From Halobacterium sp. R2-5 (GTDB lineage Archaea > Halobacteriota > Halobacteria > Halobacteriales > Halobacteriaceae), in assembly GCF_011734195.1 (NCBI RefSeq), contig NZ_JAANTH010000001.1:434001-498000 (forward strand): a stretch of 64,000 bases of DNA, in the 5' to 3' direction. Shown here piece after piece: positions 1 through 64,000 of this stretch. Positions within the stretch are counted from its first letter, which is position 1. Every line of letters starts with the position of its first letter. The position numbers and the translations under genes were made by a program. The notes beneath the pieces are model-generated. The model was not told the DNA's origin and made no database searches. It saw only the letters and a program-made list of their open reading frames with translations.

Positions 1-477
1 CGTCGTCCCCGGCGCGTGCCCCGCGCGCACCTGCACGGTGACGCTGTCGGTCACCGTCGCGTTCGTCGGCACGACCGGCGCGCAGCCGAGCGCGACGTCG
101 TTCTCGTGGACGCGGCACCGCTCAACGGCCGCCACCACCTCCACGCGCACGTCCGCGTCACTGGCGTTCTCGACGACCTCGAACTCCGGTCGGTAGCGGC
201 CCCCCGGGTAGACCGCGTGCTCCCAGAACGTCAGGGTCTCCCGGAGCTCCGGTCGCACGTCCAGCTCCCAGCCGACCCGGTCGTCGACCGCGACCGTAAC
301 CGGGCCCGGCCCCCACGGGCTCGTCTCCCGGTCGACGGACCGGTCCGGCACCTCGAACGGCGCCTCCGTGGTTGTCTCCGTGGGCTCGATCGGGTCGGTC
401 CGCACCGGCTGCACAGTGAGACACCCGGCGCTCACGACGAGCGCGAGCACCGCCAGCGCCACCACGCCGCGCGCCAT
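1..477 (-). CDS. Matrixin-like metalloprotease lipoprotein, N-terminal part
   Basis: An ATG at 475-477 opens a frame that stays open to the window edge, giving 159 residues without a stop. The first 22 residues are a hydrophobic Sec-type signal ending in a lipobox (VVSAGC), so the protein is probably lipid-anchored outside the cell. After a Thr/Glu-rich linker comes PWGPGPVTVAV, then a TFWEHAVY helix, a DADVRVEVV strand, a CRVH...GCAPV pair of cysteines and TVTVQVRAGHA-type strands. This is the order seen in haloarchaeal matrixin-like zinc peptidases. The HExxH zinc site would lie beyond the edge, so catalytic activity cannot be judged. The family assignment rests on recognition of the layout. 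Confidence 0.6.
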   Translation of the reverse strand, partial: MARGVVALAVLALVVSAGCLTVQPVRTDPIEPTETTTEAPFEVPDRSVDRETSPWGPGPVTVAVDDRVGWELDVRPELRETLTFWEHAVYPGGRYRPEFEVVENASDADVRVEVVAAVERCRVHENDVALGCAPVVPTNATVTDSVTVQVRAGHAPGTT

Positions 478-621
478 CGTCTCGGACCTGTCGCGTGGCC
501 CGCATTAACGTACCGCTCGCCCACGGGCTGACGCAGCGAATCTAGGACTGGTCCGCAGCCCGATCTCCACCCACCGCTCGCCGGTGGCGTGCTGAGCGAA
601 GTGCGCTCGCTAGGACCGAGT

Positions 622-791
622 GAAACCGCGGGTTTCGCGAGGGTCGCCAGACTCGCGACGCGAGTCTGGCGGGATTCGAACCCGGAGGAAGACGATCGCT
701 CACTGCGTTCGCGCTGCGTCTTCCAGGGCTGCAAATCCCGACTCGTCCACTACACTGCTTCGACGCGAAGCGACAGAGCCGTCGCTTCGCG
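622..791. repeat. Palindrome cluster downstream of tRNA-Ala
   Basis: Four inverted repeats lie between the lipoprotein and tRNA-Ala: 622-627/631-636 (6 bp, 3-nt loop), 645-656/660-671 (12 bp perfect, loop GAC), 687-694/717-724 (GGAAGACG stem, flanked by GGGATT at 671-676 and AATCCC at 734-739), and 764-774/781-791 (11 bp perfect, 6-nt loop). The third has a T-arm-like GATTCGAACCC on its left and a loop resembling the cores found beside tRNA-Phe, -Arg and -Met. No protein-coding frame is convincing here. Confidence 0.75.
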
Positions 792-808
792 GTCGAGATT
801 CGGAGAAG

Positions 809-880
809 TGGACTCGCTGGGATTTGAACCCAGGGCCTCTTCCTTGCGAAGGAAGCGATCTACCACTGATCTACGAGCCC
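809..880 (-). tRNA. tRNA-Ala (anticodon CGC)
   Basis: The minus strand folds into a 72-nt cloverleaf. The acceptor stem GGGCTCG pairs with CGAGTCC (one G-T pair), followed by discriminator A. The anticodon stem CTTCC/GGAAG encloses the loop TTCGCAA, giving anticodon CGC, which reads GCG alanine codons. The T loop is TTCAAAT. No intron is seen and CCA is not encoded, so it depends on CCA addition by the cca gene in this window. Confidence 0.95.
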
Positions 881-1007
881 GCACCCGATCGAAGTCGACG
901 GACGTATTTCAGACTTCTGTTTCACGGGCCGTCCGTCAGGGCCTGTCGAACCACGGCGCCGCCGCTGGGACGCGTGAATAAGCGGGAGGAGCGTGTGAAA
1001 GCCCGCG

Positions 1008-1316
1008 TTAGTCTTCGAGGACGATCTCGATGCTGACTTCGTTGGGAACCTGAATCCGCATCAGCTGGCGGAGCGCGCGTTCGTCCGCGTCGATGTCGAT
1101 GAGACGCTTGTGGACGCGCATCTCCCAGTGCTCCCACGTGGCCGTCCCTTCGCCGTCGGGGGACTTCCGCGAGGGGACTTCGAGGGTCTTCGTCGGGAGC
1201 GGGACCGGCCCACTGAGTTTCACGCCGGTCTTGTCCGCGATCTCCCGGACGTCGTCGCAGATGTCGTCGAGGTCGTCGGGATTGACGCCGGCGAGACGAA
1301 CGCGTGCCTGCTGCAT
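1008..1316 (-). CDS. rpsJ: Small ribosomal subunit protein uS10
   Basis: This 102-residue protein is S10, a component of the 30S head. The start [10 protein letters not shown], the central loop ([18 protein letters not shown]) and the C-terminal [21 protein letters not shown] are typical of archaeal S10, and the length matches the family. The gene follows tuf by 3 nt in the same direction, so the two are almost certainly co-transcribed from the tuf promoter, a conserved archaeal pairing. Confidence 0.97.
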
Positions 1317-1319
1317 GGA

Positions 1320-2585
1320 TTAGGCTTCGTTGACGTCCAGGACCTTGCCGGCGGCGATGGTCTGACCCATGTCGCGGACGGCGAACGAGCCGAGCTCCGG
1401 AATCTCGGAGGACGGCTCGATGCTGAGGGGCTTCTGCGGGCGCACGGTGACGACCGCGGCGTCGCCGGACTGGATGAAGTCCGGGTTCTCCTCCTGGGTC
1501 TCGCCCGAGGAGGGGTCCATCTTCTTGTCGATGGACTCGATGGTACACGCGACCTGCGCGGTGTGCGCGTGGAAGACCGGCGTGTAGCCCGCGGTGATCA
1601 CGGACGGGTGCTGCATGACGACGACCTGCGCGGTGAACGTCTCGGCGACCGTCGGCGGGTCGTCGGCCGGGCCACAGACGTCGCCGCGGCGGATGTCGTC
1701 CTTGCCGATGCCGCGGACGTTGAACCCGACGTTGTCACCGGGCTCGGCCTTCGGCACCTCTTCGTGGTGCATCTCGATGGTCTTGACCTCGCCACCGACG
1801 TCAGACGGCTGGAAGCTGACGTTGTCGCCCGTGTTCATCACACCGGTCTCGATACGTCCGACGGGGACGGTACCGATGCCGGAGATGGTGTAGACGTCCT
1901 GGATGGGGAGACGGAGGTCGGTGTCCGTCGGCGGGGACGGCTCCGGGAGGTCGTTGAGGGCCTCCAGCAGGGTCGGGCCGTCGTACCAGGGGGTGTTGTC
2001 CGACTGCTCGGCGACGTTGTCGCCCTCGAAGGCGGACGTCGCGATGAACGACGCGTCCTCCGTGTCGAAGCCGACCTGACCGAACAGGTCCTTGACGTCG
2101 GAGACGACCTGGTTGTACTTGGACTCGTCGTAGTCGACGATGTCCATCTTGTTGACAGCGACGATGAGTTCGTCGATGCCGAGCGTCCGCGAGAGGAACA
2201 CGTGCTCGCGGGTCTGGGGCGCCACACCGTCGTCGGCGGCGACGACGAGGACGGCGTTGTCCGCCTGGGACGCGCCCGTAATCATGTTCTTCACGAAGTC
2301 GCGGTGGCCAGGACAGTCGACGATAGTGAAGTCGTACTCGTCGGTGCTGAACTCCTGGTGGGCGATGTCGATGGTGACCCCGCGCTCGCGCTCCTCGGCG
2401 AGGTTGTCCATGACGTAGGCGAACTCGAAGCCGCCCTTGCCCTTCTCCTCGGCTTCTTCTTTGTGCTGTTCAATGACGTGCTCGGGAACGCTCCCCGTTT
2501 CGTAGAGGAGGCGCCCGACCATCGTGCTCTTGCCGTGGTCGACGTGGCCGATGACGGCCAGGTTCTGGTGTCGTTCGTCGCTCAT
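1320..2585 (-). CDS. tuf: Translation elongation factor aEF-1A (EF-Tu)
   Basis: This 421-residue GTPase delivers aminoacyl-tRNA to the ribosomal A site. The G1 motif GHVDHGKS lies at residues 13-20, G3 DCPGH at about 90-94 and G4 NKMD at about 145-148. Two beta-barrel domains follow, with [21 protein letters not shown]-type sequence in domain 2. The length is normal for haloarchaea and the composition strongly acidic. The next gene, rpsJ, starts 3 nt after the stop. Confidence 0.98.
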
Positions 2586-2636
2586 TGGTTAGTATCGCGC
2601 GAAAGGCGCGCTCTGTGGGAATCATTGGTGAGTTCG

Positions 2637-2646
2637 CACTAAAACC
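2637..2646 (-). promoter_or_regulatory. Probable TATA box of tuf-rpsJ
   Basis: On the minus strand an A/T-rich GGTTTTAGTG block sits about 52-61 nt before the tuf ATG in an otherwise GC-rich spacer. A start site about 25 nt downstream would give a leader of roughly 25-30 nt. This is assigned by position and composition only. Confidence 0.45.
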
Positions 2647-2724
2647 ATTTCGGTACGCACTCAGATCTACCCCGGCGCCTTCCGGCGGTTTGTGGGAACG
2701 CCTAACACGAACCCAGAGGTTCGG

Positions 2725-3666
2725 TCAGTCTAGGCGGTCCACGTCGCCGAGCACCGCGGTCGCCGTCTCTGGACCGCCCGCGCCTCGGCCGGAGAGGTTC
2801 AGACGTCCGGCGTACTCTGTCTCTAACTGCACGATGTTCATCGTCCCGGACACCGCGAGCGTGTTGTTCTCGGGGAGCAGCCGCGGCCCCACGCGGGCGC
2901 CGTCCTCGGTCACCTCGCCGATGAGCCGGACCGTCCGGCCGTCCTCGGCGGCGAGCTCCAGGGCCGACGGCGGGATGTCCGTGATACCGTCGACCTCGAC
3001 GTCTTCGAGGGCGTAGCCGCCGCCGTGGATGACGTTCGCGAGAATCGCGCACTTCAGCGCCGCGTCCGTCCCCTCCACGTCGAAGGTGGGGTCGGCCTCC
3101 GCGACGCCGAGGTCCTGGGCCTCCGCGAGCACGTGCTCGTAGTCGAGGCCGTCCGTGGCCATCCGAGTCAGGATGAAGTTCGCCGTGCCGTTCAGCACGC
3201 CGCGGGCCGCGGTCACGCGGTCGGCGCCGACGCCCTCGATGGTCGAGATCGCGGGAATCGCGCCGGCGACCGTCGCCTCGAAGCGCACCTCGCCGTCGCT
3301 GTCGGCTTCCAGCGCGCGGAGGTCGTCGTAGCGCTCCGCCACCGGCCCCTTGTTCGCGAGCACGACGTGTCGGTCGTTCTCCAGGGCTGCGCGCACGTGC
3401 TCGAAGCCCGGGTGGGCGTCGCCGAGCGTCGTCGGCGTCGCCTCCACGAGCGCGTCGTACTCCGCGCCGAGCGCGTCCGCCGGGTCGGCCTCCCCGACGG
3501 AGCCGACGCTGTCCTTGTGGTCGAGCGCGGCCTCGACGTCGACTCCGTCCGGATCGACGGCCGCGCCCGCGGAGTCCGCGAACGCCGTCACCGTGTGGCC
3601 GTAGTCCGCCGCGAGGTCCGCGACCGAGCGACCGACGTCGCCCGCGCCGATGACTGCCAGTCTCAT
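2725..3666 (-). CDS. hom: Homoserine dehydrogenase
   Basis: The 313-residue enzyme reduces aspartate semialdehyde to homoserine on the route to threonine, methionine and isoleucine. It begins MRLAVIGAGDVGRS, a Rossmann dinucleotide-binding loop. VLANKGPVA lies in the cofactor domain, and the substrate domain carries VLNGTANFILTRM and EGTDAALKCAILAN. There is no fused aspartokinase or C-terminal ACT domain. The ATG overlaps the stop of the preceding ACT-domain gene by 4 nt (ATGA), so the two are translationally coupled, and the ACT protein may supply the allosteric function. Confidence 0.93.
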   Translation of the reverse strand: MRLAVIGAGDVGRSVADLAADYGHTVTAFADSAGAAVDPDGVDVEAALDHKDSVGSVGEADPADALGAEYDALVEATPTTLGDAHPGFEHVRAALENDRHVVLANKGPVAERYDDLRALEADSDGEVRFEATVAGAIPAISTIEGVGADRVTAARGVLNGTANFILTRMATDGLDYEHVLAEAQDLGVAEADPTFDVEGTDAALKCAILANVIHGGGYALEDVEVDGITDIPPSALELAAEDGRTVRLIGEVTEDGARVGPRLLPENNTLAVSGTMNIVQLETEYAGRLNLSGRGAGGPETATAVLGDVDRLD

Positions 3667-4184
3667 AGTTCCCCCACGAGCGGCTCGACGACGGAGAGGT
3701 CTTTCTCCCCGGCGACGTCCCGCACCTGTTCGAGCGCGCGCTCCGTGCTCCCGGCTTCGATGGCGAGCCGGACGCGTGCGCTGGAGACGCCCGCCGTTCC
3801 TTCCTCCGTGGTCAGCGAGAAGTCCGCGACCGACGCGCTCGAACACTCCTCCAGCTCGGAGAGCGTATCGGAGAGGTCGGTGTCGACGAGGTCGCCGACC
3901 AGCAGGACCGTGAGCGCGTCGCCGTACCGCTCGGAGTCCGCCTGGATGATGGCGACCCCGGCGTCCCGGAGCGCCTCCACGATGCGCTCGAAGCGCTCGG
4001 GCGAGCACTCCAGGTCGACCTCCACGGGGATGTGCCCCCGCGGCGTCAGCGACCCGCGCTCGTGGAAGATGGAGAGGAGGTTCCCGCCGTTCTCTGCGAT
4101 GGGCGAGAGCGCGCGCAACAGCTCCCCGGGCTCGTCGACGAGCTCCAGCCGGAGGGTGTGCGCGCGGTCGTCGGCGTCGCTCAC
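3663..4184 (-). CDS. ACT-domain amino-acid-binding regulator upstream of hom
   Basis: I start this at the GTG at 4182-4184 (VSDADDRAHTLRLELVDEPGELL), preceded by a G-rich GGGGGGACAA; this gives 173 residues. The first half is an ACT fold of the LRLELVDEPGELLRALSPIAENGGNLLSI type, with a second ACT-like segment near residues 90-170. Such proteins sense amino acids and regulate partner enzymes or genes. The 4-nt overlap with hom indicates a role in aspartate-family control. An in-frame ATG at 4293-4295 would add 37 Arg-rich residues; a TATA-like CTTATAG lies about 31 nt before it, so that stretch may instead be 5' leader. Confidence 0.8.
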   Translation of the reverse strand: MSDADDRAHTLRLELVDEPGELLRALSPIAENGGNLLSIFHERGSLTPRGHIPVEVDLECSPERFERIVEALRDAGVAIIQADSERYGDALTVLLVGDLVDTDLSDTLSELEECSSASVADFSLTTEEGTAGVSSARVRLAIEAGSTERALEQVRDVAGEKDLSVVEPLVGEL

Positions 4185-4436
4185 CGTTGTCCCCCCGTTG
4201 TGTGTGACGCGCCGGCTGTTGTGCTCGGCTGCGAGCGGAAGTGCTGTCGCTCCGTGCCGATACCACGCCTGGCGCGTCTGCCTGCGTGCATACACCGTGA
4301 ATGGGGGTCGTCCGCGCTATAAGCCTTCGGCCCGCACAAATCCTACCGACAGATGGCCGCACGGCTACACCCCGTCCGACGAAGCGACAGAGAGAACCGC
4401 GAGATTCCGCGACCGGTTGCGGTTTTTTAGCGTAGA

Positions 4437-4473
4437 TTTTTGCGGGGGCGAGCAGTGCTCGCCCCCGCAAAAA
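4437..4473. repeat. Perfect 37-bp palindrome 3' of fusA
   Basis: Arms 4437-4454 and 4456-4473 are exact inverted copies (18 bp each, TTTTTGCGGGGGCGAGCA in the left arm) around a single G. It begins 6 nt after the fusA stop. The GC-rich stem flanked by T5/A5 on either side would act as an intrinsic-type terminator in both directions. Confidence 0.85.
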
Positions 4474-4479
4474 GGTACC

Positions 4480-6669
4480 TTAGAAGTAGTCGATCTGCTC
4501 GGGCAGCTCGGTCTTCATGCCCTTGCGCTCGCGGATCTGCGTGATGATCTCGGGCTGGAGGTTGTCGGCCATGACGCGGAAGCCGGCGTTCTCGGTGTTC
4601 CAGGACGCGCGGCCCTCGGTGGCCGAGCGGATGTCGCTGGAGAAGCCGATCATCTCCTCGACGGGCGCGATGCCCTCGACGACCATCATGCCGCCTTCCT
4701 GGTACATGTCGTCGACGCGGCCGCGGCGACCCTGAATCTCGCCGGACGCGGCGCCCATGTGCTCGGAGGGGACGTCGATGCGGACGTCCTGAATCGGCTC
4801 GAGCAGGCGGATCTCGGCGTCCATGAGGCCGCGGTGGACGGCGTCGCGGACGGCCGGGATGACCTGCGCGGGGCCGCGGTGGATGGCGTCCTCGTGGAGG
4901 CGGGCGTCGTGGAGGCGGATGAGCGCGCCCTCGACGGGCTCCGCGGCGAGCGGGCCGTCTTCGAGCGCCTCTTCGAGACCCTCGACGACGAGCTCCATCG
5001 TCTCGTTGAGGTGCTGGATCCCCTTCGTGTCGTCGATGAAGATGTTCTTCCCGATGATGTTCTCGACGTTCTGGGAGGTGTCCTTGTCCATGCCGGCGTC
5101 CTGGAGCGCTTCGCGGCGTTCCTGCTCGGGCATGTCCATGGAGACCTCGCCGAGGCGGAGCTGCTCGAGGACGTCGTCGTCGAGCTGATCGATGGTTATG
5201 TAGAACTTGTTGTGGCGGTTCGGGGAGACGCCCTCGACTTCGCGGGAGTCCGACGTCGGGGACTCGCGGAAGACGACGATCGGTTCCCCGGTGTTGACGG
5301 GGATGCCCTGGTTGCGCTCGATGCGCTGGGTGATGACTTCGAGGTGGAGCTCACCCTGCCCGGAGATGAGGTGTTCGCCGGTGTCCTCGTTGATCTCGAT
5401 CTGGATGGTCGGGTCCTCCTTGGCGACCTGCTGGAGCGTCTCGATGAGCTTCGGCAGGTCGTCCATGTTCTGGGCCTCGACGGACTTCGTGATGACCGGC
5501 TCCGAGATGTGCTCGATGGACTCGAACGGCGTCATCTCGACGCTGGACACCGTCGAACCGGCGATGGCGTCCTTGAGGCCGGTGACTGCGGCGATGTTCC
5601 CCGCGGGGACTTCCTCGACTTCCTCGCGCTCGCCGCCCATGTAGATGCCGACGCTCTGGATGCGGTTCTTGCCGGCGGTGCCGGAGACGTACAGCTCCTG
5701 GCCCTTCTCGATGGTGCCGGAGAAGACGCGGCCCGCGGCGATTTCGCCGGCGTGCGGGTCGATGCCGATGTCCGTGACCATCAGGACGACTTCGCCGTCC
5801 TCGTCGACCATCCGCATTGTGTCTGCGAGGTCGGAGTCCGCGTCGCCGCGCCAGATGCGCGGGATGCGGTGGGGCTGAGCTTCGATGGGGTCGGGGAAGT
5901 GCTCACACACCATGTCGAGGACGACGTCCGACAGCGGCGTGCGCTCGTGGAGCTCCTGGCGCTTGTCGGCGCGCTCGAGCTCCATGATGTCGCCGAAGTC
6001 CATGCCCGTGCGCTGCATCGAGGGCATCGAGACGCCCCACTTGTAGAGCGCGGACCCGAAGCCGACGGTGCCGCCCTCGACGGAGACCGTCCAGTCCTCG
6101 GTGATGTCGTCCATCTCCTCGGTCATCCCGCGGATGAGCTCGTTGACCTCGCGGATGACGCTCAGGAGCCGCTCCTGCATCTCCTCGGGGCCCTCCTGGA
6201 GCTCGGAGATGAGGCGGTCGACCTTGTTGATGAACAGCGTCGGCTTGACGCCCTCGCGGAGCGCCTGCCGGAGCACCGTCTCCGTCTGGGGCATCGCGCC
6301 CTCGACGGCGTCCACGACGACGAGCGCGCCGTCGACGGCGCGCATCGCCCGCGTCACGTCGCCGCCGAAGTCGACGTGGCCGGGCGTGTCGATGAGGTTG
6401 ATGAGGTGGTCTTCGCCCTCGTACTCGTGGGTCATCGAGACGTTCGCGGCGTCGATGGTGATGCCGCGTTCCTGTTCGTCCTCCTCCGTGTCCATCGCCA
6501 GCTGCTCGCCGGCGGTGTCCTCGGAGATCATGCCCGCACCGGCGAGCAGGTTGTCCGTCAGGGTCGTCTTGCCGTGGTCGACGTGTGCGGCGATGGCGAT
6601 GTTCCGGATCTGCTCCGGATTGTCCATCAGCCGTTCACACTTCTCGACAATCTTCTTGCGTCGGCCCAT
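4480..6669 (-). CDS. fusA: Translation elongation factor aEF-2 (EF-G)
   Basis: This 729-residue GTPase drives ribosomal translocation. The G1 motif AHVDHGKT is at residues 28-35, DTPGHVDF follows in the G domain, and NKVD appears in FINKVDRLI. Domains II to V follow at normal archaeal length. The diphthamide histidine is visible at about residue 597 in [10 protein letters not shown]. The start [26 protein letters not shown] is typical of the archaeal family. A perfect palindrome immediately follows the stop. Confidence 0.98.
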
Positions 6670-6692
6670 TGGGGAATCATACTGCCAGCGGG

Positions 6693-6700
6693 TTCAAAAG
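6693..6700 (-). promoter_or_regulatory. Probable TATA box of fusA
   Basis: On the minus strand CTTTTGAA lies 24-31 nt before the fusA ATG, which implies a leaderless or very short-leader transcript, common in haloarchaea. This is assigned by position and composition. Confidence 0.45.
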
Positions 6701-6819
6701 GGTAGTGTTTTGCCGGGAGCACGACACGCCGGAACACGACGCGCAGGCGTCAATTCGTCTGGTTCGCGGCGCGGGCGGGCGAAAGAGTCTTTGCCGCGAG
6801 GGCCGTGCCAATAGATATC

Positions 6820-7584
6820 ATGCAGTTGCGCGTGACGGGCGCCGGTCCGACCGCACCGTTTCTCGGCGCCCGCGACGTCTTCGAGACCGAGCACGACCTC
6901 GAACGCCCCGTCGAGGTTCGCGTGCGCGAGAACCCCGACGAGCGGACCTGGGCCGGCCACCACGACGACCACCACGTCCTGAACATCTCCCGGCAGGCCG
7001 CCACGTCGGCGATGGCCCGCGAGCTGGCGCTCCACGAGTTCTCTCACATGCTCCGCCACGAGCACGACCACCCGAGCCACGTCCTCTCGATGGACGAGAT
7101 CCTGTTCCTCGCGCTCTCCGGGCGCAGCGTCGAGCGCCGCGTGCTCACGCACTGCTACCAGATCGCCAACCACGTCAAGGACATCTACGCCGACGACATC
7201 ACGCTCTCGGTCGGCCCGACGGACAAGCTCGTCGCGTTCCTCGAATCCGAGCTCGCCGCGGCCGTCGCCGACCGCCCGGTCGCCGGCCCGACCGTCGGCC
7301 AGCGGCTCACCGCGGGCGCTGACCCCCCGATGACAGCCGTCAACGCCGCGTTCGCGCTCGCGCTGCTCGAACGCCACGACGCCGTGGGCGACGACCACCG
7401 CATCTACGACCTCGCGCACGCCGCCGGCCAGGACGCCCCCGAGATCGACGTCGAGGCGTTCCGCGAGCGGTTCGCCGAGCTCGCCGACGACCCCGACGAG
7501 AGCGACTGCCGGCGCGGCCTCGTCGACACCATCCGCACGTACGTCGACGCCCAGTCGAGTACGTCCGGCCCCGCAGCCGACTGA
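6820..7584 (+). CDS. DUF5781-like protein with HEFSH zinc-protease motif
   Basis: I take the ATG at 6820 (MQLRVTGAGP), giving 254 residues; an in-frame GTG lies 15 nt earlier. Residues 72-76 read HEFSH, the HExxH signature of zinc metallopeptidases, followed by MLRHEHDHPSH, so extra His residues could bind metal. A helical C-terminal half follows (HCYQIANHVKDIYADDI and later segments). No signal peptide or membrane segment is present, so it should be cytoplasmic. It resembles an uncharacterised haloarchaeal family that I recall as DUF5781; the substrate is unknown. It converges on the sugar dehydrogenase gene, the two stops abutting. Confidence 0.75.
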   Translation: MQLRVTGAGPTAPFLGARDVFETEHDLERPVEVRVRENPDERTWAGHHDDHHVLNISRQAATSAMARELALHEFSHMLRHEHDHPSHVLSMDEILFLALSGRSVERRVLTHCYQIANHVKDIYADDITLSVGPTDKLVAFLESELAAAVADRPVAGPTVGQRLTAGADPPMTAVNAAFALALLERHDAVGDDHRIYDLAHAAGQDAPEIDVEAFRERFAELADDPDESDCRRGLVDTIRTYVDAQSSTSGPAAD

Positions 7585-9000
7585 TTACGCGGGCGTGATG
7601 CGCACGAGGCGGTCGTCGCCCTCCCGCGGGAACTGGTCGCCCTGCGCGCGGCCGTCGCGGTTCGACGTCACCGCGTACAGCGCGCCGTCCGGCCCCTGCT
7701 CGACGTGTCGGATGCGCCCGAGTTCGTCCTCCAGGGTCGTGTGGTGGACGGCGCTGTAGTCGGGGTCCATCCAGTCCGCGTCGAAGCGCTTGCCGCCGTT
7801 GGCTGTCGACGCCGGCTCGCCGTCCGTCGGATAGATCGTCACAAGGTTGATGCGCTGGGAGCGCAGGCCGCCGACGACGAGGCGGTTCTGCCACGACGGC
7901 ACCGCGTCCGCCGTGTAGAACACCGCTCCCGGCGGCGCCCACGTCTCGTCGGTGTTCACGACCGGGCGCGCGTAGTCGGTGCCGCGGTACGTCTCCGCCG
8001 TTCGCGCGCGCTCGCCCTCGGGCCCCCACCCGTAGTTCCCCCCGGCCTCCAGCACGTTCACCTCGTCGTGGGCCGACGGCCCGTGCTCGGTCTCCACGGG
8101 CGTCGCGTCCGGCATGAACGTGATGCCCTGCGGGTTCCGGTGGCCGTAGGTGTACACTCGCGGGTCGCCGCCGTCGATGTCGGGGTTGCCCGCTGGCGCG
8201 CTCCCGTCCGGTTCGAGCCGGAGCACCTTCCCCGCGAGCGAGGCAGGGTCCTGCGGTAGCGGCTGGTCTGTCCCGAGGTCGGGATTGACCGACGCGGCGT
8301 CGCCCGTGGTCACCCACAGGTAGTTCTCGGGGCCGAACGCGAGCCGCGCGCCGTTGTGGATGATCTCGTTGCCGGGGATGTCGTCAATCACGACCGTCTC
8401 GGTCTCGCCGGGGTCGTCCGCGGAGACGTCGAAGTACGAGAGCCGATTGACGTAGGCGTCGCCGCCGGAGACCGCGGGCTCGTCCTCTCGGGTGTAGATG
8501 GCGTACACGAGCGGGACGTCCGGGTAGTCCGGGTGAACCGCCAGCCCCATCAGGCCGCCTTCGCTGCCGGCCTCCCACCAGCCGCCCTCCTCGCCGGGAG
8601 CGATCGAGTCGGCGTGGTCGATCACGTCCGGAGTCGCGACGGTCTCCAGGTCGGCGGCGGCGTACCGCGATATCCGGCCGACGCGCTCGCTGATGAAGAG
8701 GTCGCCGTTCGGCGCGAACGCGAGGTCCCAGGGGATCTCCAGCCCCTCGATGACCGTCTCCGTCGTCACGTCGAGATTCGGCGCCTCCGTCGGATGCGAC
8801 CAGTCGGGGTCGTATTCCGCCCAGTCTTCGACGTCGTGGCTCACGCTCAAGTCGTACGAGTCGCCGCCGACCGACGTCACCGTCGGCGGATTGCTGGAGG
8901 TCGTCGTGTCGCTGGGCTCGTCCGGGGACATGCAGCCCGCGAGCCCCGAAAATCCGGCGAGGCCGGCGGCAGCGAGGAACGAACGGCGGTTGTAACCCAT
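7585..9000 (-). CDS. PQQ-type soluble sugar dehydrogenase, Tat lipoprotein
   Basis: The chosen ATG (8998-9000) starts MGYNRRSFLAAAGLAGFSGLAGC, a twin-arginine signal with a lipobox, so the 471-residue protein should be exported folded and lipid-anchored; an upstream ATG would put seven residues before the RR. The mature part matches the GSDH/YliI beta-propeller: EIPWDLAFAPNGDLFISER, GGLMGLAVHPDY, a Gly-His-Arg-Asn-Pro-Gln segment (YGHRNPQGI) and GNYGWGPEG. These enzymes oxidise sugars at the cell surface using PQQ and pass on electrons. The sugar cannot be named from sequence. It appears monocistronic. Confidence 0.88.
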   Translation of the reverse strand: MGYNRRSFLAAAGLAGFSGLAGCMSPDEPSDTTTSSNPPTVTSVGGDSYDLSVSHDVEDWAEYDPDWSHPTEAPNLDVTTETVIEGLEIPWDLAFAPNGDLFISERVGRISRYAAADLETVATPDVIDHADSIAPGEEGGWWEAGSEGGLMGLAVHPDYPDVPLVYAIYTREDEPAVSGGDAYVNRLSYFDVSADDPGETETVVIDDIPGNEIIHNGARLAFGPENYLWVTTGDAASVNPDLGTDQPLPQDPASLAGKVLRLEPDGSAPAGNPDIDGGDPRVYTYGHRNPQGITFMPDATPVETEHGPSAHDEVNVLEAGGNYGWGPEGERARTAETYRGTDYARPVVNTDETWAPPGAVFYTADAVPSWQNRLVVGGLRSQRINLVTIYPTDGEPASTANGGKRFDADWMDPDYSAVHHTTLEDELGRIRHVEQGPDGALYAVTSNRDGRAQGDQFPREGDDRLVRITPA

Positions 9001-9130
9001 GTCCGGGCCTTGTGGCACCACCGTTAACAGTTTTCAGGTATCCGACGCTGCCCGGGTGGAACCGCGCCGCTACGTGCCGATAGAAAAACGCCGCCGCTCG
9101 GAGACGGCGTCGAAACGAAGAGAACTCCGC

Positions 9131-9745
9131 TTAGCGGGCCGCGGCCGCGACGCGCTCCTTCTCTTCCTTCTGGCCGACCGCGTACGTCTGCACGTCGTAG
9201 TCGGCGGCGCCGATGAGCTGGTTCGCGAGCGCCTCGGCGGCGTCCGTCGGCGTCTTGAACGACGACGAGTGCGCGCCGTCCGCGATGAACTTCAGCGCCT
9301 GGTCGACGCGGCGCTGGGGCGCGACGTCGACGGCCTTCGGGACGGAGATGCCGCCGTACTTCAGGCGGACGGTCTCCTCGCGGGGCGCCGAGTTCTCGAC
9401 CGCGCGCACGAGCACCTGAATCGGGTTCTCGTCGGTGCGCTCGTGGACGATGTCGAAGGCGTCACGGACGATGCCGAGCGCCTGCTGCTTCTTCCCGGCG
9501 TTCGCGCCGGTCTTCATCAGGCGGTTCGCGAGCCGCTCGACGACGCTGATCTCGCTCTTCTTGAACTGCTTGGACGCGTGCCGGCCCATCGTGTGGGCGA
9601 TCGGCGTCACGGAGAGGTACCGCCGCGTGCTCGGGTCGCGGTACTGGATGTCCGAGACCTCCCACTTGCCGAAGAGCTTCGCGTTGACATCCTCCTCCTC
9701 GCTGCCAGCGGGCGCCTCGGGTTCGGGGGCTTCTTCCTCACTCAT
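9131..9745 (-). CDS. rpsG: Small ribosomal subunit protein uS7
   Basis: The 204-residue protein is archaeal S7, which organises the 30S head. After an acidic haloarchaeal N-terminus come KLFGKWEVSDIQYRDPSTRRYLSV, HTMGRHASKQFKKSEISVVERL and the C-terminal ADGAHSSSFKTPTDAAEALANQLIGAA. It starts 2 nt after the rpsL stop, so the pair is one transcript in the order rpsL-rpsG. Confidence 0.97.
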   Translation of the reverse strand: MSEEEAPEPEAPAGSEEEDVNAKLFGKWEVSDIQYRDPSTRRYLSVTPIAHTMGRHASKQFKKSEISVVERLANRLMKTGANAGKKQQALGIVRDAFDIVHERTDENPIQVLVRAVENSAPREETVRLKYGGISVPKAVDVAPQRRVDQALKFIADGAHSSSFKTPTDAAEALANQLIGAADYDVQTYAVGQKEEKERVAAAAR

Positions 9746-9747
9746 GA

Positions 9748-10176
9748 TTATCGCACCGGCTTCTCCGCGTTCCCGCGGACCAGTTCGATGAGGCTCACGC
9801 CGTTGACCTTCTCGACCTTGTAGTTCACGCCCGAGAGGTCGCCCATCGCACGACCCTTCGCACCGCCGATGCCGGCGATGGTGACCTCGTCGTGCTCGTC
9901 GATGAACGAGATCGCGCCGTCACCGGGACAGAACGCGGTGACCTGCTTCCCGTTCTTGATGAGCTGGACCCGCACGCACTTCCGGATCGCGGAATTGGGC
10001 TGTTTCGCTTCGATACCTACCTTCTCGAGGACGATGCCGCGACCCTGCGGCGCACCCTCGAGGGGGTCGGACTCCTTGCCGAGCCCCCGCTCTCGCCGCG
10101 CGTACTCCGAGTCGGACCACCGGTGCTTCTGGCGGTCCTTCTTCAGTTTCCGAGCGGCGTACTTGCCGTTCGACAT
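9748..10176 (-). CDS. rpsL: Small ribosomal subunit protein uS12
   Basis: I start at the ATG at 10174-10176 ([20 protein letters not shown]), giving 142 residues, the usual archaeal S12 length; a longer in-frame start has unconvincing extra sequence. The decoding-centre loop [19 protein letters not shown] and the [18 protein letters not shown] segment are present. A TATA-like box lies about 30 nt upstream, so it need not depend on read-through from nusA across the 360-bp element. Confidence 0.96.
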
Positions 10177-10200
10177 ACACCCGATTACCCAGCGGAAGCA

Positions 10201-10208
10201 CTTAAACT
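10201..10208 (-). promoter_or_regulatory. Probable TATA box of rpsL-rpsG
   Basis: On the minus strand GTTTAAG lies about 25-32 nt before the rpsL ATG, ideal spacing for a leaderless haloarchaeal transcript. It sits between the 360-bp inverted-repeat element and rpsL, giving the ribosomal pair its own promoter. Confidence 0.55.
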
Positions 10209-10222
10209 CGGCCTTTCGCATC

Positions 10223-10582
10223 CACTTTTTGCGCTGCGCTCGGCGGCTTCGCCGCCTCGCTCGGCAAAAACGTGGTGAAAAAGCGCGTCGTCCTCCCTGC
10301 GGTCGTCCTCGCGCCCGCTCGCTACGCTCGCGGCGAACCGGCGACCTTCCGGGTCCTTCGGACCACTCGGTCGCCGGATGCTTGCCAGCCGGTGAATCAA
10401 CCTGCCGGAGAGCATCGGCGAGCGAACGGTTCGGAGAACCTGAGCGACGCCGTTCGCCGCGCGACCGCAGGGAGCGCGGGCCGACGACTGAGCGGAGTGA
10501 AACGAAGCGAAGGAGGAGTGATTTTCCGCAAGTTTTTGCCGAGTGAGGTGCGCGGAGCGCACCTCACGCAGCGCAAAAAGTG
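10223..10582. repeat. 360-bp element with composite inverted ends between nusA and rpsL
   Basis: Outer arms 10223-10238 and 10567-10582 are exact inverted copies (CACTTTTTGCGCTGCG). Inner arms 10260-10271 and 10532-10543 are also exact (CTCGGCAAAAAC). So each end is a block of about 50 bp sharing the same outer and inner borders, but the two hairpins between the borders differ: GGCGGC-TTC-GCCGCC on the left, and GTGAGGTGCGC-GGA-GCGCACCTCAC on the right. The interior has no convincing gene and contains further small palindromes. Its nature is unknown. Confidence 0.8.
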
Positions 10583-10586
10583 CGCC

Positions 10587-11012
10587 TCAGGTTAGCTGAA
10601 TGTCGTCGATGTCGAAGTGCCGGTCGGCGAGCTGCTTGGCGGCTTCGATGTTCTTACCGCCGGTGCCGATGGCGACACCCTTGTCGTCGTGGGCGACTTC
10701 GGCGTACGCGACCGTGGTGTCGTTCTCGCTGATGGTGACGTTGTAGACGGCCGCGGGGGAGAGCGCGTTCGCGACGAAGCCCTCCGGCGTAGGGGCGTCC
10801 TCGACGAGCATCACGTTCCGGCCGAGTTTCTCTTCGAGCTCTTCGACGCGGCTGCCGCCGGGGCCGATGGCCGACCCCATCTCGCCGGCGGCGACGACGA
10901 AGATGACGCGGTCGCGGTCGTCGTCGACGACGCAGTCGACGGCGGTGGCGTCGGTCTCGTCCTCGAACGCCGCGAGCAGGCGGCGCGCCTCGTCGGAGAG
11001 CGTGACTGTCAT
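10587..11012 (-). CDS. nusA: NusA-like transcription factor (KH domains)
   Basis: The 141-residue protein is the archaeal NusA homologue, reduced to two KH RNA-binding domains without the bacterial N- and C-terminal parts. GxxG loops are visible in GSAIGPGGSRVEEL (about residue 50) and VAIGTGGKNIEAAKQL (about residue 115). Its ATG overlaps the rpoA2 stop by one base, so it is translationally coupled to the polymerase genes. It probably acts in elongation or termination with RNA polymerase. Confidence 0.94.
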   Translation of the reverse strand: MTVTLSDEARRLLAAFEDETDATAVDCVVDDDRDRVIFVVAAGEMGSAIGPGGSRVEELEEKLGRNVMLVEDAPTPEGFVANALSPAAVYNVTISENDTTVAYAEVAHDDKGVAIGTGGKNIEAAKQLADRHFDIDDIQLT

Positions 11013-12196
11013 CAGTCGGACTTGCTGCCCATGCGCAGGTCGACGTCGCCGGTGCCGAGCTGGACGGGCTTCCCGACGATGACGTTCTCGATGACGCCGT
11101 CGAGGTCGTCGGCCTCGCCGTAGATGGCGGCGTCGAGCAGGTGGCTGACGGTCACCTCGAACGCCGCGCGGGCGAGCACGGAGTCCTTGTTCCCGGAGAT
11201 GCCGTGCCGGCCGATGGACTGGATGGTGCCGTCGTTGGTCATGATGTCCGCGACCAGCATCAGGTGGCGGATGTTCACGTCGTCGAGGCCCTGCTCTTCG
11301 AGCGTGGTCATCGTCTCCTCGATGATGGCCTCGCGGGCGGCCTCGACGCCGAGCGTGTTGAACACCTCGTGGATGTTGTTACACGACGTGCGGGAGGCGT
11401 CGACGCCCTCGATGTTGAGCGCCTTCTTGAACGCCGAGCCCTCCGTGTAGAGGACGAACTCCTCGCCGCGGTCGGTCTCCTCGCGGCGGATGACGACGCG
11501 GGAGACGTCCTCGATGCCCTTGAAGACGATGTCGCGGAGCTCCTCGACGAGCTGCAGCAGCTCGCGGTAGGAGGGCTCGCTCGGGCCGAACTCCAGGACG
11601 GTCCCCTGCTGGGTGACCTGGACGCCGAGGCTCCCTTCGATGGTCTCGGCGATCTCGCCCGCGATCTCGTTCGTGGACTCCATCAGTGGCCACCGCTCCT
11701 GGAGGGTGTCCTCGTTGAGGTCGATCTGGACGACCATGTCGGCGACGTTCGTGGAGATGTCCCCGAGCGCGAGGATCTTCGTCGCCTCGATGTTCCAGAC
11801 GACTTCGTGGGCGCGCTCGCGTTTCTCGGCGTACTCGTCCTCGAGGTACACCGTCATGATCGGCGTGTCCGGGGTCTTCCGGGCGTCCACGAGCTCGATG
11901 AGCCGCGGCAGGCCCTGCGTCACGTCCATCTCCGCGACGCCCGCGTAGTGGAACGTGTTCATCGTCATCTGCGTCCCCGGTTCGCCGATGGACTGCGCGG
12001 ACACCGTGCCGACCGGCTCCAGCGGGTCGACGCGCGTGTCGAGGTACTGGGACTCGACCGCGGTCGCGATCTCCTTCGCCTGCTTGACGGTGATGTCGTC
12101 GCGTTCCTCGACGGTGTCGTAGACGCGCTCCTTGAGGCGCCGCGGCAGCTCCGTGCCCTCGATGTGGTCGCGCATCGCGTCGGTGACTTCAGTCAT
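11012..12196 (-). CDS. rpoA2: DNA-directed RNA polymerase subunit A''
   Basis: The 394-residue subunit corresponds to the C-terminal third of the bacterial beta' chain, which archaea encode separately. [28 protein letters not shown] (the trigger-loop region) and the C-terminal [30 protein letters not shown] are diagnostic. It overlaps rpoA1 upstream by 8 nt and nusA downstream by 1 nt. With A', B', B'', H and subunits encoded elsewhere it forms the single archaeal RNA polymerase. Confidence 0.98.
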
Positions 12197-15101
12197 CGGA
12201 TTCCACCTCCCAGGACGCGCCGTGCTCGGAGAGGTTCGTCGGCGGCTCCTGGACGCCGAGGAACTCCTCTTTCTCGTCCTCGCTGTCGAACTCGGACTCG
12301 ATGATGCGGTCCGCGATCTGGTCGACGTCGACGTCGACGTCCTCGTCGGAGGACACGTCGATGGGCGAGGTGCCGTCCTCGCCGAACTCGAACTGGACGA
12401 TGGTGTCGCTGGTGTCGCGGACGGTGCCGTCGTACTGGGTCTCCAGTTCGGAGAGCGCGTTGATGAGCCGGCGCTGGAGGTACCCGGACTTCGAGGTACG
12501 GACCGCCGTGTCGACCAGGCCCTCGCGGCCGCCCATCGCGTGGAAGAAGAACTCCTTGGGCGTCAGCCCGCTCGTGTAGGAGTTCTCCACGAAGCCGTGG
12601 GCTTCACTGGAGAGGTCGTTCGGCTCGAAGTGGCTGAGCGTGCGGTCCTCGTAGCCGCGGTTGATGCGCTCGCCGCGGACTGCCTGCTGGCCGACACAGC
12701 CGGCCATCTGCGTGAGGTTCAGCATCGACCCACGCGCGCCGGAGTCGGCCATGACGACCGCGGGGTTGTCCGTGTCGAAGTTCTCCGCGGCGACGTCGCC
12801 GGCGGAGTCGCGGGCCTTCCCGAGCGTCTGCATGATCTTCATCTCGAGGGTCTCGTCGACCGTGCGGCCGGGCAGGGATTCGAGGTCGCCGTTCTCGTAG
12901 GTCTCGATGAGCTCCTGCACGCGGTCGTAGGCGGACTCGATGGCCTCGTCGATGCGCTCGCGGGCCTCCGTGGAGACGGTCTCGTCGTCGATGCCGATGG
13001 AGAACCCGAAGTGCATGATCGAGCGCATCGCGAGCGCCGCGACCTCGTTGATGAAGATGCGGGCGCGGGTCTTCCCGTGGACCTTCGCGATGGTGTCGAC
13101 GATCTCGCCGCCGAACCCGCCGATCTCGTCCTCGGCGATGGTGCCTTCGAGGAGCTGGCCGTTCTCGATGACGACCGGCTCGCCGACGGTGCCCGTGAAC
13201 TCGAGGTTGAGGTCGTCGGGCAGGAGTTCGCTGAAGATCTGGCGGCCCTCCCAGTACGGCTCGCCGTCTTCGACGCCGGCGGGCTCCGGGAGCTCGTCGA
13301 TGCTCGTCTGGCGCAGGAGGTCGGAGGCCTGCGTCTCGTTGAACCGCGGGTTGTCGTGCGTGAGCAGGTAGGTTCCGGAGATGTGGTCCTGAATCGCGCC
13401 GATGATGTTCTCGCCGAACCGCGGGGAGAGAATCTGCTCCTGGACGCGCATCAGGACGCGGGCTTCCGCACGCGCCTCCTCGTTCTGGAGGGCGTGCATG
13501 TTCATCTCGTCGCCGTCGAAGTCGGCGTTGTACGGCGGACAGACGACGGTGTTCAGGCGGAAGGTCTTGTACGGCATCACCACGACCTCGTGGGCCATGA
13601 TGGACATCCGGTGCAGCGACGGCTGCCGGTTGAAGATGATGATGTCGCCGTCGATGAGGTGGCGCTGGACCTCCCAGCCGGGCTCGACGCGCTCGGCGAG
13701 CTCCTCACAGACCTTCTCGGTGACGCGCACGCGGCGGCCGTCGGGTCGCGTGACGTAGTTGGCGCCCGGGTGGCCCTCCGGGCCGTTCCGGACGTACTTG
13801 CGGGCGCGTTCGAGATTCTGCTCGTTGACGACCATCGTCTGGGTCATCTCGGTCGCCACGCGGTCCGGCACGCCGACCTCGTTCAGCGACAGCGTCGGGT
13901 CCGGGCTGATGACCGTCCGCGCGGAGAAGTTCACGCGCTTCCCGGACAGCGAGCCGCGGAACCGCCCCTCCTTGCCCTTCAGCCGCTGGCTGAGCGTCTT
14001 CAGCGGGCGGCCGGAGCGGTGTCGAGCGGGCGGCGTCCCGCTGATCTCGTTGTCCATGAACGTCGTGACGTGGTACTGCAGCAGCTCCCAGAGGTCCTCG
14101 ATGATGAGCTGGGGCGCGCCCGCCTCGCGGTTCTCCATGAACCGCTGGTTGATGCGGATGATGTCCACGAGCTTGTGGGTGAGGTCGTCCTCGCTGCGCT
14201 GGCCGTTGTCCAGCGTGATGGAGGGACGCGCCGTCACCGGCGGCACCGGCAGCACCGTGAGAATCATCCACTCGGGCCGGCTCTTCTCGGGGTCGATGCC
14301 GAGCACGGCGAGGTCCTCGCCGGGGATGTCCTCGAACCAGTCGCGGATGTCCGAGGGCATCAGCTTGTTCATGTCCTCGGTGGTGAGGTCCGCGCCGATG
14401 GCCGCCTCGATGGCCTCGCGGTCATCGCGTCGCGGGCGGAACTCCCCGGAGAGGATGTCGTTGATGCGGCTGATCTCGATGTCCGTCTGCTCGGCGAGCT
14501 CCTGCGGGCTGATGCCGGCGTCGTCCTCGTCGGGGTCCGGCTGCATCGCGGCCGCGATGCGCTCGCTGTAGTCGCTGGCGAGTACCTGCTGGACCTCGTA
14601 GTACGTCGTCGGCTTCTCGTGTTTGACGTCGTACTGGACCTCCCCGCAGTGCGGGCAGTGGTCCTTCTTGCGGGCCTCCCGGATGGCGGCCTTCGTGACG
14701 TCGGAGACGTCCTCGCGGAGGCTGCGCGTGCGGTCGAGGTCTTCGCGGTACTGCTCTTTCTCGTCCTCGGTGAGCAGGAGGCGCGCGCAGTCCCGGCACG
14801 TCCCGCGCAGCAGCCGGCGGATGAGCTTCGCGAACCCGACGTGGATGACGGGCGCGGCGAGTTCGATGTGGCCGAAGTGGCCGTTACAGCTCCCGGAGCG
14901 CTGGCCGCAGGTCTTGCACTCCAGCCCGGGGTCGATGACCCCCAGGCGGGGGTCCATCAGCCCCATGTCGATGGGGAAGCCGTCGTCGTCGTACGTGTCC
15001 GCGGTGATGACCTTCGTCGCGGACATGTCCCGGTACTCCTCCGGGTCCATCAGCCCGAAGCTGATTTCCCCGATCTCCTTGGGTGATTGTCCTGTGCTCA
15101 T
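12189..15101 (-). CDS. rpoA1: DNA-directed RNA polymerase subunit A'
   Basis: The 970-residue catalytic subunit carries the Mg-binding loop [12 protein letters not shown] at about residue 525. A zinc-binding cluster has Cys62, Cys65, Cys72 and His75, and a second (GTCRDC and CPHCG) follows. The clamp and funnel regions continue to [23 protein letters not shown] (bridge-helix region). The split between A' and A'' is at the usual archaeal place. The ATG overlaps the rpoB1 stop by 4 nt. Confidence 0.98.
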
Positions 15102-16924
15102 ACTGCGTCCTCCAGTTCGAGTCGCGGCGCGATGCCGAGCGCTTTCATCTCGTCGAGCAGGAGCTTGAACGCGTAGCTCATCTCGAGGCTGTGCACGTCC
15201 GTCTCTTCCTCGCAGTTCGGACAGTAGACGCGGCGCTGCTCGTAGTTCTCCACTGCCGTCATGCCGCAGTTGCCGCAGACGTGGATCTCCTCGCGGTCCG
15301 AGGAGTCCAGCAGCCGCTCTTTCAGCACCATCGCGGCGCCGTGGCCGATGATGGTGTCGCGCTCCATCTCACCGACGCGGAGGCCGCCCTCGCGGGCGCG
15401 CCCCTCCGTCGGCTGCCGCGTGAGGACCTGGACCGGTCCCTTCGAGCGGGCGTGGAGCTTGTTCGAGACCATGTGGTAGAGCTTGTGGTAGAAGATCGTG
15501 CCGACGAAGATCTCGGCCTCGATCTTCTCCCCGGAGACCCCGGAGTACAGCACTTCCTTGCCGGAGGACTTGAAGCCGCGCTCCTCCAGCGTCGACCGGA
15601 GCTCTTCCTCGTTCTCGCCGGTGAACGCCGTGCCGTCGACGGAGCGCCCGGCGAGGCTGCCGGCCTTCCCGCCGAGCATCTCCAGCACGTGGCCGACCGT
15701 CATCCGGGACGGCAGTGCGTGCGGGTTCAGCACGAGGTCGGGCACGACGCCCTCCTGCGTGAACGGCATGTCCTCCTGGGGCGCGAGGTGGCCGACGACG
15801 CCCTTCTGGCCGTGGCGGGACGCGAACTTGTCCCCGAGCTCGGGGATGCGTTCGTCGCGCACGGAGACCTTCGCGAGCTTCGAGCCGTCCTCGCCCTCCA
15901 TCAGCGTGACCGTGTCGACGACGCCGTCCTCGCCCGAGCGCATCGTCACGCTCGTCTCGCGGCGCTTCTGCGGGCTGAGCCCGCCCATGTCTTCGGGCTC
16001 TTCGAGGAACCGCGGCGGGCTCGTCTTCCCGAGCAGGACGGAGGAGTCGTCGACCTTCGTTTCGGGGTTGACGAGGCCGTCGTCGTCGAGGTGCGTATAC
16101 GCGTCCTCGCCGCGACCGCCCCGTACGTCGTCGGAGGGAATCTCGAAGCGGTCCTCCTGGCCGCCGGGGTAGCGGCGCTCCTCGCCCTCGTACGTGCGGA
16201 AGAAGTGCGAGCGCGCGAGCGCGCGGTCCACGGACCCCTGGTTCATGACGAGCGCGTCCTCGATGTTGAACCCCTCGTAACTCATCACGGCGACGACGAA
16301 GTTCTGGCCGGCCGGCCGGTCGTCGTAGCCGATCTGCTCGGTCGTCTGGGTGTTCACCATCGCCTTCTGCGGGTAGTGCAGGAGGTGCTGGCGGGTGTCC
16401 GGCCGGATGCGGTAGTTCGCCGCCGGCAGGCCCAGGCTCTGTTTCATCATCCCCGCGCCCATCGTAATGCGCGGGCTCGCGTTGTGCTCGGGGTAGGGGA
16501 TCATCCCGGCGCCGATGCCGAAGATGAGCTGCGGGTCGATCTCGAGGTGCGTGTGGTTGTCGGTGAGTTCGTCGCGGTCGACGCCGACGAGGATGTCCTC
16601 CTCTTCCTCGGCGTCGATGAACTCGACCTTGCCCGCGCGCACGAGGTCCTCGAACTCGATGTCGCCGTTCTCGATGGCGTCCATCTCGTCGTCCGTGACG
16701 AGCGGCTCGCCGTCCTCGACGACGAGCAGCGGGCGGCGCGCCCGGCCGGCGTCGGCGTTCACGATGACTTCGTTCGTGCGGTCTCGGACGGAGACGTTCA
16801 CCATCTCGGAGACCTCCCCCCGTCGGCGCGCCTCCCGAATCTGTGCTGCCAGCTCCTCGGGGTCCTCGTGGGTCCCGACGAGACTGCCGTTGACGTAGAC
16901 TTTCGCTTCTCGTTCCGTGCTCAT
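15098..16924 (-). CDS. rpoB1: DNA-directed RNA polymerase subunit B'
   Basis: The 608-residue protein is the C-terminal half of the split second-largest subunit. [15 protein letters not shown] contains conserved catalytic-centre lysine and arginine residues, and a C-terminal zinc ribbon CGNCG...CPNC is visible near residue 565. [25 protein letters not shown] is typical of the family. It starts 1 nt after rpoB2 and overlaps rpoA1 by 4 nt. A split B subunit is normal in haloarchaea. Confidence 0.98.
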
Positions 16925-16925
16925 G

Positions 16926-18491
16926 TTAGTCGTCCGCGGATGTCGTCGCTTCCGTGTTGATTCCCGGGATGCCCTCGACGCCCATCGAGGAGAGCTCCCG
17001 CTTGAGGTCTCGCTCGTCGTCGACGGTCTGCGAGAGCTCCATCGCCTGCGCGAAGTTCTTCACCAGTCCGCAGTTCGGTCCCTCCGGCGTCTCCGAGGGA
17101 CAGATGCGCCCCCACTGCGTGGCGTGCAGGTCCCGTGCCTCGAAGTGCGGCTGCGAGCGGCTCAGCGGGCTGCGCAGCCGGCGCAGGTGGCTGAGCACGC
17201 CCATGAAGTCCGTACGGTCGACGAGCTGGGAGACGCCCGAGCGGCCGCCCACCCAGTTCCCGGTCGCGATGGGGTGTTCGAGGCGCTCGGTGAGCACGTC
17301 GGAGCGGACCACCGTGTTCACGGTGAGCTCGCGGTTGCGCATGTTCGCGCGTTCGAGCTGGTACTTCACGTCGCGCGCGAGCTTGTTCAGCGCCGTCCGG
17401 AACAGGTCCTTCATGAGGTCGCCGGAGACTTTGAGGCGCTTGTTGGCGTAGTGGTCCTTGTCGTCGGCCTCGCGGCGGTCGAGCGCGAGCTCGAAGCACG
17501 CCTCGGCCATCCGGCAGAGGTAGTAGGACTTGTTGATGCGGGTCTCCTCGTCCTCGATGCCCTCCTCGTGGAGGTGCGGGAGGAGGTAGCGGTCGATGAC
17601 GTAGTTCGCGCGCTTCAGCTGGTAGTTCTTCCCCTGGCCGGAGGCGACGCGCTTCCCGAGTTCCTCGATGGCCTCCTCCTGGGTCTGGACGTCGGCCTCC
17701 TCGAGGTTCTCCAGCATGAACTTCACAATCTCGGGGTCCTCGCTGACGCGGTGGACGATCTCCTCGTCGGATTCGAGGCCGAGCGCCCGCACCAGCGTCA
17801 CGAAGTTGATCGAGCCCGAGACCGAGGGGAACGACACTTCCAGCAGTCCCTCGCGGTTGCGCTCGACGAGCACCAGCGCACGATACCCCCGGCGCTGGCT
17901 GAACGTCTTCGCGACCTGGATCTCGTCGCCGTACTTCGAGTCGTACTCGGCGAGAATCTTGTTCGGCGCGAGGTCCTCGCTAGTCATGAGGACGCGCTCG
18001 CTGCCGTTCACGATGAAGTACCCCCCGGGGTCGGCGGGGTCCTCGCCGATCTCGATGAGCTCCTCATCGGAGAACCCCGCGATGTTGCACTTGTCGGAGC
18101 CGACCATGATCGGCATCCGGCCGACTTTCGTCTCCGTGGTGTCCAGGACGCGCTCTTCTTCCTCTTCGCCGCCGCGAACGATGCTCATCTCCATGAACAC
18201 CGGCGCGGAGTACGTGATGTTGCGGAGCCGCGCCTCCTGGGGGTAGAGCAGCTCCTCGGAGCCGTCCGCCTCCCGCACGCGCGGGGTGACGATGCGGACG
18301 TCGCCGAGCTCGACCCAGACGGGCTCCTCGTCTTCCTTGTCACCGATGTCGGTCTCGATGCGTTCCTTCTCGGTGACGACGTCCTGCATGCCGCGCTTCA
18401 GGAACGAGTTGAACGACCTGAAGTGGTGTTCCGCGAGTCGTTCTTTCGAGAAATACGCCCTCGACAGTTCGCGTCGGTCTTCCATTTGCAT
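16926..18491 (-). CDS. rpoB2: DNA-directed RNA polymerase subunit B''
   Basis: The 521-residue protein is the N-terminal half of the split B subunit (protrusion, lobe and fork). Diagnostic segments are [39 protein letters not shown] and the fork region [27 protein letters not shown] close to the end. It abuts rpoH without a gap upstream and rpoB1 with a 1-nt gap downstream. Confidence 0.98.
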
Positions 18492-18719
18492 TTATTCGAT
18501 CACCAGTCGGTACACGATGGCTGTGTCCGTGGTCCGCGAGTCCCGTACGATTTTGACGACGTCGCCGACTTCCGCGTCGTCCGGCAGGGCCGGGTCCTTC
18601 CGTTTGATCTTCGGCAGGTCCGTCCGTTCGATGTCGTAGTCCACGAGCACGTCCTCGAGTTCGTCCTCGTCGAGGACAGTGTGCTCGGGGACGAGTTCGT
18701 GTTGGCTTACGTCTACCAT
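18492..18719 (-). CDS. rpoH: DNA-directed RNA polymerase subunit H
   Basis: The 75-residue subunit is the archaeal homologue of the C-terminal domain of eukaryotic Rpb5, at the jaw of the enzyme. The sequence [22 protein letters not shown]...[42 protein letters not shown] is characteristic. It is the first gene of the polymerase operon. Confidence 0.97.
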
Positions 18720-18784
18720 GGGTGTGCCTGGATGGGGGGAGAACTACCTCTCACGAGATACTACAGGCTAATTAGTATGCAGTA

Positions 18785-18794
18785 CAGTTAAGCC
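18785..18794 (-). promoter_or_regulatory. Probable promoter of the RNA polymerase operon
   Basis: On the minus strand GGCTTAACTG, preceded by an A4 run that fits a BRE, lies 66-75 nt before the rpoH ATG in the most A/T-rich stretch nearby. A leader of about 40 nt is implied. It is divergent from the tRNA-Asp promoter. Confidence 0.5.
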
Positions 18795-18903
18795 TTTTGA
18801 GATTGTATTCACGTGGTTTCCCGGTGTCCACGACACCACGGCCCACACGCCGTCCGTTTGGAAAGTCTTAAGAATACAAGCCGGCTACGAATGAGTGCAG
18901 CAA

Positions 18904-18976
18904 GCCCGGATGGTGTAGTGGCCCATCATACAACCCTGTCACGGTTGTGACGCGGGTTCAAATCCCGCTCCGGGCG
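18904..18976 (+). tRNA. tRNA-Asp (anticodon GTC)
   Basis: This is a 73-nt cloverleaf. The acceptor GCCCGGA pairs with TCCGGGC, with discriminator G. The anticodon arm ACAAC-CCTGTCACG-GTTGT gives anticodon GTC. The T arm is GCGGG-TTCAAAT-CCCGC. A TATA-like CTTAAG at 18867-18872 lies about 32-37 nt upstream. Unlike five other tRNA genes here, no displaced 3'-end copy is visible after it; a nuclease gene follows instead. Confidence 0.95.
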
Positions 18977-19088
18977 CTTTCTCTCCGACGCTACGTTCGA
19001 CAGTGGATTCTTTAGCCTACTGACGGCCTCTCGCTATCGCCCAGCCCAGGCTGGACTTTACCAGTTATCGAGGCTAACTCTTGGAGTG

Positions 19089-19517
19089 ATGTCCGCTGAG
19101 TCGGCGAACTCGAAGCAAGTTGGTGACGAGACAGAAGCCCGAATCCTCTCCGAACTGGTTGCAGCAGGATACAGTGTTTCCGTTCCCTTCGGGGACAACG
19201 ACAAGTACGACCTCATCGTGGACGACGGAGAAACGCTTCATCGAGTACAGTGTAAGACTGCGTGGGCGAACAAACCCGAGACGATACGGTTCAACACGCA
19301 CTCGCAGACGACACGCGAAGGCACCTACCACGAGCAGACGTACCAGAACGAAGTCGACGCCTTCGCCGTCCGATATCCCGAGACGGAATCTCTCTACTGG
19401 GTCGATATTTCGGAGGCAACGGAGCAGAAGATGGAACTCCGATTCAACGCCGAAATTGACCACCCGAACATCAACTGGGCTAGCGACTTCGAATTCGACG
19501 GCGAACTCCCACAGTAA
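19089..19517 (+). CDS. Small PD-(D/E)XK-like nuclease
   Basis: I start at the ATG at 19089 (a GTG lies directly before it), giving 142 residues. GDETEARILSELVAAGYSVSVPFGDNDKYDLIVDD followed by HRVQCKTAW matches the PD-(D/E)XK nuclease core: an early Glu, a catalytic Asp in KYDLIV and a QxK in VQCK. The later YWVDISEA strand is also seen in small family members related to homing endonucleases. The coding sequence is less GC-rich than its neighbours, and the gene directly follows tRNA-Asp, both suggesting acquisition by transfer. The function (restriction, homing or repair) is open. Confidence 0.6.
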   Translation: MSAESANSKQVGDETEARILSELVAAGYSVSVPFGDNDKYDLIVDDGETLHRVQCKTAWANKPETIRFNTHSQTTREGTYHEQTYQNEVDAFAVRYPETESLYWVDISEATEQKMELRFNAEIDHPNINWASDFEFDGELPQ

Positions 19518-19601
19518 CAGTAGCCGCTACCGGTTGATCAGCCCGAGATACTCAACTCGGTTTTCCATCAAATAGTCGAGTGGCGAGCAGGAGCGCAGCC
19601 G

Positions 19602-20513
19602 TCAGTCAGCGCTGCGCGCGAACTGCCGCGTGATGTCGTACTCGTTGCCGGTAGCGATGTACGCGACGTCCTCGACGACGCCGCCGAGCTCGGGGACGAT
19701 GCGCAAGAGGAGGAACGTCAACGCGACGAGCGCGACGACCGACGCGGACTGCGCGAGCACGCGGTCCGCGAACAGGTACGAGACCATGTTCCCGTCGTTC
19801 GTCGGGAACACCGCGAACACGAGGGTGCGGTAGACGCCGCCGCGGAACCACTGCTCGCCGTGCGCGACCGCGATGAACACCACGCGAATCACGTTCAGCC
19901 CGTAGATGACGGGGACGGCGACCGCGAGCGCCTGCAGCCGGCGCTTCAACGGCGCGCGAACGGCGAGCGCCAGCCCGCCGACGATGGAGATACTGCCGAT
20001 GCCCGTACACGCCATCAGGACCGTCGTCGTGTACTTGTGGCCGGGTTCACCGGTGACGGACTCGCCGGTGAACACGAACTTCGCCATGTAGCCGTGGTCG
20101 CCCTCGACGATGGGCGGGTGGTAGCCGACCTGCGCCATCAGCCACTCCGACTGCTGGGCGACCGTCTCGATGGCGAACTGCCGGGCGGGCTCGATCGTCT
20201 CGAACGGCAGGAAGATCAGCCCCATGATCGCAATCGAGCGCGTCAGCGTCTCCAGGCGCCGCTTGCCCGTGCCGACGAGGTACGCGGTGTACAGGCACGC
20301 CGGCACGGCCGCCGCGCTCAGCGCGCCCTCGATGACGCTCATGTGCTCGAAGAAGAAGTACGGCGCGAGCAGCCCCCAGAACGCAGCGAACAGCGTCCAC
20401 GCTGCCACTGCCGTGTACCGGCTGTACTGCCGGTGGCTCCCCTGGAGGACCGCGCTCGCGCCGAACGCCGCGACGACGATCCACGCCAGCGCGTCGGTCA
20501 GCGCGGATACCAT
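19602..20513 (-). CDS. artA: Archaeosortase A
   Basis: This 303-residue polytopic membrane protein has about eight hydrophobic segments. The catalytic cysteine is Cys169 in LMACTGIGS and a conserved arginine is Arg210 in LNVIRVVFIAVAHG; their 41-residue spacing matches characterised haloarchaeal ArtA. A further Arg251 in FADRVLAQ may complete the site. ArtA cleaves proteins at a C-terminal PGF motif and attaches them to membrane lipid. The S-layer gene 185 nt upstream on the same strand ends in exactly such a tail, so enzyme and substrate are neighbours. The acidic cytoplasmic tail is haloarchaeal. Confidence 0.92.
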   Translation of the reverse strand: MVSALTDALAWIVVAAFGASAVLQGSHRQYSRYTAVAAWTLFAAFWGLLAPYFFFEHMSVIEGALSAAAVPACLYTAYLVGTGKRRLETLTRSIAIMGLIFLPFETIEPARQFAIETVAQQSEWLMAQVGYHPPIVEGDHGYMAKFVFTGESVTGEPGHKYTTTVLMACTGIGSISIVGGLALAVRAPLKRRLQALAVAVPVIYGLNVIRVVFIAVAHGEQWFRGGVYRTLVFAVFPTNDGNMVSYLFADRVLAQSASVVALVALTFLLLRIVPELGGVVEDVAYIATGNEYDITRQFARSAD

Positions 20514-20697
20514 TACCCGGAGCGAGGAGCGTCCCGAGTATAGGCGTGTTGGTGTCGGTTGGTGTCACTCGCGGCTCGCGAGTACGGACGCGACGATACT
20601 GTACAGCGCTGCCGCTGTCGAATCGTAGCGCGCGAAAGAAAGTGTGGGAGGGGTACCGCGTAGGTGACCGCCTTACGGGCGGTCAGGTCGTGTTACG

Positions 20698-23292
20698 TTA
20701 GTTCTGGCGGAGTGCCAGGAGCGCAGCGCCGAGGACGGCGATGAGCGCGATGCCCATGCCGAAGCCGGGCACACCACTGCCGGACTCACCGTCACCGTCG
20801 CCACCTTCCGTGGTGCCGTCGGTTGCTTCGGTGGTCTGCTGCTCGGTGGTCTGCTCGGTGGTCTGCTCGGTGGTCTGCTCGGTGGTCTGCTGCTCGGTGG
20901 TCTGCTCGGTGGTCTGCTCGGTCGTCTGCTGTGCGGACTCGACGACCGTACCCGAGGCGGACTCGATCTCGTTGCCGTTCGGGCCTTCGAGGACAACCGT
21001 GAACGTGTCGTTCGCGGTCGCCTGGCTGAGATCGACCTGAGCGCTCATCTGGCCGTCCTCGACGACTGCGTCGTTGGACGGCAGGATGAACCCTTCACCC
21101 TCGGTCTCGTCGGATTCGACGAGGATGTTGTACTCGGTGCCATCAGCCGCGCTCGATTCGGCGCTGATGGTCTGGTTCTCGGCAGCAGCGAGCTCGTACT
21201 CGTCCTGCGCGAGACCGTGCTCGAGTTCCTCAGTCGAGAACACAGCGCTCTCGCTGGAGTCCTCGTCGACGAGCTGCGTCCCGGACTCGAGGGTCACGGT
21301 CGCGTTGAACTCGTCGTTGCTCCAGTCGATGCCGACGTTCTCGTCGTTACCGCGGTCGGCGGTGACATCTGCGAGGTCAACGGCGACGTAGAACGTGCCG
21401 TTCGGTGCGTCGGCAACGACCGTCGCGTTACCGTTCGTGAGTGCCTCGCCGTAGTCGAGGGTCTTCGGGTCGCGGTTGAGGCTCGTGGACGCCTCCGTCT
21501 GCTCGACGGTGACGTTCAGCTCGCCGTCCTCGATGGCGCCTGCGAGCTTGTCCTCGGTGTCCTCAGCGCTCTGGTTCGCGAGGATGCCGAAGACACCGCT
21601 GGCTTCGACTTCGTGGACGACGTAGTCGCCCTCAGTGATGGAGTCGTCCTCCGAGAGGGTTGCCTCGTCGACGAACTCGTCGAGGTCAGTGCTTTCGGGT
21701 GCCGTCCAGAGGTTCTGGCCGGTGATGCCGCTGGTCTCGCTGATTGCGAGCCGGCTCACGTCGTCGGCCGTGTCGGAGGCGTCACCACCAGTGCGGACGG
21801 TCGTCCGGTAGGTACCGGCAGCGACCGGGCTGCTGGTCTCCGCGCCGATGTCGACGCTCGTGATCTGGTCGTCGGAGTCTTCGTCAGCAATCACGAACGC
21901 CTCACCGGGCTCGGACGCGTTGACGGCGTCGCTGTTGTTGCCCATCGTGTAGGTGTTCGCGGTGAACTCGACGTAACCGTCCTCGTTGTCGTCGTAGACG
22001 GTGACGTTAGCGACGTAGCCAACGGATTCGTCACCAATCTTGACGGTGGCTTCCTGCGTGCTGGTCAGCGAGACGTTGAAGGTGGCGATGTCGCCACGGG
22101 TGACGTCGCTGACTTCGGCGAATTCGCTGTTAGCGTCGGCAGCCTCGGTGACACTGATGTTGTCGCTGGCGGAAGCCGTGGTGTCGCTGACTTCGAAGTC
22201 GAACTCGTAGTCACCGGCGTCAATGCCGGAGAAGTTCGCGGCCGCAGTGTCTTCACCGCCGGATTCGACGGTGAGCTCGACGCCGCCGTCGTCAGTGTCG
22301 GTGTCCGTGGCTGCGAAGTTGTCGTCGAAGATGTCGACGAGCTCCTCGTCGTCGAGGTTCTCGGACATTACTTCGACGGTGTAATCGTTGTTCTGACGGT
22401 TGTCGGACTCGAAGGTGATGTCGACACCCGAGTCGTCGTTAGCGACGGAGTCCGAATCGAAGCTGGCCGAGAAGTCCATCTCCCGAACCGTGAACGTCAG
22501 ATTTGCGTTGTCCGGATTCTGCGGGTTACTGGCGTTGGAGATGTAGTACGTCTGGCCAGTCGTCAGGCCGTCGGTCGACACCTGCACGAAGTCGTTCTCC
22601 TCGTTCAGCGAGCGAACCGGTGTTCCGCTGTCGGAGGATTCGCGCTCGTAGAGCGTGTAGTCGTTCGTCTGCGTGTTGTCGCCAGTGTTGTACTCGACAG
22701 TCTGACCCTGGAAGACGATGCCGCCATCATTGACGGTCGTCTGTCCGATGGTGAACGTAGTCGACGCGGAGGCAACATCACTTGTTCCACCGTTGGTGCC
22801 GTAGTATGCATCGGCGTCGTAGGTGCCACTATTGTCCGGGTTAACGAACTCGCCACTGGTGGACGTGACGTTCACGCTGTACTGGTAGGTGTCATTCAGC
22901 GTGACAGCGCTGGCGAGCGTGAAGTTCATCTCAGCACCGCTGGACGACAGACTAACGCCGTCCGACGTATTGCGCTGAGCCACGAGGGAACCACCGTCAC
23001 TCTCGTTGTAGATGGAGATTTCGAAGTCTCCATCGCCAACGTTGCCTGTATCGGCAGCTTCAGTGACGATGTCGATACTCTGGAGGTCGTACTGTGCGTC
23101 TGTTGTGAAGGTCGTATTGTAATCGAAGTCGGTGCTTGCACCGGCTTCGTTGCTGTCTACTGAGAACGACTGACTATCAGTCGTTGAGACAGCTGCAGCA
23201 CTTCCTGTGAACGCGATGCCGGCCGCGAAGACGCTGCCGATCATCAGCGCAGTCAGGAAGACCGCGCGGAGCTTGTTTGTCTTGCTTGTCAT
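20698..23292 (-). CDS. csg: S-layer glycoprotein with PGF-CTERM tail
   Basis: From the ATG at 23290-23292 (MTSKTNKLRAVFLTALMIGSVFAAG) the protein has 864 residues: a Sec signal peptide ending in GSAAA, a very acidic beta-rich body with many N-x-S/T sequons, a threonine-rich TTEQ repeat stretch near residues 780-815 (a likely O-glycosylation zone), then GGDGDGESGSG and the PGF-CTERM tail (PGFGMGIALIAV...) from about residue 842, ending LRQN. It forms the cell wall lattice and should be lipid-anchored by ArtA. In-frame codons upstream lack a signal-like sequence, supporting this start. Confidence 0.93.
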   Translation of the reverse strand: MTSKTNKLRAVFLTALMIGSVFAAGIAFTGSAAAVSTTDSQSFSVDSNEAGASTDFDYNTTFTTDAQYDLQSIDIVTEAADTGNVGDGDFEISIYNESDGGSLVAQRNTSDGVSLSSSGAEMNFTLASAVTLNDTYQYSVNVTSTSGEFVNPDNSGTYDADAYYGTNGGTSDVASASTTFTIGQTTVNDGGIVFQGQTVEYNTGDNTQTNDYTLYERESSDSGTPVRSLNEENDFVQVSTDGLTTGQTYYISNASNPQNPDNANLTFTVREMDFSASFDSDSVANDDSGVDITFESDNRQNNDYTVEVMSENLDDEELVDIFDDNFAATDTDTDDGGVELTVESGGEDTAAANFSGIDAGDYEFDFEVSDTTASASDNISVTEAADANSEFAEVSDVTRGDIATFNVSLTSTQEATVKIGDESVGYVANVTVYDDNEDGYVEFTANTYTMGNNSDAVNASEPGEAFVIADEDSDDQITSVDIGAETSSPVAAGTYRTTVRTGGDASDTADDVSRLAISETSGITGQNLWTAPESTDLDEFVDEATLSEDDSITEGDYVVHEVEASGVFGILANQSAEDTEDKLAGAIEDGELNVTVEQTEASTSLNRDPKTLDYGEALTNGNATVVADAPNGTFYVAVDLADVTADRGNDENVGIDWSNDEFNATVTLESGTQLVDEDSSESAVFSTEELEHGLAQDEYELAAAENQTISAESSAADGTEYNILVESDETEGEGFILPSNDAVVEDGQMSAQVDLSQATANDTFTVVLEGPNGNEIESASGTVVESAQQTTEQTTEQTTEQQTTEQTTEQTTEQTTEQQTTEATDGTTEGGDGDGESGSGVPGFGMGIALIAVLGAALLALRQN

Positions 23293-23400
23293 AGTTTGTT
23301 GTTGGTCTGCATTCGGCACCTGCATCGTTCGCGTCGCGGGTGCGACGGTACTGGACGCTGGCACCAGTGGGTAGGGGTGTGAGAGACAAGCCCCGTTACG

Positions 23401-23411
23401 GGTAAATACTT
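23401..23411 (-). promoter_or_regulatory. Probable promoter of the S-layer gene
   Basis: On the minus strand AAGTATTTACC lies about 110-120 nt before the csg ATG, within an A/T-rich patch that also holds GGAAATAACAC. A leader of roughly 85-90 nt is implied; long leaders are known for S-layer transcripts. This is assigned by composition and position. Confidence 0.45.
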
Positions 23412-23583
23412 TGTGTTATTTCCGGTCGTAATCGACGCGAAATTGTGTGACGGATTCACACAGGAACGCGCGTTCCAGCCTCTCACTCCACCGTTCGCGA
23501 ACCGTCGCCGGAACCCCGCTGTCCAGAACGTTTAAACGGCGGGTGGGGCCGTGTACCGAGAAAACGAGTAGCGGAGATAACCG

Positions 23584-24030
23584 TTATTCGGCTGCGCGTT
23601 CCCCGACTGTCGCCGGCTCGAAGCGCTCCACGAGCCCGGCGAAGTCGTCGTCGAAACTCAGCACGCCGTCGAGGCCGCGGCGCTCGACGGCCGCAATCGT
23701 CGTCGCGTCCGTGAAACTCAGCCTGTGGTCGTCGTACTGTTCGAACACGTCGATAGCGTCCTCGAAGATGTCCTCGGACACGCGGAGTAGTTCGTACGCC
23801 TCCGGATACCGGCCGGCCCCGCGTAGCCGTTCGCCGAGTCGCTTCGCCGACGACGCGTCACCGCGGGCCGCCGTCAACGTCACCGCCTCGTCGTAGACGT
23901 AGTCGCTGACGTACGGCTGGCCGAGCACGCCGTCGTACACCGCGTCGAGCGCTTCACTCGCCTCTTCGTGTCGCGCCGCGTCGGTGTCGTGGTCCGCGTA
24001 GACGACGCCCGTGTCCACGAGCACCGTCAT
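23584..24030 (-). CDS. PIN-domain ribonuclease, VapC-like toxin
   Basis: The 148-residue protein has the PIN acidic residues in order: Asp6 (VLVDTG), Glu48 (VYDEAVT), Asp108 (SFTDATT) and Asp127-129 (SFDDDF). Such enzymes cleave RNA and are held inactive by a cognate antitoxin. Its ATG overlaps the upstream antitoxin stop by 4 nt, the classic arrangement. The RNA target cannot be told from sequence. Confidence 0.85.
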   Translation of the reverse strand: MTVLVDTGVVYADHDTDAARHEEASEALDAVYDGVLGQPYVSDYVYDEAVTLTAARGDASSAKRLGERLRGAGRYPEAYELLRVSEDIFEDAIDVFEQYDDHRLSFTDATTIAAVERRGLDGVLSFDDDFAGLVERFEPATVGERAAE

Positions 24031-24302
24031 CCGTACAGGATTTCGTCGATGTCCTCCTCTGTCGTCTCGACGCCCGAGTCGAACCGGCCCTCACGCATCA
24101 GCTCCTTCTCGTCCTCGGATAGCGGTACCGTCGACTCCCGGAACGAATCGACGACCTCCGTCCGGGACTCGTAGGCGTCGTCGATGAGCCTCGACAGCAA
24201 CTCCTGCTGGGTCACCGACCGTCCCGTCCGCAGGCGAATCTCGGCCTGCAGCTCCTCCAGCCGCGACTTGGCGTCCTCGTCGACCTTTACGGCCTTCGAC
24301 AT
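24027..24302 (-). CDS. VapB-like antitoxin
   Basis: From the ATG at 24300-24302 the 91-residue protein starts MSKAVKVDEDAKSRLEELQAEIRLRTGRSVTQQELLSRLIDDAYES, a ribbon-helix-helix-like DNA-binding segment, followed by an acidic tail that would wrap the toxin. It precedes and overlaps the PIN gene. A TATA-like CGTTTACCC at about 24328-24336 lies roughly 30 nt upstream, suggesting a leaderless bicistronic mRNA that is probably autorepressed. Confidence 0.8.
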   Translation of the reverse strand: MSKAVKVDEDAKSRLEELQAEIRLRTGRSVTQQELLSRLIDDAYESRTEVVDSFRESTVPLSEDEKELMREGRFDSGVETTEEDIDEILYG

Positions 24303-24404
24303 ACCTGGTAGTTCCCTCCGAAACTGGGTAAACGTTTCCACGACGTCACGGGGGACGTGGTGACGCCCTCTCGAATGGTTCGACAGCGACCCTCTTCTGT
24401 TCGC

Positions 24405-25427
24405 TTAGCCCGTCGTCTCACTACGTTCGACCACGCGGCTCCCACCGCCGTGTTCCGTCCGCCGCTCACGCACGCGCACGGTACACACCGTCTCGGTGGC
24501 GTCGTCGACGACGAGCGCGTCCCCGGTCCGTGACGGCAGCCGCGCGCTCACCGACCCGGAGAGGTACGTCGGCCGCGCCGCCGAGAGCGCGTCCACGTCC
24601 CGCGCGGACGTGAGCCGGTGGGCGACGACCAAATCCGACTGCGAGACCGCCGTCTCCGGGAGTGCGCTCGGGCGCTGGGTCGCCAGCACGACGCTCGCGC
24701 CGGGAGCACGGCCGCGCGTGTACAGCGTGTCGACGGCCGCCGCAGCCGCACCGCTCGCGCACGCGTGCGCTTCGTCCACCAACAGCCACGGCAGCCGCTT
24801 GGAGCCGTCGAGCGCCGCGCGGTAGAGCCCGTCCGCGACCGCAGCGACGACCGCCCGCAGCGCCGGCGTTTCGAGCGCAGTCCCGTCGACGACGGCGCCG
24901 TCCGCGAGCAGGTCCCGGGGCGTTGGCGCGTCCGGCGCGAAACACCCCCACGAATCGGCGAGCGCGAGGTGGTTCGCGGCCGCCCGCCGCGCCGCGTCCG
25001 CGGCGTCCGCGTCGGCCACCCACGCGCGCATCTCGTCCAGCGATTCCCCCTCTGTCGCCGCGCGCCAGACGAGCGTCCCCGCGGGGCTCGCCGGGTCGAG
25101 GTCCAGCAGCTCGCACCACGCTCGCGGCGGGAGCGCGGCCGCCCGAACGCGCGGCTCGACTACCGGCACGCCGGCCGCCTCCAGCCCCGCGAACGCGCCC
25201 ATCGGATCGACGACGACGGGCGCGACACCCGGCGTCTCCGCCAGTCCCTCCGCGAGGACGCCGAGCGTGTACGACTTTCCGCTGCCGCGCTTCCCCACGA
25301 CGACGCCCGCGTGCGGTCCCGAGAAGTCCACGCCGACGCGCGCCCCGAGGCTCCGGTCCGCCGCGAGGTACCGACCGAACCGGCCAGAGACGCCGTCGGC
25401 TCCGTCCTCCCTGCCGAGCACGTCCAT
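24405..25427 (-). CDS. HerA/FtsK-like ATP-binding protein
   Basis: The 340-residue protein has a P-loop GKRGSGKS at residues 45-52 and a Walker B LLVDEAH near residue 220, with ATQRPSALPE behind it as in HerA-type ATPases. The start MDVLGREDGADGVSGRF fits a short N-terminal barrel. Such ATPases pump or translocate DNA, but this one is shorter than classical HerA and lacks an adjacent NurA nuclease. The C-terminal end (VVERSETTG) is encoded by the palindrome-like GAACGTAGTGAGACG, so it may be a repeat-derived extension. The role is unknown. Confidence 0.7.
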   Translation of the reverse strand: MDVLGREDGADGVSGRFGRYLAADRSLGARVGVDFSGPHAGVVVGKRGSGKSYTLGVLAEGLAETPGVAPVVVDPMGAFAGLEAAGVPVVEPRVRAAALPPRAWCELLDLDPASPAGTLVWRAATEGESLDEMRAWVADADAADAARRAAANHLALADSWGCFAPDAPTPRDLLADGAVVDGTALETPALRAVVAAVADGLYRAALDGSKRLPWLLVDEAHACASGAAAAAVDTLYTRGRAPGASVVLATQRPSALPETAVSQSDLVVAHRLTSARDVDALSAARPTYLSGSVSARLPSRTGDALVVDDATETVCTVRVRERRTEHGGGSRVVERSETTG

Positions 25428-25472
25428 AGCTCCCGTTGCTCCCGTCCTCTCGGATGAACCCTCGTGCGAGCC

Positions 25473-25494
25473 TTCAAGTGCGAAGCCGGGACCA
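25473..25494 (+). promoter_or_regulatory. Leaderless promoter, copy 1 of a 22-nt repeat
   Basis: The 22-nt block beginning TTCAAGTGCGAAGCC is identical to 34960-34981. Here its TTCAAGTG start lies exactly 31 nt before the GTG start of the next gene, the correct position for a TATA box of a leaderless haloarchaeal transcript. Confidence 0.6.
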
Positions 25495-25503
25495 ACCCGC
25501 GGC

Positions 25504-25968
25504 GTGTTCGACGCACTCCCGCTCCGGCTCGACCAGTTCGCGCGCGACGAGCGCGCCATCGAGGGGCTGCCCGTCCGGCTCGTCATCGCGTTCGTCGTCG
25601 GCGTCGCGACGCTCAGTGTGATGCTCAGCATGGTCTCGGGCGTCGACACGCTCGCCGTGAGCGAACTCGACGCCAGCCCCGACCCCGACGTCGTGACGCC
25701 CGGCGACCAGTCCGTCGACGTGACCGCCGTCGACGCCGACGGCGACCCGGTCGCGGGCGCGACAATCGTGGTGAAATCCGGCACCGCCGACCTGGACGGC
25801 GTAGCCACCGCTACGACGGGCGACGACGGCGTCGCGACGCTGGACGTCGACCCGAGCCTCGGGCAGAACCAAGTCGACGGCACGCTACGGATATCGGTGA
25901 AACCGCCGGCTGGCTCGGACTACGCCGACCGCCGCGAGAACACGGAGATACTCGTCGTCGAGGATTAG
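25504..25968 (+). CDS. Membrane-anchored protein with Ig-like/carboxypeptidase-regulatory-like domain
   Basis: I start at the GTG at 25504 because a TATA-like box lies 31 nt upstream; this gives 154 residues. After about 25 residues (RLDQFARDERAIEGLPVRL) there is one hydrophobic segment (VIAFVVGVATLSVMLSMV), then an extracytoplasmic domain with PGDQSVDVTAVDADGDPVAGATIVVKSG...DGVATLDVDPSLG, the layout of transthyretin/Ig-like folds. The basic N-terminus before a hydrophobic helix is pilin-like, but no clear prepilin site is seen. The specific function is not recognised. It converges with the next gene, overlapping by 4 nt. Confidence 0.65.
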   Translation: MFDALPLRLDQFARDERAIEGLPVRLVIAFVVGVATLSVMLSMVSGVDTLAVSELDASPDPDVVTPGDQSVDVTAVDADGDPVAGATIVVKSGTADLDGVATATTGDDGVATLDVDPSLGQNQVDGTLRISVKPPAGSDYADRRENTEILVVED

Positions 25969-26702
25969 GCGCGGTCCCAGTCGATCCAGTCGTGTTCCCA
26001 GCCCCGCCGGGACTCGGCCTCTTGGGCCGCGCGCTCGCGGTCCTCGCGGACCGTGCGATTGCGCTCGACGGCGCTCGCCTGCTCGCCGTCCACCAAAAGC
26101 GGCGCGAACATGACGGGTCCGTGGACGGAGACGACCTCGCCGTCCTCGACGGCGACCAGCCGCTGGTCGGTCGTCCCCTCGGGGTAGACGAGCCGGCCGC
26201 CCTCGACGAGCTGGTCGAGCAGCGCCGCGGGCGGGTCGACCGCCGCGGCCTCCACGAGCACGCGGTCGAACGGCGTGTACTCCGGTAGCCCGCGGGCGCC
26301 GTCCCGGCAGTCCACGAGCACGTCACCGTAGCCCGCGTCGGCGAGGTTCGAGCGCGCGTCGTAGACCACGCGCCGGTCGATGTCGACGGCGTGGACGTGC
26401 GCCGCGCCGACGATCTCCGCGAGCACGGCGACCGTGTAGCCGACGCCCGCACCCACGACGAGCACGTCGTCGCCCTCCTCCGGAGCGAGCGCGTCGACGA
26501 GTCTGCCCACCGTCGACGGCGCGAGCACTCGGGTGCCGCGGTGTTCGAGGGACTGGTCGGTGTACGCGCGCCGCCCCGCGTCCACGAACTCGTGGCGGGG
26601 GACGTCCCGCATCGCTCGCGCGGTCGGCCGCGCCCGGACGACAGCCTTCGTGTCGTGCTCGAGGCTGTCGACCATCTCCTCCCGTAGCGCCGCGAACTCC
26701 AT
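25965..26702 (-). CDS. Protein-L-isoaspartate O-methyltransferase homologue, divergent
   Basis: The 245-residue protein aligns along its length with Pcm: RDVPRHEFVDAGRRAYTDQSLEHRGTRVLAPSTVGRLVDAL, the SAM loop VLVVGAGVGYTVAVLAEIVG (near residues 79-98) and GGRLVYPEGTTDQRLVAVEDG. In the paralogue at 27702 the SAM loop is EIGTGCGYHAA; here the Glu-Ile-Gly-Thr and Cys are replaced, and the region before it lacks the usual GQTIS-like motif. It may be a specialised or regulatory relative. It belongs to a run of three methyltransferase-fold genes. Confidence 0.8.
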   Translation of the reverse strand: MEFAALREEMVDSLEHDTKAVVRARPTARAMRDVPRHEFVDAGRRAYTDQSLEHRGTRVLAPSTVGRLVDALAPEEGDDVLVVGAGVGYTVAVLAEIVGAAHVHAVDIDRRVVYDARSNLADAGYGDVLVDCRDGARGLPEYTPFDRVLVEAAAVDPPAALLDQLVEGGRLVYPEGTTDQRLVAVEDGEVVSVHGPVMFAPLLVDGEQASAVERNRTVREDRERAAQEAESRRGWEHDWIDWDRA

Positions 26703-26723
26703 GCCCGGAATTCGCCGCGCAGC

Positions 26724-27635
26724 CTATTCAGTTGCGCGCCTCCGCCCGGCGACGAACCGGTAGGCGGTGCCGGGAACATCGCCCGCGCGAACGTCCGCGA
26801 ACCCCGCGTCGGCGAACCACTCGCCGACCGCGCCCTCCGCGTGGACCGCACCCTGCTCGGTCGTCGCGAGCAGCTCCGCGGCCACACCGGCGTCGAACGC
26901 TCCCTCGCGGAACGCGTCGACGTGTATCGCCATCCCGTCCTCGCCGGCGGCGTCGCTGGCGGCCGACAGCAGCCGGCGGTTGTCTTCAGGGCCGTACTCG
27001 CGGGCGACGCGGGCGTGGAACACCAGATCGAAGTCGCCGTCGACGCCCTCCAGCGGGTCGCCCGCGACGAGGTCGACGTCCTCGCGCTCCAGCAGCGGGT
27101 CCACCGCGTCCACGACGTCGCGGGTGTCCAGCAGCGTCGCGTCGAACCCGCGGCGGGCGAACTCCACGGCGTGCCCGCCCGGCCCGCCGGAGACCACGAG
27201 CACGTCCTCGGCGTCGGGGTGCTCGCGGACCGCCGCGGACACCGCCGCGCGCACGCTCGCGTCGTCCTCGGCAGCACGCGCCCCGAGACGGTTTCGCGTC
27301 CAGTTCCCCGGACGCTCCGAGACTTCCCCGGTCTCCATCGTTTCCGGCAGGTCGACCAGCGCCTCCACGCGGTCGAGCTCGTGGGGGAGCCGGCCGATGG
27401 AGCGCACGTCCGTCTTCGTGACGAACCCCAGCATCCGGTTCGTCGGCTCGACGCCCGCCTCGACCTCCTCCAGTAGTCCCATGTCGAGGAGCGCGTCGAT
27501 AGTCACGCGCGCAGCGCGCTCGGTGACGCCCGCCTCCTCCGCGACGGCCTCGGGCGTGTACGCGTTCGACACGAGCGCGTCCAGCACGCCCGTCTCGCGG
27601 GCCGCCCGCAGCAACAGTAGCTCGCGGTAGTCCAT
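26724..27635 (-). CDS. Winged-helix plus SAM-methyltransferase-like protein
   Basis: The 303-residue protein starts with a winged-helix dimerisation segment (MDYRELLLLRAARETGVLDALVSNAYTPEAVAEEAGVTERAARV) and continues with a Rossmann methyltransferase fold (VLVVSGGPGGHAVEFARRGFDATLLDT, then FDLVFHARVAREYG). The SAM loop GGPGGH is acceptable but not canonical. This layout resembles small-molecule O-methyltransferases. The substrate is unknown; it sits between two Pcm homologues. Confidence 0.7.
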   Translation of the reverse strand: MDYRELLLLRAARETGVLDALVSNAYTPEAVAEEAGVTERAARVTIDALLDMGLLEEVEAGVEPTNRMLGFVTKTDVRSIGRLPHELDRVEALVDLPETMETGEVSERPGNWTRNRLGARAAEDDASVRAAVSAAVREHPDAEDVLVVSGGPGGHAVEFARRGFDATLLDTRDVVDAVDPLLEREDVDLVAGDPLEGVDGDFDLVFHARVAREYGPEDNRRLLSAASDAAGEDGMAIHVDAFREGAFDAGVAAELLATTEQGAVHAEGAVGEWFADAGFADVRAGDVPGTAYRFVAGRRRATE

Positions 27636-27701
27636 ACGTGACCGTCGGTACGTGCCGGGATAAATTCAGTTGCCGGGTCCCGTCGACTGCCGCTCCGTCC
27701 G

Positions 27702-28358
27702 CTACTCGCCGCCCTGCATCCGCACGAACCGCACCGCGCCCTCGTCGGATTCGACCAGTCCGCCGTCCTCGCGTTTCTCCGCGCGGACGAGCCGCTGGCT
27801 GGCGCCGCCGATGGGCGCGACGAGGCGGCCACCGGCCCGCACCTGCTCGACGACCGCGTCCGGGAATTCGGGCGCCGCGCACGTCAGGTACGCGGCGTCG
27901 TAGGGCGCGTGCTCCGGCCAGCCCTCGTGGCCGTCGCCCTGCCGGACGGAGACGCCGCCGTAGCCCGTGGCTTCGAGGTTCTCGCGCGCCCGCTCGGCGA
28001 GCTCTGGGACGTACTCGACGGAGTAGACGTTGCTCGCGCCGACGAGCTCCGCGGTGACCGCGGCGTGGTAGCCACACCCCGTCCCGATTTCGAGGACCGT
28101 CTCGCCCTCGCGGAGGTTGAGCTCGCTCGCCATGATGGCGACCATGTGCGGCGCGCTCACCGTCTGGTCGCTCCCGATGGGGAGCGGCCGGTCGTCGTAC
28201 GCCGCGCTCCGGCGGGATTCCGGGAGGAAGCGGTGCCGCGGCACTTCCCGAATCGCGTCGGCGGCGAGCTCGCTGACGTTCGGGCGTGCGGCCAGCCCGT
28301 CTGCGAGCCGGTTCCGTGCCGCTTCGAACTCGCCGTTCGCGCGCTCGTCGTCGGTCAT
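27702..28358 (-). CDS. pcm: Protein-L-isoaspartate O-methyltransferase
   Basis: The 218-residue enzyme methylates isoaspartyl residues to start repair of aged proteins. It has IREVPRHRFLPESRRSAAYDDRPLPIGSDQTVSAPHMVAIM and the SAM loop VLEIGTGCGYHAAVTAEL, then YDAAYLTCAAPEFPD and GGRLVAPIGGASQRL, all canonical. Length is normal. It is the conventional member of the two Pcm-type proteins here. Confidence 0.93.
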   Translation of the reverse strand: MTDDERANGEFEAARNRLADGLAARPNVSELAADAIREVPRHRFLPESRRSAAYDDRPLPIGSDQTVSAPHMVAIMASELNLREGETVLEIGTGCGYHAAVTAELVGASNVYSVEYVPELAERARENLEATGYGGVSVRQGDGHEGWPEHAPYDAAYLTCAAPEFPDAVVEQVRAGGRLVAPIGGASQRLVRAEKREDGGLVESDEGAVRFVRMQGGE

Positions 28359-28373
28359 GGTTCCGGATTCACG

Positions 28374-29033
28374 TTACCAGGCGGACCACGCGCCGCTGGA
28401 TTCGTCGTCGCCGTACACGCGCTTGACGTCCTTCGCGAACACGACGTCGCCCTCGTCGCCGAGCTTCGGGAACTTGTAGCTGTCAATCGCGTTCTCGCGG
28501 ACGTGGATGCCCGTCACCGTGAAGGCTTCCTCGCCGAACTCCTCGGTCTCCCCGACCTCGAACTCGTAGTCCCCGGGCACGTGGACCTCCAGGCTCCGGC
28601 TGCCCTCGTCGCTGCCCTCCTTCGGGTTGACCGTGACGCCCACGCTGACGTTCCCGACCTCCCGAGTCCACAGCGTGTCGACCTCGGTGGCCTCGGCGCG
28701 CGTCGTGCGGTCCTCCGGGCCCGCCTCGATGCTCGTCACGCGCACCTGCGCGATGAGCTCGTCGGTCTCCACGACGAACTCGTCGCCCTCGTAGATGGTT
28801 TCCTCCGGGTCGAACTCCGCGGTTCCGGTAAAGGACTCGCCGTCCTGCGAGACGACGACGTCGACGCTGACGGAGGACTCGGACTCGATGGCTTCCTTGT
28901 GGACGTGGCCGCAGTCGGTACACTTTACGGTCGCGTTGCCGCCGCCCGTGGTGAGTACCTCGTGGACGGTCTCGAGGTCCGGCGAACACGACGGACACTC
29001 GAAGGGGACGTGCTCCCCGACGTTCTCGCTCAT
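28374..29033 (-). CDS. Zinc-finger protein of the HVO_0476 type
   Basis: The 219-residue protein begins with FECPSCSPDLETVHEVL...VKCTDCGHVH, two CxxC pairs forming a zinc ribbon at residues 12-45. The rest is a beta-rich acidic region (SESSVSVDVVVSQDGESFTG and TREVGNVSVGVTVNPKEG). I recognise it as a conserved haloarchaeal family with unknown function; a nucleic-acid or protein-binding adapter is possible but unproven. Confidence 0.75.
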   Translation of the reverse strand: MSENVGEHVPFECPSCSPDLETVHEVLTTGGGNATVKCTDCGHVHKEAIESESSVSVDVVVSQDGESFTGTAEFDPEETIYEGDEFVVETDELIAQVRVTSIEAGPEDRTTRAEATEVDTLWTREVGNVSVGVTVNPKEGSDEGSRSLEVHVPGDYEFEVGETEEFGEEAFTVTGIHVRENAIDSYKFPKLGDEGDVVFAKDVKRVYGDDESSGAWSAW

Positions 29034-29072
29034 ACCGCCATCTAGCGGTCGCGTACGTAAAAGACCGCGGAG

Positions 29073-30017
29073 TTACGGGCTCGGCAATTCGACTTCCTCA
29101 CCGTCGGCGAAGACCGTGGGCTCCCGGATGATGCCGTCGAGGTGCAGGGGGGCGTCCGTGTCGCCGCCGATGCCGGCGTCGTCGCCGATGGCGACGTGGA
29201 CGGTGCCCGCGGCCTTCTCGTCGAGGAGGACGCTCCCGACGAGCTCGGTGACGGCGACGTTCGTACCGATGCCGAGCTCCGCGAGGTTGTACGCGTCGTC
29301 GCCGACCTGCTCGCTGGCGGCCTCGACCTGCTCGCGGACCTGCGAATCCGAGATGTCCGTGACGTAGCCGTCCTCGACCTCGAAGGTGAGCTCTTCGTCC
29401 TCGTCGAGGCGGCCGTGGGGCATCATCGTGCCGTCGACGACGTACGTGCCGTTCGCGTCCTCGGGGGAGACGAACACCTCGCCCGCGGGGAGGTTCGAGA
29501 AGTCGCCGGGCTCGTGGACGATGCCGGTGTCGTCGCGCCACTCGCGGTTCCCGGGTTCGAACGTGGTGTCCGTGCCCGCGGGCGTCGTCACACGGAGTTC
29601 GTCCGCGTCCTCGACCTGCGCGAGCATGTCCTCGCAGTGCCGGGCGATGGTCTCGTAGTCGGCGTCGAGACCGGTCGTGAACACGTCCTCCGTGATGCCG
29701 GGGAGGGTTGCGCCGCGGGCGCCGGCGTCGTTGGCGGCGCCGCGAGCGCGCGTGTGACTCAGGCTCTTCGTCGTCGGCGCGATGAACACGTCCGCGTCCG
29801 CCATCGCGGCGGCGACGGGGCCCGGCGGCTCCTCGCCGTGCTGGTCGCCCGGCGGATACCGAAGCAGCGTCGCGTCCGTGATCTCGCTGGCGACCTCGTA
29901 GAGCGCCTCGCCGATCTCCCGGCGCTTGTCGTCGGTGACGACCACGCAGGACTCCTCGGGTTCGAGGCCGAGGCACTGTTCGACGGCGGTCTCCGCGGCC
30001 GCTCGCAGGGCTGTCAT
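29073..30017 (-). CDS. Aminopeptidase-like protein (M29/PepS-type fold)
   Basis: From the ATG at 30015-30017 (MTALRAAAETAVEQCLGLEPEE) the protein has 314 residues. ESCVVVTDDKRREIGEALYEVASE, ADVFIAPTTKSLSHTRARGAANDAGARGATLPGI and the C-terminal GTVHVAIGDDAGIGGDTDAPLHLDGI match archaeal leucyl-aminopeptidase-annotated proteins related to M29 and the metal-dependent dioxygenase NicX. His and Glu/Asp residues near the C-terminus could hold metal. Whether it is a true peptidase is uncertain. Confidence 0.7.
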   Translation of the reverse strand: MTALRAAAETAVEQCLGLEPEESCVVVTDDKRREIGEALYEVASEITDATLLRYPPGDQHGEEPPGPVAAAMADADVFIAPTTKSLSHTRARGAANDAGARGATLPGITEDVFTTGLDADYETIARHCEDMLAQVEDADELRVTTPAGTDTTFEPGNREWRDDTGIVHEPGDFSNLPAGEVFVSPEDANGTYVVDGTMMPHGRLDEDEELTFEVEDGYVTDISDSQVREQVEAASEQVGDDAYNLAELGIGTNVAVTELVGSVLLDEKAAGTVHVAIGDDAGIGGDTDAPLHLDGIIREPTVFADGEEVELPSP

Positions 30018-30143
30018 GCTCGGGCGTTCTCGCGGAGACGCGTTAGGTCTTGTTGCTCGGCCCCGCCGCCGACGACTTACTCGAATCGCGGTAAATCGGT
30101 TCTGCGAAACGGTTAACCGGCGGCGCGTGGCAGTTTCAGGTAC

Positions 30144-31151
30144 ATGATTCGCGTCGGCATCAACGGCTACGGCACCATCGGGAAGCGAGTCGCGGACGCG
30201 GTCCGCGACCAGCCCGACATGGACGTCGTCGGCGTCGCCAAGACCCGCCCGAACTACGAGGCCGAGCAGGCCGTCGAGCGCGGCTACGACCTCTACGCCG
30301 CAATCGAAGACCGCGCCCACCAGTTCTCCGAGGCCGGCATCGAGACCGCGGGCCTCGTCGACGAACTCGTCGCGACCAGCGACGTCGTCGTAGACGCCAC
30401 GCCCTCCGGCATCGGCGCGCAGAACCGCTCGCTGTACGAGGAGTACGACACGCCCGCCATCTACCAGGGCGGCGAGGACGCCGGCGTGGCGGACGTCTCG
30501 TTCAACGCGCGCTCGAACTACGACGACGCCGTTGACGCCGACCACGTCCGCGTCGTCTCCTGCAACACGACGGGGCTCTCGCGGCTCGTCGCGCCGCTCC
30601 GCGAGGCGTACGGCGTCGAGAAGGTGCGCGCGACGCTCGTGCGGCGCGGCGGCGACCCGAGCCAGACCGGCCGCGGCCCCATCAACGACATCCTCCCGAA
30701 CCCCATCTCGATTCCGAGCCACCACGGCCCCGACGTGCAGACCATCTTCCCCGACCTCGACATCGACACGCTCGGGCTGAAGGTGCCCGCGACCCTGATG
30801 CACATGCACGCGATAAACGTCGAGCTCGCCGCCGAACCCGACGCCGACGAGGTCCGGGACCTGCTCGGCGAGCAGTCCCGCATCACGGTCGTCGACGAGG
30901 ACCTCGGTATCGAGGGGACGGGGCAGCTCAAGGAGTGGGCGCTCGACCGCGGTCGCCCGCGCGGCGACCTCTGGGAGAACTGCCTCTGGGGCGAATCCGT
31001 CACCACCGAGGGCAGCGACTTCTACTGCTTCCAGGCCATCCACCAGGAGTCCGACGTCGTCCCCGAGAACGTCGACGCGATCCGCGCGATCACGGACAGC
31101 GCGGACGCCGCGGAGTCGGTCGCGACGACGAACGACGCCCTCGGAATCTGA
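30144..31151 (+). CDS. gap: Type II glyceraldehyde-3-phosphate dehydrogenase
   Basis: The 335-residue enzyme is archaeal type II GAPDH, which interconverts glyceraldehyde 3-phosphate and 1,3-bisphosphoglycerate. The Rossmann loop [15 protein letters not shown] is at residues 5-19 and the catalytic cysteine is Cys140 in [16 protein letters not shown] and [14 protein letters not shown] are family segments. In haloarchaea the type II enzyme is usually tied to gluconeogenesis. It is transcribed divergently from the aminopeptidase-like gene. Confidence 0.95.
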
Positions 31152-31254
31152 TCGACCCACGAATCGTTAACCTATCCCTTTCTCACACTTTTGTAACTGA
31201 AGGAAAACCGCGGTAAGTCGTCCACCCGTACGTTCACGTGTGGAGGTGTTCACG

Positions 31255-31611
31255 ATGGCACGACAACACTCGACCGGTCGTTTCGTCGCCGGCGCGCTCG
31301 CGGTGATCGCCGCAGTCGTCGCGGTGCCCGCGCTCGCCGGCGGACTCGGCGGCACCGCCGCGCCGATGCACCACGCGGCTGGCGGACACGTCGGCGGGTA
31401 CGCGATGGGCGGCGGCTGGCTCGGCCTCGGCGGACCGGTGTGGTGGCTGCTCCTCGCGGCCGTCGCCGGCGTCGGCCTCCTCGCGTTCAGCGGCCGCGAC
31501 GACACCGACGGCGACGACGCGCTGGCGGCGGCCCGGCGCGCGTACGCACGCGGCGATCTCACTGACGAGGAGTACGAGCGGCGCCGCGAGGCGCTCCGGA
31601 CCGACGACTGA
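31255..31611 (+). CDS. Small membrane protein with C-terminal SHOCT-like domain
   Basis: The ATG at 31255 is preceded at about 6 nt by GGAGGTG, a strong Shine-Dalgarno, rare in this window. The 118-residue protein has an N-terminal hydrophobic segment, a Gly/His-rich loop (PMHHAAGGHVGGYAMGGG), a second segment (VWWLLLAAVAGVGLLAF) and the C-terminal ALAAARRAYARGDLTDEEYERRREAL, a SHOCT-type short helical hairpin. The His/Met-rich loop could bind metal ions (inference). Function is unknown. Confidence 0.75.
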   Translation: MARQHSTGRFVAGALAVIAAVVAVPALAGGLGGTAAPMHHAAGGHVGGYAMGGGWLGLGGPVWWLLLAAVAGVGLLAFSGRDDTDGDDALAAARRAYARGDLTDEEYERRREALRTDD

Positions 31612-31689
31612 CCGCGCCCGAGTCGGCCGCTCGCTCCCCAGACTCACACAGTCCGAACGCTTTTCGGTCGGCCCGCCTAACGTTCGGCC

Positions 31690-32073
31690 ATGAGACGCGA
31701 CGACCGGGACGACCCATTCGACGACATCTTCCGCGAGATCGAGCGGATGATGGACGACATGATGGACGGCGCGAGCGGTTTCGACGGCGACCAGTCCGGG
31801 TTCTCGACCGACACCCACGTCGACGTCCACGAGACCGACGACGAGGTGCGCGTCATCGCCGACCTCCCCGGCGTCGAGAAAGACGACATCTCCGTGCAGT
31901 GCGACGGCGAGCAGGTCACCATCAGCGCGCACGGCGAGACCCGCGAGTACGACGAGCGCATTACTCTCCCCGGCCCCGTCGACCCGCGCTCTGGTTCCGC
32001 GAGCTACAACAACGGTATCCTAGAAATCACGTTCGAGCGCGACGGCGAGTCGACGAACATCGACGTCGAGTAG
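31690..32073 (+). CDS. Hsp20/alpha-crystallin small heat-shock protein
   Basis: The 127-residue ATP-independent chaperone holds unfolding proteins. An acidic, Met-rich N-terminus (DDIFREIERMMDDMMDG) precedes the alpha-crystallin domain: VDVHETDDEVRVIADLPGVEKDDISVQCDGEQVTISA and then ASYNNGILEITF. The closing IxI motif appears as NIDVE, a weak version. Length is typical of haloarchaeal members. Confidence 0.9.
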   Translation: MRRDDRDDPFDDIFREIERMMDDMMDGASGFDGDQSGFSTDTHVDVHETDDEVRVIADLPGVEKDDISVQCDGEQVTISAHGETREYDERITLPGPVDPRSGSASYNNGILEITFERDGESTNIDVE

Positions 32074-32931
32074 TCAGCGCTCGCGCGCCGCAGTCTTCTC
32101 GACCACGTCCGCGAGCGCGTCGTAGAACCCTTCGTCGTACTTCTCCTCGTCGTCGATCGTCGGGCGCGCGTTCGTCTCGTTGACCACCGCGCGCTCGTCG
32201 GTCACGAGCAGATCCACGCCCAGAAAGTCGATGTCGAGTGCCGAAGCAGCGTCCACCGCGAGCTCCCGCAGCTCCTCGGGGAGCTCCACGCCGGCGGCGT
32301 CCGCGCCGCGGTGGACGTTGTGCTTCCATCCCTCCGGCGCAGACCGCCGAACTGCGCCGACGACCTCGCCGGCCAAGACCATCACGCGGTAGTCCGCGGC
32401 GTCCGGGAGGAACTCCTGCACCAGGTAGGACTTGTCGCCGGTCGCGCGGTAGTCGTGGACCAGTTCGAGGTAGTCGGTGACGCCGGACAGCGAGTCCGCG
32501 TCGTGGACCTTCGCGACGCCGACGCCGCGCGTCGTGGAGTTCGGCTTCACGACCACGGGCGCGTCGAAGCGCTCGAACGCTGCGCGTACTTCGTCCTCGT
32601 CGGCTGGATTCGAGACGTAGACCGTCTCCGGGACGGGGACGCCGGCGTCCGCGAGCGTCGCGAGCGCGCCGGCCTTGTTCCGGGAGCGCAGCACGGCCGC
32701 GCGGTCGTTCACCCACGGCACGCCGAGGAACGCGTCCACCACGCCGCCCTCCATCAGCCGCCCCGGGAACACGAACCCCGCGTCGAAGCGCTCCGGGTCG
32801 ACGGGCGGGTCCGACAGCGGCGTGACGGCCTCGCGGACGGAGACGTGTTCGGCGCGAATCCCGCGGTCCGCCAGCGGCCCGCGCATCCGCTCGAACGTCT
32901 CCGTGTCGTTGGCGACCGCCAGCCCGAGCAT
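32074..32931 (-). CDS. RimK-family ATP-grasp ligase
   Basis: The 285-residue protein has the ATP-grasp pattern: RSRNKAGALATLADAGVPVPETVYVS (linker and B-domain start), APVVVKPNSTTRGVGVAKV (ATP-binding lysine and Gly-rich loop), YLVQEFLPDAADYRVMVLAGEVVGAVRR, and the Mg site VDLLVTDERAVVNETNARPTID. RimK relatives join amino acids to a carboxylate on a protein, peptide or cofactor. The acceptor is unknown. Its stop is immediately next to that of the Hsp20 gene (convergent). Confidence 0.85.
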   Translation of the reverse strand: MLGLAVANDTETFERMRGPLADRGIRAEHVSVREAVTPLSDPPVDPERFDAGFVFPGRLMEGGVVDAFLGVPWVNDRAAVLRSRNKAGALATLADAGVPVPETVYVSNPADEDEVRAAFERFDAPVVVKPNSTTRGVGVAKVHDADSLSGVTDYLELVHDYRATGDKSYLVQEFLPDAADYRVMVLAGEVVGAVRRSAPEGWKHNVHRGADAAGVELPEELRELAVDAASALDIDFLGVDLLVTDERAVVNETNARPTIDDEEKYDEGFYDALADVVEKTAARER

Positions 32932-33029
32932 ACCTCGGAGTCGTCGCTGGAGGGCTAAAAGCCGGCGGTCGAAATCGAGAAGCCGAAGCCGTCGCTACGC
33001 ACCAGCGAAACCGAAGAGAAGCGGCCGGG

Positions 33030-33560
33030 TTACCGGACCAGCAGTTCTTCGCCGCGCTCGACGTTGATCTTGCACGGCGGCGTGATCTTGTTGTACGCGC
33101 GACGGAACGCCTCTTTGACGGCTTCCGCCTGCTCGACCTCGCAGTACGCGGTGAACAGCTGCTCGCCCGGGTAGATGCGGGCGGCGGTGCCGACCGGGAC
33201 GCCGAACGCCTGGCGCATCCCGTCGGAGACGCGGTCCGCACCCGCGCCGGTCGCCTGCTTGTTCTCCCGGATGATCTGGTGGGGGAACTTGCGGAGGCTC
33301 ATCTTGTAGTTGCCCTCGCCGAGTTCCTTGATGAGGTGGCGGTTCGCGGACAGGCGCGCCGCCTCCAGGGAGCCGTGGCGGAGCTGGCACTCCTCCTCGG
33401 GCACGAGGCTGATCTGGACGGGGTAGTCGTCGGCGTCCGCCTGCAGGTCGCCCATCTGGTGCTGTGCGATCTTCGAGCCCGGAATGCCCGTGACGTAGTC
33501 GCGACGGGTGTACGACGGCTTGTCGATTTTCCGGTACATGGAGGCCGGCTTCTCGGACAT
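33030..33560 (-). CDS. rpl10e: Large ribosomal subunit protein uL16 (L10e)
   Basis: From the ATG at 33558-33560 the protein has 176 residues: [37 protein letters not shown], then [50 protein letters not shown]. It sits near the peptidyl-transferase centre and tRNA acceptor arms. It stands alone, as usual for this gene in haloarchaea. Confidence 0.97.
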
Positions 33561-33592
33561 GGTTACTACTGCATGCTCAGGGTCAGCGCGCG

Positions 33593-33600
33593 AATAAAGG
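33593..33600 (-). promoter_or_regulatory. Probable TATA box of rpl10e
   Basis: On the minus strand CCTTTATT sits 33-40 nt before the rpl10e ATG, a good haloarchaeal TATA element implying a leader of about 5-10 nt. Confidence 0.55.
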
Positions 33601-33733
33601 CTTCGAACCCGCTCCGCCGCGTGGCCGGCCGCTCCGCCGCTGACGGCCCGCCACTTCCCACCACTCGTCCCGAGTACCGGCGGGCCGGCGCCGGAACCCG
33701 GCCGCTTTAGCCGCACCGGTCGCAAACCCGGGT

Positions 33734-34957
33734 ATGACTTTCCACGAGTTCGAGGACCTGCGAGACGCGCTCGCGGACGCGGACTTCGACCGGCCGCCGG
33801 CGTTCGTCGCGAACGCCCACGTCACCGGCGTCTCCGTCGCTCGCGCGCTCGACGCGCACGGCGTCCCCGTCGTCGCGCTCGACCGCTCAGGCGACGGCGC
33901 CGCCCCGCCTTCCAACGCCGTCGACTACGCCGGCCGCGTCACGTACCCGCTGGACGACGAGGTCGGCTTCCGCGAGGACGTCGAAGCGCTCGCCGCAGAA
34001 CTCGACCATGAGCCGGTCGCGTTCGGCTGCATGGACGAGTGGGCGCTCGGGTTCGCCGAGACCGAACCCGACGGCGTCCGCCTGCCGTTCGCGGACAGCG
34101 AGACGATGGACGCCGTCCTCGACAAGAGCTCGCTGTACGAGACCTGCGAGGAGCTCGGCATCCCCTACCCCGAGACGTACCGGCTCTCCGAGGTCGACCC
34201 CGAGGACGCCGCCGACGAACTCGGCTTTCCGCTCGTCGTCAAGCCAGCGCGCAAGCGCGAGTTCGAGGAGGCCGTCGGCACGAACATCATCGAGGTCGCG
34301 GATCGCGAGGAGTACTTGGACGTCGTGGAGATGGCCCAAGAGACCGGCATCGAAATCATGGCCCAGGAGAAGGTCCCGGTCGCCCGTGGCGAGGACCACT
34401 CGCTGGCCTCCTACGTCCCCGAAGACGGCGACCCGCTCGCAGTCGTCGGGAACGCCCGCGTCCGCGCGCCGCTCGGCTACGGGACCTCCTGTGTCGTCGA
34501 GCGCGTCGACAGGCCCGAGATCGAGGAGCGCGCGCTCGCGGTCATCGATACGGCAGGCTACCACGGCATCAGCGAGGCCGAGTTCGTCTACGACCGCGAC
34601 CGCGACGAGTTCGTGCTCCTCGACGTCAACACGCGCCCGTGGAAGTGGATCAGCATGCCCGTGCAGGCCGGCGCGAACCTCCCGATGGCCGCCTACGCCG
34701 ACGTCACCGACGCCGAGTACGAGCCCGACCCCACGAACGACGCGCGCTGGGTCTCGCTGGAAGATTACCTTCCCCTGCTCGCGAACGACGACCTCGCGGA
34801 CATCTTCTCTACGGACGACTGGGAGGCACTCGCGTCCGGTGACTTCGAGACCGGTAGCGACCTCACGACCGCCGTCTTTCGGCCGAGCGACCCCGCGCCC
34901 ATCGCCCACCGCCTCGACGTCGAGTTCGGCGGCCGCGACTACTACTGCTCCTGCTGA
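33734..34957 (+). CDS. Carboxylate-amine ligase (ATP-grasp)
   Basis: The 407-residue protein opens with a nucleotide-binding preATP-grasp domain ([42 protein letters not shown]). It continues with the ATP-grasp fold: [64 protein letters not shown] and the metal site [15 protein letters not shown]. Relatives ligate amino acids or peptides to carboxylates, sometimes in cell-surface or cofactor synthesis. The substrate is unknown. The C-terminal CSC is unusual in a Cys-poor proteome. Confidence 0.8.
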
Positions 34958-34959
34958 CA

Positions 34960-34981
34960 TTCAAGTGCGAAGCCGGGACCA
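34960..34981 (+). promoter_or_regulatory. Second copy of the 22-nt promoter-like repeat
   Basis: This is identical over 22 nt to 25473-25494 and again has a GTG exactly 31 nt downstream of its first base (34991-34993), but that GTG is followed by ACC and TGA, so no protein is made. It starts 2 nt after the ATP-grasp stop. It may be a displaced promoter copy or drive a noncoding RNA toward 35158. Confidence 0.5.
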
Positions 34982-35126
34982 GCCCGGCGCGTGACCTGAC
35001 CACCGCCCGGCGCGGTTCCGCGGGAGTGCGACGCGCCGCGCCGGCCCGCTTCGTCGCCTGTCAGCCCCGGTTCGGCGAGCGTTGCCGCTCTCCGTGACAA
35101 CGCCACGCGACCGTCGCGACCGGCCG

Positions 35127-35134
35127 GCTTAAAC
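35127..35134 (+). promoter_or_regulatory. Probable TATA box of the LLM flavin-monooxygenase gene
   Basis: GCTTAAAC lies 25-32 nt before the ATG at 35159, the spacing expected for a leaderless haloarchaeal transcript. Confidence 0.55.
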
Positions 35135-35158
35135 GCCGCATCCCCCTACCCGGGCGCA

Positions 35159-36505
35159 ATGAGCGACCGGATGCGGCTGAACCTCTTCACGATGGACTCC
35201 GTGGAGCACGTCTCCGTCGGGTCGTGGCGGCTCCCCGGCGACCAGTCCCACCGCTACCGCGACCGCGAGTACTGGACCGACGTCGCCCGCACCGCCGAGC
35301 GCGGTGGCTTCGACGCCGTCTTCTTCGCGGACGTCCGCGGCGTCTACGACGTCTACGGCGACTCCCGGGAGACGGCCGTCGAGAAGGCGGTCCAGACGCC
35401 GTCGAACGACCCCGCGTACCTGATTCCCGCGATGGCCGAGGTCACCGACGACCTCGGGTTCGCGGTCACGAAGTCCACGTCGTACAACCACCCCTACCAG
35501 CTCGCCCGCGAGCTCTCCACGCTCGACCACGTCACGGACGGCCGCGTCGCGTTCAACGTCGTCACCTCTTACCTGGAGTCCGCAGCGGACAACCTCGGCT
35601 ACGACGACCGCATGGACCACGACGAGCGCTACGACCGAGCCGACGAGTTCATGGACGTGCTGTACGCGCTCTTCGAGGACTCCTGGGACGACGACGCCGT
35701 CGTCCGCGACCGCGACAGCAGCGTCTACACCGACCCCGAGAAGGTCTCGGCCGTCGACCACGAGGGCGAGTACTTCGACGTGCCCGGCCCGCACGGTGCC
35801 GAACCGTCCCCGCAGCGCACGCCCGTCCTCTACCAGGCTGGCTCCTCGGACCGCGGCCGCGAGTTCGCCGCGGAACACGCCGAAGCCGTCTTCGTCAGCC
35901 AGCCCTCCGCGGAAGCGGTCGAGGACTACGTCGACGACCTCCGCGAGCGCGCGGCGTCCCACGGCCGCGACCCCGACAGCCTCGCGTTCTTCCCCGGCAT
36001 CGTCCCCATCGTCGGCGAGACCGAGGCCGTCGCTGAGGCCAAGTACGACGCCTACACCGACCACATCGACACCGAGGGCGTGCTCGCGCTGCTCTCCGGG
36101 TTCGTCGACGTGGACCTCTCCGAGCTCGACCCCGACCAGCAGCTCGAACACATCGAGACCGAGGCGATTCAGGGCGTCGTGAACGCGTTCACGTCGAACG
36201 ACGACCGCGACTGGACCGTGCGGGAGGTCGCGGAGTTCGCCGGCCTCGGCACCACCTCGCCCGTCGTCGTCGGGACGCCCGAGCAGGTCGCCGACGAGTT
36301 CGAGTACTGGTTCGACGAGGTTGGCGTCGACGGCTTCAACGTCAAGGAAGTCGCACGCCCCGACAGCCTTCGGGACTTCGTCGACCTCGTCGTCCCCGAG
36401 CTCCGCGAGCGCGGGCTGCTCCGTGAGGAGTACGAGGGCGAGACGCTCCGGGAGACGACGTTCGGCCGCCGCGGCCTCCCCGACGGCCACCCCGGGAGCA
36501 GGTAG
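35159..36505 (+). CDS. LLM-class flavin monooxygenase (NtaA/SnaA/DszA type)
   Basis: The 448-residue TIM-barrel enzyme matches the nitrilotriacetate-monooxygenase branch of bacterial luciferase-like proteins. Family segments are YWTDVARTAERGGFDAVFFADV, LSTLDHVTDGRVAFNVVTSYLESAADNLG, VLYQAGSSDRGREFAAEHAEAVFVS and ELRERGLLREEYEGETLRE. It would use reduced FMN from a separate reductase, not seen nearby, to oxidise a small organic compound. The substrate is unknown. Length is normal for the branch. Confidence 0.88.
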   Translation: MSDRMRLNLFTMDSVEHVSVGSWRLPGDQSHRYRDREYWTDVARTAERGGFDAVFFADVRGVYDVYGDSRETAVEKAVQTPSNDPAYLIPAMAEVTDDLGFAVTKSTSYNHPYQLARELSTLDHVTDGRVAFNVVTSYLESAADNLGYDDRMDHDERYDRADEFMDVLYALFEDSWDDDAVVRDRDSSVYTDPEKVSAVDHEGEYFDVPGPHGAEPSPQRTPVLYQAGSSDRGREFAAEHAEAVFVSQPSAEAVEDYVDDLRERAASHGRDPDSLAFFPGIVPIVGETEAVAEAKYDAYTDHIDTEGVLALLSGFVDVDLSELDPDQQLEHIETEAIQGVVNAFTSNDDRDWTVREVAEFAGLGTTSPVVVGTPEQVADEFEYWFDEVGVDGFNVKEVARPDSLRDFVDLVVPELRERGLLREEYEGETLRETTFGRRGLPDGHPGSR

Positions 36506-36552
36506 ACCAGCGAGGACAACGGTTTTCTCCCCGGCTCGTGTGGCTCACAGCG

Positions 36553-38235
36553 ATGGCAGACACCGCAGCGGACGGCGACCAGCGGATTCACGTGGGGGAG
36601 ACGGCCGACGGCGACCGACTGGATTTCCCCATCGTGGAGATGCTCACCGGTCGCGGGTTCGTCACCGGGAAGTCCGGGTCCGGGAAGTCGAACACGACCA
36701 GTGTCGTCGTGGAGGAACTCCTCGAGGCCGGCTACCCCGTGCTCATCGTGGACACGGACGGCGAGTACTACGGCCTCAAGGAGGAGTACGAACTCCTGCA
36801 CGCGGGCGCCGACGAGGAGTGCGACATCCAGGTGAGCGTCGAGCACGCCGAGAAGCTCGCACACCTCGCCTTAGAGGAGAACGTTCCCATCATCCTGGAC
36901 GTCTCCGGCTACCTCGACGACGAGGAGGCCGACGACCTGCTCCGGGAGACGGTCCGGCACCTCTTCGCGAAGGAGAAGAAGCTCAAGAAGCCGTTCCTGC
37001 TCGTCGTCGAGGAGTGCCACGAGTACATCCCGGAGGGCGGCGGCGTCGGCGAGACCGGCAACCTCCTCATCAAGGTGGGCAAGCGCGGCCGCAAGCACGG
37101 TCTCGGCGTCGTCGGAATCAGCCAGCGCCCCGCAGACGTCAAGAAGGACTTCATCACGCAGGCGAACTGGCTGGTGTGGCACCGGCTCACGTGGGAGAAC
37201 GACACCAAGGTCGTGGGCCGCATCGTCGGCAGCGAGTACGCCGACGACGTCGTCGACCTGGGGGACGGCGAGGCGTTCATCCAGACGGACTGGAGCGACG
37301 AGATGGTCCGGCGCGTGCAGTTCAAGCGCAAGCGCACGTTCGACGCGGGCGCGACGCCCGGCCTCGACGACTTCGAGCGCCCCGACCTGAAGTCCGTCAG
37401 CGGGTCGCTGATGGAGGACCTCGGGGAGATCACCGACCGCAAGGAACAGGAGCAGAACCGCGTCGAGGAACTCGAATCGAAACTGGAGAACCGCGAGGAG
37501 CGCATCGCGGAACTGGAGTCCGAACTGGAGACCGCGCGGGACGTCTCCGCGGCGGCGCGGAAGATGGCGAACGCGCTCGCGCACGGCGACGGCTCGCCCC
37601 CGGACGGCTACCAGGCGACCCTCCAGACGAAGAACGAGCAGATCGACCGCCTCGAGTCGCGAATCGACGAACTCGAGTCGAAAGTCGAGAACGGCGCAGT
37701 CTCGGCCGCGCCGACCGACGACACGACCGACGCAGAGACCGACCCGGCCGAGCCCGACACGGCCCGAGCCGGCGACGACGCCGACGACGGCCCCCAGGAC
37801 GCGGTCGTGGACGCCGTCCAGGACCGCCTGCGGCGACGCGGCGAACGCAGCAAACTCCAGGAGGGCGCTGGACCCGGTAGTGAGAGTGAGTCTGACGGCC
37901 CGACACCGGAGGCGGTCGTCGACCTCCTGCAGGCGCCGCCGGTGGTCACGCGCGTGAACGCGGCGCGCCGCGACTCGAAGTGCAACGACGACGCCGCGTG
38001 GAGCGTCGTCTCCGAGCTCGCGACGAACCCGGGCACGACCGCCCACGACCTCGCTGCCGCCGCGGGCGTCGACGTCGAGCCCGTCCACACGCTGCTCAGC
38101 GAGCTCCGGAGCCGCGACCTCGTCGCGCGGAACGACCGCGCGTACGCGTTCAACGCCGACCGGATGCGCACGCTCGTCGAGCACGACGACCCCTCGAAGC
38201 CCCGCACGGAGCTCCGCGACCAGTGGGAGCCCTGA
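36553..38235 (+). CDS. HerA-like ATPase with coiled coil and winged-helix C-terminus
   Basis: From the ATG at 36553 the protein has 560 residues. The P-loop GKSGSGKS is at residues 39-46 and Walker B LLVVEECHEYIP near residue 155, followed by GRKHGLGVVGISQRPADVKKDFITQANWLVWHRL, typical of DUF87/HerA ATPases. Residues about 300-385 are a coiled coil (repeated ELESKLENREERIAELESELE). An acidic linker follows, then a winged-helix-like end (AWSVVSELATNPGTTAHDLAAAAGVDVEPVHTLLSEL). It probably acts as a DNA-translocating or DNA-organising ATPase. No NurA gene adjoins it. Confidence 0.82.
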   Translation: MADTAADGDQRIHVGETADGDRLDFPIVEMLTGRGFVTGKSGSGKSNTTSVVVEELLEAGYPVLIVDTDGEYYGLKEEYELLHAGADEECDIQVSVEHAEKLAHLALEENVPIILDVSGYLDDEEADDLLRETVRHLFAKEKKLKKPFLLVVEECHEYIPEGGGVGETGNLLIKVGKRGRKHGLGVVGISQRPADVKKDFITQANWLVWHRLTWENDTKVVGRIVGSEYADDVVDLGDGEAFIQTDWSDEMVRRVQFKRKRTFDAGATPGLDDFERPDLKSVSGSLMEDLGEITDRKEQEQNRVEELESKLENREERIAELESELETARDVSAAARKMANALAHGDGSPPDGYQATLQTKNEQIDRLESRIDELESKVENGAVSAAPTDDTTDAETDPAEPDTARAGDDADDGPQDAVVDAVQDRLRRRGERSKLQEGAGPGSESESDGPTPEAVVDLLQAPPVVTRVNAARRDSKCNDDAAWSVVSELATNPGTTAHDLAAAAGVDVEPVHTLLSELRSRDLVARNDRAYAFNADRMRTLVEHDDPSKPRTELRDQWEP

Positions 38236-38293
38236 CCCGGCGGGCGAGTCCGTTTCACCAACACCTAACCGACAGGCTGTCGACTGTTCTCGC

Positions 38294-39130
<837 letters not shown>

Positions 39131-39151
39131 GCAGCGGTAGCGAGTCTCTTT

Positions 39152-39277
39152 CTACCGGCCGGTGTACCGTGCGACGGTCGCAGCGAGTAACACGAGCGCG
39201 CCCGTCACGAACGTTCCGGGGATTGGCAGCACGAACACGAACGCGCCGACGGCGAACGCGAGACTGGAAGCTCGCAT
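39152..39277 (-). CDS. Small hydrophobic membrane protein (41 aa)
   Basis: The ATG at 39275-39277 opens a 41-residue frame: MRASSLAFAVGAFVFVLPIPG then TFVTGALVLLAATVARYTGR. It has two hydrophobic stretches separated by a Pro-Ile-Pro-Gly turn, so a two-pass membrane hairpin. This matches a style of very small haloarchaeal membrane protein. It fills the gap between the reductase and cspA. Function unknown. Confidence 0.6.
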   Translation of the reverse strand: MRASSLAFAVGAFVFVLPIPGTFVTGALVLLAATVARYTGR

Positions 39278-39404
39278 GTCTACGTAGTCGGCTTCGCCAC
39301 GGGTACATATTCCGGCAGAACCGAACACACCTGTCGCTACGCGGTGTGAGCGTCTGAAAACGATACCTCCTGTCCAGCGTCAACGACGCTGGCGTGTCAC
39401 CGAA

Positions 39405-39599
39405 TTACAGCCGAGTGAGGTTCGTCGCGCGCGGACCCTTGTCGGCCTCCTCGATGTCGAACTCGACTTCCTGACCCTCCTCGAGGTCCGGGCCGCCGAT
39501 GTCCTCCATGTGGAAGAACACGTCCTCGTCCGCGTCGTCAGTCTCGATGAATCCGTAACCGCCAGTGTCGTTGAAGAAGTCAACCGTACCGGTTGCCAT
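39405..39599 (-). CDS. cspA: Cold-shock protein (CspA family)
   Basis: The 64-residue OB-fold protein has RNP1 (GYGFIE) and RNP2 (VFFHMED) RNA-binding motifs and the start MATGTVDFFNDTGG. It would bind single-stranded RNA or DNA as a chaperone. The body is acidic (EEGQEVEFDIEEADKG). It is monocistronic. Confidence 0.95.
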   Translation of the reverse strand: MATGTVDFFNDTGGYGFIETDDADEDVFFHMEDIGGPDLEEGQEVEFDIEEADKGPRATNLTRL

Positions 39600-39718
39600 T
39601 GCTCTTGGAGAGACGCACCGTTCGTTAATAACCTTTGTGGCACGGGCCGAGAGCGCCGAACCGCAGCGCTACCGGCGTAGCGGCCCGCTACCGGCGAGCC
39701 GGCGGCTGTTGTCGCCCT

Positions 39719-40378
39719 TCAGCTCTCGACGATGTCGTGGAGGTCCTCCAGACAGTCGATCTCCCACGTCGGCCAGACGTTCAGCTCCCAGTCGCGGCGG
39801 TGGGGCCGCCGGATGAACGCCGAGTCGATGCCCGCGTTCTCCGCGGCGCGCACGTCCGACTCGTTGTCGCCGACGAACAGCGCCGAGTCCGCGTCCAGGT
39901 CCGCGAGCGCGCGGTCGATGTAGTGGGAGTTCGGCTTCCGGCGGCGGAGGCTCTCGATCGTCGGCTCGCGGCCGTACGCCGCCCCGAACAGGTCGTCGAC
40001 GCCGAAGTGCTCGAGCACGAAGTCGACGGTCGCCTGCTGGTTCGAACTCACGATGCCCATCGAGGCGTCGAGGTCGTGCAGCGTGTCGAGGTCGTCGTAG
40101 AGGGTCTTGCGGCCCTCGCGGACTTCCTCGTACTGGGCCTCCGCGGCGGTCTGGTCGCGCGTCGGCCAGAACTCGCCGGGCTTCAGCCCGTAGCGGCTGC
40201 AGACGTCGCTGACGGTCTTCGGCGTCGCGCCGATGGTCATGTCCTCGATGTCGTCGGGGTCGGGGTCGGTGACGCCGAACTGCTCGAACGTGTCCTCGGT
40301 CGCCGCCTGCAGCACGTCGTACCGCGTGCGGCCAACGAGGACGCCGTCGTTGTCGAACACGACGGTGTCGTAGGTCAT
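39719..40378 (-). CDS. HAD-superfamily hydrolase (phosphatase)
   Basis: From the ATG at 40376-40378 the protein has 219 residues. HAD motif I is FDNDGVL, motif II GIVSSNQ, motif III the Lys in RRRKPNSHYI and motif IV VGDNESDVRAAENAG. An inserted helical cap (about residues 15-85) places it with subclass I enzymes such as phosphoglycolate phosphatase relatives. The substrate is unknown. Confidence 0.88.
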   Translation of the reverse strand: MTYDTVVFDNDGVLVGRTRYDVLQAATEDTFEQFGVTDPDPDDIEDMTIGATPKTVSDVCSRYGLKPGEFWPTRDQTAAEAQYEEVREGRKTLYDDLDTLHDLDASMGIVSSNQQATVDFVLEHFGVDDLFGAAYGREPTIESLRRRKPNSHYIDRALADLDADSALFVGDNESDVRAAENAGIDSAFIRRPHRRDWELNVWPTWEIDCLEDLHDIVES

Positions 40379-40565
40379 AGTTCTACTATGGAGCGTCGCA
40401 TTGATAAACGTTTCAGCGCGGCAACGGCGCACTGACGGTTCGTTCTTTCGGCCGCGCCGACCGCTCGGACGACCCCCGTCCCCATCTACGACCCCGAAAC
40501 GCCCATTAACGCGACCTTACTCGCTGAATCCGGTCGTACACGGTGTCTGGCGCCCTGTTATGTCA

Positions 40566-40584
40566 TACCTACTAACGGTAGGTA
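40566..40584. promoter_or_regulatory. Perfect 7-bp inverted repeat just upstream of a TATA box
   Basis: TACCTAC at 40566-40572 and GTAGGTA at 40578-40584 are exact inverted copies around TAACG. About 5 nt later comes GATTTATGTAC, a good TATA element (about 40588-40598). An operator so placed would affect TBP/TFB access for the small gene starting at 40629. Confidence 0.6.
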
Positions 40585-40628
40585 GTGATTTATGTACCTC
40601 TCCGCGTTACGGTTCCGCGAACGCTCAC

Positions 40629-40823
40629 ATGCTCCAATCAGTAGACGAGGCGGTCCAGCGACTCGACGACGTCCGCCCGCTCGTTCGACCGACGTACAAC
40701 GAGTTCGAAGTCCGACTCCTCCCCCCGTACGGCGACCCCGAAGTCCACATTCCCGGCGAGTTCGGCACCTACGTCGCCACCGGCGTCGTCCTCGGCGCCG
40801 CCGCCGAACTCCTCGACGAGTGA
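40629..40823 (+). CDS. Small protein, possibly HalOD1-related (64 aa)
   Basis: I take the ATG at 40629, which suits the TATA element about 30-40 nt upstream; a longer in-frame start at 40560 would overlap the operator. The 64 residues MLQSVDEAVQRLDDVRPLVRPTYNEFEVRLLPPYG then DPEVHIPGEFGTYVATGVVLGAAAELLDE form a small alpha/beta unit with no membrane segment. It resembles short haloarchaeal output-domain-like proteins, but the resemblance is weak. Confidence 0.6.
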   Translation: MLQSVDEAVQRLDDVRPLVRPTYNEFEVRLLPPYGDPEVHIPGEFGTYVATGVVLGAAAELLDE

Positions 40824-40968
40824 CGCTGACTGCAGACGACTGACGCGTTTCGACTGTCGCTCCTCCTCGTGGATACGAGCTCTGTGAGCCTGCTCACCGT
40901 GCTACGGCCGCAGGAACGTATTCAGGACGGAGCGAACGCTCGTCGAATCGAAATCGCGTAGAATCGGG

Positions 40969-41064
40969 ATGCCGCCTCCCCGATTTGAACGCCGTGAGAC
41001 GTGCTCGCTGCGCTGCGCGCGACTCACGAGCTCAAATCGGGTCGGGAGCAGTTTCACTGCTCCC
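40969..41064 (-). repeat. Displaced tRNA-Phe 3' end with hairpin core
   Basis: The 23 bp at 40969-40991 are identical to 41080-41102, the 3' end of tRNA-Phe, 111 bp away in the same orientation. An inverted T-arm copy lies at 41032-41041 (pairs with 40979-40988). Between them the core holds GACGTGCTCGCT (40998-41009) and CGCTGCGCGCG (41011-41021), also found beside tRNA-Arg and tRNA-Met. A further 9-bp perfect hairpin, 41044-41052/41056-41064 (loop TTC), follows. Confidence 0.85.
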
Positions 41065-41080
41065 CTCGTTCGCAGGAAAA

Positions 41081-41154
41081 TGCCGCCTCCCCGATTTGAA
41101 CGGGGGACAGCTCGATCTTCAGTCGAGTGCTCTCCCAGTCTGAGCTAAGGCGGC
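41081..41154 (-). tRNA. tRNA-Phe (anticodon GAA)
   Basis: This is a 74-nt minus-strand cloverleaf: acceptor GCCGCCT with AGGCGGC and discriminator A, anticodon loop CTGAAGA (GAA) on stem CTCGA/TCGAG, T arm CCCCG-TTCAAAT-CGGGG. No intron and no encoded CCA. A displaced copy of its 3' end lies 111 bp further along. Confidence 0.95.
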
Positions 41155-41242
41155 TCGCAGTCGAGACGACGGCAGTTGTAGGAAAAAGCGTTTCGAATCG
41201 GCGCGGGGCGGCGGGACGGCCGTGTCGCTCGGTCAGTCCGGG

Positions 41243-42583
41243 TCAGTCGTCGGACGGCGCCGTGCTCGTGACGTATACCGAGGGCTGCCGGCGCACGAAC
41301 TCCGCGACGAACGCGGTGGCGACGGCCAGCGCCTGCAGCGCGAAGTACGGCCACAGGAGCAGCGGCGCGGCGTACTCCACGCGGTCGTGGCGGCGGCCGT
41401 CCCGATAGTCGAGCGCGAACAGCAGGGACGCCGCCAGAATCGGCCCGAGCGCGACCCACGCCCACAACGGCGCCGTAGTCGAGCCGAGCGGGAACTGCCC
41501 GGCGGCGTAGACCCACGCGACCGCCAGCAGCGGCGACGCCAGCGCGACGAGCGGGAGCAGGACGACGGCCGCCAGCGTCAGCGCGAAGTCCACGCGAGCC
41601 CGTAGCGGCGGCGGGTCCGATGTGAGCCCCGAATCGAGGTGGCGGCGCGCGACCTGCATCCCGCCGCGGGCCCACCGCTGGCGCTGGCTCCACCACGCGG
41701 ACAGCGACGCCGGGTTCGTCTCCCGGGTGACCACGCCCGGGTCGACGCGAATCTCGCCGCCCGCGCGCCGGACGCGGTACGCCATCTCCACGTCCTCGAT
41801 GAGAACTGACTCGTCGAACGGCCCGATCTCGTCGAGTGCGGACGCCCGGAACAGCGCCTGACCGCCGGTGAACAACGCGAAGCCGCCGACGAGGTCGCGG
41901 ACGTAGAACTCCGTGCGCTCGACGAGCCCGCGCTCGACCGTCGCGCACAGGGACAGCAGCGAGTCACCGGGATTCGTCCCGAAACACCGCCCCTTCACGC
42001 ACCAGACGTCGTCGTCCTCGAACCACCGGACGGCCCGCCGGAGCGCACCACGCTCGGGGCGCTGGTCGGCGTCCAGCACGAACACGACCTCGCCGCCCGC
42101 GCGGTCGAGCGCGTAGTTGGTCGCGGCCGCCTTGCCGCCCGGCGGCGCGGGTCGCTCCACCGCAACCACACGCTCGTCCGCGCTCACGAGTTCCGCCGCA
42201 ACGTCGCCGGTGCCGTCGGTCGACGCGGCCTCGTAGCCCACGACGACCTCCAGTTTCTCGCGCGGGTAGTCGACCTCCAGACACGCCTCGACCGTCTCTG
42301 CGAGCACGTCGGCCTCGTTGTACGCGGTCACGAGGACGCTCACCGTCGGGAGTTCGGAATCCGGCGGCTCCGCGGGCGGCTCGCGGCGGACGAACGCCAG
42401 CAGCGCCGCTGCGACCGCGCGCGTCGACAGCGCGAGTCCGAACAGGAGTATCGCCGTTGCTCCGACCCGCGCGTATCCCGGGAGGAGGACGCCTGGCGCG
42501 ACCAGCACGGCCGACAGCGCACCCGCAACCGCGGCGGTCCGTGCGTCCCCGGACCACGACCCGTCGGGCGTCGACACTTCCAT
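41243..42583 (-). CDS. Membrane glycosyltransferase, family 2
   Basis: From the ATG at 42581-42583 the protein has 446 residues: two N-terminal membrane segments (residues 12-60), a GT2 domain with VTAYNEADVL, VVFVLDADQRP (DxD), LIEDVEMAYRVRRAG and QRQRWARGG (a QxxRW processive signature), then four C-terminal membrane segments. It probably makes or extends a surface polysaccharide or a lipid-linked glycan. It stands alone between two tRNA genes. Products cannot be named. Confidence 0.85.
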   Translation of the reverse strand: MEVSTPDGSWSGDARTAAVAGALSAVLVAPGVLLPGYARVGATAILLFGLALSTRAVAAALLAFVRREPPAEPPDSELPTVSVLVTAYNEADVLAETVEACLEVDYPREKLEVVVGYEAASTDGTGDVAAELVSADERVVAVERPAPPGGKAAATNYALDRAGGEVVFVLDADQRPERGALRRAVRWFEDDDVWCVKGRCFGTNPGDSLLSLCATVERGLVERTEFYVRDLVGGFALFTGGQALFRASALDEIGPFDESVLIEDVEMAYRVRRAGGEIRVDPGVVTRETNPASLSAWWSQRQRWARGGMQVARRHLDSGLTSDPPPLRARVDFALTLAAVVLLPLVALASPLLAVAWVYAAGQFPLGSTTAPLWAWVALGPILAASLLFALDYRDGRRHDRVEYAAPLLLWPYFALQALAVATAFVAEFVRRQPSVYVTSTAPSDD

Positions 42584-42660
42584 CGTCTCCCGTAGACCGC
42601 AGCCGCCCGGAAAGTTACCGAGAGGCTTCACAGCCGTGGCTGTCGCTTACTGGTGTGTAG

Positions 42661-42774
42661 AGTGGGTTCGGGCGGATTTTGAACCGAAGCGAGACTCACT
42701 TCGTTCGTCTCGCAGGGTTCAAATCGCCCTCACCGCACAAGCTGAGCGACGCGAACGGCACGGAGGCCGTTCGC
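42661..42774 (-). repeat. Displaced tRNA-Val 3' end with hairpin core
   Basis: 42661-42679 repeats 42788-42806 exactly (end of tRNA-Val plus flank), then carries one extra T before GAACC. Its T arm (42670-42685) pairs with an inverted copy GGTTCAAATCGCCC at 42716-42729. The core is a 7-bp stem GCGAGAC/GTCTCGC enclosing TCACTTCGTTC, which matches the loop of the tRNA-Met element. An 8-bp hairpin follows at 42751-42758/42767-42774. Confidence 0.8.
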
Positions 42775-42789
42775 GATCGCGTAATACAG

Positions 42790-42863
42790 TGGGTTCGGGC
42801 GGATTTGAACCACCGACCTCGGCCTTGTAAAGGCCGCGTCATGACCAACTAGACCACGAACCC
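42790..42863 (-). tRNA. tRNA-Val (anticodon TAC)
   Basis: This is a 74-nt minus-strand cloverleaf: acceptor GGGTTCG with CGAACCC and discriminator A, anticodon stem GGCCT/AGGCC around TTTACAA-type loop (anticodon TAC), T arm with TTCAAAT. No intron. A displaced 3'-end copy lies 127 bp downstream. Confidence 0.95.
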
Positions 42864-42945
42864 TCGTCTCACGGAAGTCGCGCCGCGGCCTAAACCGTTT
42901 CCTTTCGGCGGAACGTCCAAACCCCGGGCCGTCGTAGGCCCTGCC

Positions 42946-43449
42946 ATGAGTTGGCGCACGCTCGCGGTGGTCTGCCTGCTGGTCGTCGCCGGCTGCGCGG
43001 GGCTCTCCGCGGACTCGACGACGACGCCGGATGCGACGACGAACGCGGGAACTGACGCGGCGACTGCCGACGACCGGACCCGTGTCTACATCGAGGACGA
43101 GAACGGCACCGAACTCGGGAGCGCCACGGTCGAACTCGCGGAGACGCAGAGCGAGCGGTACACGGGCCTGAGCGAGCACGAGTCCCTCGGCGACGACGAG
43201 GGGATGCTGTTCGTCTACGACCAGGAGGGCCACCACACGTACGTGATGCGCTCGATGTCGTTCCCCATCGACATCGTGTACGTCGGCGCGAACGGCCGCA
43301 TCACGCGGATTCACCACGCGCCTGTCGAGGAGGACAACGAGGACCTCACGGGCTACGAGGGCGTCGGGAAGTGGGTGCTCGAAGTCCCGTACAACTGGAC
43401 GATCGAGCACGGCGTCGAGGTCGGCGACCGCGTCCGTATCGAGGACTGA
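42946..43449 (+). CDS. DUF192-family lipoprotein
   Basis: The 167-residue protein begins MSWRTLAVVCLLVVAGCAG, a signal peptide with lipobox VVAGC, then a Thr/Asp-rich linker. The remaining residues match DUF192: ATVELAETQSERYTGLSEHESLGDDEGMLFVYDQEGHHTYVMRSMSFPIDIVYVGANGRI, then GKWVLEVPYNWTIEHGVEVGDRV. Its biochemical role is not known; the fold binds to the outside of the membrane here. It precedes an ABC exporter gene by 82 nt. Confidence 0.88.
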   Translation: MSWRTLAVVCLLVVAGCAGLSADSTTTPDATTNAGTDAATADDRTRVYIEDENGTELGSATVELAETQSERYTGLSEHESLGDDEGMLFVYDQEGHHTYVMRSMSFPIDIVYVGANGRITRIHHAPVEEDNEDLTGYEGVGKWVLEVPYNWTIEHGVEVGDRVRIED

Positions 43450-43531
43450 CTCGGGGACTGCTCGACGTCTCCGGGGTTGTTTCGATTCGTAGGGAAGTGT
43501 TTTTGTCCAGTCGTCACTTCTCCCAAGAAGA

Positions 43532-45445
<1,914 letters not shown>

Positions 45446-45497
45446 CCTCGCTGCCGGGAGGGCAGGCTACAAACCGCGGCGGTGCATTGGGCCGCGT

Positions 45498-46235
45498 ATG
45501 CGACTCGCGGACGCGACCTGGACGGACGCCGACGCCGCCGACACGGACCTCGCGCTCCTGCCGGTCGGGAGCACCGAACAGCACGGCCCGCACGCGCCGC
45601 TCGGCACCGACCACGTCACCGCCGAGACCGTCGCCGAGACCGCGGCATCGAACTACGACAGCGAGGTCGTCGTCGCGCCGCCGCTGACCGTCGGCGTCTC
45701 CGAGGAGCACCGCCAGTTCACGGGGACGCTGTGGCTCTCCCCGGAGACGTTCCGCGCGAACGTCCGGGAGGTGGTCGCGAGCCTCGCGAGCCACGGCTGG
45801 GACCGCGTCGTCGTCGTGAACGGCCACGGCGGCAACGCCCCCGCGCTCGGCGAAGTCTGCCAGCGGATCACCCGCGACGGCGACGCGTACGCGGTGCCGT
45901 TCACGTGGTTCGACGCGGTCGGCGACCACAGTTCGGACATGGGCCACGCCGGCCCGCTCGAAACCGCGTTCCTCCGGCACGCGCACCCGAAGCTCGTCCG
46001 CGAGGACCGCCTCGACGAGGCCAGAGAAGGTGCCAGCGACCGCTGGGGGGAGTGGCAGTCGCACGCCAACCTTGCCGTGGACTCTGCGGAGTTCACGGAG
46101 AACGGCGTGGTTGGGGATCCGACCGACGGCGACGCGGACCGCGGCGAGGAACTGCTGTCGCTGGCCGTCGACTCGCTGTGCGGCCTGCTGGACGCCGTCG
46201 CCGACCGGGACACGAGCCGGCCGCCGCACAAGTAG
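45498..46235 (+). CDS. Creatininase-family amidohydrolase
   Basis: The 245-residue protein has creatininase motifs: LLPVGSTEQHGPHAPLGTDH (Glu and His metal ligands), GVSEEHRQFTGTLWLSP, VVVVNGHGGNAPAL and DMGHAGPLETA. Relatives include creatininase, the mycofactocin peptidase MftE and the archaeal formylamide deformylase ArfB of riboflavin/F420 synthesis. An ArfB-like role is plausible in this lineage but is inference; no pathway partner adjoins it. Confidence 0.85.
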   Translation: MRLADATWTDADAADTDLALLPVGSTEQHGPHAPLGTDHVTAETVAETAASNYDSEVVVAPPLTVGVSEEHRQFTGTLWLSPETFRANVREVVASLASHGWDRVVVVNGHGGNAPALGEVCQRITRDGDAYAVPFTWFDAVGDHSSDMGHAGPLETAFLRHAHPKLVREDRLDEAREGASDRWGEWQSHANLAVDSAEFTENGVVGDPTDGDADRGEELLSLAVDSLCGLLDAVADRDTSRPPHK

Positions 46236-46685
46236 TTACGCTTCGTCTTCCTCGTTCTCGTCGTCGTCCGCGCTCTCCGCTTCGTCCTCGCCGCCCTCGT
46301 GGGCGTCTTCGAGCGCCGAGCGGAGCTCCGGAATCGTCGACGCGAGCTCGCCGACCTGCTCGCGGGCGGTCTCCAGGTCGCCGAGCACGCCCTCGACGGC
46401 CTCGATTTCGGCTTCGAGGTCGTCGGCGTCCTCGAAGGCGTCCGCGCGCTCGCCCACGACGAACGCCTTCTTCGCGTCCCGGAGGTGTTCCTCGACGTCG
46501 CCCGTGTCGAGCGCCGAGCGCAGCGCGTTCAGCACGCCGAGCGTGTTGTCCGCGTCGACGGTCCAGACGTCGTCGGCGGCCGGCAGCTGCTCGCGGGCGG
46601 CGTCCAGGTGCTCCTCGACGTCGGCGCGCATCTCCTCGGCGGCCTCGCCGAACAGTTCGTCGTCGTCGAGCGATGACTGACTCAT
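46236..46685 (-). CDS. Acidic helical protein of the DUF5790 type
   Basis: The 149-residue protein is almost entirely charged helix: SLDDDELFGEAAEEMRADVEEHLDAAREQLPAADDVWTVDADNTLGVLNALRSAL, then HLRDAKKAFVVGERADAFEDADDLEAEIEAVEGVL, ending in an acidic tail. I recognise it as a conserved haloarchaeal family that I recall as DUF5790. A helical-bundle or coiled-coil adapter role is possible; function unknown. Its stop abuts that of the creatininase-family gene. Confidence 0.7.
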   Translation of the reverse strand: MSQSSLDDDELFGEAAEEMRADVEEHLDAAREQLPAADDVWTVDADNTLGVLNALRSALDTGDVEEHLRDAKKAFVVGERADAFEDADDLEAEIEAVEGVLGDLETAREQVGELASTIPELRSALEDAHEGGEDEAESADDDENEEDEA

Positions 46686-46745
46686 GTCCCGTGATTCGCC
46701 CGCATCTGATTTAAAAGCACGCCCCGTGGCGGACGTGAACGCGGC

Positions 46746-47072
46746 TCACTCGACGCTCGCGAGCTCCATGAGCGGGTACCCCTCGTGCATCGCCATCTCC
46801 GCGACGACCTCGCTGCCCTCGTAGTCGACGACCACCTCGACCTCCATGTACTCGCCCGTCAGCTCCGTGTAGCCGTGCTCGGTGTCCAGCTTCTCGGTGA
46901 GGATGTCCACTGTCACGGACTCGCAGAACGGCTGGTTCTCGATGGACTCCTCGATAGCGGTCTCCAGGCTCGGCGCGCTCTCCGGGCTCACGGGCGTCCC
47001 CGCGAACTGGTGGTAGAGCGCGCCGAACTTGATGCCCGCCTCGAAACACGCCTGCTGGGCCTCGGTTGCCAT
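46746..47072 (-). CDS. mptD: Archaeal dihydroneopterin aldolase (MptD type)
   Basis: The 108-residue protein matches the small archaeal aldolase that cleaves dihydroneopterin to 6-hydroxymethyl-dihydropterin in pterin or folate synthesis. Segments are ACFEAGIKFGALYHQFAGTPVS, AIEESIENQPFCESVTVDIL and YTELTGEYMEVEVVVDYEGSEVVAEM. Length fits the family. Confidence 0.82.
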   Translation of the reverse strand: MATEAQQACFEAGIKFGALYHQFAGTPVSPESAPSLETAIEESIENQPFCESVTVDILTEKLDTEHGYTELTGEYMEVEVVVDYEGSEVVAEMAMHEGYPLMELASVE

Positions 47073-47180
47073 ACCCGTGCCGTCGGCCGGCCGGGGCTAA
47101 TCGTTGTCGCCTCGCGCGCTCGCGTCGCTCGCCCGCGAATCGCATGTTTCATTGCGTCGCTCTTCCAGACTCCCAATCGA

Positions 47181-47948
47181 ATGGACGAACCGGTCCTCCT
47201 CACGGGCGCCGCCGGGCGCGTCGGGCAAGCCATCCTCGACGGCATCGGGGACGACTACGAGTGGCGGCTGTTCGACCGCGAACCGCCGACCGGTGACGTC
47301 GACCACGAGACCGTCGTCGGCGACATCACCGACGAAGACGTCGTCCGCGACGCCGTCGACGACGTCGGCGCCGTCGTCCACCTCGCCGGCGACCCCCGGC
47401 CCGAGGCTCCGTGGGAGAGCGTCCTCCGGAACAACATCGACGGCACCCAGACCGTCCTCGACGCCGCCGTCGACGCGGGCGTCGAGAAGTTCGTGTTCGC
47501 GTCCTCGAACCACGCGGTCGGCCACTTCGAGACCGAGCGCAAGCCCGACCTCTACAAGCGCGACCACGACTACCGCCTCGACGGCTCCGAGCTCCCGCGG
47601 CCCGGCAACCTCTACGGCGTCTCGAAGGCCACCGGCGAGACGCTCGGCCGGTACTACCACGACGAGCACGACCTCTCCTTTGTCGCCGTCCGCATCGGCA
47701 ACCTCACCGCCGGTCACCCGCCCATCGACTACGAGCGCGGGCAGGCGATGTGGCTGTCGCCGCGGGACTGCGCGCACCTCTTCGACTGCTGTCTGCGCGC
47801 GGACTACGGCTACGAGATCGTCTACGGCATCTCCGACAACGACAGGAAGTACTACAGCCTGGAGCGCGCCCGGGAAGTGCTGGGGTACGACCCCCAGGAC
47901 AACTCCGCAGAGTGGGACGGCGACGAGCGGGTCCCCGACGCGGAGTAA
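47181..47948 (+). CDS. azf: NAD-dependent glucose-6-phosphate dehydrogenase (Azf)
   Basis: The 255-residue extended-SDR protein starts MDEPVLLTGAAGRVGQAIL (cofactor loop TGAAGRVG) and has the catalytic Tyr-Lys in NLYGVSKATGE. VRIGNLTAGHPPIDYERGQAMWLSPRDCAHLF, YEIVYGISDNDRKYYSLERA and LGYDPQDNSAEW closely fit the haloarchaeal archaeal-zwischenferment, which feeds the oxidative pentose phosphate pathway. Its last 128 bp are repeated downstream in the same frame (47969-48152) with only synonymous changes seen and a 57-bp insertion. Confidence 0.88.
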   Translation: MDEPVLLTGAAGRVGQAILDGIGDDYEWRLFDREPPTGDVDHETVVGDITDEDVVRDAVDDVGAVVHLAGDPRPEAPWESVLRNNIDGTQTVLDAAVDAGVEKFVFASSNHAVGHFETERKPDLYKRDHDYRLDGSELPRPGNLYGVSKATGETLGRYYHDEHDLSFVAVRIGNLTAGHPPIDYERGQAMWLSPRDCAHLFDCCLRADYGYEIVYGISDNDRKYYSLERAREVLGYDPQDNSAEWDGDERVPDAE

Positions 47949-48158
47949 TTCGGCCGTTTCTCCTCGACCGGCTACGAGATCGTCTACGGCATCCTCGCGA
48001 GCGAAGCGAGCGAGGGCTCGACAGGCGAGGGAAGCGAGCCTGTCGGCGTCTCCGACAACGACAGGAAGTACTACAGCCTGGAGCGCGCCCGGGAAGTGCT
48101 GGGTTACGACCCGCAGGACAACTCCGCGGAGTGGGACGGCGACGAGCGGGTCGACTGA
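47949..48158 (+). pseudogene. Displaced second copy of the azf 3' end with palindromic insert
   Basis: 47969-47993 and 48051-48152 repeat 47807-47934 of azf. The copy remains in the azf reading frame beyond the stop and ends at its own TGA (48156-48158). Three base changes are visible (GGG/GGT, CCC/CCG, GCA/GCG), all synonymous. Between the two parts lie 57 bp (47994-48050, 19 codons) rich in GCGAAGCGAGC-type palindromes, including GACAGGC/GCCTGTC. The stretch lacks its own start and is not an independent gene. Confidence 0.85.
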
Positions 48159-48249
48159 CTCTCGAATCCGACAGACCGCCCGATAGCGGGGAGTTCACGT
48201 TCGTTCACTCACAGATGGATTTATACGTACGAGCGCGTAATCTTCCCCT

Positions 48250-49086
48250 ATGCGACACATCGGACTCAAAGTACGGATGGCCATCGTCGGCACCATCCTC
48301 TTCGCGTTCTACTCTCTGGCGGTGCTGGCAGCCTGGGCGTTCTTCGGCCAGACCACCACTATCCTCGGCATCGCCATCGTCGGTAGCATCCTGCTCGTCG
48401 GCGTCCAGTACAAGATCGGCAAGTGGGCGGCGTTACGCAGCGTCGGCGCCGAGGACATGGACGAACGGCAGTACCAGCAGATCCACCAGTTCGTCGAGAA
48501 GGTCTGCCGCGAACGGGACCTGAAGAAGCCGAACCTGAAAATCGCGAGCATGGGCGTGCCGAACGCGTTCGCGGTCGGCCGCCGCGGCAACGGCACGGTC
48601 GTCGTCTCCCGCGAGCTCATCCAGCTGCTCGACCGCGACGAACTCGAGGGCGTCATCGCCCACGAGCTCGCGCACATCGACAACCGCGACGTCGTCATGA
48701 TGGTCCTCGGGCAGGGAGTCGCGTCGGTTGTCGGCATCGTCGCCCAGTACATCGTCCTGTTCACGGGCGACAACGACCTCGCGGACTTCTTCCTCGCCAT
48801 CGTCGTCGGCAACCTCGTGCAGTTCCTCGTGATGCTGTTCGTGCTCGCCATCTCCCGGTACCGCGAGTACGTCGCGGACGCCGACGCCAAGCGCATCATC
48901 AACGGCGGCGACCCGCTCGCCCGCGCCCTCGAGAAGATCCAGCAGGGCAACCAGCGCTCCCGTGACTCCAAGATCGACGAGAACGTGAACGCGCTGTGCA
49001 TCTTCGGCGCGGACCGCGGCCTCCTCCAGAAGCTCGTCTCCACGCACCCGCCCACGGAGAAGCGCATCCAGCGCCTCCGCTCGTAG
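48250..49086 (+). CDS. htpX: Membrane zinc protease HtpX (M48)
   Basis: The 278-residue protease has two N-terminal membrane segments (residues 10-32 and 36-53), the zinc site HELAH at residues 138-142, two further membrane segments and the third ligand Glu in SRYREYVADADAKR. It degrades damaged membrane proteins. Length is normal. A small membrane-protein gene starts directly at the next base, so the two are co-transcribed. Confidence 0.93.
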   Translation: MRHIGLKVRMAIVGTILFAFYSLAVLAAWAFFGQTTTILGIAIVGSILLVGVQYKIGKWAALRSVGAEDMDERQYQQIHQFVEKVCRERDLKKPNLKIASMGVPNAFAVGRRGNGTVVVSRELIQLLDRDELEGVIAHELAHIDNRDVVMMVLGQGVASVVGIVAQYIVLFTGDNDLADFFLAIVVGNLVQFLVMLFVLAISRYREYVADADAKRIINGGDPLARALEKIQQGNQRSRDSKIDENVNALCIFGADRGLLQKLVSTHPPTEKRIQRLRS

Positions 49087-49323
49087 ATGGCCGGGGTTCG
49101 CGAACTCCTCGCGGTCGTCCTCGGCGCCGCGCTCGGACTCGCGATGATTCTCGCGCCGCGAGCGGCGCTCCAGCTCTCCGTCTTCGTGGGCCCCCAGCGC
49201 CGCCGCCGCGGCGACTACGGCAACGACGAACCCATTCCCGACTCGTGGGTGTGGGTCGTGCGCGCGCTCGGCGTGGCCTGCATCGCCGTCGCCGGCGTCA
49301 TCGCCTACCAGACGTACGCCTAA
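49087..49323 (+). CDS. Small membrane protein following htpX (78 aa)
   Basis: The ATG is the first base after the htpX stop. The 78 residues contain two hydrophobic helices (ELLAVVLGAALGLAMILAP and SWVWVVRALGVACIAVAGVIAY) joined by an Arg-rich loop (GPQRRRRGDYGNDEPIP). Coupling to htpX suggests a membrane quality-control accessory, which is inference. Its stop overlaps the end of the DUF309 gene by 4 nt (convergent). Confidence 0.75.
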   Translation: MAGVRELLAVVLGAALGLAMILAPRAALQLSVFVGPQRRRRGDYGNDEPIPDSWVWVVRALGVACIAVAGVIAYQTYA

Positions 49324-49931
49324 TCGAACAGCCCCGCCACGTCCTCTTCTCGCCGCTGCCGCCGCTGTACGTGCTGTCGCAGCCGCGTCGCGACGAGCGC
49401 GCGCTGCTCGGGCTCGGTCGCGAAGTCACAGAGCAGCACGCCGAACTCGTTGAGCTCCCCCTCAGTTAGCCCTTCACGCGCGTACTCCGCGCCCGTCTCC
49501 ACGAACGCCTCGTCGTAGCCGAGGTCCTCCGCGAGCGCGACCGCGGCCTCCACGCCCGCCGGCGCGTCGAGGCCGTCGAGGTCGAGCGCGCGCCCCTCGT
49601 ACGTCAGCGACGGCGGCTCCGCGCGCTCGATTCGCTCCGGGTCCGCCGCGAGCGCGTCCGCGTACGCTCGCACCGTATCCACGTTCACGTCGCGGTAGTC
49701 CGCTGGAAGCCCGTTGAGGTACTCGCCCGCGCTCTCGCAGAGGCCGACTGCGCCCGCCCAGTTCCGGTCGCGGGCGTGGTGGACGGCCGCCGAGAACTGG
49801 ATGAGCCCGTGGAGCAGTCGCTCGTCGTCGCCCTCGTCTAACGCCAGCCACTCCGCCTCCCACGCGTCGTGGGCAGCGTGGTAGTGGCCGGCGTTGTAGA
49901 CCGCGATACCCGCGCGCAGCGCCGCGTCCAT
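49320..49931 (-). CDS. DUF309-domain protein
   Basis: The 203-residue helical protein has the DUF309 pattern near its start: ALRAGIAVYNAGHYHAAHDAWEAEWLALDEGDDERLLHGLIQFSAAVHHARDRNW, with conserved His-x-x-x-Glu-like residues that may bind metal. The remainder is acidic helix ending in QRRQRREEDVAGLFD. Function unknown. Confidence 0.82.
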   Translation of the reverse strand: MDAALRAGIAVYNAGHYHAAHDAWEAEWLALDEGDDERLLHGLIQFSAAVHHARDRNWAGAVGLCESAGEYLNGLPADYRDVNVDTVRAYADALAADPERIERAEPPSLTYEGRALDLDGLDAPAGVEAAVALAEDLGYDEAFVETGAEYAREGLTEGELNEFGVLLCDFATEPEQRALVATRLRQHVQRRQRREEDVAGLFD

Positions 49932-49970
49932 ACGGCGGGTTCGCCCGCCACGCGCAAACGCGTTTCGTCC

Positions 49971-50726
49971 TCAGGCGTTGTTCATCGACGACGGCCACGC
50001 GCTCACGAACGGGAGGGAGGCCGTCAGCAGGTACGCGCTCTTCCGCACCGCGCCCTTCGTGTACTGGCGCGTGCTCCGGTGAACCGGCGTGCGCTTCCCG
50101 CGGATGTCCGTCTCTCCCGCGCGCAGCGCCGACAACACGTCCTCGGTCGCGATTTCGCCCGGCGGCGTCCCCGCGTCGACGTCCGGCAGCGCGACGTCCG
50201 TGTACGCCCGCCCGACGTTCCGAATCGAGTGCGCGTCGCTCGCGCCGAACCGCGGGTAGTCGTGCTCTTCCGCGAACGTCCGCGCGCGCCGGTTCCGGTA
50301 GCCCGTGAACACCATCGAGTTGTACACTTCGATGCCGTCGCAGTCCCCGACGTTCTTCCGCCGGACGCCGTGCCGGCTCCGCTGGAACGGATGCGGGACC
50401 ACGGCGACGCCGCCCTGCTCGCGAATCCCGGTCACGGTCGCCTCGAACGGCCGGCCGCGCTCCGGGCGCTCCTCGACGCCGATGGCCAGCAGGTGGCCCG
50501 CCGCCGTCGACACCTCCACGCCCGGAATCCCGACGAGCCCGTACTCCGGCGCCAGCTCCGCCGCGTACAGCGACTCCTCGATCTCGTCGTGGTCGGTGAC
50601 GACCACGCCGTCCAGCCCGATGTCGCTGGCGTGCTCCAGGATGAGTTCCACCGGCTCGCTCCCGTCGTACGAGCCCTCCGAGTGGACGTGCGGGTCGATT
50701 GACAGCACCGCCCGGTCCTCGTTCAT
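49971..50726 (-). CDS. PHP-domain phosphoesterase
   Basis: The 251-residue protein has the PHP metal ligands: IDPHVHSEGSYDG (HxH), VVVTDHDEIE, GIPGVEVSTAAGH, VVPHPFQRSRHG and FGASDAHSIRNVG (D-x-H). Such domains hydrolyse phosphate esters (histidinol phosphate or nucleotides) or serve polymerases; here it stands alone. The C-terminal tail (KGAVRKSAYLLTASLPFVSAWPSS) is mildly hydrophobic. The substrate is not predictable. Confidence 0.85.
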   Translation of the reverse strand: MNEDRAVLSIDPHVHSEGSYDGSEPVELILEHASDIGLDGVVVTDHDEIEESLYAAELAPEYGLVGIPGVEVSTAAGHLLAIGVEERPERGRPFEATVTGIREQGGVAVVPHPFQRSRHGVRRKNVGDCDGIEVYNSMVFTGYRNRRARTFAEEHDYPRFGASDAHSIRNVGRAYTDVALPDVDAGTPPGEIATEDVLSALRAGETDIRGKRTPVHRSTRQYTKGAVRKSAYLLTASLPFVSAWPSSMNNA

Positions 50727-50864
50727 CGCCGGCCCCTATACGGCCCACAGTCAAGTACTTCGTGCCCGACACGGGTCGCCACAGCGGAACTACTGACGCT
50801 CTGACTGTTCGCGGTAGGTGGGCGACACAGCGGTCGCTCGCGGTCGTGGGTTCGAAGGGATTAG

Positions 50865-51108
50865 CGTCCGGACGGAGTCGCCGAGCTTGCTCGGCGGCAC
50901 AGTAGACCGGCGGTCTACTGGCGTCCGCGCGAGCGTCGCGAGCGCGGGCCCGTCGGTCGTTTTGAGCGAGCGCTAGCGAGTGAAAAACGTCCGGACGGAG
51001 ATTTGAACTCGCCCAGACGTGCTCGCTTCGCTGCGCGCGTCTGGTCTGCTCAAATCTCCTGACGATAATACGCGCTGTACGACGCGAGAGCTACAGAGGG
51101 CTCTCGCG
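50865..51108 (-). repeat. Two displaced tRNA-Arg 3' ends with palindromes
   Basis: 50988-51010 repeats the tRNA-Arg 3' end (51131-51153) over 23 bp, and 50865-50877 repeats its last 13 bp again. The first copy forms GGAGATTTGA (50997-51006) with inverted TCAAATCTCC (51050-51059) around the core CCAGACG/CGTCTGG, which contains GACGTGCTCGCT (51016-51027) and CGCTGCGCGCG (51029-51039). Perfect hairpins lie at 50879-50896 (loop TT), 50900-50920 (loop GGC) and 51083-51108. No gene is seen between 50727 and 51130. Confidence 0.85.
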
Positions 51109-51130
51109 GTCGTAGCGTCGAGAGAAGTTA

Positions 51131-51203
51131 CGTCCGGACGGAGATTTGAACTCCGGTCCCTGGCTCCGCAAGCCAAGAGGATAGTCCACTACCCTACCCG
51201 GAC
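51131..51203 (-). tRNA. tRNA-Arg (anticodon GCG)
   Basis: This is a 73-nt minus-strand cloverleaf: acceptor GTCCGGG with TCCGGAC (one G-T), discriminator G; anticodon stem TTGGC/GCCAA around TTGCGGA (anticodon GCG); T arm CGGAG-TTCAAAT-CTCCG. No intron. It is followed downstream by two partial copies of its 3' end. Confidence 0.94.
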
Positions 51204-51294
51204 TCACTTTTTCGTAGCCCCGACTTACGTAAAGCGGTTACGATTCGGGGGTGGCGCGGGAAGGTTCTTCACTTTTCAGAGCACACCCGAACTT

Positions 51295-51741
51295 ATGCAA
51301 CGAAGGTCGCTGCTCGCGGTGGTGCCGGCGCTGGTCGTCGCCGGCTGCACGAGTCCAGTTGGAGACAACGGGACGGAGTCAGAGACGAGCTACGAGGACA
51401 CCGACTTCGCTGTCACCGCGGCCGAGTGCGGGACCGAGCGCGAGGCAGCCAGCGTCTCGTTCGACGCCGAGGCGGCGACCGTCACAGTCGAGGGGACGAC
51501 CAGCGGGCCGAACGCGTGTTCCGCCGCGCGGCTCGCGGACGCGAACTACGACGCGGACGCCGACGAGTTCACGCTCGTCGTCGAAGCGTATCGCGAAGAG
51601 GATGCCGACGGCTGCGCGGAGTGCATCATGGAAATCGACTACGAAGCGACGGCGTCGTTCGCCGGGGAGGTCCCCGGGAGCGTCGCGGTCGTCCACGCGA
51701 GTCGCGGGGAGACGCGCGAGGTCGCGACGGCCAGCCCGTAA
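51295..51741 (+). CDS. Small secreted lipoprotein, unknown function
   Basis: The ATG at 51295 gives 148 residues: MQRRSLLAVVPALVVAGCTSP is a signal peptide with lipobox VVAGC and an Arg-Arg that could mark Tat export. The mature part is acidic with cysteines in CGTE, NACSA and DGCAEC, likely forming disulfides outside the cell, and beta-strand-like alternation (EFTLVVEAYRE, CIMEIDYEATASF). I do not recognise the family. Confidence 0.75.
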   Translation: MQRRSLLAVVPALVVAGCTSPVGDNGTESETSYEDTDFAVTAAECGTEREAASVSFDAEAATVTVEGTTSGPNACSAARLADANYDADADEFTLVVEAYREEDADGCAECIMEIDYEATASFAGEVPGSVAVVHASRGETREVATASP

Positions 51742-51859
51742 CTTCAAACGAGAGGGCGCACCATCCCGACGTATGCCACTCTCGACCCGCGGACGGAGAC
51801 GGCGTAATTCGGCAAGGACAACGCTTATGCGCGGCTCGCGTCTGGAGTGAACTACGATT

Positions 51860-53269
51860 ATGGGCGACGACATCGAGGACGTCTACGGGGACCTCGACAC
51901 CGACGTGTCCCTCGAGGAGTTCCGGGACGCCGTCGAGTCGAAGGTCGAACAGATGGGCGGACTGGCCGACGAGGAGACGGCCGCCATGCTCATCGCCCAC
52001 GAGCTAGAGGACGGCGAGGTCAACGGCGTCGCCGACGTGGAACCGGAGATGGACGAGGTCAAGTTCATCGCGAAGGTGACGAGCATCGGCGACGTGCGGA
52101 CGTTCGAGCGCGACGACGACGAGAACCCGGAGGGCCGCGTGGTGAACGTCGACGTCGCCGACGAGACTGGGAGCGTCCGGCTGTCGCTGTGGGACGAGCA
52201 GGCCGAGGGCGCCAAGGACGAGCTCGAAGTCGGGTACGTGCTCCGCGTGAAGGGCCGGCCGAAGGACGGCTACAACGGCATCGAGGTGAGCGCCGACCAG
52301 ATCGAGGTCGACAACGAGGAGGAGGTCGACGTCCAGGTACAGGACGAGTACCGCGTCGATGACCTCTCGCTGGGCATCTCGGACGTGAACCTCACGGGCG
52401 AGGTGCTCGCGGCCGAGGAGGTGCGGACGTTCGACCGCGACGACGGCAGCGAGGGGAAAGTCTCCAACCTCGTGCTCGGTGACGAGACCGGCCGCGTGCG
52501 CGTCACGCTCTGGGACGACCAGGCCGACACCGCGCCCGACCTCTCGCAGGGCGAGGTCGTGGAGGTCGTGGACGGCTACGTCCGGGAGCGCGACGGCAGC
52601 CTCGAACTCCACGTCGGCGACCGCGGCGCGGTCGAACCCGTCGACGCGGACGTGGCGTTCGTGCCGGACACCACCCCCATCGAGGACCTCGAACTCGACG
52701 ACGTGGCCGACGTCGCAGGCGTCATTCGCTCCGCGGACCCGAAGCGGACGTTCGACCGCGACGACGGCAGCGAGGGCCAGGTCCGGAACGTGCGCGTGCA
52801 GGACGACACGGGCGACATCCGCGTGGCGCTGTGGGGCGACAAGGCCGACCTCGACATCGGCCCCGGCGACGAGGTGGCGTTCGTGGACGTCGAGATCCAG
52901 GACGGCTGGCAGGACGACATCGAGGCGTCCGCGGGCTGGCAGTCCTCGGTCATCCCGCTCGCCGACGGCGCCACGACGGCCGACGACTCGGGCGGCGAGA
53001 CCGGGCTCTCGGCGTTCGAGGACGGGAACCAACCGAGCAGCGCCGACTCGACTGATAGCTCGTCGAGCGACGACGCCGACGCGTCCACGGACGACGGCGA
53101 GGAAGTCGAGTTCACGGGCGTCGTCGTGCAGGCGCAGAACCCCGTGATTCTGGACGACGGCGAGGAGACCGTGAGCGTCGAGACGGACGCGGACGTCACG
53201 CTCGGGCAGGAAGTGACCGTTCGCGGCCTCCTCCAGGACGGCCGCCTGCGCGCCGAAGAACTGCACTGA
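51860..53269 (+). CDS. RPA-type single-stranded DNA-binding protein with several OB folds
   Basis: The 469-residue protein has a helical N-terminus (residues 1-55), then three similar OB folds (about 65-150, 172-262, 275-360), each with a KVTSIGDVRTFERDDDENPEGRVVNV-like start and VRLSLWDEQA-like middle. A Ser/Asp linker (365-415) and a fourth shorter OB fold (415-469) follow. It lacks the CxxC zinc finger seen in some archaeal RPAs. It should coat single-stranded DNA in replication and repair. It resembles the stand-alone RPA2 type of haloarchaea. The histone gene follows on the same strand. Confidence 0.88.
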   Translation: MGDDIEDVYGDLDTDVSLEEFRDAVESKVEQMGGLADEETAAMLIAHELEDGEVNGVADVEPEMDEVKFIAKVTSIGDVRTFERDDDENPEGRVVNVDVADETGSVRLSLWDEQAEGAKDELEVGYVLRVKGRPKDGYNGIEVSADQIEVDNEEEVDVQVQDEYRVDDLSLGISDVNLTGEVLAAEEVRTFDRDDGSEGKVSNLVLGDETGRVRVTLWDDQADTAPDLSQGEVVEVVDGYVRERDGSLELHVGDRGAVEPVDADVAFVPDTTPIEDLELDDVADVAGVIRSADPKRTFDRDDGSEGQVRNVRVQDDTGDIRVALWGDKADLDIGPGDEVAFVDVEIQDGWQDDIEASAGWQSSVIPLADGATTADDSGGETGLSAFEDGNQPSSADSTDSSSSDDADASTDDGEEVEFTGVVVQAQNPVILDDGEETVSVETDADVTLGQEVTVRGLLQDGRLRAEELH

Positions 53270-53296
53270 CGCGGGCTGCGAAAACGAGGGGCGGCG

Positions 53297-53482
53297 TCAG
53301 TTTCGCGGCGCTTCGTCGTGCCGGTCGTTCGGGTTCGCTTCCTCGCGGGCGTCCTGGTAGCGCTCCTCGCCCTGGTTCGCCATCTCCTGCTGTATCTGTT
53401 CTTCCTCGGCGTCCTCCTCGTCGGCGTTCCCCTCCCGTTCGGCGGCGTCTTCCGCGCTCGACTGGTGCGGATTGTCGCCCAT
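53297..53482 (-). CDS. Small acidic hypothetical protein (61 aa)
   Basis: The ATG at 53480-53482 opens a 61-residue, highly charged, probably disordered protein: MGDNPHQSSAEDAAEREGNA then DEEDAEEEQIQQEMANQGEERYQDAREEANPNDRHDEAPRN. An upstream extension of the frame would overlap the histone start and is unlikely. It lies antiparallel between the OB-fold protein and histone genes. Function unknown. Confidence 0.55.
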   Translation of the reverse strand: MGDNPHQSSAEDAAEREGNADEEDAEEEQIQQEMANQGEERYQDAREEANPNDRHDEAPRN

Positions 53483-53575
53483 GGTCGCGGGTTCGGGACT
53501 CGCGCGGACGGACGTTGTGGCGGATTTCCCCACGTAACGGAAACAGTTAAGCGTGCGACAGCCACCCATTGACGC

Positions 53576-54007
53576 ATGAGCGTCGAACTCCCGTTCGCGC
53601 CGGTGGACAGCATCATCCGGCGACACGCGGGTGACTTGCGGGTGAGCGCCGACGCCGCAGAGGAACTCGCACGGCGCATCCAGTCGCGCGGCTCGGAGCT
53701 CGCCCGGGGAGCCGCCGAGCACGCCGCCGAGGACGGGCGGAAGACACTGATGGCCGCGGACTTCGGCGCCGACGGGGTGCCGGACGCCGACGCGCTGACG
53801 CTGCCGGTCGCGCCCGTCGACCGCATCGCGCGCCTCGACCTCGACGACCAGTTCCGCGTCTCGAAGGACGCGCGGGTCGTGCTCGCGGACATCCTGGAGG
53901 CGTACGCGGCGGACGCCGCCGACGGCGCGGCCGTGCTCGCCGAGCACGCGGGACGACGCACCGTACAGGCCGAGGATGTCGCGACGTACTTCGACCTCGT
54001 GGAATGA
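53576..54007 (+). CDS. hpyA: Tandem (double) archaeal histone
   Basis: The 143-residue protein contains two histone folds in one chain, as in haloarchaea. The first (residues 1-70) has LPFAPVDSIIRRHAGDLRVSADAAEELARRI and GRKTLMAADFG; the second (75-143) has LPVAPVDRIARLDLDDQFRVSKDARVVLADILEAYA and GRRTVQAEDVATYFDLVE. It is acidic. In this lineage the protein may act more as a regulator than as a bulk packager. Its stop overlaps the ATG of the HDAC-family gene by 4 nt. Confidence 0.92.
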   Translation: MSVELPFAPVDSIIRRHAGDLRVSADAAEELARRIQSRGSELARGAAEHAAEDGRKTLMAADFGADGVPDADALTLPVAPVDRIARLDLDDQFRVSKDARVVLADILEAYAADAADGAAVLAEHAGRRTVQAEDVATYFDLVE

Positions 54008-55011
54008 GATTCGGGTTCAGCGAGACGTGTCTCGCACACGACCCCGGGCCGCGGCATCCGGAGAGTCCGGACCGCCTGCGCGCCATCAAGCGCGGGCTCG
54101 CGAAGCGCCACAGCGTCAACTACGAGGACGCCGGGCCCGCCACCGAGGCCGACGCTGCGGCCGTCCACGACGACGACTACGTCGCGGAAGTCAAGGCGTT
54201 CTGCGAGTCCGGCGGCGGCGACTGGGACCCGGACACGACTGCCTCCGAGGAGACGTGGTCGGCCGCGCTCGCGAGCGCGGGCCTCGCCATGGACGCCACG
54301 CGCGCCGCGGTGAACGGCGCCGCCGGCCGGAACACGCCGTTCTCGCTCGGCCGGCCGCCCGGCCACCACGCCGTCTACGACGACGCGATGGGCTTCTGCT
54401 TCCTGAACAACGCCGCCGTCGCCGCGCAGTACGCCCTCGACGACCTCGGCGCCGACCGCGTCGCCATCTTCGACTGGGACGTCCACCACGGCAACGGCAC
54501 GCAGGACATCTTCTACGACCGCGGCGACGTCTTCTACGCCTCGGTCCACGAGGAAGGACTCTACCCGGGCACGGGCGCCGCCGGCGAGTCCGGCCAGGGC
54601 GACGGCGAGGGGACGACGCTGAACGCGCCGTTCCCCGCGGGCTCCGGAGACGCCGACTACTGCGCGGCGTTCGACGAGCTCTTAGAGCCCGCGATTCGGG
54701 AGTTCGACCCAGACGTGTTCCTCGTGAGCGCGGGCTTCGACGCCCACCGCCACGACCCGATCTCGCGGATGCACGTCTCCACGGAGGGGTACGGCCTGCT
54801 CACCGACCGCGTCCGCTCGCTCGCCGACGCGATCGACGCGCCGCTGGCGTTCATCTTGGAGGGCGGGTACAGCCTCGACACGCTCGCCGACGGCATCGGC
54901 ATGGTCCACGAGACGTTCGACGGCCGCGACCCGATCGGCCCCGAGGACGAGGTCAGCGACAGCGTCCGCACGCTGCTCGACGACCTCTCGGAGTCTCACC
55001 CCGCGCTCTGA
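54004..55011 (+). CDS. Histone-deacetylase-family amidohydrolase
   Basis: The 335-residue protein has the class I/II deacetylase core: RHPESPDRLRAIKRGL, SLGRPPGHHAVYDDAMGFCFLNNAAVAAQYAL (catalytic His pair), VAIFDWDVHHGNGTQDIFY (zinc Asp and His), and FLVSAGFDAHRHDPI (second Asp). Substrates could be acetyl-lysine proteins or acetylated polyamines. The ATGA overlap with the histone gene couples their translation and suggests a joint role. Confidence 0.92.
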   Translation: MRFGFSETCLAHDPGPRHPESPDRLRAIKRGLAKRHSVNYEDAGPATEADAAAVHDDDYVAEVKAFCESGGGDWDPDTTASEETWSAALASAGLAMDATRAAVNGAAGRNTPFSLGRPPGHHAVYDDAMGFCFLNNAAVAAQYALDDLGADRVAIFDWDVHHGNGTQDIFYDRGDVFYASVHEEGLYPGTGAAGESGQGDGEGTTLNAPFPAGSGDADYCAAFDELLEPAIREFDPDVFLVSAGFDAHRHDPISRMHVSTEGYGLLTDRVRSLADAIDAPLAFILEGGYSLDTLADGIGMVHETFDGRDPIGPEDEVSDSVRTLLDDLSESHPAL

Positions 55012-55022
55012 CCCGCGAGCGC

Positions 55023-56372
55023 TCAGACGGTCGGTTCGAAGTACGCCGCGAGTTCCGTCCCGAACTCCGCTGCCAGGTCTGCGACGTCCTCGCCCGCGAG
55101 CACTTCGTAGTCGCCGGCTTCGACCACGGACTCGACGTGCGCGCCGAGCGCGACCTCCGGTAGTCTCGACTCGGCGAACTCGCGGGCGGTCCGCACGTCG
55201 CGCTCGCGCTCGACCACGTACCGGTCGCCGTCGAGGAACGGGCCGTAGGCGTCGCTGTCGGCGTACTTCCCGTAGAATCCCTCGGCGTGCCCGCCGACGT
55301 GGACCGGCGGGCCCTCGTGGCGCTCGACCGCGGGGAGCTCGCTCACCGACAGTTCCACGAACAGGACCGCGCGGTCGTCCGCCCACGTCGCCGCGCGTAA
55401 CACCTCGAAGCCGTGGTTCTCGAGCCTGCGCACGAGGCCGTCCCGGGACCGGTACAGCTGGGGGTAGAGCTGGTCTTCGACGAGGTCCGGCGCGTCGAAG
55501 GCGACCGCCAGCGGCGTCGTCCCGCGGTCCGCGACGTACCCTCGGACTGCGTCCCCGCTCAGCGGGTCGGGCGTCGACGGCTCGAAGACCGACTCGTCGG
55601 GGTCGTCGAGGAACTCGCGGGCGTGGTGCTGGACGCGTGCGACGTTCTCCGCGGCGACGACCGCGGCGACGTTCCGCTCGGGGTCCGTCGGATCCACGAC
55701 CACCAGCGCGTCGTCGAACTCCGCGGCGGCGTGGTCTTCGGGGTCGAGGACGACGGGCGGCTGCCAGTCCCGCACGGCTTCCAGCGTCTCGCGGAAACCA
55801 CCGTACTCCAGCACGAGCAGCTCCGTGAGGTAGCCCGAGAACCCCTGCGTGCGGAGGTCGCTCCCGTACGCGCCGACGCCCTTCAGGAACTGCTTGAACA
55901 GCCGGACGTCGCCCGCGTCCTCGTCGCTCAGCCGCTGTTCGAGGTACGCGTTGTGGAACGGCGTGCGGTCGACCGCGGACTGGATATCGGTCGCGGAGTC
56001 CAGCCGGTAGCACGGCACGAGGTCCACGTCGTACCCCTCGAAGCTCCCTTTCACGTAGGGGTGTTCGGCGTACTCCTCGCGGCCCTCCGGCAGCACCGCG
56101 TTCCCGACTTCGAGGCCGTACGATTCGAGGTCCTCCCGGGGGAGGTCCGGGGGGAACCGCACGAACAGGTCGATGTCGCGGTCGCCCGCCACCCACGTCC
56201 CGCGCGCCGTGCTCCCGACCTGCAGGACGTCCGCGTCGGCGGGTAGCTCGGCGATGGCGTCACGCGCGCGGTCGGCCAGCCGCTCCGCGGCCGCGGCGAG
56301 CGCGCGGCGCTCGTCCGGTGTCGGGTCCACGCGCTCGCGCACGGCGTCGACGACCGACTCGAAGTCGCTCAT
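55023..56372 (-). CDS. cca: CCA-adding tRNA nucleotidyltransferase, archaeal class I
   Basis: The 449-residue enzyme adds CCA to tRNA 3' ends without a template. The nucleotidyltransferase motif is LQVGSTARGTWVAGDRDIDLFVRF, with two catalytic Asp in DRDIDLF and a third in GYDVDLVPCY. YLEQRLSDEDAGDVRLFKQFLKGVGAYGSDLRTQGFSGYLTELLV is the typical central part. It is essential here because no tRNA in the window encodes CCA. Confidence 0.95.
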   Translation of the reverse strand: MSDFESVVDAVRERVDPTPDERRALAAAAERLADRARDAIAELPADADVLQVGSTARGTWVAGDRDIDLFVRFPPDLPREDLESYGLEVGNAVLPEGREEYAEHPYVKGSFEGYDVDLVPCYRLDSATDIQSAVDRTPFHNAYLEQRLSDEDAGDVRLFKQFLKGVGAYGSDLRTQGFSGYLTELLVLEYGGFRETLEAVRDWQPPVVLDPEDHAAAEFDDALVVVDPTDPERNVAAVVAAENVARVQHHAREFLDDPDESVFEPSTPDPLSGDAVRGYVADRGTTPLAVAFDAPDLVEDQLYPQLYRSRDGLVRRLENHGFEVLRAATWADDRAVLFVELSVSELPAVERHEGPPVHVGGHAEGFYGKYADSDAYGPFLDGDRYVVERERDVRTAREFAESRLPEVALGAHVESVVEAGDYEVLAGEDVADLAAEFGTELAAYFEPTV

Positions 56373-56472
56373 GCCGCCGGATTCACGCGGCCGCGCCTAA
56401 GCCGTGTCGATGCCCGAGCCTGCTGGCGAAACGAAAGCCATTTCAAAACGCGCCGGGTAGGGAGAGATGCGA

Positions 56473-56545
56473 GCCGCCATAGCTCAGTTGGTAGAGCACC
56501 TGGTTGTTACCCAGGTTGTCCCAGGTTCGAGCCCTGGTGGCGGCG
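56473..56545 (+). tRNA. tRNA-Asn (anticodon GTT)
   Basis: This is a 73-nt cloverleaf: acceptor GCCGCCA with TGGCGGC and discriminator G, D arm AGCTCAGTTGGTAGAGC, anticodon loop TTGTTAC (GTT), T arm CCAGG-TTCGAGC-CCTGG. No intron. A 21-bp copy of its 3' end recurs 140 bp downstream. Confidence 0.95.
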
Positions 56546-56820
56546 CTTCTCCGATACTTGCTCGCGGAGCGTCGGCTCCGCGACGAGTTCGGTTGTATCG
56601 CCGCAAGGGCTCGTGCCCGAGAGTCGCAGCCCGCGCAGCACCGCGAGCAGGACCGTCTCTCGACGTTCGAGCCCTGGTGGCGGCGTAAAACTTCGTTTTA
56701 CGTGCTGCCAGACTCCATCTGGTAACGGCGTGAATTTCTACGAAATTCACGGCCCGAGAGACGTAGTCTCTCGACGGCGCTTCTCCGACACTCGCTTCCG
56801 GAGCGTCGGCTCTGCGAAAT
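56546..56820 (+). repeat. Displaced tRNA-Asn 3' end and a chain of perfect palindromes
   Basis: 56665-56685 is identical to the tRNA-Asn 3' end (56525-56545). The flank starting CGGCGCTTCTCCGA at 56541 recurs with changes at 56775. Perfect hairpins follow one another: 56562-56583 (9 bp), 56686-56700 (TAAAAC, loop TTC), 56708-56722 (CCAGA), 56729-56751 (10 bp, loop TAC) and 56755-56773 (8 bp, loop GTA). No gene is seen from 56546 to 56861. Confidence 0.85.
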
Positions 56821-56861
56821 CCCGACAGGCTAAAGGTTCGGCCACGGGAAGCGAACGACGA

Positions 56862-56970
56862 GGGGCCTTAGCTTAGTCTGGTTCAAAGCCCCCGGCTCAT
56901 ATCGGCGCTCGTCCCCGGGCGGGTGTCGTGGGACACCGGGTGAGCGGTGGTTCAAATCCGCCAGGCCCCA
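56862..56970 (+). tRNA. tRNA-Met (anticodon CAT) with a 33-nt intron
   Basis: The gene spans 109 nt. The acceptor GGGGCCT pairs with AGGCCCC, discriminator A. The anticodon stem CCCGG (56891-56895) pairs with CCGGG (56936-56940); the anticodon CAT is at 56898-56900. A 33-nt intron (56902-56934) after position 37 restores a 76-nt tRNA with T arm GGTGG-TTCAAAT-CCGCC. Introns at this position in elongator tRNA-Met are known in haloarchaea. A CAU-anticodon tRNA-Ile is the alternative. Confidence 0.85.
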
Positions 56971-56981
56971 CGTTTCTGTGA

Positions 56982-57116
56982 CGGTGCCGCGCAGCGACGC
57001 GTGTGTCGCTGCGCGCACCGCGCGTAACTGGGGCAGGATTTGAACCCTGGAAGTCGCGCGCAGCGAACGAAGTGAGCGAGCACGTCTTCCTCCGGTTCAA
57101 ATCCGCCAGGCTCCAT
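56982..57116 (+). repeat. Hairpins and displaced tRNA-Met 3' end
   Basis: A strong hairpin lies at 56982-57020 (GCGCAGCGAC with GTCGCTGCGC plus outer CGGTGC/GCACCG, loop 56999-57004), probably terminating tRNA-Met. Then 57094-57111 repeats 18 bp of the tRNA 3' end (56949-56966). Its T arm (57094-57104) pairs exactly with inverted GGATTTGAACC at 57036-57046. The core, read on the minus strand, holds GACGTGCTCGCT (57075-57086) and CGCTGCGCGCG (57055-57065). Confidence 0.85.
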
Positions 57117-57200
57117 TTTCTACGTCCGCGACCGGTGAGCACGGTGGTGACGACGGAAACTACAACAAGTACTTGCAGCCGTGTCGCTTCTTGTCACCCG

Positions 57201-57491
57201 ATGAGTGCACGAAGACCGAACCGGGGAGGCGAGGAGGGTCTCGGCGAGACCCGCGCAGAGTACGAGTGGGCCGACGTCGGGCCGTCGACGGCGGTCCTGG
57301 AGACCCTCGGGGCGGCGATGGACCGCGACCCGTTGACCCTCGAACCGCTGTACGAGTACGTGGACCTGGACGCGCTGGACCTACTCGTCCGGTCGGCCTC
57401 GGCGGGCGCGCGGGCGGCGGTCACGTTCCGGTTCGAGTCCTACCGGGTGCACGTCGACAGCGGCGGAGAAGTAGTCGTTCGGCCGGTTTAG
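57201..57491 (+). CDS. HalOD1-domain protein (96 aa)
   Basis: The ATG at 57201 gives a 96-residue protein. STAVLETLGAAMDRDPLTLEPLYEYVDLDALDLLV followed by VTFRFESYRVHVDSGGEVVVRP is the haloarchaeal output domain 1 pattern. In larger proteins this domain follows sensors; alone it may act as a small signalling module. No membrane segment. An AAGTACTT palindrome lies about 30 nt upstream. Confidence 0.78.
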   Translation: MSARRPNRGGEEGLGETRAEYEWADVGPSTAVLETLGAAMDRDPLTLEPLYEYVDLDALDLLVRSASAGARAAVTFRFESYRVHVDSGGEVVVRPV

Positions 57492-57614
57492 CCGGCGGTT
57501 TTCCGGCCGAGCGGAGCGGGCGCGCGACGCGGCGGCGGAGTAATCGGCGGGTACTCGCCGTAACGCGCGGGATATAGTTGTTTTCTTCGTTTAACGTTCG
57601 CCGCGAGTTGAGGG

Positions 57615-57737
57615 TCAGTCGTCGTCGAGGTCGTCGCCGTCGTCGGGTTCGAGGAGGTGCGGGCCGCGCTGGTACTTCGGCGTGTTCGCGAATTCCGCTA
57701 TCCGTTGCTGGTCGGCTTCGGTGATTCGGTGTGCCAT
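57615..57737 (-). CDS. Very small acidic-tailed protein (40 aa)
   Basis: The ATG at 57735-57737 gives MAHRITEADQQRIAEFANTP then KYQRGPHLLEPDDGDDLDDD. A short basic/helical head and an acidic tail of seven Asp suggest a conserved haloarchaeal microprotein; codon use matches neighbouring genes. An A/T-rich patch upstream (57765-57800) may hold the promoter. Function unknown. Confidence 0.6.
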   Translation of the reverse strand: MAHRITEADQQRIAEFANTPKYQRGPHLLEPDDGDDLDDD

Positions 57738-57860
57738 CACTGCCCCTCTTGGCGTGACACGGGTAAAGTAATAGTCATTGTAACTACCATAAGCAACTGC
57801 GTACTAACCCCGATTTTCCGGTGAGGGCGGCGAGATGCGGAAGAAAATCGGGAGAGGGCG

Positions 57861-57968
57861 TCAGTCCTCGAACTCGTCGGCGAGGTCCGGGCGGGTGCGG
57901 CGTTCGGCGAACAGTGCGACGACGGCGACGGTCGCGAGGGCGACCGCCGCGAGCAGTTTGGAGCGCAT
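57861..57968 (-). CDS. Very small single-pass membrane protein (35 aa)
   Basis: The ATG at 57966-57968 gives MRSKLLAAVALATVAVVALF then AERRTRPDLADEFED: one hydrophobic helix with a basic start, then a charged tail. The positive residues after the helix suggest either orientation. Function unknown. Confidence 0.5.
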   Translation of the reverse strand: MRSKLLAAVALATVAVVALFAERRTRPDLADEFED

Positions 57969-58034
57969 TGCAACTCGACGGAGACCGCCTATCCGCTTCG
58001 TTATGGGCCGCCTTCCGGGTCGCGGCCCGCCGCG

Positions 58035-58181
58035 TCACTCGGGGCGGACGACCCGCAGACAGTCGGGACACTCCGCGTACGCCGCCGGCCCGCCGTCGCG
58101 CTCGTACGCGATGAGCGCGGCGCCGCGAGGCACCGGCTCGCCGCACTCGGGGCAATCGCCGAGTAGGTTTCGCTGGGCCAT
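58035..58181 (-). CDS. Small zinc-ribbon protein (48 aa)
   Basis: The ATG at 58179-58181 gives 48 residues with two CxxC pairs: GDCPECGEPVPRGAALIAYE and YAECPDCLRVVRPE, spaced 28 residues apart, a compact zinc ribbon. Similar short haloarchaeal proteins form a DUF7837-like group. A protein- or nucleic-acid-binding role is possible; unknown. Confidence 0.65.
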   Translation of the reverse strand: MAQRNLLGDCPECGEPVPRGAALIAYERDGGPAAYAECPDCLRVVRPE

Positions 58182-58296
58182 GCTCCAGTGTTCTCCGCCG
58201 ATATCTTTCGTTAACAGGCCCCTATTCGGCGTCCGAGCGGGTTCCGCCCCGAAACTGCGCGACTAACAAACTGGCTCTCGCGCGCACGTCGACGGG

Positions 58297-58653
58297 ATGA
58301 ACTCGATCCCGCCGGACGTCGAGTGGTCGCTCGTCGCGGTGCTCGCCGCGACGAAGGCCGCCGACGCCGTCACGACGTTCGTCGGCCTGCGGTTCCGGCC
58401 GGCCGTCCGCGAGGCGAACCCCGTGGCGGCCGACGCGATGGCCGCGTTCGGCGTCCCGGCCGCGCTGCTCCTGCTCGGCGCCGTCGCGGTCGTCGCCATC
58501 ACCGCCGTCACCGAGGCCGGCGTCGTCGCCGTCGCGAACACGGACGCGTCGCCGCGCGCGACCACGGCGGTCCGGCTGGCGGGCTACGGGCTGGCGTCCG
58601 TGCTCAACGTCGTCGTCGCCGCGAGAAACGCCGCCCTACTCGTCGTCGCGTGA
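58297..58653 (+). CDS. DUF5658-like integral membrane protein
   Basis: The 118-residue protein has about three membrane helices: SLVAVLAATKAADAVTTFVGL, FGVPAALLLLGAVAVVAITAV and LASVLNVVVAARNAALLVV. The motif DAVTTFVGLRF...EANPVA is typical of a family that I recall as DUF5658. Function unknown. Confidence 0.7.
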   Translation: MNSIPPDVEWSLVAVLAATKAADAVTTFVGLRFRPAVREANPVAADAMAAFGVPAALLLLGAVAVVAITAVTEAGVVAVANTDASPRATTAVRLAGYGLASVLNVVVAARNAALLVVA

Positions 58654-58783
58654 GGAAACCGACCGCGTAACAAAGGACGATTCCCGCGTGTCGACGAACG
58701 GGGAGTGCGTCACCGGCTCACTCCCCTGCTTCGGATTCGGAACCCATCCCCCCAACCCCATCCCCGACCCCACTTTCCTTTCC

Positions 58784-59071
58784 TCACTCCGTGAGGTCTT
58801 TCGCCTGAATCACGTTCCAGGCTTCCGACCCCTTCTCGGTGATGCCGTACACGCGTCCCTTGCGGCGCTCTTCGGGGACGAGTAGCTCGACGAGGTCGCG
58901 CTCGCGCAGCGAGTTCAACGCCCGCGAGACGTGGGTGGCGGCGAGGTCGACGTCGGCGGCGATCTGGGTGGGCGTGGCCGGCCCTTCGGCGAGCCGGCCG
59001 AGAACGAGCGTGCGGTGGTCGGAGCTGATGACGTAGCCGACGACGTCCCAGTCGGGCGTCACTGCGACCAC
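58784..59071 (-). CDS. Winged-helix transcription regulator
   Basis: The 95-residue protein is a winged-helix: DVVGYVISSDHRTLVLGRLAEGPATPTQIAADVDLAATHVSRALNSLRERDLVELLVPEERRKGRVYGITEKG. The recognition helix would be THVSRALNSLRE. It is of the short ArsR/MarR-like haloarchaeal type without a sensor domain. It precedes a DUF7344 gene region. Targets unknown. Confidence 0.85.
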   Translation of the reverse strand: MVAVTPDWDVVGYVISSDHRTLVLGRLAEGPATPTQIAADVDLAATHVSRALNSLRERDLVELLVPEERRKGRVYGITEKGSEAWNVIQAKDLTE

Positions 59072-59126
59072 CTCCCGGGCAGTTCGGGCCCGCGCGCCGT
59101 CGAGGAAGTGTGTTCACTCACGACGG

Positions 59127-59645
59127 TCACCTCCGACTCTTCGCGTAGTAGTGCGCTGCCGTCACGACGGCGAACACGGTGATGACGACGACGTTCAGCG
59201 CCGTCATCGGCACGAACGCGAACGTCGCCGGGAACAGCAGGATGGCGCCGTACACCAGCAGCCCCGCGGCCGCGATGCTCGCGTACACGAGCTGCCAGGG
59301 CGTCTCCTGTTGCTCGCGCTCGGGCAGGTACGTGTCGAGGACGTCGACGTTCTCCGTCAGCTCGACGTCCCCGGAGTCGCTGTCGTAGTCCACGAGCCCC
59401 GACTCGTCGAGTTTGGGGATGTGGGTCTGGTACAGCGACACGTAGACGCGTTTTATCTGCTGGGACGTGAGGTCCTCCACTGGCGTGTCGTTCTCCCAGG
59501 CGGCGACCTCTCGGGAGAGCTCGCTCAGCTCGATCGGCTCCGAGCGGTCCCGGAGGTACGAGAGGACGAACCGTCGTCGCGCGTTGCTCAGGAGGTCGTA
59601 GACCGTGTCCTGAGTCAGGGATTCTGGTGTGTCTGATTGAGACAT
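59127..59645 (-). CDS. DUF7344-type winged-helix protein with two membrane helices
   Basis: The 172-residue protein has a winged-helix part (DLLSNARRRFVLSYLRDRSEPIELSELSREVAAWEND...QIKRVYVSLYQTHIPKLDESGLVDYDSDSGDVEL, residues 18-95) and two C-terminal membrane segments (LVYASIAAAGLLVYGAILL and VPMTALNVVVITVFAVVTA). This looks like a membrane-tethered regulator. A paralogue lies at 62278. Confidence 0.82.
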   Translation of the reverse strand: MSQSDTPESLTQDTVYDLLSNARRRFVLSYLRDRSEPIELSELSREVAAWENDTPVEDLTSQQIKRVYVSLYQTHIPKLDESGLVDYDSDSGDVELTENVDVLDTYLPEREQQETPWQLVYASIAAAGLLVYGAILLFPATFAFVPMTALNVVVITVFAVVTAAHYYAKSRR

Positions 59646-59745
59646 CTATGGGCGCTCTCGATTGACGGCTGTCGCGGGCGGCGGGTGGGCTGCCTGCGAG
59701 CGGTCGTAGCGCCGGACGGCGGTGCCTGCCGCGGGACGCGTGCGA

Positions 59746-61566
59746 TCACTCTACTGTCACGCTCTTCGCGAGGTTCCGCGGTTTGTCGATGGCGCGACCG
59801 AGCAGGTCGGCGACGTGGTAGGACACCAACTGGAGCTGGACGTTCGCGAGAACGCCCGCCGCGACCGGGTGCGTGTCCGGAATCGGGAGGAACTCGTCGA
59901 CGACCTCCGCGACCTCCGTGGACTCCTCGCTGGCGATGGCGACGGCGGGCGCGCCGCGGCTCTGTACCTCCTCGACGTTCCCCAGCGTCTTCTCGTCGTG
60001 CGGTCCCGAGAACACCGCGAACACGGGCGTGTCCGGGGTGACGAGCGCGAGCGGCCCGTGCTTGAGCTCGGCGGCGGCGAACCCCTCGGCGTGCTCGTAC
60101 GTGATCTCCTTGAACTTCAGCGCCCCCTCCAGGGCGACCGGGTACGCCACGCCGCGGCCGATGAAGAAGTGGCCGTCGCGCTCCCGGTACTTCGTCGCCA
60201 GCGACTCCACCGAGGACTGGTCGAGGACGTGCTGGACGTCGCTCGGGAGGCGTTCGAGCCCGCGCAGCATCGCCGCGAGGTCCTCCCTGGGCTCGCCCGT
60301 GATGTCCTGTGCGATGCGCTCGCCGAGCAGCGTCAGCACCGCGACCTGCGAGGAGAACGTCTTCGTCGCCGCCACGCCGATCTCCGGGCCGGCGCGGATG
60401 AACAGCGCGTCGTCGCAGAACCGCGCCGCCGACGACCCGACGACGTTCGTCACCGCGAGCGTGCGCGCGCCGCGCTCGTCGGCCGCCCGCAGGGACGCGA
60501 GCGTGTCCGCGGTCTCCCCGCTCTGGGTCACCGCGATGACGAGCGTGTTCTCCGTGACGGGCGCGGGCGTCGTCGCGTACTCGCCGCCGCTGAACACCTG
60601 CGTCGGCACGCCGCGCTCGGCGAGCTGCTGGCGGACGTACAGCGCGGCGTGGTAGGAGGTCCCGCAGGCGACCAGCTGGACGTCGGTGACGTCGCTGAAC
60701 GTGCCCGGCGGGAACTCCTCGAGGTCGATGCCGCCCTCCGCGGTGATGCGGCCGTTGATGGCGCGTTCGAGCGCGGCGGGCTGCTCGTGGATCTCCTTGA
60801 GCATGTAGTGGTCGAAGCCGTTGCGCTCGGCGTCCTCGGGCTGCCAGTCGACGACTTTCGTCTCGCGTTCGACCGGGCGGCCGTCGAGGTCCGTGATCAC
60901 GTGCTCGTCGGGGGTCACGCGGACGACGTCGCCGTCCTCGAGGTAGACCACGTCGTCGGTGTGTTCGAGGAACGACGGCACGTCGCTGGCGATGAAGCGG
61001 CGGCCGTCGTCGACGCCGACGACCAGCGGCGACCCGTTGCGCGCCGCGTAGATGGCGTCGTCGCCCGCGACCACCATCGCGATGGCGAACCGTCCCTCCA
61101 GGCGCTCGATGGCCGCGCGGAACGCGCCGTCGACGGTCATCCCGTCGTCGAGGTGTTCGCTGACCAGGTGCGGGATGACCTCGGTGTCCGTCTCGCTCGT
61201 GAAGACGTGCCCGCGGGCGCGGAGCTCGTCGCGCAGCTCCGTGTAGTTCTCCACGATGCCGTTGTGGACGACGGCGACGCGGTTGTCGCAGTCCGTGTGC
61301 GGGTGGGCGTTGGCGTCGGTCGGCGCGCCGTGGGTGCTCCACCGCGTGTGGCCGATGCCGACCGCGCCGTCCGGACCGACGACGTCGAGGGTGTCGGCGA
61401 GCTCGTCGATGCCGCCCTCGCGCTTGATGACGGAGACGGTCTCACTGTCCGGCGTGGCGACGCCGCTGGAGTCGTACCCCCGGTACTCGAGGTTCCGGAG
61501 GCCGCCGAGCAGCGTATCCACGACGTTCTCGTCCGCGGGGGCCGCGCACGCCGTTATTCCGCACAT
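59746..61566 (-). CDS. glmS: Glutamine-fructose-6-phosphate aminotransferase
   Basis: The 606-residue enzyme makes glucosamine 6-phosphate. It starts MCGITAC, exposing the catalytic Cys after Met removal. The glutaminase domain continues with GYDSSGVA and [21 protein letters not shown]; the isomerase half has two SIS domains ([61 protein letters not shown]). The C-terminus [20 protein letters not shown] is canonical. It should feed UDP-GlcNAc and surface glycan synthesis. Confidence 0.97.
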   Translation of the reverse strand: [606 protein letters not shown]

Positions 61567-62277
61567 GGATGGCCCCCGTCCGTCTCCGTCGTGGCCGCGC
61601 GCGGCCCCGGTTCGTCGTCCGATTCAGTTCTCGCGTGACGCTGCCTCGCGGCGGTTGGTGATGTGTTCCGGGTCATTGTCCTTGCGGGCGCTTACCAGCT
61701 GAGGTAACGTTCGCCAATCGGCACATCCGCGCATTGTTATTCGGCGGTTGGTCGTCGGGTGTCTGCGCCTAACCCGAGAAAACAGCCGCGAGAGACTTCG
61801 AGAGTCTCGGACTTGGGAACGCGCCGCCGGTCCGCTCGTCGGTCGACGTTCGATAGGTCGTGTGTAACTAAGGGTCTACCCGGTCGGTTACGTACCACAG
61901 ATGCAGGATGCCTGGCTGCCGCCGAGCCGTCTTCGCCGCGGGACAGTAGGAGGTTATCCGGTGCCACACTCGCGCGTGGATCTCGCCCCGCGGTCGCGGG
62001 GGCCTGGTTCGTCCGGAAGCGTTACGACCGTGGAGCGCGTCAGACGTTGTGTACCAAACACTTATGTTGAGATAGGGACACTATCGGCTGCTAGCGCGGT
62101 ACGGGCACGCTACGGTTCGAGTGTTCGCCGACCGGCGCGGGACGACAACTCGGGGGGAGGAAACGAGACGGGGGACACGCATCTCGGCGAGCCTGTCCGT
62201 CCGAACACCAGATCGACGGCGACGGCACCGGCACACGAGCGGCAGGCCAGCACACACACGACCGGAGGACTACGACA
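61567..62277. other. 711-bp intergenic region between glmS and a DUF7344 gene
   Basis: I see no supportable gene in this divergent spacer. A TATA-like CACTTATGTTG near 62060 could serve the gene at 62278 with a leader of about 190 nt. Bases 61720-61760 and 61855-61875 are relatively A/T-rich and could hold the glmS promoter and another. No tRNA or strong hairpin is evident. Confidence 0.5.
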
Positions 62278-62886
62278 ATGCTAGAAGCGACTCACGGTGG
62301 CGGGGAATCGGACAGCGAAATCGACTCGGTCCCGTCGACGGAGCCCGAAGCGAACGCCGACACGCCCGAAGAGGAGCCCGCGGAGCAACTCCCGCTCGAC
62401 ATCACCTTCGAGATCCTGAAGAACCGGCGCCGCCGGCTCGTCCTCGAGTACGTCCGGGACACCGAGGAGCCGGTCACCATCGGCGAGCTCGCCGAACACA
62501 TCGCGGCCATCGAGAACGACACGACCGTCCAGCAGCTCGACGCCCAGCAGCGGAAACGCGTCTACATCGGCCTCTACCAGTGCCACCTCCCGAAGATGGA
62601 CGACGCGGGCGTCGTCGACTTCAACCAGGGCCGCGGCCGCATCGAGGTCGGGAACCACGTCGAGTCGCTGTACGAGTACCTCGACGTCGGGGCCGAGGAG
62701 GAGTCCGGGTCCGCGCCGTCACAGACCGCTTACGCGGGCGGAATCGCCGCCTTCGCGGTGCTGTTCCTCGCGGCGCAGCTCTCCAGCGCGTACACGCTCG
62801 CGACCGCCGTCGTCGTCGTCTTCCTCGCCGTCGTCTTCGCAGTCTCGCTCTGGTCGTCGGACGCGTTCGACTCGCTCCGGGAGTAG
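62278..62886 (+). CDS. DUF7344-type winged-helix protein with C-terminal membrane helices
   Basis: The 202-residue protein has an acidic N-terminus, a winged-helix domain (FEILKNRRRRLVLEYVRDTEEPVTIGELAEHIAAIENDTTVQQLDAQQRKRVYIGLYQCHLPKMDDAGVVDFNQGRGRIEV) and two membrane helices (AGGIAAFAVLFLAAQLSSAY, LATAVVVVFLAVVFAVSLW). It is a clear paralogue of the protein at 59127, so glmS lies between two related membrane-tethered regulators. Confidence 0.82.
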   Translation: MLEATHGGGESDSEIDSVPSTEPEANADTPEEEPAEQLPLDITFEILKNRRRRLVLEYVRDTEEPVTIGELAEHIAAIENDTTVQQLDAQQRKRVYIGLYQCHLPKMDDAGVVDFNQGRGRIEVGNHVESLYEYLDVGAEEESGSAPSQTAYAGGIAAFAVLFLAAQLSSAYTLATAVVVVFLAVVFAVSLWSSDAFDSLRE

Positions 62887-62930
62887 TCGACGCCGCCGAA
62901 AAACCCGCCCGCCGCGTTCGCTGTACTTCG

Positions 62931-63887
62931 CTACCAGTAGCCGAGCCGTTCGCGCGCGCCGTCCGTGACGATGGCGGCGACCCCGTTCCCACGCGCGTCG
63001 GTGACTCCGGCGACGCTCGCGCCGTCGCCGACGGTGCAGTTCGGGCCGATCACAGCACCGTCCAATCGCGCGCCCGCGTCGACCGTCGCGTCCCCGAACA
63101 GCACCGCGGAGTCGACGACCGCCCTGACGCCCACCGTGGCGTTCGGTCCGACGACGACCGGTCCGCGCAGCGTGGCGTTCCGCTCGACGGTCGCGCCGCC
63201 CGCGATGAGGACCGGGCCGTCGAAGGTCACTCCCTGTTCGACGGTGGCGTCGTCGGCGATTTGCACGGTCTCGCCCGCGGGCGCTATCGACGCCATCGCG
63301 CGGGCGTTCGCGTCCACGAGGTCCGCCGCGCTCGACACCGCGACGCGGGGCACGTCCACGACCGCCGGCCGCGACGCCGCGCTCTCCAGGGCGGCCACCG
63401 AGAGCGGCCGGCCGCCGGTCACCGAGTCGAGGCTGTCCGCGGGGAACACGCACGCGCCGGACGCCCGCTCGACGGTCGGCTCGCCGCCGTCCGTCCCGAC
63501 CGGGGCCGGTCCCTCGGCGGGTTCGGCGGCGATGGCGGCGTCGTGGTCGAACAGCGCGTCCACGCCGCCCGCGTCGTAGAGACAGCTCCCGTTCAGCACC
63601 GCGACCCGGCCGTCGAGCCGGCCGCGGAGCGCGCGGATCGCTCGCTCGTGGCTGTCCTCCTGAATCGCGTACGTCGCCGGCACCCCGGCGTACCGGCCGC
63701 CGAAGTACGACTGCACCTGCGGTGCGTCGTCGCCGACGACGAACACGAGCTCCTCGGTCCCCGCGGTGACGGCGGCGTCCGCCGCGTGCGCGACCAGCGG
63801 CCTGTCGGCGACGGGGAGCATCGGGGTCGACGCCACGCTCGACAGCGGCCCGGGGCCGCGGTCCGTGGCGAGAATGACTGTCTGCAT
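62931..63887 (-). CDS. Divergent sugar nucleotidyltransferase
   Basis: I start at the ATG at 63885-63887 (MQTVILATDRG), giving 318 residues. The fold matches nucleotidyltransferases: an N-terminal Rossmann domain (VILATDRGPGPLSSVASTPMLPVADRPLVAHAADAA, EELVFVVGDDAPQVQSYFG) and a left-handed beta-helix of hexapeptide repeats (DATVEQGVTFDGPVLIAGGATVERNATLRGPVVVGPNATVG). The usual GxGTRxxPxT...K signature is degraded to DRGPGPLSSVAS and lacks its Arg and Lys. It may be a regulatory or specialised subunit. glmS nearby suggests an amino-sugar context. Confidence 0.72.
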   Translation of the reverse strand: MQTVILATDRGPGPLSSVASTPMLPVADRPLVAHAADAAVTAGTEELVFVVGDDAPQVQSYFGGRYAGVPATYAIQEDSHERAIRALRGRLDGRVAVLNGSCLYDAGGVDALFDHDAAIAAEPAEGPAPVGTDGGEPTVERASGACVFPADSLDSVTGGRPLSVAALESAASRPAVVDVPRVAVSSAADLVDANARAMASIAPAGETVQIADDATVEQGVTFDGPVLIAGGATVERNATLRGPVVVGPNATVGVRAVVDSAVLFGDATVDAGARLDGAVIGPNCTVGDGASVAGVTDARGNGVAAIVTDGARERLGYW

Positions 63888-64000
63888 CACGCCCAACTGG
63901 ACAGCGACCACTACCCTTGTTATGAAGATTGTAAGGCCGGCTTACGCGCGTTCGGTCGACTGATACCTGCGGAATCGCGCGCCGGCCTATCGCCAGAAGG

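Follow-up and report, generated by a model that had tools for sequence, protein, structure and literature searches.

A duplicated azf 3' end with a two-hairpin insert in haloarchaea, a probable trace of a very small non-coding mobile unit, and its tRNA counterparts

The azf locus of Halobacterium sp. R2-5

The window, i.e., the whole stretch of 64,000 nucleotides of Halobacterium sp. R2-5 analysed here, contains the gene azf (47181-47948), which encodes a protein of 255 aa with an NAD-dependent epimerase/dehydratase fold. This gene and all the features of its locus are on the forward strand. The stop codon of azf is TAA, and azf sequence starts again 20 bases downstream. The proximal copy of the 3' end (47807-47933) is followed by a cassette-specific tail, encoding PDAE and the stop, and a short spacer (together 47934-47968), which are similar in four Halobacterium species. 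Then comes a second copy of the left piece of the repeat (47969-47993; 25 bp, 25/25 identical to 47807-47831), an insert of 57 bp made of two hairpins (47994-48050), and the displaced native 3' end of azf with its own stop (48051-48158), which is collinear with the empty sites of congeners. Positions 48051-48152 are a second run of 47832-47933 and end in another tail, GACTGA. The repeat thus amounts to some 127-128 bp (25 + 102 bp) interrupted by the insert. The copies show three differences in the 99 bp after the insert, all synonymous. The original prediction of an azf 3' end repeated after the stop, with a palindromic insert of 57 bp, is therefore borne out by this sequence, and the arrangement recurs in the set of nine genomes, R2-5 included, described below.

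The first hairpin of the insert (47994-48014) reads CTCGC-GAGCGAAGCGA-GCGAG and the second (48020-48044) GACAGGC-loop-GCCTGTC. Their apical loops are of the type GA-NCGNAGN-GA, the loop of hairpin 2 being GAGGGAAGCGA in R2-5. Such loops with an outer stem of at least four pairs occur 14 times in 464 kb of this genome, compared with 0-1 in first-order simulations, and all 14 have a complementary inner pair. In the same 464 kb, azf is the sole long open reading frame with a duplicated 3' end. The other local direct repeats of at least 18 bp lie within single reading frames or beside tRNAs, with the exception of a few short intergenic repeats at 126525-127730 of the scanned string. One repeat of 33 bp (window 52423-52776, distance 321) lies inside a frame of 469 aa with repeated domain-like segments. 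A paralogue of azf (G000:C1:635708-636559, 44-49% identical) lacks the duplication; here and below, G000 is the R2-5 genome, and its relatives carry other G-numbers.

The insert belongs to a dispersed repeat of haloarchaea. A 65-nt query holding it had matches with an E-value of 1e-3 or better in 100 of the 195 genomes of the order, often several per genome, in a search that scored just four candidates per genome. Besides azf, the repeat is found in intergenic regions and inside reading frames (in a helicase-like frame of G038, as judged by eye, and in G141). In G114, a tRNA-Gly has it within its displaced 3' end. To judge from these matches, the 57 bp are the fixed element length of the repeat, and would not reflect a choice of 19 codons. 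The repeat consists of two palindromes; we saw no clear target duplication, but the ends of the insertion are ambiguous by a few bases.

Duplicated azf ends in other genomes

The duplication and its insert are present in 5 of the 13 Halobacterium genomes (G000, G005, G006, G009, and G010) and absent from the other eight. Beyond this genus, Halosimplex salinum has the duplication as well, as do three genomes (G069, G109, and G172) that belong to a single genus of another family, which brings the total to nine genomes in three genera. The insert has 57 bp in eight of these nine genomes and 114 bp in Halosimplex. The unit as a whole has a near-constant length of 206-222 bp, from which Halosimplex deviates through a second insertion. 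G109 carries two identical units of 206 bp in tandem, which bear a foreign 3' end and precede an end of the native type. The tail of the unit is [D/G]AE-stop in seven of the nine genomes, and the native tails are unrelated to it. No large element was found at azf in the sampled genomes. Hairpin 2 of G069 (GACAGAC-GAACGGAGTGA-GTCTGTC) shows paired compensatory changes relative to Halobacterium. Between genera, the hairpins are 84-96% identical, and the gene copies mostly 74-86%.

The original prediction had also proposed that the distal copy was the original one, a second 3' end having been put in upstream of it. Several lines of evidence favour this polarity. The distal end resembles that of the unit-free congeners: in G011 and G002, the terminus of azf resembles the distal copy and is followed by the same flank as in G009, and the proximal tail of the unit is missing at these empty sites. 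The azf of Halosimplex salinum is 85-100% identical to that of H. aquaticum per window of 60 bp, with 83% in the last one, and its terminus, DEKVVDAE-stop, matches that of Halobacterium TGN-42. The distal copy of Halosimplex salinum is Halosimplex-like and decaying, with 11 of 33 codons differing non-synonymously. Both in this genome and in G109, an element-borne end completes the host gene, the proximal end being foreign and the distal one native. Given the collinearity with the empty sites and the chimaeric azf genes, the distal end is, on sequence grounds, the old and native one, and the proximal end was imported with a unit that carries no gene. When compared with the empty-site congeners, the azf of R2-5 is itself a predicted hybrid, whose final ~115 bp would have been brought by the cassette. 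As far as these comparisons go, a foreign proximal end demonstrably becomes coding sequence of the host, and does so across genera.

Hairpin elements behind tRNA genes

The geometry claimed for the tRNA loci, namely an intact gene followed by a spacer, a hairpin, and a displaced 3' end, was recovered in our analysis. Among the 46 tRNAs predicted in R2-5, which include a few spurious ones, 17 have their own last 21 bases copied (at least 16 matching) at +86 to +186; the remaining ones have at most 15 of 21 bases matching downstream. These copies form the 3' strands of hairpins of ~85 nt; the opposite, 5' strands imperfectly complement the T-arm and the acceptor. We built a covariance model, R1, from the 17 hairpins. 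RNAalifold on a MAFFT alignment returned the central stem only, and the structure of R1 was voted from single folds. In the window, the reverse strand carries a hairpin element of tRNA-Ala (661-745; 63.2 bits; tRNA at 808-880) and 3'-end hairpin elements of tRNA-Phe (40970-41048; 63.5 bits; tRNA at 41081-41154), tRNA-Val (42665-42734; 49.4 bits; tRNA at 42789-42863), and tRNA-Arg(gcg) (50988-51066; 56.4 bits; tRNA at 51131-51203). The forward strand carries a 3'-end hairpin element of tRNA-Asn (56599-56685; 56.9 bits; tRNA at 56473-56546) and a hairpin element of tRNA-Met (57028-57115; 74.6 bits), whose intron-containing tRNA starts at 56862. Rfam gave no match above cut-off besides tRNAs in 40800-51300.

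Each of the 13 Halobacterium genomes has between 2 and 32 R1 hairpins, and, within the order, the model has matches in 100 of 116 genomes, which represent 41 of 48 genera. Nearly all the matches that were checked (47/51) have a tRNA 24-221 bp upstream on the same strand, and 38 of these 47 hairpins share at least 16 of 21 bases with the 3' end of that tRNA. Tandem arrays are common. Among 97 distinct sequences, 27 of the 29 pairs have changed on both sides, and cells with double changes number 413 against 156.5 in shuffles, most clearly in the stem that does not derive from the tRNA, although these pair counts lean towards the structure because the alignment was fitted to it. Sliding the alignment by one column leaves 37-49% of the cells paired, compared with 82% beforehand. 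The flank found downstream of the displaced tRNA-Arg(gcg) end in R2-5 comes directly after the tRNA in G005, where the site is empty; this parallels the displaced azf end of G009, whose flank is collinear with the empty site of G011. For the tRNA elements, comparison of the genomes' sequences shows an insertion with a duplicated gene end that is polymorphic between genomes. Plasmids hold just a few repeats of the 57-bp or R1-like kind.

Some of these loci have additional features. At tRNA-Asn (window 56546-56860, and in G004, G005, G006, and G009), there are shorter palindromic modules, e.g., GTGAATTTCTACGAAATTCACGGCCCGAGAGACGTAGTCTCTCGACGGCG, each with a few bases from the tRNA 3' end at its terminus, which gives the impression of a stack of even smaller cassettes. 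At tRNA-Arg(gcg) (window 50880-50990, and in G005 and G001), there is a further mini-hairpin whose end, ACTCCGTCCGGACG, nearly reproduces 14 bases of the acceptor end, and G006 has tandem copies of one hairpin element at this tRNA, identical as far as shown. In G004, an integrated element of 28 kb, whose right end holds a Phage_integrase gene, lies between a tRNA-Lys and its hairpin element (G004:C1:1326250-1354465). In G008 (G008:C1:379000-384000), a hairpin GCATTTGAACC-CCT-GGTTCAATGC followed by GGGAGGCGGCA, the end of a tRNA-Phe, adjoins an R1 hairpin; there is no tRNA within 40 kb upstream, and the locus may be where a large integrated element ends.

The suggestion of one mechanism for RNA and protein genes fared less well than that of a common geometry. 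The two kinds of loci have the layout and the apical loop in common, and the tRNA-Gly of G114 links them as well, but the azf unit fails as a member of the R1 family: it scored 14.4 bits in a search of 1.15 kb, against 46-86 bits at the tRNA loci, and we rejected this assignment. A single mechanism for azf and the tRNA loci is plausible but unproven. Going by the sequences, the tRNA elements are best described as the RNA-gene counterpart of the azf unit, with the same outcome, a related apical loop, and a different family of hairpins.

A mobile unit at azf, its alternatives, and known systems

We consider it probable that a mobile non-coding unit of ~206-222 bp entered azf, recombined at the end of the gene, and displaced the native end downstream. 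This proposal builds on what is observed, i.e., the layout itself, a native end that has been displaced, a proximal end of foreign origin in two genomes, the tandem units, and the occurrence in three genera; the steps of the process are our reconstruction. The unit would comprise an azf 3' end (~100 bp plus the stop), a short spacer, a stretch of 15-25 bp from further upstream in azf, and the 57-bp two-hairpin repeat. It would recombine with the resident azf at GGCATC^TCC, presumably as a circular or equivalent form, such that its own end completes the gene and the native 3' end comes to lie downstream, parted by the hairpins from its upstream piece. Gene conversion between the ~100-bp copies may later keep them alike within a genome, and the hairpins may be a folded site of recombination or processing. 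The ends of the unit are not sharply defined, and its spacers differ between genera.

Entry would most likely rely on a recombinase supplied in trans or on homologous recombination via the ~100-bp copy. A trans-acting site-specific recombinase is likely for the tRNA elements and possible for azf, and it is a candidate only. The 28-kb element of G004 uses a tRNA end of a like kind, and its Phage_integrase gene indicates that a source of recombinase exists in haloarchaea. We found no recombinase linked to the azf unit and no integrase gene within it, for which 206-222 bp leaves no room. The phage records contained neither an azf 3' end nor the core of the tRNA hairpins. The plasmids gave no close copy of the azf 3' end: the matches listed for the C-terminus of Azf have 49-63% identity and carry annotations as NAD(P)-dependent oxidoreductases, which makes them, by sequence, putative paralogues. 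A broader extension of the proposal, which we regard as doubtful, is a haloarchaeal integron-like system of non-coding elements. Hairpins with one strand made of a gene 3' end would there serve as sites for a shared recombinase, which would serially add tiny cassettes downstream of tRNA genes and of a few protein genes, each replacing the end of the gene.

The structure could also spread in the absence of mobile-element machinery, by ordinary homologous recombination with DNA from a donor. In the fullest form of this alternative, which we hold to be somewhat unlikely, the structure arose once and was spread and lost only by recombination between species. Crossovers of the donor would fall in azf and between its distal copy and the single 3' end of the recipient, and recombination between the copies would remove the structure. 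Haloarchaea recombine readily, the junction of the chimaera of Halosimplex salinum lies inside azf, and copies of ~100 bp permit a loss without scars that fits the patchy distribution. However, spacers and tails differ completely among G069, G109, and G172, which belong to the same genus, and this scenario leaves unexplained both the first origin and the identical tandem units.

Phages entering the 3' ends of genes leave a footprint of this type, and the duplicated end might accordingly be the scar of a deleted provirus, or of another larger integrative element, that used the 3' end of azf as its attachment site. Large integrase-coding elements do separate tRNA genes from their displaced ends, such as the one of 28 kb at the tRNA-Lys of G004. 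We nevertheless find a scar improbable: the length of the unit is nearly constant in independent genomes, units occur in tandem, the sampled genomes have no large element at azf, and the phage records lack an azf end.

The original prediction took the common frame and the purely synonymous differences as signs that the distal copy had once encoded a functional C-terminus. The copies are indeed in the same frame in R2-5 (offsets of 162 and 219), a feature that is not conserved across genomes: in seven of them, the offsets modulo 3 are 0, 0, 2, 2, 2, 2, and 1. Several carrier genomes have additional stops or non-synonymous changes in the distal copy, and we rejected a coding constraint on it, since frame and stops vary among genomes. 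The argument from frame and synonymous change does not hold, and concerted evolution fits better. The copies are 90-99% identical within eight of the nine genomes (81% in Halosimplex), as a rule above the identity between species (74-96%). This pattern suggests that the divergence by synonymous changes is better explained by concerted evolution, or by descent from a donor of the same species, with no need for a coding role. That the distal copy is a C-terminal extension of Azf made by readthrough, its in-frame insert and synonymous changes being functional, strikes us as very improbable: the copy is open and in frame with azf in R2-5 and G009, but it is out of frame in five other genomes, several of which have stops or non-synonymous changes. 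Finally, hairpin-bearing tandem repeats pose difficulties for assembly, but the presence of the structure in nine independent assemblies, each with species-specific sequence, means that it is not an artefact of assembly, a possibility that we give practically no weight.

That insertions at azf and at tRNA genes recur across haloarchaea suggests an undescribed class of tiny mobile elements. Most of the sampled genomes have the tRNA form, which can accompany as many as about half of their tRNA genes, and the azf case takes the phenomenon from tRNA genes to a protein gene. These elements bear on how integrases find tRNA ends, on the concerted evolution of gene ends, and on the mobilisation of non-coding DNA in trans.

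We found no account of such elements in the open-access papers searched, and RepRanger names no haloarchaea. The findings in the part of the hypersaline-integron paper considered here come from metagenomes and a bacterium. Like the attC sites of integrons, the tRNA elements have an imperfect hairpin downstream of a gene, with one strand equal to the recombination target, here the tRNA 3' end; unlike them, they have no gene cassette. The attC core GTTRRRY and inverse core RYYYAAC were not found in these hairpins, where the copied tRNA strand is mostly GTTCAAAT or GTTCGAAT. The palindromic elements of Rickettsia (PMC10969869) are bacterial repeats of ~150 bp found in reading frames; by description, the 57-bp repeat resembles them in lying inside frames in G038 and G141, and the azf layout differs in its duplicated 3' end, which is not described for them. 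The PATEs of Haloquadratum walsbyi (PMC3119063) are, in the part of the description considered here, very short non-coding elements with palindromes, without terminal inverted repeats or target duplication, of which a core-deleted form has 52 bp. Going by that partial description, the azf and 57-bp elements are similarly very short, non-coding, palindromic, and haloarchaeal, whereas the PATEs are tied there to transposons of the IS605 type, with no mention of tRNA or gene 3' ends in that part. The azf unit also resembles the prophages and integrative elements that occupy gene 3' ends, as in archaeal tRNA genes (PMC8371274): the incoming DNA supplies the end, the native end is displaced, and the flank stays collinear. 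It differs from them in its length of ~206-222 bp, in coding for nothing, in having a displaced copy split by hairpins, and in forming identical units in tandem. Its counterpart at tRNA genes would rank among the smallest site-directed mobile elements known.
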